Shown in pieces: positions 1-22,208 of a DNA stretch of 22,208 bases. Origin of the DNA: a virus; the IMG/VR virus record IMGVR_UViG_3300033146_000866, positions 1 through 22,208 of that record, one strand, 5' to 3'. The notes under the pieces were generated by a model. That model did not search any database. It saw only the letters and a program-made list of their open reading frames with translations, and was not told the origin of the DNA. The position numbers and the translations under genes were made by a program. Within the stretch, counting starts at the first letter, position 1, and each line of letters opens with the position of its first letter.

Positions 1-236
1 CCATCCCCACTCAAAGTAATACTCTTTCCACTATACATCGTTCCGTGCTTGGTTCCGTATGGTTGTGGGTGAGAAGCTGGAGGAACTCTCATTGTGTTCC
101 CCTCATCCCTAATCTTTCTTGTTCCATTATCAGTTAAGAACCCCGTCTCAGGGTCTAATGTATACCAGATAAAATCCCCGGAGATGATAGGTGTAGTACC
201 ACCTCCCCTGCCAAATTTAAGTCCAAAACTAAGCAT
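1..236 (-). CDS. Unidentified virion-module protein, 3' part missing
   Basis: An open frame starts with ATG at 236-234 and stays open to the left edge, giving 78 complete codons. It begins MLSFGLKFGRGGGTTP, followed by a mixed segment containing FIWYTLDPETG and later HPQPYGTKHG. I do not recognise a family. The start lies one base after the TAA of the 79-aa gene on the same strand, with only a weak GGA as ribosome binding site, so translation is probably coupled to that gene. Being last in the run of fibre genes, it is most likely another tail or receptor-binding component, but that rests on position only. The carboxy-terminal part is outside the window. Confidence 0.6.
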   Translation of the reverse strand, partial: MLSFGLKFGRGGGTTPIISGDFIWYTLDPETGFLTDNGTRKIRDEGNTMRVPPASHPQPYGTKHGTMYSGKSITLSGD

Positions 237-237
237 G

Positions 238-477
238 TTAACTAATCCATACAGTTGCTGTAGAGTTTATAGTCTCTACCTCATCACCAAAGGCTATATC
301 CTGTCCTTCTTTGACATTTAAAGCTACACTGCTCGCCCCTATATTGAATGTAATAGTACAATCTTCTGCCGCATGAATAATGTTATGTCCTTTAACCACA
401 AAACCATTAGCAGTTCCGTTAAATGTATTAGCCCTAACAGGGAAAGCCTGCACTATCTGTGTATTTTCTTGAATCAT
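238..477 (-). CDS. Small beta-rich protein of the tail fibre operon, 79 aa
   Basis: This 79-residue protein is rich in Val, Ile, Thr and Asn in alternating patterns typical of short beta strands, with no transmembrane segment or cysteine cluster (one Cys). It begins MIQENTQIVQAFPVRANTFN and ends in STATVWIS. The ATG is preceded by AAGGG seven bases upstream, and that ribosome binding site overlaps the TAA of the 704-aa fibre gene. The downstream gene starts one base after its stop. The arrangement indicates co-expression with the fibres. I do not recognise a family; a small structural or fibre-associated protein is the likeliest role by context. Confidence 0.6.
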   Translation of the reverse strand: MIQENTQIVQAFPVRANTFNGTANGFVVKGHNIIHAAEDCTITFNIGASSVALNVKEGQDIAFGDEVETINSTATVWIS

Positions 478-481
478 AATT

Positions 482-2596
482 TTACCCTTTATTAATAGTA
501 TTTGTTATTTCTTCTATACTCTTAGTAGCTATGATATTATCTATAGCTGAAGCATATTCTATAATTGAACTTGCGTTAGCGTAGTTATTTATAGAATAAC
601 CTTGTATTTTCCATAAAGCCAGAACATGATTAGCCCTATTTCTCCATTTTGTATAAGGTTCGTTCAACAGGACTTTATTAACTGCTAATCCTTGCTCATC
701 AAGCAACTCCACTAATGTGGTTTTACCTATGTAGCTGCCCCATGTAAGTTTAGCTACTCCTGAGCCCCCATTACCCGAAGGTCTGCTAGTTTGGTTCTCT
801 ACTGTCCCGCCGCCGCCTGCGCCTCTTATACCTGAGCCTGCTGCAGCAGATGGTGTGGCTCCTGAGCCCCCATTGCCAAACCCAGCTTGACCTCCGGCAC
901 ATCTAGTGTTACCTGCGGAAACATTCCTGTAGCCATCTCTATATGACCCCATACAAGTACTTCTGGAGCCACCATCTCCATCGTAAGTATTGAAATCCCC
1001 TCCGCTACCACCACTCCAAGTATTCACTATTTTAGTGGCCGATCCTGAATTCCCATGCTCCGGTACGTTAGACGTCTTGCCTGCACCACCGCTTCCGATT
1101 GTTACTGTGTAGTTGGTATCATCTGTCACTGTTATATTAGTTTGAGATGTATTACCAGCATGCCCTCCACCTGCTGTAGTCCACGCATCAACATCTTCAC
1201 CTACGGCACCTCCACCGCCTCCACCTATTGCACATACTGAAATAGTAGAATACCCTAATGGAGATCGCCAAGTATGATTACCTGGAGTATTAAACTCTAT
1301 AGAACCTGGAGGGTCCATAGCTGGCTCAGACGTACTATGATTACTTTCAGTCACTCCACAATCATTGGTAGCAATTACATAATAAGTTCGTGTAGCTACT
1401 GATCTATAATCTTTATAGGGTGATGTTATGTTATCTCTAACTTTACCTGCACCTTCTATGTATAAATCATATCTAGGCCTAGGGTCTCCACTAGGGTAGC
1501 TCCAACTACAAGTAACATATGAGCCGTTATGAGGAGTAGCATAGAAATCTGATATATGGCCAGGAGGTACACAGGCACCTTCTTCTATAGCTGTACCAGA
1601 ATCTTGGTTGGATGTACTCTGCCCTTCACTATTAATGGCTACTACATAGTATACTTCTGTATGAGGGCCAGTTACTGTTAAGCTATACCCTGATTGTACA
1701 TTAGATGCTATCAGTCCTGAGTCAGTACTGTACAAATCATATTTAGGTGTAGGATAGCCATCAGCATTAGACCATGTCATCGTTATCTCATTCATTTTAT
1801 TATCAGATGCACTAAAATCTGATATTGTAGATGGTGGTGTAGGACTGGGAGGCGGAGGAGGCTCTTGACCCGTTCTACACCAAAGCCAAGTATCTCCCCA
1901 ATAAAGACAATTAAGCACACTACCAAATATAGCTTCTTTCACTGCGTAACGCCCAAAAAATACACCATCTATGTAAGGGTTTCTATAATATGTTATCTTG
2001 ACATACCCATGACCACCCCATGCCCCAGTAGTAGTCCTGCTATCATAAGAGCCTGAACCTGCCCCCATAGTAGGAGTGTCTACTGATGCTCCATCATCCC
2101 ATGAAACACCATCCGTACCATCACTGAAACCTGCTTGACCTCCCTTGTAACGACTATCTGTATTACCTGAGCCTTGTTTCCCATCATAAGCTGTACCAAA
2201 ACATGTAGACCTAGCATCTCCCTTCCCATTATAGCCCCCATTCAAAGTACCTGCTGACCCTCCCCAGGCATAAGCCGTATGAAATTGGGATTGTAGGCCA
2301 GAACCACCGCCAGGTGAACCGCCCCAACCAACTACAACAGTTACGTCCTCACCAGGAATAACTGATACAGTCCTATGAGTTATGTCACCAGCCCATCCAC
2401 CACCTGCAACATCCTCAGTGGTTGATGGGTGCCTGTCTTTACCAGAACCTCCACCACCTATCATACATACTTCTACAGTAGTGACTCTATCTGGAACAGT
2501 CCATGTATAAGTATCAGGTGTGTCCCAATACTCTACAGTCTTTATTACAGGTTGACCATCTCGAAATTCTAATGTTTCAGTTTTACCGTGTGCCAT
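482..2596 (-). CDS. Glycine-rich, FN3-like tail fibre or spike protein
   Basis: A 704-residue modular protein. Residues about 28-205 are a glycine-rich domain beginning TWTVPDRVTTVEVCMIGGGG. A proline linker (PPPPPSPTPP, 246-255) leads to two fibronectin-III-like repeats at about 256-337 and 346-427, each with an ISDF start, a central YDLY and a YYV..A(I/T)N strand. A second glycine-rich domain covers about 430-620, and residues 622-704 form a unique, more helical end. The glycine-rich domains share RSTC(F/M)G and GGQAGF blocks, so one arose by duplication. Glycine-rich domains of this kind are known in phage tail fibres and adhesins, and FN3-like repeats are common on virion surfaces. It follows the upper fibre gene by one base, with AGG just ahead of the ATG. 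Role in host recognition is inferred. It could also be a neck or collar appendage. Confidence 0.8.
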   Translation of the reverse strand: MAHGKTETLEFRDGQPVIKTVEYWDTPDTYTWTVPDRVTTVEVCMIGGGGSGKDRHPSTTEDVAGGGWAGDITHRTVSVIPGEDVTVVVGWGGSPGGGSGLQSQFHTAYAWGGSAGTLNGGYNGKGDARSTCFGTAYDGKQGSGNTDSRYKGGQAGFSDGTDGVSWDDGASVDTPTMGAGSGSYDSRTTTGAWGGHGYVKITYYRNPYIDGVFFGRYAVKEAIFGSVLNCLYWGDTWLWCRTGQEPPPPPSPTPPSTISDFSASDNKMNEITMTWSNADGYPTPKYDLYSTDSGLIASNVQSGYSLTVTGPHTEVYYVVAINSEGQSTSNQDSGTAIEEGACVPPGHISDFYATPHNGSYVTCSWSYPSGDPRPRYDLYIEGAGKVRDNITSPYKDYRSVATRTYYVIATNDCGVTESNHSTSEPAMDPPGSIEFNTPGNHTWRSPLGYSTISVCAIGGGGGGAVGEDVDAWTTAGGGHAGNTSQTNITVTDDTNYTVTIGSGGAGKTSNVPEHGNSGSATKIVNTWSGGSGGDFNTYDGDGGSRSTCMGSYRDGYRNVSAGNTRCAGGQAGFGNGGSGATPSAAAGSGIRGAGGGGTVENQTSRPSGNGGSGVAKLTWGSYIGKTTLVELLDEQGLAVNKVLLNEPYTKWRNRANHVLALWKIQGYSINNYANASSIIEYASAIDNIIATKSIEEITNTINKG

Positions 2597-2597
2597 G

Positions 2598-4055
2598 TTA
2601 ACCTACTATAAAATATAGCGTATCTGCATTAGGGGTTATACTATTGTACTCAGCCTGTGTCATTACTACTATATTATTAACTTTAGTGCCTTTGTTTGCC
2701 TCTAATGAGGTATCTGATTTGGGAATATTGGTAGTATTACCTACAACTGTTATAGAGCTACCTGCTATTGTTAAAGGTATATTAGTTTCATTTAGCTCTA
2801 ACACATCACTATTACTTAGGGATAACCCTTGCACATTAGCCCCATTGCTATCTTTAAATAGCACTGATAAACCATTAGGTACAGGTAACGTCCACCATTC
2901 TGATAATGTAGAAGTAGATATATAAGTACCATCATTAGCTAATATTGCCGAGCCATCCCCACTAGACACAACAAAGCCTAACCCTACTTGTGCCTTATCA
3001 ACATTGTGAGGGTTACTCATATCTCCAGTGTGTGCTGCTAGTAAACTTTGTGTCTGACCTACTGTACAGGCATCATCACTAAGTGTACCATTAGCAATAT
3101 TAATGCCTCTGAACCCGCCAAAATCAAGTTCAGCTTTCATAGAATTAGTGCCATCTAATTCCAGGTAATCATCTGTCAGTTGAACTATTTGGCTGTACTC
3201 TACTGCATCCCCTGCTTCTGAAGCTGGAGCTATATTTTTTATTTGTTGCCCGCCTCCTGCAAAAGGAGCTGTAATTGATTGTGATCCATTTAGTTTATAG
3301 AACTCAGTTTCTGACAAATTACCTTCAATCAACAGCCATGAGGATGTGCCATATACCATGTAATCGCCATTGTATCCCGTTAGTCCTGCTAAGTCCCCTC
3401 CGGTAAAGGTGTACCCACTTGATGCATCTACCCCTGTAATACTCCACATAGCCCCATGTGTTTCGCCTGTAGTATCAGGATATTCAGCTGTACTAACAGG
3501 AGTAAATGAGCCTACTATGTACATAGCTTGTACATCAAGCATAGATACATCTACTTTACCCATTTGATTAAGGATGATAGGTTTTCCTGCATCCTGTGAA
3601 CCTTCAGACTCTGCTATATGCTCACTTTTAGCGTATCTATCATTGTCAGCTGCATCTACGTAGGCTTTTGTTTGGGTTGATATAGGTAACTCAAATTCAT
3701 TCATACCATTAAGTCTAAAAGAGTCAAAAGCTGTTTCAGCAGAACCTAGTTTACTGTCTAGGGCAGCTTGCACAGCTGTTGATACGGGCTTATCCATATC
3801 TGATGTATTATCTACCTCACTAAGACCTATATGGGTTTTTGTTGTTCCATGAGGGTTGTCTTTATCCTCAATATGATTAGTCAGGCCATCTACTACATCG
3901 CCTATATTGCCCCAACTGGCATCATCATCATCTATAGGTATGTGGGAAGCATTTATTTGGGTAATATCTACTAATTGCCCATTACGATATTGCTGTACTT
4001 TACCAGTACCAAACTCTATATCTTCTACACCTGCTTTCTCTTTTTTAACTGCCAT
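2598..4055 (-). CDS. Upper tail fibre protein
   Basis: A 485-residue fibre protein. Residues 61-92 hold the fibre repeat signature HIEDKDNPHG followed by HIGLSEVDNTSDMDKPVS, which recurs in phage fibre shafts; a second, diverged copy (NPHNVDKAQVGLG) lies at 348-360. The extreme C-terminus (VMTQAEYNSITPN...LYFIVG, 464-485) is the short ending common in upper or proximal tail fibre proteins that connect to a distal part. The middle is beta-rich, consistent with a trimeric shaft. The ATG overlaps the TAA of the adaptor gene (TAATG) and has AGGAG six bases upstream, so the two are translationally coupled. The next gene probably encodes the distal, receptor-contacting part. Confidence 0.82.
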   Translation of the reverse strand: MAVKKEKAGVEDIEFGTGKVQQYRNGQLVDITQINASHIPIDDDDASWGNIGDVVDGLTNHIEDKDNPHGTTKTHIGLSEVDNTSDMDKPVSTAVQAALDSKLGSAETAFDSFRLNGMNEFELPISTQTKAYVDAADNDRYAKSEHIAESEGSQDAGKPIILNQMGKVDVSMLDVQAMYIVGSFTPVSTAEYPDTTGETHGAMWSITGVDASSGYTFTGGDLAGLTGYNGDYMVYGTSSWLLIEGNLSETEFYKLNGSQSITAPFAGGGQQIKNIAPASEAGDAVEYSQIVQLTDDYLELDGTNSMKAELDFGGFRGINIANGTLSDDACTVGQTQSLLAAHTGDMSNPHNVDKAQVGLGFVVSSGDGSAILANDGTYISTSTLSEWWTLPVPNGLSVLFKDSNGANVQGLSLSNSDVLELNETNIPLTIAGSSITVVGNTTNIPKSDTSLEANKGTKVNNIVVMTQAEYNSITPNADTLYFIVG

Positions 4056-4816
4056 TATATTCTCCTATACTTAGTAGTCATCTTATCTTTAACATTAGTA
4101 GTAAAGTCTTTAGCAGAAGTTTTAAATATTTCAGCTAGCAGCCTTTGATACTTCCTAAGCTCTAACTCTCCTCTTTCGATATTAGCTGCATCATTATCAT
4201 CTTGTAATGCCATCCCACTAACATAATGTAATAAGGTCGATAGCCAAATATCAGGCAGTACTAATTCATCAGTTAATGAATATAACACATCAGGAACAGC
4301 TGAATAGAATAAGGTGTAGTATCCTACCCTCTCAGGTAAGTCCTCAGGAGGCTCAATATTAGTTATGTCTGATACTACCCCATACATATCTTCCAGTTTA
4401 AGCCAATCAAAATCAGATGTTACACCATAAGCATCTTCCATAAACTGCTCAAAATCTGGGAATATTCCCGGTCCTTGATCGGTAAGCCTAAATTCCAGCG
4501 TGCCATAAGGCAGATCGTCTTTTATAACCAAAGGATATCTTACATTGCCATCGTCTAAGTTATTCCTAGAGTACATAGGCACATTATACCCTGCAAATTC
4601 TACTCTTTCTACCCTGAGCACGTCTTTAGGTAGGTCGTATATTGTTGTACCTTCATAGATAGGTTGAAGTACTATACGCTTGTAAAAGTTAGTAAACACG
4701 CATATATCATTCTGCCCTAAAGAGGTATATAGGATAAGTTGTTCGTCAGTCCAACGTTCCTTTCTAGTGTCACCTAGTCTACGTCTAACTAGTTGTACTA
4801 TATCATCTATTATCAT
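4055..4816 (-). CDS. Head-tail adaptor (connector) protein
   Basis: 253 residues, beginning MIIDDIVQLVRRRLGDTRKE and then WTDEQLILYTSLGQNDI. This N-terminus (helix, RxxLxD, W(T/S)DxxL, then N/QxAQ-like helix) is characteristic of phage adaptor proteins that dock under the portal in podoviruses and related tailed phages. The C-terminal half has a long helical segment (LPDIWLSTLLHYVSGMALQD, then repeated charged heptads around 209-235). The position between the capsid/decoration genes and the fibres fits a neck component. Start: ATG at 4816, four bases after the stop of the KPKAEV repeat gene, with only a weak AAAGAC ahead, so coupling is likely. An alternative would be a tail tubular protein A analogue, functionally equivalent. 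Confidence 0.72.
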   Translation of the reverse strand: MIIDDIVQLVRRRLGDTRKERWTDEQLILYTSLGQNDICVFTNFYKRIVLQPIYEGTTIYDLPKDVLRVERVEFAGYNVPMYSRNNLDDGNVRYPLVIKDDLPYGTLEFRLTDQGPGIFPDFEQFMEDAYGVTSDFDWLKLEDMYGVVSDITNIEPPEDLPERVGYYTLFYSAVPDVLYSLTDELVLPDIWLSTLLHYVSGMALQDDNDAANIERGELELRKYQRLLAEIFKTSAKDFTTNVKDKMTTKYRRI

Positions 4817-4820
4817 AATA

Positions 4821-4997
4821 TTAGTCTTTAACTTCTGCTTTAGGCTTAACTTCTGCTTTAGGCTTAACTTCTGCTTTAGGCTTAACTTCTGCTTTAGGCT
4901 TAACTTCTGCTTTAGGCTTGCCTTGCATTTTCTGTAGAGCTTCTTTTCTGTTATTCGCTGTTACTGTTTGTTTTGTTTTGGGGTTATGGTATCTCAT
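4821..4997 (-). CDS. Small lysine-rich (KPKAEV)x5 repeat protein, 58 aa
   Basis: The frame starts at ATG 4997-4995, preceded by AAAGGA (AAAGGATTAGT then ATG), and ends at TAA 4823-4821. Residues 1-26 read MRYHNPKTKQTVTANNRKEA then LQKMQG. Residues 27-56 are five identical KPKAEV hexapeptides, and the protein ends KD. It is strongly basic and probably extended because of the regularly spaced prolines. It sits in the virion operon between the decoration and adaptor genes. The N-terminal part resembles the short conserved segments of other tiny phage head-operon proteins, but I do not recognise a family. The spacing, ribosome binding site and preserved reading frame through the repeat support real coding. 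A DNA- or capsid-contacting role is speculation. Confidence 0.72.
   Translation of the reverse strand: MRYHNPKTKQTVTANNRKEALQKMQGKPKAEVKPKAEVKPKAEVKPKAEVKPKAEVKD
4830..4919 (-). repeat. Five exact copies of an 18-bp tandem repeat
   Basis: Five identical units (AACTTCTGCTTTAGGCTT on the plus strand) run head to tail with no mismatch and encode KPKAEV in frame on the minus strand. Perfect identity at synonymous positions implies recent expansion by slippage or recombination, so copy number probably varies between relatives. Confidence 0.97.
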
Positions 4998-5023
4998 ACT
5001 AATCCTTTATTTGAGTATTAAAA

Positions 5024-5070
5024 GAGAGGCTGGAAGAAGGGGAGCCTCTCATTTAATAGCCCCGAAGGGC
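5024..5070 (-). terminator. Double hairpin after the capsid/decoration genes
   Basis: Read on the minus strand, the transcript leaving the decoration gene first forms a 4-bp GCCC/GGGC stem (5059-5070) closed by a UUCG tetraloop. A second hairpin follows with a perfect 8-bp stem (GAGAGGCT/AGCCTCTC, arms 5024-5031 and 5043-5050) and then TTTTAATA. A further 6-bp hairpin (CAGCTT/AAGCTG, 5072-5086) covers the end of the gene. The U-run is short, so this may act as a partial terminator or a 3'-end stabiliser for the abundant capsid messages. Confidence 0.5.
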
Positions 5071-5075
5071 ACAGC

Positions 5076-5528
5076 TTAGGAAGCTGCGTATTGGCCGTTT
5101 TTAAGATTTGGAGATACCACATCTAAAACAACTCTACATACACCTGATGCAATTTCAGACCCTGTCGTCCCATTAATGACACCAGTTGTAATAGTCTGAC
5201 CCAACTTGAGGTAAACATCCTCTGTGGTTGATACTGTAATACCTGTAGCAGCGCCATCTACATCTGTGAAATAAGCAGTACCAGCAATATCTACAGACAA
5301 TGTAGTTCCCGCTGGGAATGCTTCATCAATAATCAGATATACTCTCTTAATGATAGTACCAGGACTAACTGTAGCAGAAGTCCATGCATCCCCTGACTTA
5401 ATATATGTTGGAGGCGTAGAAACTCTTTGACCTCCCTCATCCAGTTGTGCTGGGCAAGTCATTACTACAGACTCTGAATATCTCTTATCTTGGTTATTAA
5501 ACCTATTTGTTACGTTTACGTATCCCAT
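5076..5528 (-). CDS. Probable capsid decoration (head-stabilising) protein
   Basis: 150 residues, beginning MGYVNVTNRFNNQDKRYSES. The sequence is dominated by short beta strands (Val/Ile/Thr-rich: KRVYLIIDEAFPAGTTLSVD, then repeats of xGITVSTT), with no membrane segment and no known enzymatic motif. It lies ten bases downstream of the major capsid gene and has a strong AAGGAG ribosome binding site six bases before its ATG, followed by a double hairpin. Small beta proteins immediately after the capsid gene are usually decoration or head-stabilising proteins binding the outer capsid surface, and that is the basis for the call. It could instead be another minor head protein. Confidence 0.6.
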   Translation of the reverse strand: MGYVNVTNRFNNQDKRYSESVVMTCPAQLDEGGQRVSTPPTYIKSGDAWTSATVSPGTIIKRVYLIIDEAFPAGTTLSVDIAGTAYFTDVDGAATGITVSTTEDVYLKLGQTITTGVINGTTGSEIASGVCRVVLDVVSPNLKNGQYAAS

Positions 5529-5538
5529 ATCCTACTCC

Positions 5539-6699
5539 TTAATTTTGCTTGAAGAATGTATCTACTACAACGATACCGAAATCGTGACCCGATACTTTAG
5601 CTTCTGTATAATCATCATTCTCAGATTTAAGGATAGTTTTCTGTACGTTCATCCATACTTCAAGTGCCGACTCTGACTTGATGCCGAAGTCTTGTGATTC
5701 TTTCCATTTATAATCTGGCTGCTTACCATATCCGATCTGTACCGCTGACCTACCTAAGATAATAGCTCGTGATGCTTCTACTGTACTAGCTCCACCGTAT
5801 CCTGGCTGACCCTCGAACAGTCCTGTGGAATCTACATGTCTAAGCCCTGCAATTTCTACTTCTGATTTACCGATAATTGGATCAGCTACACCGAATGCCG
5901 TGTCTGCTTCAATAAAGATGAGAGACCCGATTTTACCAATCACACCCTTAATAAGTCTGTTGTTCTCGCCTCTTACATCCCCCATTGCAGTTACATCAAT
6001 AAACTTAGTGTCTTTTCTCAAGTCACGTGAGGCTCTTGAGTCGATAACTACAAGCCATGCTCTTTTACCATCTGCCAACTGATATGGTTCAAGTGGTCGT
6101 CTAGTTCCACCTACACTATACCCTTTACCTGATTTGATTGTATCTTCTACGTCCAATACAAAGTCATAGTTCCATACATCTGAGGAATCTAGGGAAGCGA
6201 TGTCAGTTTTGCCGTTTGGCAGAATACGATGGGTTGGCCCTTCACTATTAAGGAATCCTTGCATAGCATCGAATACCATCTGGTCTTTAGCTCTAATGAA
6301 TAAATCAGCTAGTTTTGATCTTGAGTCTCCGTGCTCTGATAGTGACAGATCACCTACATTCTTTGCATCGAATGCATCGCCATTATCGACTGACCATCTA
6401 AGGCGTCTTACTCTCAGCCTATCACTAAATAGTTTCTTTTGCTCTGAGTTACCCCATGCCTGCTCTTTGTCAAGGTGTGCTTTTGAAGTCAAGTTACCAT
6501 CAAATTGGAAGCGAATTTCATGCCCTTCAGACACTGAAAAATCGTTCTTTTGGTAGATAACTGCATCGCTGGATGTCCCTGTCAGCCCATCCCAAAAACT
6601 GGTAGATGCTGCCTGTACCAAACCTTCAAGCATCCACCCATTACGGACGAGAATACTATCGTATGGTACTACACCTGTTGAACTCGGTTGTGTTGCCAT
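5539..6699 (-). CDS. Major capsid protein, N4-gp56/DUF4043 type
   Basis: 386 residues, close to the usual size of this family. The N-terminal third carries the family pattern: a short lead, SFWDGLTGTSSDAVIYQKND, then a segment on which a long extended loop and charged DRLRVRRLRWSVDNG follow, with DLFIRAKDQMVFDAM in the helical part. HK97-fold capsid proteins of the N4-gp56/DUF4043 group share this organisation. The C-terminus ends in VSGHDFGIVVVDTFFKQN. The gene follows the scaffold gene after nine bases with AGGAG ahead of the ATG, as expected for stoichiometric capsid expression. It forms the icosahedral shell around the scaffold before DNA packaging. There is no obvious N-terminal prohead protease site, in keeping with a separate scaffold gene. 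Confidence 0.85.
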   Translation of the reverse strand: MATQPSSTGVVPYDSILVRNGWMLEGLVQAASTSFWDGLTGTSSDAVIYQKNDFSVSEGHEIRFQFDGNLTSKAHLDKEQAWGNSEQKKLFSDRLRVRRLRWSVDNGDAFDAKNVGDLSLSEHGDSRSKLADLFIRAKDQMVFDAMQGFLNSEGPTHRILPNGKTDIASLDSSDVWNYDFVLDVEDTIKSGKGYSVGGTRRPLEPYQLADGKRAWLVVIDSRASRDLRKDTKFIDVTAMGDVRGENNRLIKGVIGKIGSLIFIEADTAFGVADPIIGKSEVEIAGLRHVDSTGLFEGQPGYGGASTVEASRAIILGRSAVQIGYGKQPDYKWKESQDFGIKSESALEVWMNVQKTILKSENDDYTEAKVSGHDFGIVVVDTFFKQN

Positions 6700-6708
6700 T
6701 ATTTACTC

Positions 6709-7512
6709 CTAAAATGTTATGTGTGCGTAGTCGATACCCTGAGGATTGGTGATCTTCTCACCACCACTAACTTTATTCAGGTCAGTAGTCTTTGGAACCT
6801 CAGGCGTCGCTACTATCTTAGGACCGTGAATGAACTCGTAGGCTCGCTCAAGGAACTCGTTAAAGTCAAGCTTGCCTTCCTGCACGTCACTAATCCATCT
6901 GGCTGGCACATCCAACTCAAGCTGTTCCTTAGTTAGAGGAGTTTCTGCTTGAGAGTTGAATTGTTCCAGCATCTCTATTCGCTGTTCTTCTGCTGTCTTG
7001 GCTTTAGCCTGTTCACGCACCTCTTTGAACTTCTCGTCCACTTTCGCCACTGCCTGCTGTTCTAGGGCTTTCATCTTATGGTACCACGCATCCGGATCGG
7101 TGTACTTAAGTGTCTCAAGCTCTTGCTGCTCCTCGTCTGATAGACCCGCTGTAGGGGTTTCATACTTGGCAAGCTGTTCCTTGAGTGCCTCTGCTTCAGC
7201 CTGAAGCGCTTTTAGCTCCTGCTGCGACTTGGTGTATGACGATTGAGTGTCACGGAATGACTTTGTTGCCGCCACTGCTGCCTTGAGGACAGGATCTGTG
7301 TCCTCTGGGTAAATGAATTTACCTTTATCATCGACCTTGATCTCTTTAAGTGTCTTATTGATAAGCTCCTGCGGGTTAATGTCCTCTTCTGAGGAAGCCT
7401 CTGGTAACTTCTCTTCTATCGCCTTAAAGACCTCAGGGTCATAGCCCATATAATCCTGGGCTGTTTGCTCTTCATTGTTTTCGGAACCTTGCTCAGCAAT
7501 TACTTCCATCAT
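6709..7512 (-). CDS. Capsid scaffolding protein
   Basis: 267 residues, strongly acidic and rich in Glu, Lys, Gln and Ala. Long helical coiled-coil stretches are evident at about 86-118 (repeated QQELKALQAEAEALKEQL) and 126-188. No transmembrane segment, cysteine or enzymatic motif is seen. The acidic N-terminus (EEQ, SSEED) and the position immediately upstream of the major capsid gene are standard for scaffolding proteins, which fill the procapsid and leave before or during packaging. Start: two adjacent ATGs (7512 and 7509) follow AAAGGAT. The first is four to five bases away and the second eight, so either could be used. It is the first gene of the leftward virion operon. Confidence 0.82.
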   Translation of the reverse strand: MMEVIAEQGSENNEEQTAQDYMGYDPEVFKAIEEKLPEASSEEDINPQELINKTLKEIKVDDKGKFIYPEDTDPVLKAAVAATKSFRDTQSSYTKSQQELKALQAEAEALKEQLAKYETPTAGLSDEEQQELETLKYTDPDAWYHKMKALEQQAVAKVDEKFKEVREQAKAKTAEEQRIEMLEQFNSQAETPLTKEQLELDVPARWISDVQEGKLDFNEFLERAYEFIHGPKIVATPEVPKTTDLNKVSGGEKITNPQGIDYAHITF

Positions 7513-7666
7513 GAATATCCTTTATCGTAAAATATCATACTATAATTAATGATATCACATTAAGTTTAAATTAATCTTAAATTAAGAATAATTTTGATAC
7601 AATTTGGTAATATAAGAAAATATTATGATCTTGATATGATCTTTATATAATATAGAAAGGACTACT
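7513..7666. promoter_or_regulatory. Divergent promoter region between capsid and terminase operons
   Basis: 154 bp of very AT-rich DNA. On the plus strand a 13-bp odd palindrome, TCTTAAATTAAGA (7575-7587), lies ten bases before the extended -10 TGATACAAT (7595-7603), matching the promoter architecture seen before several right-arm genes. A second possible -10 (TATAAT, within 7645-7656) lies nearer the small terminase gene. On the minus strand toward the scaffold gene, TATAGT and TGATATTTT sit between about 7525 and 7545 and may serve as a -10. The palindrome is shared by both directions and could be an operator. Confidence 0.5.
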
Positions 7667-8185
7667 ATGGCTATAGCTCCCGAAATACGTACTAAGATAA
7701 TGGCAGAGCTGAGACTCGGCAAGAAAAGTAGAGAGTTAAGTGAAAAATATGAGGTTTCCTATCCTACCATACGCAACTGGGAAAAACGCCTTGAGGAAGA
7801 ACTAGCTGATGCTGATATAGACACACTGCTTGAGTATGATGAGGTAACTATACACAAAGTGGCAGACGAACTGAAGAAAGAAGCTACTGGTGGCGCATCT
7901 AATATAGAGATCAAGAAAGTGGAAAAACTTGTTGATGATGTGATTGACCTAAACAGACTGGGAGAAAAATTCAGGGCACTGGCATGGAAAATCGCCAATG
8001 AGGTAGAGACAAAAGTTAGTAATGAAGACCTAAGCATGAAAGAGTTGCAACTGGCTGGGGGCATCGTGTCGAGCATGTATGGGTCGATCTTCAACCGCAA
8101 CACTACACAGGTGAACGTAATGAACCAAACCAATGTAGTAAGTAGTGAGAAGCGGGAAATCTTCAAAGCATCGTTGAAGGCTTAG
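7667..8185 (+). CDS. terS: Terminase small subunit
   Basis: 172 residues. Residues about 18-40 form a helix-turn-helix (GKKSRELSEKYEVSYPTIRN then WEKRL), the usual DNA-recognition domain of phage small terminases and of IS-type HTH domains. The rest is helical and charged, suitable for oligomer formation, and ends in EKREIFKASLKA. The large terminase gene starts one base after the stop, which is the strongest support. The protein recognises the packaging site and hands DNA to the large subunit. The ATG is preceded by AAAGGA five bases upstream. The gene reads away from the capsid operon, which is less common than co-directional terminase and head genes. Confidence 0.82.
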   Translation: MAIAPEIRTKIMAELRLGKKSRELSEKYEVSYPTIRNWEKRLEEELADADIDTLLEYDEVTIHKVADELKKEATGGASNIEIKKVEKLVDDVIDLNRLGEKFRALAWKIANEVETKVSNEDLSMKELQLAGGIVSSMYGSIFNRNTTQVNVMNQTNVVSSEKREIFKASLKA

Positions 8186-8186
8186 C

Positions 8187-9821
8187 ATGTGGAACTTAAC
8201 TAATATTACAGAAGAGCAATTTGATGTGATCTATGAAGGTACTGACATGATGCTCAGCAAAGAGTTATTCAAGCGCGAGCCTGAAAGTGATGAAGATGCC
8301 TTAATGAACTTCTTTCCCTCAAAGCTGTGGAGGCTGAATAGTGGAATCTATAAGATCGAAAACAAAGAAGGCGACCTAATATCATTCGAGATGAATTGGG
8401 CTCAGCATGTAGTATACGCCGCCTACCTAAAGCATCCACGGCTGCTGATCCTAAAGAGTAGGCAGCAAGGTATATCCACGTTCTGGCTACTGTTCGCTCT
8501 AGACTCTGCTATTATCGAGGACAATATCAAAGAGGGACTAATGGCACAAGGGCTTGATGAAGCTAAGGTACTTAAAGAGAGACTGGTACGTGCATGGGAC
8601 CACTTTCCTACAGAACTTAAGGAATTCTTGGGAGTGCGCTCTACTGCCCAGAACACTAAAGAGTTCGAACTGAGCAATGACTCAAAGGTATACATAGCCA
8701 CATCATTCAGGTCAGGTACCCTACAGTTCCTACACATTAGTGAGTTCGGTAAAATTAGTGCCAAGCATCCTGAGAAGGCCAAAGAGACCAAGACTGGATC
8801 AATGCAAGCAATTCGCGGTGGCCTACCTGTCATTATAGAGAGTACGGCTGAAGGGCGCCACAATATGTTCTATGAAGAATGGTCTAAGGCAGTGGGACAT
8901 AGTGGCAACCGTGCTCCTAAAGATTTCCAGCCGGTATTCCTATCATGGGTAGATGACCCTGATTGCCATGTGAGGATACCACAGATTGTAGATAGGGAGG
9001 CCGAGGACTACTTCAAAGAATTGGCTGTCGAGTATGAGATGTACTATGGTAGAGGGCTTAGCTTGAGCGACGAGCAGAGGTGGTGGTGGGTGGCGCAACT
9101 ACGTGAGTTTGGTGGCAACCGTGACATGATGGGGCAAGAGTACCCGGGTTTTCCAGAGGAGGCATTCGCAGCCACCAAGGACGGTACTTACTGGGCAAAA
9201 CTATACAAGAGTGAGGTAGTAGCACGTGGCCAGCTGGTTGAAGAGTTGTATGAGCCGAGTCTACCAGTAGATATAGCAATTGATTTGGGTATGAATGACC
9301 TAATGGTACTGGTGTTCTTTCAATACTATGGCAATGAGTTGCGGATCGTTGATGAATATCACAATCATGGCGAGGGGATTTTACACTATGTAAACAAGAT
9401 GAAAGAGAAAGGCTATCGATATCGCGCTGTGTGGCTGCCACATGATGCCGTAGTAAGGGAGTTGGGTACTGGTAAGAGCCGGTTCAGTATCTTCAGAGAG
9501 CTGGGGGTGCCAGTAAGGCTCCTGCCTCGCACTAAATCAGTCCATAATGATATAGAATTGGTTCGTAAGGCTATCCCTTATATGTGGTTTGATATAAAAA
9601 AGACAAGGTATCTACAACTATGCATGGAAGAGTATAGTAAGGAATGGGACGATAGGCTAGGTGTGTTCAAGGATAAGCCATTGCACAACGAAATTTCCCA
9701 CCCAGCAGATGCGATCAGATATATGGTTGTGAGTGTATATAACAAGATCAAGCCAAAGGGAACCGCTACGAAAGGGAAAAAGAAAACACAATCGAATGTT
9801 ATCGACGGCATGGCTATCTAA
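8187..9821 (+). CDS. terL: Terminase large subunit
   Basis: 544 residues, full length for the family. ATPase domain: Walker A variant SRQQGIST at 91-98, Walker B FLHISEFG at 181-188 with catalytic Glu186, and the coupling motif STAEG at 219-223. RNase H-like nuclease domain: AIDLGMND at 364-371 (Asp366 and Asp371), WLPHD with Asp420, and HPADAIRY at 505-512 (Asp508), giving the acidic triad for metal-dependent cleavage. It cuts the concatemer and pumps DNA into the procapsid through the portal. The ATG follows GAAGG at the end of the small subunit gene. The C-terminal tail is Lys-rich (IKPKGTATKGKKKTQ), probably for portal or DNA contact. Confidence 0.95.
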   Translation: MWNLTNITEEQFDVIYEGTDMMLSKELFKREPESDEDALMNFFPSKLWRLNSGIYKIENKEGDLISFEMNWAQHVVYAAYLKHPRLLILKSRQQGISTFWLLFALDSAIIEDNIKEGLMAQGLDEAKVLKERLVRAWDHFPTELKEFLGVRSTAQNTKEFELSNDSKVYIATSFRSGTLQFLHISEFGKISAKHPEKAKETKTGSMQAIRGGLPVIIESTAEGRHNMFYEEWSKAVGHSGNRAPKDFQPVFLSWVDDPDCHVRIPQIVDREAEDYFKELAVEYEMYYGRGLSLSDEQRWWWVAQLREFGGNRDMMGQEYPGFPEEAFAATKDGTYWAKLYKSEVVARGQLVEELYEPSLPVDIAIDLGMNDLMVLVFFQYYGNELRIVDEYHNHGEGILHYVNKMKEKGYRYRAVWLPHDAVVRELGTGKSRFSIFRELGVPVRLLPRTKSVHNDIELVRKAIPYMWFDIKKTRYLQLCMEEYSKEWDDRLGVFKDKPLHNEISHPADAIRYMVVSVYNKIKPKGTATKGKKKTQSNVIDGMAI

Positions 9822-9859
9822 CGTGAGTACAAAGTAGTGTTGGGTGATCACAAAGTGGT

Positions 9860-9977
9860 GATAGGTCACAAGCAAATATAATATAAATTTATTTTATAAC
9901 AGTCAAAACTGGGATAGGTCACAAGTAGATATAATATAAATTTATTTTATAACAGTCAAAACTGGGATAGGTCACAA
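9860..9977 (+). repeat. 53-bp tandem direct repeat, two copies plus a partial third
   Basis: Copies start at 9860, 9913 and 9966 with a constant 53-bp period. Each begins GATAGGTCACAA and continues through an AT-rich core to AACAGTCAAAACTG. The first two differ at only a few bases; the third stops after about 12 bases. A related GTGATCACAAAG sequence lies just upstream at about 9845. The location directly after the terminase genes leaves open a packaging, termination or protein-binding role. Confidence 0.92.
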
Positions 9978-10046
9978 AGTGAGGTTGGCTGATCTCGAAT
10001 CGACTCTGGTTGAACCCCAACCCCTTATAAAATACCTATACTATAT

Positions 10047-10092
10047 CAATAACACTATCAATATACCAATAACACTATATCAATAACACTAT
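10047..10092 (+). repeat. Three copies of CAATAACACTAT
   Basis: Exact 12-bp copies at 10047-10058, 10067-10078 and 10081-10092, mostly preceded by TAT or ATAC. They lie about 50 bp upstream of the first tandem promoter -10 and may be regulator binding sites. Confidence 0.85.
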
Positions 10093-10123
10093 ACAAATAA
10101 TATATTAAATCATTTAATCCCAC

Positions 10124-10145
10124 TTTAAGAATAAAATGATATAAT
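10124..10145 (+). promoter_or_regulatory. Promoter, extended -10 (first of a tandem pair)
   Basis: TTTAAGA at 10124-10130 is followed nine bases later by TATAAT (10140-10145) within the extended -10 TGATATAAT. No TTGACA-like -35 is present. The same arrangement recurs 92 bp downstream. Confidence 0.65.
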
Positions 10146-10209
10146 ATAGTATATAAAGAGGTGGCTGATACTACCATAGATTTACCTCTAAATATATTAA
10201 TCGATTTAA

Positions 10210-10237
10210 TCTTAAATTAAGAATAAAATGATATAAT
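10210..10237 (+). promoter_or_regulatory. Promoter for the 149-aa gene
   Basis: The palindrome TCTTAAATTAAGA (10210-10222) precedes the extended -10 TGATATAAT (10229-10237), with TATAAT at 10232-10237. The palindrome is identical to the one in the terminase promoter region. Transcription would start near 10244, about 50 bp before the ATG at 10293. Confidence 0.7.
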
Positions 10238-10292
10238 ATATTTAGAGATAGACCTAAAGGTTCTATCTAAATCAAATATCAAAGGGTGAATT

Positions 10293-10742
10293 ATGACAAA
10301 AAGAGAACAATACGAAGTTATAGAGAGCTGGCTTAAAGGTGTTAAGGTTTCAAAGGTGGCGGCAGAAGAACTTCTGAACCATTTTAGACCTAGAGTGGCT
10401 AAACCTAAGAGAGAGATCGAAATTGAGGTTGACGGCCAGGGTTATAGATGGTGTACACGGCATAAGCAATATGAGCCGATTGAATGGTTTTTGCCACACC
10501 CTAAGGATAAGAATAAACTTCGCCCAGAGTGTGCACCGGCTACCTATAGATGGGTAGACTATGGTAAGAAAATCAATAAGGCTGTGAGAACGGGTGACGC
10601 AGCAGCTATTGGTGAATTGACCCTCACACGAAAAGGCCCTTATAATCTTGAGGCTGACCTTGAAGAATTTAAAGATAAGCTTGGTGAGATTCAGGCTGAT
10701 TTCTCTACTGATAGGGTAATCACAGAGGATTTACTCGATTAA
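10293..10742 (+). CDS. Cys/His phage protein, paralogue of the gene at 19245
   Basis: 149 residues. The N-terminus (YEVIESWLKG...AAEELLNHFRPR, about 7-34) is helical, followed by a beta-rich part with WCTRHKQYEP (Cys54, His57), HPKDKNKLRPEC (His69, Cys80) and a charged helical C-terminus. These residues might coordinate one metal ion. It aligns with the 155-aa protein at 19245 over the first 90 residues: shared YE...WL, AA.EL..HF.PR, CT.HK..EP and a later Cys. I do not recognise the family. The gene stands alone after two tandem promoters and before the 117-bp repeats, with AAAGGG ahead of its ATG. Strong, probably early expression is suggested by the promoters; function is unknown, and nucleic-acid binding is a guess. 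Confidence 0.8.
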   Translation: MTKREQYEVIESWLKGVKVSKVAAEELLNHFRPRVAKPKREIEIEVDGQGYRWCTRHKQYEPIEWFLPHPKDKNKLRPECAPATYRWVDYGKKINKAVRTGDAAAIGELTLTRKGPYNLEADLEEFKDKLGEIQADFSTDRVITEDLLD

Positions 10743-10780
10743 TCTAAGATAGAATCTTTATATCAATAAATATGAAGATT

Positions 10781-11052
10781 CTTCAATTAATCTTATTTTA
10801 AGAATCTTATGATCTAAATTTTAAATTTAAGATTCTTAGATCAGAATAATCTTAAAATAAGATTAATTTGATCTATAATGACATAAATTGAGTAAATCTT
10901 CAATTAATCTTATTTTAAGAATCTTATGATCTAAGCCTAAATTTTGAGATTCTTAGATCAGAATAATCTTAAAATAAGATTATTCTGATCTATAATGGTA
11001 TAAATTGAATAAATCTTCAATTTAATCTCATTTTAAGAATCTTATGATCTAA
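10781..11052 (+). repeat. 117-bp tandem repeat, two copies plus partial third
   Basis: Units start at 10781, 10898 and 11015, each with CTTCAATT(A/T)AAT, exactly 117 bp apart; the third breaks off after about 38 bp. Each full unit has an imperfect long inverted repeat: the left arm begins AATCTTATTTTAAGA and ends GATCTAA, and the right arm is its near-complement ending AAAATAAGATT. Each right arm is followed by TGATCTATAAT, giving a promoter-like element (TATAAT at 10874-10879 and 10991-10996). The middle of the unit differs between copies while the arms are kept. Confidence 0.95.
10850..10879 (+). promoter_or_regulatory. Promoter-like element in 117-bp repeat, copy 1
   Basis: TCTTAAAATAAGA (10850-10862), an inverted repeat like the TCTTAAATTAAGA boxes elsewhere, lies eleven bases before TATAAT (10874-10879). 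Copy 2 repeats the arrangement at 10967-10996. Together they could be tandem promoters reading toward the 55-aa membrane protein gene. Confidence 0.45.
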
Positions 11053-11208
11053 TCGTGAGGATCGATTCTGAGAGATTTTATCTCTCAGATAGGGAATCAT
11101 ATTCAGAAAGATTTTAAATCGATTTTTGATATGATTCTATTCGATTTGACCTATATTAATATAGATCAGAATATATCTGATCTATTCTAATCAAATGAAG
11201 GAGATAAA

Positions 11209-11376
11209 ATGAGAATAATTCTCAAAATAATAAGTATCGGGCTATTACTATTAAGTATGATGATGCTAGCGATGCACCATACTGATAATATGCTGAGTGA
11301 GAGTGGACTACATGCAGCTTTCGGGATACTATTGGTGGGATTCATAGGGTACTATATTTCAGATGTGCAGCGTTGA
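11209..11376 (+). CDS. Small membrane protein, 55 aa
   Basis: The frame starts at ATG 11209 after a strong AAGGAG five bases upstream and ends at TGA 11376. The protein reads MRIILKIISIGLLLLSMMML then a short polar loop AMHHTDNMLSESG, then HAAFGILLVGFIGYYI and SDVQR. Two hydrophobic segments (about 3-21 and 35-50) would span the membrane, with both ends likely on the same side. Small two-span phage proteins include holins and superinfection-exclusion proteins, but no lysis neighbour is present and no family is recognised. The position downstream of the tandem promoter-like repeats suggests separate control. Confidence 0.72.
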   Translation: MRIILKIISIGLLLLSMMMLAMHHTDNMLSESGLHAAFGILLVGFIGYYISDVQR

Positions 11377-11416
11377 GCAAGCGCTAACCCTGCATAATGA
11401 TCTCTGATTATCTATT

Positions 11417-11475
11417 CTTAAATTTTTCTTAAAGTAGTTTAAATTTTTCTTAATCTAATCTTAAATTTTTCTTAA
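11417..11475 (+). repeat. Three iteron-like 16-bp repeats with helical spacing
   Basis: (C/T)TTAAATTTTTCTTAA occurs at 11417-11432, 11438-11453 and 11460-11475. The starts are 21 and 22 bp apart, about two helical turns, so bound proteins would lie on the same face. This spacing is typical of replication-initiator or regulator iterons. Confidence 0.88.
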
Positions 11476-11517
11476 GAAATTAGGCCTAAAATAACCCACA
11501 TAAATCTATTTTATAGA

Positions 11518-11542
11518 AAATATTTAAATATTTAAATATTTA
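11518..11542. repeat. Palindromic AAATATTTAAATATTT site, first of four
   Basis: The ATTTAAAT-centred palindrome recurs at 11613-11636, 11700-11714 and 12277-12297, bracketing the two small HTH genes. A binding site for one of those proteins is a reasonable inference, though low-complexity AT sequence can repeat by chance. Confidence 0.75.
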
Positions 11543-11805
11543 GGCCTCCCACAACCCTATATATACCTTTATACCCCCCTATCTATGGATTTTGCATACA
11601 GTTTACCCCCCTAAATATTTAAATATTTCAAATATTTTCCAGATTTTGATAACCTAGCATAATAATTCTCATTTAATCATAATCTAATCAAATAATCAGA
11701 AAATATTTAAATATCATTTAATCTTAATTTAATTTTTATTTAGATATAATTAGAGATATAGATCATAGAAGAGAATCGATCATAAATTTCACAAAGGCAA
11801 CAACA

Positions 11806-12018
11806 ATGAAAGAACTACTTAGTAAGTTAGAAAAATATGAACAACACGACCATAGATACCACGCACTACTATTAGAACACACCGACGACATAATCAAGGA
11901 GGTAGGAATGACGAGCAAAACGAATGTGGCCAACCTGTTAGATATGAAACCACAGAAGTTCTCTACCGTATTCCAACTACTGTTAGGTTATAAGCATCTA
12001 AAGGACTCACATGCATGA
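11806..12018 (+). CDS. Small HTH-like protein, first of a paralogous pair
   Basis: 70 residues. The C-terminal half (about 27-66: DDIIKEVGMTSKTNVANLLD then MKPQKFSTVFQLLLGYKHL) reads as a helix-turn-helix of the CII/Cro-like type: helix, GMTS turn, VANLLDM helix, KPQKFST turn. It aligns along its whole C-terminal half with the next protein (D.I.K..G.TS...A......FST). AAAGG lies eight bases ahead of the ATG, and a TATAAT box is at 11745-11750. The stop lies 8 bases inside the next gene, so the two are coupled. Placed just before the primase-helicase gene and flanked by ATTTAAAT palindromes, it is probably a regulator of the replication operon or an origin-binding factor. The family is not recognised with certainty. 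Confidence 0.72.
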   Translation: MKELLSKLEKYEQHDHRYHALLLEHTDDIIKEVGMTSKTNVANLLDMKPQKFSTVFQLLLGYKHLKDSHA

Positions 12019-12277
12019 ACACATAGGACAAGACCCAGCACTGCTGTTTGAACTTGAATTTAATAGAGATAAGCCTAAAGACTGGGCTAAACAACCCTAC
12101 TTCATAGAGGCTTATATCTACATCAATTATGACAAAATAATGAAATTAATAGGCATCACCTCTCAAGCAAGAATAGCAGATATTATGAATATAACTCAAT
12201 CGCAATTCTCAACTATTGTTAGAACAATAACGGCTATAAAACAACACATAGATAGTAATCAACTAAGCATAGCATAA
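12011..12277 (+). CDS. Small HTH-like protein, second of a paralogous pair
   Basis: 88 residues. Residues about 41-80 (DKIMKLIGITSQARIADIMN then ITQSQFSTIVRTITAIKQHI) are homologous to residues 27-66 of the preceding protein and look like a CII-type helix-turn-helix. The N-terminal 40 residues differ and contain FIEAYIYINY. The ATG at 12011 overlaps the previous gene by 8 bases, and AAAGGA lies five bases ahead. An AATATTTAAATATTTAAATA site begins at its stop codon, 40 bp ahead of the primase-helicase. A heterodimer with its neighbour is possible. Confidence 0.72.
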   Translation: MHEHIGQDPALLFELEFNRDKPKDWAKQPYFIEAYIYINYDKIMKLIGITSQARIADIMNITQSQFSTIVRTITAIKQHIDSNQLSIA

Positions 12278-12320
12278 TATTTAAATATTTAAATATTCTA
12301 TCATCAAAGGATTAATAATA

Positions 12321-14738
12321 ATGAATAAAGACAAATATGACTCTTTGCCTTCCGATTTTCTGAGATATTTATATATCGAGCATGACCTCTATTTCACCCC
12401 GGCTGGTATATGGGAATGGGAGTGCGACCAGACATGTAGTAAGCGCGCTGTAGATGCCGCACGTGTAGACAACCTCGACTGGGCTGACTACCCCAATGAC
12501 AACCTGGCCAAGATCAGGCTACCCTCACACATAGTAGTGCTCGACATCGACCAGGCACGCACACACATAGAGGACGACCACATAGACATACCGGCACTTG
12601 ACCTTACACTACCAATAGGGCTCTATACCCAGACAAGTAGTGAGGGCAAGTATCACATCTATTACACGGTGACTGATGAGCAACGCCAGCAAATAGGTGC
12701 GAGGATGATTAAAGGCCTACATGATCTGAAGATCGATATATTACAAAACTTTAACACCTTTGAGTGGCATTCAGGCTCACCCTATAATCAACTACATGAG
12801 GGAGCAATACCACCATTGCCACCTCAGCTAGTAACTTCAATAGCAGAGTACATAGCAGATAAAGAGCTGTCTATAGAGCTATCAACAGGTATAGTGCCAT
12901 CATCGAATAGGGCACGGGCCTATTTGGTCACACAGGTATTAGAGGGTGCCCTAACTGAGGATGATAGGCAACAGTATAATGCCTTTATGCGTAGTGTTAT
13001 CCCGAAAGAGTATATACCAAAGAATAAAAAGGCACTTAAGTGGGATATGTTTGAGCTATCCTATGACTTTATCAATAAGATAGCCGTTAAGCTCACTGCT
13101 ACCAAGGAGCTGGGATTCTATGAGCACACGCTCCCCATGCTTGAGTATATACTCAACAAGTACAATATAGATATCAACTCTAAGAAGTCACAACATAGGC
13201 TCAGGCAGATTCTGCCGTCGCTGCCACAGCACCCACCGCTGCAGCCATATCACTGGGCAGATGACATGCGGGAGCTTGAGGACCTAATACGCAACCAGCC
13301 GTCTCGACATGCTGTCATTAAGACGCAGTACAATAGGAAGAGGCATTTTATCTTAATAGATAAGTTGACACTTGAGCCACTGCAGCTGGGAGAGGATATA
13401 TTCTTTGACCAAACTGTGGCAGAGGATGTAGCACCAGAGTATAGGGTAATTAATGAGGACGGTACAAGGGGCAGGTTCGACCATAGCGACATACCTATAA
13501 TGTTAAACCATAGTGATGCGTTTGGTACACCCTACCATTACGATGATAGGACTGGGTTCTATTCTATAAACATGTCTGTGCCCTCCACGTACATCAAGAA
13601 TGCTGAGCCACGTAGCTATACAGACAACTTCTTGATTAGAGTAGTTCAGTCGACAGTGCATCCAGACTATCTCCACTTATACCTCAAGTGGATGGCTACA
13701 GTAGTATTCCACGATGCACCGCCACTGATGATACCATGGATGGCTACGAATGAGAACATAGAGGGTGGTACCGGTAAGAGTATGGTTACTATTACGATAC
13801 TCGACAAGATACTCGATAGGCAGGTTACTACAGCCAAGATTAAAGATGTTAAAGATGGCTGGGATATCACAGACGGGCTTAGACTCATATCATATGAGGA
13901 GGGAGATTCTAACTCTAAGCAGGCGTGGCTGCAGTTTCATAACTTTATCAAGCAGTCTACCAGCTCTAATAAGTCAATAGCAAATGGTAAATATAAGACA
14001 ATTTCCAACAAGCTGAATAGGGTGGCACAGTCAGGTTCATCGAACTCCATACCCCCGATACCTGAGTCGGATAGACGTATATTGTGCTTAGAGCCTGCAC
14101 ACCTTGAGGGGCACACTCAACCACTCTCTCCCAGTGACATCAAGCTGGCAATGGAGTTTGAGGCTAACTATCTCAATTTTGAGAGTGAGTTGCAGGAATT
14201 TACTAATTATCTTAGATACATATATGAACAGCCTATTGATAAGGAAACACAGGCAGCACTATTCAGTAGGGCCCCTGCCACTATTTATAGGGATACGTGG
14301 GTTACAGAGACAACAACTAACACCAAGGCGGCCTATCTATTACTATCATCACCAGACGAGTTTTGGGCGCTTATTCACTGGGAGAGAGCCGACCCCGCCT
14401 TCTACAATGCCATGCAGTATCTAATACATCAGTATTCAGATAAGAATAATAAGGTAGCATTATGTTGGGAGTGGTTTAGCACGATGCTTAGATACATTAA
14501 GAGAGTAGAGGATGAGAATGAAATGACCAAGCGAGATGTTATAAGAGCACTTGCAGGCCCAACGTTCAAGATTACTTCCGGTTGGGGAGCAGAGCTACAC
14601 AAGCAATGGGTAGTAAGCACGGGTAGTAACTGGCATAGACAGCTTGAGATTATACCAATGCATGAAGAGGCTATAAATAGGTATATAGAGTTATTGAATG
14701 AAAGGCTTAATGCTGCTGATAGTATTCAAATAGATTAA
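12321..14738 (+). CDS. PrimPol-SF3 helicase (bifunctional primase-helicase)
   Basis: 805 residues. The N-terminal domain has features of archaeo-eukaryotic primase/PrimPol: VVLDID with Asp75 and Asp77, GKYHIYY with His112, and KIDI with Asp139, the expected DxD...xH...D catalytic set. The C-terminal part is a superfamily 3 helicase: Walker A EGGTGKS (481-487), Walker B LISYEE (522-527), and SGSSNSIPPIPESDRRIL (571-588), matching the motif C/arginine finger region of SF3. The middle (about 200-450) is a linker typical of primase-helicases. It synthesises primers and unwinds DNA at the fork, probably with the PolA-type polymerase at 20652. AAAGGA lies nine bases before the ATG. The gene ends in a 14-bp terminator-like hairpin. 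Confidence 0.88.
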   Translation: MNKDKYDSLPSDFLRYLYIEHDLYFTPAGIWEWECDQTCSKRAVDAARVDNLDWADYPNDNLAKIRLPSHIVVLDIDQARTHIEDDHIDIPALDLTLPIGLYTQTSSEGKYHIYYTVTDEQRQQIGARMIKGLHDLKIDILQNFNTFEWHSGSPYNQLHEGAIPPLPPQLVTSIAEYIADKELSIELSTGIVPSSNRARAYLVTQVLEGALTEDDRQQYNAFMRSVIPKEYIPKNKKALKWDMFELSYDFINKIAVKLTATKELGFYEHTLPMLEYILNKYNIDINSKKSQHRLRQILPSLPQHPPLQPYHWADDMRELEDLIRNQPSRHAVIKTQYNRKRHFILIDKLTLEPLQLGEDIFFDQTVAEDVAPEYRVINEDGTRGRFDHSDIPIMLNHSDAFGTPYHYDDRTGFYSINMSVPSTYIKNAEPRSYTDNFLIRVVQSTVHPDYLHLYLKWMATVVFHDAPPLMIPWMATNENIEGGTGKSMVTITILDKILDRQVTTAKIKDVKDGWDITDGLRLISYEEGDSNSKQAWLQFHNFIKQSTSSNKSIANGKYKTISNKLNRVAQSGSSNSIPPIPESDRRILCLEPAHLEGHTQPLSPSDIKLAMEFEANYLNFESELQEFTNYLRYIYEQPIDKETQAALFSRAPATIYRDTWVTETTTNTKAAYLLLSSPDEFWALIHWERADPAFYNAMQYLIHQYSDKNNKVALCWEWFSTMLRYIKRVEDENEMTKRDVIRALAGPTFKITSGWGAELHKQWVVSTGSNWHRQLEIIPMHEEAINRYIELLNERLNAADSIQID

Positions 14739-14765
14739 ATCTCATAATCTCATGAGATTTAATCT
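14732..14765 (+). terminator. Long perfect hairpin at the end of the primase-helicase gene
   Basis: Arms AGATTAAATCTCAT (14732-14745) and ATGAGATTTAATCT (14752-14765) pair over 14 bp with a six-base loop, overlapping the stop codon. The following sequence is CTATTTAAG, without a clear U-run, so it may be a weak terminator or an RNA-stability element. A promoter follows directly. Confidence 0.45.
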
Positions 14766-14769
14766 CTAT

Positions 14770-14791
14770 TTAAGATATAAAATGATATAAT
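14770..14791 (+). promoter_or_regulatory. Promoter for the small-gene cluster
   Basis: TTTAAGA (about 14769-14775) is followed by the extended -10 TGATATAAT (14783-14791), matching the promoters near 10140, 10232 and 19153. The leader contains a GTTAC/GTAAC hairpin around 14820-14837. Confidence 0.65.
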
Positions 14792-14871
14792 ATAATATAT
14801 AAAAAGAAAGGATATACAGGTTACTAACTTTGGTAACTTGTACTACTAACATTGAAATATTAGGAGATGCA

Positions 14872-15096
14872 ATGCATGACTATAAACAGGTAGAACAGAA
14901 AGCTGACAGCTTATTTAGGCAGATGTCAGTAGAGCAGGCAGAGAGGTTCATTGAGCATACAGGTTATATGTTTGATGTTAGGGAGCTGACTTGCGTCATC
15001 AACTCTGATGGGCACACCGTCATGGTTGAGGACATAGACAGCCCGGAGCAACTAATGCTACTGATAGACAATGGTTACACAGCAGTACCATTTTAA
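14872..15096 (+). CDS. Small acidic protein of unknown function, 74 aa
   Basis: The ATG at 14872 is chosen because AGGAG lies five bases upstream; an in-frame TTG further upstream at 14830 lacks a ribosome binding site. The protein begins MHDYKQVEQKADSLFRQMSV, has a helical first half, then a compact alpha/beta half (HTVMVEDIDSPEQLMLLIDN) ending YTAVPF. No known motif or membrane segment is recognised. It is the first gene of a plus-strand run of short genes after the TGATATAAT promoter at 14783. Such runs in phages encode early host-modulating or replication accessory proteins, but the sequence itself does not say which. Confidence 0.7.
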   Translation: MHDYKQVEQKADSLFRQMSVEQAERFIEHTGYMFDVRELTCVINSDGHTVMVEDIDSPEQLMLLIDNGYTAVPF

Positions 15097-15217
15097 TGAG
15101 ATATAATAAGGGTACGGAACGCAACCGCCATTAAAGAGTGCAAAACAAACAATGCGGAAATACAGTTGCTCAAATTAAAGAGTCGGTTAAACAAAAACAA
15201 TGAAAAAGGGGAAAAAG
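15097..15217 (+). promoter_or_regulatory. Leader with -10 box and a partial direct repeat
   Basis: TATAAT at 15102-15107 (within GAGATATAAT) may be a promoter. Downstream, ATTAAAGAGT occurs at 15130-15139 and 15174-15183, each followed by ACAA-rich sequence ending in ACAATG, so the leader contains a diverged duplication of about 44 bp. Confidence 0.4.
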
Positions 15218-15481
15218 ATGAAAAAATTACTGACAGTAGTAAAAAATCCAACAGAATCTAAAGTGCTTATGGTAACTAAAGCAGATATTGAAGAGATGAA
15301 AGAAAAATACCCATCTATCAGTATGGGTAATCACGATCACGAATACCTAAAAAAATTTAACGAGGAAGATGTTGTTGGTGTTGTAGCGGGTGATCTCGCT
15401 CATATAGGAAATAAGGACGCTGATCTTTGGTTTGTGAATATAGACTACTTCAATGAACATTACACAGTAATTGATAACTAG
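15218..15481 (+). CDS. Small unknown protein, 87 aa
   Basis: The ATG at 15218 follows AAGGGG six bases upstream. An in-frame ATG at 15200 would add MKKGKK but has no ribosome binding site. The protein begins MKKLLTVVKNPTESKVLMVT, then a helical segment (KADIEEMKEKYPSI), HDHEYLKKFNEED, then VVGVVAGDLAHI and a C-terminal half ending in NIDYFNEHYTVIDN. Alternating strands and helices suggest a compact soluble alpha/beta fold. No enzymatic or binding motif is recognised. It lies in the small-gene cluster, with two stable hairpins beginning at its stop codon. Confidence 0.7.
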   Translation: MKKLLTVVKNPTESKVLMVTKADIEEMKEKYPSISMGNHDHEYLKKFNEEDVVGVVAGDLAHIGNKDADLWFVNIDYFNEHYTVIDN

Positions 15482-15667
15482 GCAGAGCGTATGCTCTACC
15501 TAGCTATAGGTTATCAGCGGATAATCTATAGGTGGAGGAGTGAAATATATAAACTCAATAAGGAAGAATTGGAACCAATAACCAAAAGAACCAATGAAAA
15601 GGGGAGTTAATCTCTGTTGGTTCTAATATAGGAAATACTATAAAGAAAATAAAGAAAGGAGTTAAAT
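15479..15667 (+). other. Structured intergenic segment with several hairpins
   Basis: Two hairpins abut: TAGGcAGAGC/GCTCTaCCTA with a GTAT loop (15479-15502) and TATAG.TTATC/GATAA.CTATA with an AGCG loop (15505-15530). Further on, AGAACCAA (15587-15594) pairs perfectly with TTGGTTCT (15617-15624). An upstream near-copy, GGAACCAAT (15571-15579), could compete for the same arm, giving alternative structures before the gene at 15668. No U-tract follows, so classic termination is not evident. Confidence 0.5.
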
Positions 15668-15952
15668 ATGAACAAAAAACAAAAACAAAAACTGGTTAGC
15701 TATGAAGATGTAAATCTTGGAACATTAATCATTGATGGTTTTGATAGTCAAATTGTAGAAATGGATGAAGCTGATTTTGGAGTATGCCCAAAATGCGGAA
15801 GTCTTAATATTACATATGGAGATACAGAAACAGAGAATATATTCATTTATAGAGTACATACTTGTTATGATTGTGGAACAACATGGAAGGAAAGGTATGA
15901 CCTTACACGTGTTGAAATAGAAGAAGGCAAAATTACTGTTATTGAAGACTAA
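15668..15952 (+). CDS. Zinc-ribbon-like small protein
   Basis: 94 residues with a clear pair of metal-binding knuckles: CPKCG at 40-44 and CYDCG at 66-70, separated by a 22-residue beta segment. This is the zinc ribbon fold seen in many transcription-related and nucleic-acid-binding proteins. The N-terminus is basic (NKKQKQK) and the C-terminus ends in a charged strand (EIEEGKITVIED). AAAGGAG lies before the ATG. It may bind DNA, RNA or RNA polymerase, but the specific target is unknown. Confidence 0.72.
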   Translation: MNKKQKQKLVSYEDVNLGTLIIDGFDSQIVEMDEADFGVCPKCGSLNITYGDTETENIFIYRVHTCYDCGTTWKERYDLTRVEIEEGKITVIED

Positions 15953-15982
15953 AGCCTTCCGTACCAATAAAAAGGAGAGAAA

Positions 15983-16279
15983 ATGCTATTAGATAAAGAC
16001 CAGATAATAGAAGCAATCATTGATGAGATGTTCAATGGTGAAATAGAGGAGGATAGTGAAATTAGCGTAGGTGAAGAATCATTCAGGCTATCAGATATAC
16101 TAAACCCTAGTCAAATCGAGGATGTGCTAGCTGCACAGTTCCCTGAAGGGTTACTAGATGATGATTACTACACTGATAAGCACAACGCACTGATGCAGAT
16201 GGCACTAGAGGTAATCATACCAGACAACGCAGAGCTGGAGATTGAAGAGCCTGAGCCTATACTAATTGAGGAGGTATAG
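15983..16279 (+). CDS. Acidic small protein of unknown function
   Basis: 98 residues, beginning MLLDKDQIIEAIIDEMFNGE, with a very high content of Asp and Glu (runs such as GEIEEDSEIS and ELEIEEPEP). Mostly helical, no Cys pairs, no membrane segment. AAGGAG lies before the ATG, and the next gene starts two bases after its stop. Acidic small phage proteins can act as DNA mimics, for example restriction or nuclease inhibitors, but I see no specific family match; that is only a possibility. Confidence 0.65.
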   Translation: MLLDKDQIIEAIIDEMFNGEIEEDSEISVGEESFRLSDILNPSQIEDVLAAQFPEGLLDDDYYTDKHNALMQMALEVIIPDNAELEIEEPEPILIEEV

Positions 16280-16281
16280 AT

Positions 16282-16533
16282 ATGAAAGATAGTATTTGTA
16301 GGAAATGTTATTATGGTAAGGATTTAGTTAGGTGCGATGCTACTCACACTATTAATGAGCCTAGTAGTCCATATGGTCAACTAACAGATAAGACAGTATG
16401 TATCTTCTTTATGGATGATGCTGAGATGGAGTTCAACATTTTGTTATTAGCAGTTAAAAAATTGAGGCATAATAAGGAATTTACAGCAGAACTAATTGCT
16501 TTAGTTGAGAGGTATAAGTATGAAACTAACTGA
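16282..16533 (+). CDS. Cys-containing small protein, possible metal binding
   Basis: 83 residues. Cys6 and Cys9 form a CxxC pair (SICRKCYYG), with further cysteines at 18 and 40, giving the four ligands a structural zinc site would need; the spacing is atypical. The second half is a long helix (EMEFNILLLAVKKLRHNKEF then TAELIALVERYKYE). A GAGGAGG ribosome binding site lies just upstream, and the end overlaps the next gene by 14 bases. The function is unknown. Confidence 0.68.
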   Translation: MKDSICRKCYYGKDLVRCDATHTINEPSSPYGQLTDKTVCIFFMDDAEMEFNILLLAVKKLRHNKEFTAELIALVERYKYETN

Positions 16534-16843
16534 AATATATAAACTACAAGACAAAGTGAACAGAGCACAAGAGAAGAGAGAGCAATACTTTAAACGTATG
16601 TATGGACTTACTTTTGTAGGTATGTATAAGTATGAAATCTATATTACATATAAAGGAAATAAATATATGGTAAGCGATAAAGGAAAACTTGATATAGAAA
16701 CGTGTGCAAGTATTGATTTAACCGAAATGTCAATAGAAGAAGCTACAAAACATATGCAAGAGGCTAAGGACAATATAGATCATGTGGAAAGAGTAGGACT
16801 TATATGGAGGAAGGAGATGGGTTATGTTAAGCCTAGCGATTGA
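16520..16843 (+). CDS. Small unknown protein, 107 aa
   Basis: The ATG at 16520 is preferred over an in-frame TTG at 16505, because it has AGAGG upstream and is the conventional start. It overlaps the previous gene by 14 bases. The protein has a charged coiled helix at the N-terminus (KLTEIYKLQDKVNRAQEKRE), a central beta part rich in Tyr (MYKYEIYITYKGNKYMVS), then a helical end. No family recognised. Gene overlaps on both sides show it is in a translationally coupled chain. Confidence 0.68.
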   Translation: MKLTEIYKLQDKVNRAQEKREQYFKRMYGLTFVGMYKYEIYITYKGNKYMVSDKGKLDIETCASIDLTEMSIEEATKHMQEAKDNIDHVERVGLIWRKEMGYVKPSD

Positions 16844-17429
16844 TTACAAGCCTTATCATTCTACAGTGCCTATGCTAGATAGAGATAATATCTTACAAGT
16901 AGATATAACTAAACCTACCCTAGATACAACTAAACCTAGCCTAGATAATGCCCAGCCTACCCTAGATATAACTAAACCTAGCTTAGATAAAAGCACTGCT
17001 CAACCTAGCCTAGATAATGTTCAACCTGATCCTAAATATCCTAGGAGTAAATTTTGGTTTGTAAAGGAAGGGTCGTTACAGAAGGCGTCTGAGTTACTTG
17101 GATTTAATAGAGGCTATTTTAGTTCTCAATCACATAGGCCTTTTGTAAGAGCCTGTATCTGGGTAGGCAATCTATCTATAGTAGAAGGATACCATAAGCT
17201 AATTAAGGCAGATGAGGAGTGTAACCAGACATTACGAAGACTAGTCAGACTATTAAAGAAAAGGAGAGAAATGGGCTCCTTTAGTAAATGGGCTTTTGGC
17301 AATGAGGCTTACCTTTCTGGCAGTATGAGAAACCGCTCAACCAAATTCAGTTTCACTATACTGAAAAGAAACAGAGATTTAGTTAGAAAGATATATCAAT
17401 ATTTAGAGGAGAAAGACAATGAAATTTAG
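16824..17429 (+). CDS. Repeat-bearing protein with a duplicated HTH-like domain
   Basis: 201 residues. Residues about 28-68 contain six related TKPSLD-type hexapeptides (TKPTLD, TKPSLD, AQPTLD, TKPSLD, AQPSLD and a final NVQP). The remaining part holds two similar segments at about 83-127 and 151-195, each starting GSxxKxx, with L/FGxNxxYxS, then a basic or aromatic region and a terminal helix. This suggests a duplicated helix-turn-helix domain, DNA-binding by inference. AAGGAG lies seven bases before the ATG, which overlaps the upstream gene by 20 bases. I do not recognise the family. Confidence 0.68.
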   Translation: MLSLAIDYKPYHSTVPMLDRDNILQVDITKPTLDTTKPSLDNAQPTLDITKPSLDKSTAQPSLDNVQPDPKYPRSKFWFVKEGSLQKASELLGFNRGYFSSQSHRPFVRACIWVGNLSIVEGYHKLIKADEECNQTLRRLVRLLKKRREMGSFSKWAFGNEAYLSGSMRNRSTKFSFTILKRNRDLVRKIYQYLEEKDNEI

Positions 17430-17583
17430 TAAAATGGTCATATTAATTATGCTGACAACACTCACAGCTAATGCGTGCCTGGGGCCACTTAAGCCATTAC
17501 CACCCATAGGATGCACTTATGATAATGCAATGTTAATGTGCGACCCTAGCTGTAATTGTGTATGGGTATATGTAAATTGTTGA
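17419..17583 (+). CDS. Secreted cysteine-rich mini-protein, 54 aa
   Basis: Starts at ATG 17419 after AGGAG, overlapping the end of the preceding gene by 11 bases, and ends at TGA 17583. Residues 1-19 are a signal peptide: basic MKFSK, hydrophobic MVILIMLTTL, and TANA before a likely AxA cleavage ahead of Cys20. The mature peptide, about 35 residues, is CLGPLKPLPPIG, then CTYDNAMLMCDPSC, then NCVWVYVNC, with six cysteines (20, 32, 41, 45, 47, 54). A disulfide-linked periplasmic or extracellular product is likely. The lipobox before Cys20 is poor, so lipoprotein modification is less likely but not excluded. Function unknown; the next gene starts ten bases later. Confidence 0.75.
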   Translation: MKFSKMVILIMLTTLTANACLGPLKPLPPIGCTYDNAMLMCDPSCNCVWVYVNC

Positions 17584-17593
17584 AGGAGATAAC

Positions 17594-18934
17594 ATGATTT
17601 ATGATATTTTGACAGATGAGCAACAACAAGCTATACATATGGTAGATAGTTTCTTGAAAGACCCAAATGCGTTTGATATGTTTCTATCAGGCCAGGCAGG
17701 ATCAGGTAAAACTACACTATTAGGTGCAGTAGTAGAACTGCTGTTAAAGAAAGAGTATCCCCATGTAGTATGTGCCTATACTCATAAAGCAAAGAATGTG
17801 CTTATAGGCAAGCTCCCACAAGATGCTGATGTTAGGACTCTCCACTCATTCCTTAGGAAGAGGCCTGGCATTAATGAGAATGCTCGTAACATTAAGGCAC
17901 TACAGGTCACGTCTCAATTTGGCAAGCCCCAAGAAATAAAGCTGCTAATCGTGGACGAGTACTCAATGGTAGGAGAGAGTGATGTACTAAGTATAGGTGA
18001 GCTGCAAGACCCAGACTATACAGGAATACCTAAGATGAAGGTACTATATGTAGGCGACCCACTTCAGTTAGCTCCCGTAGGCCAGGCCCAGGTACTCGAC
18101 CCTTCTACAGCTAAATACTCATTCACGCTCAAAGAGGTGCAACGGCAAGGTGCCGGACCTCTGCTTGACACTATATGTGAGATAGTAGATATGATGCAGA
18201 CAGGCAACATCCATAAGCTTGAACCTAACGACCAGTTCATTAGAGGCATAGATATAGCTCAGCATATAGCTGACCATAAGCCTGGTGACTTTGCAGTGCT
18301 CGCATACACGAATAAGAGAGTAGAAGAACTCAATTGGGAGATAGCTGATACACTGCCTGAGACAAACGCACGGTGGTCCCCTTCACTAAGGGCAGAGCTT
18401 GACCTAACTATGGACATGGATAGAGAGGACATTACTCATATCATAACCCACTCTGGGCCATTAGTATTAGGGACTAAGTACAAGACATTGGAGCATCTGC
18501 TCACTATGCCGGATATCTCATTCTCCCTATTTGATAACAAAACAGAAGGTAAGGTACAAGCTATAGCGTATGTGTTTGGGCATTACCAGTATAAACTCAG
18601 ATTAGAGCAGTTAGCACAAGCAGCTGCTGACTCAAATGCAGCTATACCTGATGCTATACCTAAGTCATACTGCAAGAAAAAGCCTCATTGTAAAAAGTGT
18701 AGGAAGAGAGCTAAAGCATGGAGAGACTACCTCACATTTAAAGAGTGCGTGATGTGTGTTGACTATCCATATGCGATGACTATTCACAAATCACAAGGTA
18801 GTACGTTTAGGTGGGTATATATCGACAACACTGACTTAAAGCAGTTATTAAATAACAATAAGATAGAAACCTATCTCAAGCTTCTCTATGTAGGGATTAG
18901 CAGAGCTTCTGATAAAGTATTTATGAATTCTTGA
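17594..18934 (+). CDS. SF1B DNA helicase, Dda/RecD-like
   Basis: 446 residues, about the length of T4 Dda. Walker A GQAGSGKT (33-40), motif Ia AYTHKAK (61-67), motif II VDEYSMV (120-126), motif III GDPLQLAPV (154-162), motif V MTIHKSQGSTF (395-405) and motif VI YVGISRASDKV (432-442) are all present and in order. These are the signatures of the 5'-3' SF1B helicases. Between motifs IV and V is an uncommon basic segment with a Cys cluster (Cys360, 366, 369, 385, 388), possibly a small metal site. It likely helps initiate replication or displace proteins at the fork. AAGGAG lies five bases before the ATG. Confidence 0.9.
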   Translation: MIYDILTDEQQQAIHMVDSFLKDPNAFDMFLSGQAGSGKTTLLGAVVELLLKKEYPHVVCAYTHKAKNVLIGKLPQDADVRTLHSFLRKRPGINENARNIKALQVTSQFGKPQEIKLLIVDEYSMVGESDVLSIGELQDPDYTGIPKMKVLYVGDPLQLAPVGQAQVLDPSTAKYSFTLKEVQRQGAGPLLDTICEIVDMMQTGNIHKLEPNDQFIRGIDIAQHIADHKPGDFAVLAYTNKRVEELNWEIADTLPETNARWSPSLRAELDLTMDMDREDITHIITHSGPLVLGTKYKTLEHLLTMPDISFSLFDNKTEGKVQAIAYVFGHYQYKLRLEQLAQAAADSNAAIPDAIPKSYCKKKPHCKKCRKRAKAWRDYLTFKECVMCVDYPYAMTIHKSQGSTFRWVYIDNTDLKQLLNNNKIETYLKLLYVGISRASDKVFMNS

Positions 18935-19244
18935 AATTCTTTACTATAAATCATTTGAGATCATATCAGAATATCATGAGAATCGATTCAGAGATCGATT
19001 TATGATCTCTGAATATCATTATATAATATAGAGATTTAAATCGATTCTAATGAGATTTGAGATCATATAGAGATTCTCAAATTGATCTATATCATTATAT
19101 AAATAAAGAGATAAATATTAATCGAATTAAGATTAAATTAAAGATAAATTGATATAATATGAATGAGGATATATTTTAGGTATATGGGAAATATATTTAA
19201 GATATACCATCAGGTATAAATAAAAATTTTTTAAAGGACCAATT
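18935..19244 (+). other. Non-coding 310-bp region with palindromes and promoter
   Basis: No gene. It holds a perfect 11-bp hairpin (ATTCAGAGATC/GATCTCTGAAT, arms 18986-18996 and 19004-19014), an 8-bp ATTTGAGA/TCTCAAAT pair (19055-19062 and 19075-19082), a 14-bp direct repeat ATTTGAGATCATAT (18952-18965 and 19055-19068), several GATC sites, and a promoter with TATAAT at 19153. A GGTATAT/ATATACC hairpin (19179-19208) forms in the leader. Confidence 0.7.
19130..19158 (+). promoter_or_regulatory. Promoter for the second Cys/His gene
   Basis: Upstream TTAAGATTAAATTAAAGA leads to the extended -10 TGATATAAT (19150-19158), TATAAT at 19153-19158. It has the same layout as the promoters at 10140, 10232 and 14783. 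Transcription would start near 19165 and give an about 80-base leader. Confidence 0.65.
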
Positions 19245-19712
19245 ATGGCGAAAAAAGACGATTATGAATTTGTGAGTAACTGGCTCGAGGCTAATGGCAT
19301 TGAAGGTGATGCAGCTAATGAGCTGAAAGGCCACTTTGAACCTAGGAGAGGTGGCGGAGCAGCTACACCAGAAGATTATACTGTGTTCGATGCGGAAGGC
19401 AACCCGGCATACGTGTTCTGTACAGTGCATAAGAAATGGGAGCCAGTGACAGATGGAGAGGGTAAACCACTTTTTAAAGAAAATGCAAAATCTAAAAACG
19501 GCCTGAGCAGATACTGTATCGAAGGGGACAAACAGTGGAAAGAGCGTGCAAAAGCTTTCAAAGCATCCAAAGATGCAGTCCTGCAAGACCTACTTGAAGG
19601 TGAGATCACAGGTGATGAAGCAAAAGAACTCATTACAGCAGCAGAAAAAGCACGTAAAGGCGATTTCGTAAGAGCAGATGGTCTTGGTGAAGATGAGCGA
19701 CCAGAACTGTAA
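19245..19712 (+). CDS. Cys/His phage protein, paralogue of the gene at 10293
   Basis: 155 residues. The N-terminus (YEFVSNWLEANG...AANELKGHFEPR) is helical; the centre has AYVFCTVHKKWEPV (Cys59, His62) and SRYC (Cys91); the rest is helical and charged (AKELITAAEKARKGDF), ending acidic. It aligns with the 149-aa protein at 10293: YE...WL, AA.EL..HF.PR, CT.HK..EP and the later Cys. The gene follows the same promoter type and precedes the SSB and polymerase, so a role in DNA replication or its control is a fair inference. AAAGGA lies six bases before the ATG. I do not recognise the family. Confidence 0.8.
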   Translation: MAKKDDYEFVSNWLEANGIEGDAANELKGHFEPRRGGGAATPEDYTVFDAEGNPAYVFCTVHKKWEPVTDGEGKPLFKENAKSKNGLSRYCIEGDKQWKERAKAFKASKDAVLQDLLEGEITGDEAKELITAAEKARKGDFVRADGLGEDERPEL

Positions 19713-19718
19713 GCACAT

Positions 19719-19876
19719 GAGAGGGTAACCTCTCGGTGTTGCTATGAAGGCTCTATCTCCACTCTTTGTTCCTTTGATAAGTACAGAGCCTTCTTAGGAG
19801 CATCGCTCCGGTCTACGGACCTAAAACGGTTTGGTTTATGTTTAGTATTATTAAATGCCACTGTCACTGGCTTAAT
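19719..19876 (+). ncRNA. Candidate structured RNA upstream of the SSB gene
   Basis: This GC-richer stretch forms successive hairpins: GAGAGG/CCTCTC with a GUAA tetraloop (19719-19734), a 9-bp GAAGGCTCT/AGAGCCTTC stem (19746-19754 and 19785-19793), GGAGC/GCTCC with an AUC loop (19797-19809), GGTC/GACC with a UACG loop (19810-19821) and GCCA/TGGC extended by ATTAA/TTAAT (19850-19876). A gene is absent in the 205 bp between the Cys/His gene and the SSB. The layout suggests an RNA leader or regulatory element; no known class is recognised, and the strand is assumed from its neighbours. Confidence 0.45.
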
Positions 19877-19917
19877 ATGACTACTTTCGACAATGATTGA
19901 CAACTAAAGGATAACTA

Positions 19918-20532
19918 ATGGCAAAACTACCGACAAAAAACTTCAAAGTTGGACCGGCAGAACTTAGATGGATATTCATCAATGGTGATGGATCACTAAA
20001 TGACATGGGCGACACACCTCGTTATGAATATAAGGCTACAGCAGTACTACCTAAAGATAAGGCACAACCATTCATCGATCAGCTTGACGCGTTCTGGCTT
20101 GAGTACAACTCTGGTAAGAAAGTGAAGGCAAAATCTCTCGGCTATAAGATCGAAGAGGGCGAAGAAGGCAACCCTACAGGTATGGTGACATTTACGTTCA
20201 AAACCAACACTGCATTTGAGCAGAAAGATGGTAGTAAGCGTCCTACAGTGGTGCGTGTATTCAGAGGTAATGGGCAAGAGATCACTGAAGCTTTCCACTC
20301 AGCAGAGAAGAAAGCAGCTAATGGCTCAGAAGGTATCATCCATGGCACTATGGCTATCTATGATAGGAATGCAGCAGCAAGAGGTATTACTCTCTATCTG
20401 TCGGCAGTACAGTTCACGAAGTTTGTAGAGTATCAAGGCTCTATTCAGGTAGAGCAGGTAACAGATACAGATGATGGACTTGATGGTGATGATGGGCTTG
20501 ATGTAGCTCCAGCAGAAACACCTGATATCTAA
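19918..20532 (+). CDS. Single-stranded DNA-binding protein, Enc34/DUF2815 type
   Basis: 204 residues. It matches the phage ssDNA-binding family typified by phage Enc34 and related to T7 gp2.5-like OB-fold proteins: an N-terminal beta part (FKVGPAELRWIF), YEYKATAVLPKDKAQPFID around 36-54, then FRGNGQEITEAFH and the closing GIIHGTMAIYDRNAAARGIT, with LSAVQFTKFVEY. The tail (about 183-204, TDDGLDGDDGLDVAPAETPD) is strongly acidic, as in SSBs that use it to recruit partners. It protects ssDNA at the fork and probably contacts the polymerase encoded next. AAAGGA lies before the ATG. Confidence 0.85.
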   Translation: MAKLPTKNFKVGPAELRWIFINGDGSLNDMGDTPRYEYKATAVLPKDKAQPFIDQLDAFWLEYNSGKKVKAKSLGYKIEEGEEGNPTGMVTFTFKTNTAFEQKDGSKRPTVVRVFRGNGQEITEAFHSAEKKAANGSEGIIHGTMAIYDRNAAARGITLYLSAVQFTKFVEYQGSIQVEQVTDTDDGLDGDDGLDVAPAETPDI

Positions 20533-20545
20533 ATCTTAGGCTAGT

Positions 20546-20607
20546 AGCATCTACAAATAGTAGGTGCTCTATATGTAATAAATGTATTCTTAGGAATATA
20601 TTTATTA
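20546..20607 (+). terminator. Two adjacent hairpins between SSB and polymerase genes
   Basis: The first has 9-bp arms AGCATCTAC/GTAGGTGCT (20546-20554 and 20560-20568, one G-U) and an AAATA loop. The second has 14-bp arms (20576-20589 and 20594-20607, one G-U) and a TTAG loop. No U-run follows, so an attenuator, RNA-processing site or stability element is as likely as termination. Confidence 0.45.
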
Positions 20608-20651
20608 ACTAATATAACAGAGTGAGTACTCTTAAAAGCTAAAGGAAATTA

Positions 20652-22208
20652 ATGATACACTATAAAGTAATAACTAACATAGATGATCTGCCCCAGTTCA
20701 ATACTGAACACCCTACATTTTTCGATATCGAAACAGGTGGCTTATACATCGAGCCCCGATTATTCCAATTCTTACAAACATATGATAAGCCTTATGGTGA
20801 AGATAACCCAGTTATTATATTAGACCTTGCTCCTACTATGGCTGATATACCTCATCTTAATGATAGGGTAGAGCAACTAAAGCAGCGTCTAAAACCTTTA
20901 TGGCTTGTAGCATACAACGCATCATATGACTTAGGGACCCTCAACTTAGTGTCCAATAAGGTGGATGATCTCTTCTATGCTACTAAAACTGCATACCCCC
21001 ACTTCATGGAATTTTCACTTGATAAGGTAACCTCAAAACTTAGGGCTACCCATGATCTGTATAAAGACCTAGATAAGTCGGATATGCATAAAAGAGGGTT
21101 TAAGCCTGGTGCTTATCTATCCAAGAAAATGTATGTGTATTCTGCCACTGATGTAGTAGCACTTGATAGGATGTGGGGAGATGTACGAATACAGCAGGTT
21201 ATTCAGAATAATTTAGCTTATAAAGTAGATATACTATCCTTAAAGTATGCCGTAGAGTATCAGCAGAATGGCTTATTAGTTGATAGAGTGTCCCGAGATA
21301 AGGAACTGTCTAGTGTAGAGGCAGAGATTGAAGAACTGACCGCTAAATTACCAAGTAACCTGAACGTAAACTCTTCCCCGCAGGTAAAAAAGTTATTAGA
21401 GGTAGACTCATCTGCATATGATACATTGGTCAGAATAACGAATGATGATAATGATAACAGGTCAGAGATGGCATTAAATATCATCTTATTAAGAAAAGCA
21501 AGAAAAAGGAAGTCGTACCTAGAGAGTATTATGTATGACATCATGGTCACAAAATTTAACCCTGCCGGTGCCATCAGTGGCAGATTTACAGCATCAGGCG
21601 GCGATTTGGAGAATGGCTTTAATGCTCAGCAAATACCTCGAGCCTTTCAACATTTATTCAAGCATGATACAGAAGATACAGCAGTTGTATGGTTTGACTA
21701 TTCTACATTGGAACTCAGATTGGCAGCAACCCTATTTAACGACAGAACAATGTATGAAGAGCTCCTGCATGGGAAAGACCTACATACAGAAATGGCTAAA
21801 CTTGTGACAGGCAAAAAGCTGCATAAAGATGGGGTGTTAGGCTCTTCCTCAGATTCGATCTGGGCAGGTAGAGAGGCATCCGAATTTATTACAGTACCAG
21901 ATAGGACATTAGCCAAATCTATTAACTTTGGGTACGTATTCGGGATGAGTGCTAAAACTTACCAAAGCTATGCTTTCACATCATTTAATATTAAAATAAC
22001 TTTAGATAAAGCTACAGAGATAAGAAATAAATATTTTTCTAAATATAGTGGTATTAAAAAACACCATGACTATATATGGAAAAATTACAAGAAGCCCGGA
22101 TTTTTCGTAACAACAGCCTTAGGTAGAAGGGTTAAACCAAGAATGGGTACTGATTGTATTAATATACCTGTGCAAGGTTCAGGAGCGGAAACTACAAAGT
22201 TGGCACTA
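20652..22208 (+). CDS. polA: Family A DNA polymerase with 3'-5' exonuclease, 3' end missing
   Basis: The frame starts at ATG 20652 (AAAGGA five bases upstream) and is open to the right edge, giving 519 residues. The exonuclease domain has FDIETGGL (24-31, Asp25 and Glu27), AYNASYDLGTL (87-97, Asp93) and YSATD (163-167, Asp167), so proofreading is expected. The polymerase domain has AISGRFTASGG (307-317), motif A FDYSTLELR (348-356, Asp349), motif B RTLAKSINFGYVFGMS (418-433) and PVQGSGAE (506-513). Motif C (HDE-like) lies beyond the window. Between motifs A and B there is a moderate insertion (about 386-415). With the PrimPol-SF3 helicase, SF1 helicase and SSB it forms the phage replisome. 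Confidence 0.92.
   Translation, partial: MIHYKVITNIDDLPQFNTEHPTFFDIETGGLYIEPRLFQFLQTYDKPYGEDNPVIILDLAPTMADIPHLNDRVEQLKQRLKPLWLVAYNASYDLGTLNLVSNKVDDLFYATKTAYPHFMEFSLDKVTSKLRATHDLYKDLDKSDMHKRGFKPGAYLSKKMYVYSATDVVALDRMWGDVRIQQVIQNNLAYKVDILSLKYAVEYQQNGLLVDRVSRDKELSSVEAEIEELTAKLPSNLNVNSSPQVKKLLEVDSSAYDTLVRITNDDNDNRSEMALNIILLRKARKRKSYLESIMYDIMVTKFNPAGAISGRFTASGGDLENGFNAQQIPRAFQHLFKHDTEDTAVVWFDYSTLELRLAATLFNDRTMYEELLHGKDLHTEMAKLVTGKKLHKDGVLGSSSDSIWAGREASEFITVPDRTLAKSINFGYVFGMSAKTYQSYAFTSFNIKITLDKATEIRNKYFSKYSGIKKHHDYIWKNYKKPGFFVTTALGRRVKPRMGTDCINIPVQGSGAETTKLAL

Follow-up and report, generated by a model that had tools for sequence, protein, structure and literature searches.

Five copies of a promoter-type box, arrayed head-to-tail and face-to-face in a 117-bp tandem repeat of a phage genome, are probably, if by no great margin of confidence, either a promoter array or a landing pad of several sites for an HsrA/CosR-type regulator of the host, with two possible rightward promoters and control over a neighbouring region of a small ORF, HTH genes and primase. 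The box matches the one before the rRNA genes of the probable, Campylobacter-like hosts, which suggests that the phage runs its own genes with a host master regulator. The array (10780..11052, 2.3 units) lies in a 22,208-base IMG/VR phage contig, the whole of which was analysed and is here called the window; its structural genes run leftward from ~7.5 kb, and its terminase and replication genes run rightward.

Tandem Repeats Finder (TRF) recovered a period of 117 bp at 10780-11052 (2.3 copies, 91% matches, no indels, score 453), upholding the tandem repeat described in an earlier sequence-only reading, and a repeat search of the window placed the two full units at 10780-10896 and 10897-11013 with a mutual identity of 91%. 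The unit is not built on a single motif; it contains one box twice, at a distance of ~58.5 bp, with the better-matching strands of the two copies turned towards each other. This opposed orientation produces the long palindromes, with 33-nt arms at 91% complementarity in unit 1 (10785-10817/10836-10868) and 31-nt arms at 90% in unit 2 (10905-10935/10952-10982), and the array folds far more stably than shuffled sequence, both as DNA (z = -7.0) and as RNA (z = -7.3). The full units differ at 11 positions; six of these fall in a central stretch of 12 bp (10818-10829), and the boxes and TGATCTA are free of differences, so the arms are indeed kept while the centre varies, which with only two full copies is limited evidence of selection. 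The closing element assigned to each unit, TGATCTATAAT, is present in both full units, where it is followed by a linker of ~17 bp, and is missing from the third, partial copy. The GATC sites remarked upon in the repeat are locally dense: the 370 bp of 10811-11179 contain ten, and the window in its entirety 64. The ORF listing holds no frame of at least 50 aa within the array, and no Rfam family matched anywhere in the window. Two near-identical units and a part copy, with no ORF inside, resemble neither the repeat-spacer array of a CRISPR nor a transposase flanked by terminal inverted repeats, and the array is, as first read, neither gene, CRISPR nor transposon.

What sets the array apart is the condition of its -10 elements. 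Box A1 (10786..10817, plus strand) reads ATTAAT-cttat-TTTAAG, followed by TGATCTAAA in place of TGATATAAT; box A2 (10903..10934, plus) has the same box followed by TGATCTAAG; and box A3 (11021..11052, plus) reads TTTAAT-ctcat-TTTAAG, followed by TGATCTAAT. On the minus strand, box B1 (10836..10867) again reads ATTAAT-cttat-TTTAAG, and both it and box B2 (10953..10984) are followed by TGATCTAAG. In all five the in-register -10 is lost (TGATCTA) and reads TCTAAN, which lacks the A at -11 that sigma-70 needs. Read on the plus strand, however, B1 (10848..10879) and B2 (10965..10996) each contain a perfect TATAAT (10874-10879 and 10991-10996) that is displaced 1-2 bp out of register and without TG; B1 in this reading is a possible rightward promoter. 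It is this combination, a lost in-register -10 and two out-of-register TATAAT elements, that leads us to regard the array as a regulator landing pad built about two possible rightward promoters.

Intact versions of the same module occur elsewhere in the phage: a direct repeat of 11-bp period (TTTAAT-N5-TTTAAG) is followed, after a gap of 10-11 nt, by an extended -10 (TGnTATAAT), with the box standing directly before the -10 and no -35, an architecture that the array boxes fail to reproduce. In the window these complete promoters, all on the plus strand, precede the small terminase (7570..7603), orf10293 (10113..10145, with a second copy 92 bp downstream at 10205..10237), orf14830 (14758..14791, downstream of the primase) and orf19245 (19126..19158, with the direct, non-palindromic repeat ATTAAG-attaa-ATTAAA). 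A divergent promoter for the structural genes (7581-7549, minus strand) overlaps that of the small terminase, and a weaker copy of the array box lies at 11717. An early form of the box found nine matches in the window against 0.03 expected, and a search anchored on the extended -10 across eight phage records returned 53 sites carrying box and -10 together, with none in 40 shuffles. Nearly all of these sites sit just upstream of ORFs, 50 of the 53 having an ATG ORF within 300 bp. Since the spacer is palindromic in only 12 of the 53 promoters, what is conserved is TTTAAT/G-N5-TTTAAG as a direct repeat of 11 bp, common to all together with the extended -10; non-palindromic members (window 19126; G010 27187) rule out the palindrome as the essential feature. 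The sequence-only reading was thus best served in its suggestion of a tandem promoter array or landing pad, and less well in the weight it gave to the inverted repeat. Most simply, the array derives from the complete promoters, and would have been born when the phage's promoter module was duplicated both in tandem and in inverted orientation. Directly behind boxed promoters lie two small proteins, perhaps mutually related (10293-10742 and 19245-19712), counterparts of which recur in relatives (G010 10410-10769 and 44304-44735).

A terminase search yielded six relatives, including L005, L007 (a 42-kb genome, G001 hereafter), L008 and L009; searches of viral contigs with the primase, helicase and orf10293 gave no close relatives, and no phage was related to the window at the DNA level. 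Comparison of the arms with related phages, as had been proposed, found no 117-bp array with 33-nt arms among them; only the box is conserved. Viral contigs scanned for the exact box gave no match; a looser pattern did match, and boxes with the TGATCTA variant were found there four times. Tandem complete promoters follow the large terminase in several genomes: G001 has four, 84-91 bp apart, between that gene and the next, each keeping the -10 that the array units lack, L009 has two (81 bp apart) and the window two (92 bp apart). At the divergence of small terminase and structural genes, boxes that overlap or adjoin one another point in both directions in the window (7549-7603), G001 (38905-38928), G010 (41493-41509), L005 (3740-3771) and L008 (3647-3680), and in G010 an identical 17 bp serves both strands. 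The 97-kb phage G008, which encodes no homologue of any window protein, has 24 such promoters. The window also contains a 53-bp tandem repeat (9852-9977, 2.4 copies, 94%) just downstream of the large terminase, at the equivalent of which G001 has a 79-bp repeat. GATC is nearly absent from G009 (one site where 138 are expected) and G010 (two where 151 are), depleted in G008 (53 against 246) and G001 (66 against 151), and only mildly so in the window (64 against 80), which suggests avoidance of a GATC-cutting host enzyme.

The same element is found in cellular genomes. Scanning for TTTAAT-N5-TTTAAG-N7-TGnTATAAT with two mismatches allowed, and with the backward pattern as control (control genomes tallied by hand), we found it in 117 of the 150 genomes of Campylobacterota, where the control matched in 22; for Bacillota the corresponding figures are 33 and 22. 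Many of the Campylobacterota matches are near-identical copies inside one genome; among six loci examined, five lie upstream of 16S rRNA and one of 23S rRNA, and in Sulfurovum a match precedes tRNA genes. These rRNA operon promoters have the box, spacing and extended -10 of the phage element, as in TTTAATaaaacTTTAAGcttttatTGCTATAAT, and differ from the array in being single copies with a complete -10. With three mismatches, the Campylobacter phages NCTC12673 and CP81 gave eight and six matches (backward control 0) and CP220 gave 11 against four, whereas gammaproteobacterial phages with related terminases gave none or one; the Helicobacter phages KHP30 and 1961P and the Nitratiruptor phage NrS-1 gave none. 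NCTC12673 and CP81, which have TTTAAG-N5-TTTAAG-N7-TGnTATAAT at their promoters, are unrelated to the window phage. This distribution, with few matches in gammaproteobacterial relatives and 24 promoters in G008, is why the element seems to follow probable host more than phage ancestry. The host is probably a member of the phylum Campylobacterota. RNA-seq of NCTC 12673 identified two A/T-rich promoter motifs without naming CosR (PMC6024767); these may be the element described here. In CP220 (W11, FN667788) a related promoter element occurs three times in tandem at 43778-43956, with 73 bp from copy to copy. CRISPR spacers gave A+T-rich matches only, and a search for prophage relatives in Campylobacterota returned one distant terminase and no helicase. 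NrS-1, sought as a source of an equivalent array, has no repeats upstream of its CII-like and primase genes, the products of which gave no useful alignment with the window's proteins.

The best candidate for the regulator is HsrA/CosR, and binding by it is predicted from the form of the box. The consensus of HP1043/HsrA is TTTAAG-5 bp-TTTAAG, readable as a direct or an inverted repeat and replacing the -35, and 16S rRNA and tRNA promoters are among its strongest ChIP peaks (PMC5253667, PMC8345958), just as the host copies of the phage box stand at rRNA and tRNA promoters. CosR is its Campylobacter homologue, and the CosR sites published for C. jejuni follow a looser pattern (tttaAanAaAAaTtAtgaTTt; PMC3139631). 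A pair of TTTAAG-like hexamers 5 bp apart, here TTTAAT/ATTAAT-N5-TTTAAG, occurs in both the array and the single sites, and the exact TTTAAG-N5-TTTAAG occurs at G010 27187 and in NCTC12673. The likeness to HP1043/HsrA and CosR targets thus comprises the paired hexamers, the 5-bp spacer in place of a -35 and a -10 that sometimes has TG; the strongly conserved hexamer is the first in H. pylori and the second in these phages, and the array departs further from such targets in its disabled -10 and in boxes repeated head-to-tail and inverted. None of the eight phages tested encodes a Trans_reg_C domain, so that no phage-encoded OmpR-type regulator was found among them, and there are between six and 14 in each of three genomes from Campylobacterota, the phylum of the probable host. 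Because the phages lack Trans_reg_C and the same element stands before host rRNA genes, a host OmpR/PhoB-type protein is more likely to be the regulator than the phage HTH or Cys/His proteins that the sequence-only reading had nominated.

Combining these observations, the five boxes would bind a host-encoded OmpR/PhoB-type regulator, most likely a Campylobacterota orthologue of HP1043/HsrA/CosR. At the complete promoters, this protein would substitute for the -35 contact and recruit sigma-70 RNA polymerase; at the array, it would be held in an ordered multi-site complex around the displaced TATAAT at 10874 and 10991, driving or modulating rightward transcription of the early or replication region, with its small ORF at 11209, HTH genes and primase. 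Several points tell against this account: the array boxes, with their -10 lost and the B-unit TATAAT out of register and without TG, are not ordinary promoters; the hexamer order is opposite to that of H. pylori and the C. jejuni CosR sites are looser; the host is itself inferred, the spacer and prophage searches having given no link; and KHP30, 1961P and NrS-1 lack the element.

Chief among the alternatives, though unlikely, is that the array belongs to a replication origin extending through the boxes and inverted repeats into a phased run of TTTAAG-like half-sites (11411..11481, minus strand, 10-11 bp phase) and an A+T-rich stretch of AAATATTT repeats (11518..11760) upstream of the HTH genes and primase, and opened by the host regulator or by transcription from the array. 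In favour of an origin count the A+T-rich repeats that follow the array and the primase close by, and repeated sites beside A+T-rich DNA and a replication gene are the architecture of an iteron origin, here as a matter of sequence arrangement only. Primary origins of the T7 type consist of tandem promoters and A+T-rich DNA, which the tandem promoter-like units by an A+T-rich region and replication genes recall; the window's element, however, is of host type, and the genome, which is partial, shows no phage RNA polymerase. The inverted repeats are strong, and it is here that TTAAG clusters reach their highest density in the window and in G001 alike: at the place of the array G001 has four TTAAG half-sites in 11-bp phase adjoining TGATCTAA, and this stretch (1451-1514), which partly conserves the phased run, aligns with it at 11404-11466. 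Yet no such array was found in G001, clusters of this box are also seen at places where they look like promoters only, and G+C skew tracks gene direction with no clear switch at the array. A+T-only palindromic repeats (AAATATTTAAATATTT), with CCCCCCTA close to them, precede the HTH genes and primase (11518-11542, 11612-11637, 11701-11714 and 12276-12297), and also in L013 (1970-2250); G001 has the same layout with another repeat, ATTATATAATTAT. These palindromes are possibly operators of the HTH proteins, changing together with them.

The loss of every in-register -10 while all five boxes are kept, and the identity of the box with that at host rRNA promoters, would also be expected of a decoy that titrates the host regulator off rRNA and tRNA promoters as phage DNA replicates. 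We consider this improbable: a genome with five sites has little to set against a regulator that has many, TATAAT survives in two places, and the array is not conserved in relatives. A broader proposition, about as unlikely as an origin, is that the array is a functional cluster of boxes without promoters, in which the phage multiplies, with the -10 disabled, the sites bound by an essential orphan response regulator of its host, either to titrate it from rRNA/tRNA promoters or to assemble a replication-start complex, and that unrelated Campylobacterota phages have converged on the host-rRNA-type box. More doubtful than either is a set of operators for a repressor or activator of the phage's own, such as the HTH proteins at 11806 and 12011; palindromic sites do cluster near the HTH genes, and TAGATCA/TGATCTA pairs recur at 11162-11185, but the box is also present in host genomes and in G008, which shares no protein with the window. 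The 11162-11185 site is a palindrome, TAGATCAGA-ATATA-TCTGATCTA, just upstream of orf11209, and has TAGATCAGAATA in common with the array. A neutral duplication relic, or an RNA hairpin acting in processing or attenuation of readthrough transcripts, would fit the strong RNA hairpins and the absence of the array from relatives, but is very improbable when unit differences are concentrated outside the boxes and no terminator-like site was found in the region.

The use of host-type promoters by phages is known. In the open-access papers searched we found no link between the HsrA/CosR regulator and phages, nor any account tying the box to host rRNA promoters and HsrA/CosR or describing an array with a disabled -10. 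If the reading of the array as a landing pad for a host HsrA/CosR-type regulator is true, a single promoter class would be common to host rRNA operons and several unrelated phages, and phage transcription would be tied to HsrA/CosR, an essential host regulator whose full role is unsettled. The element would also provide a sequence signature by which metagenomic phages could be given Campylobacterota hosts.
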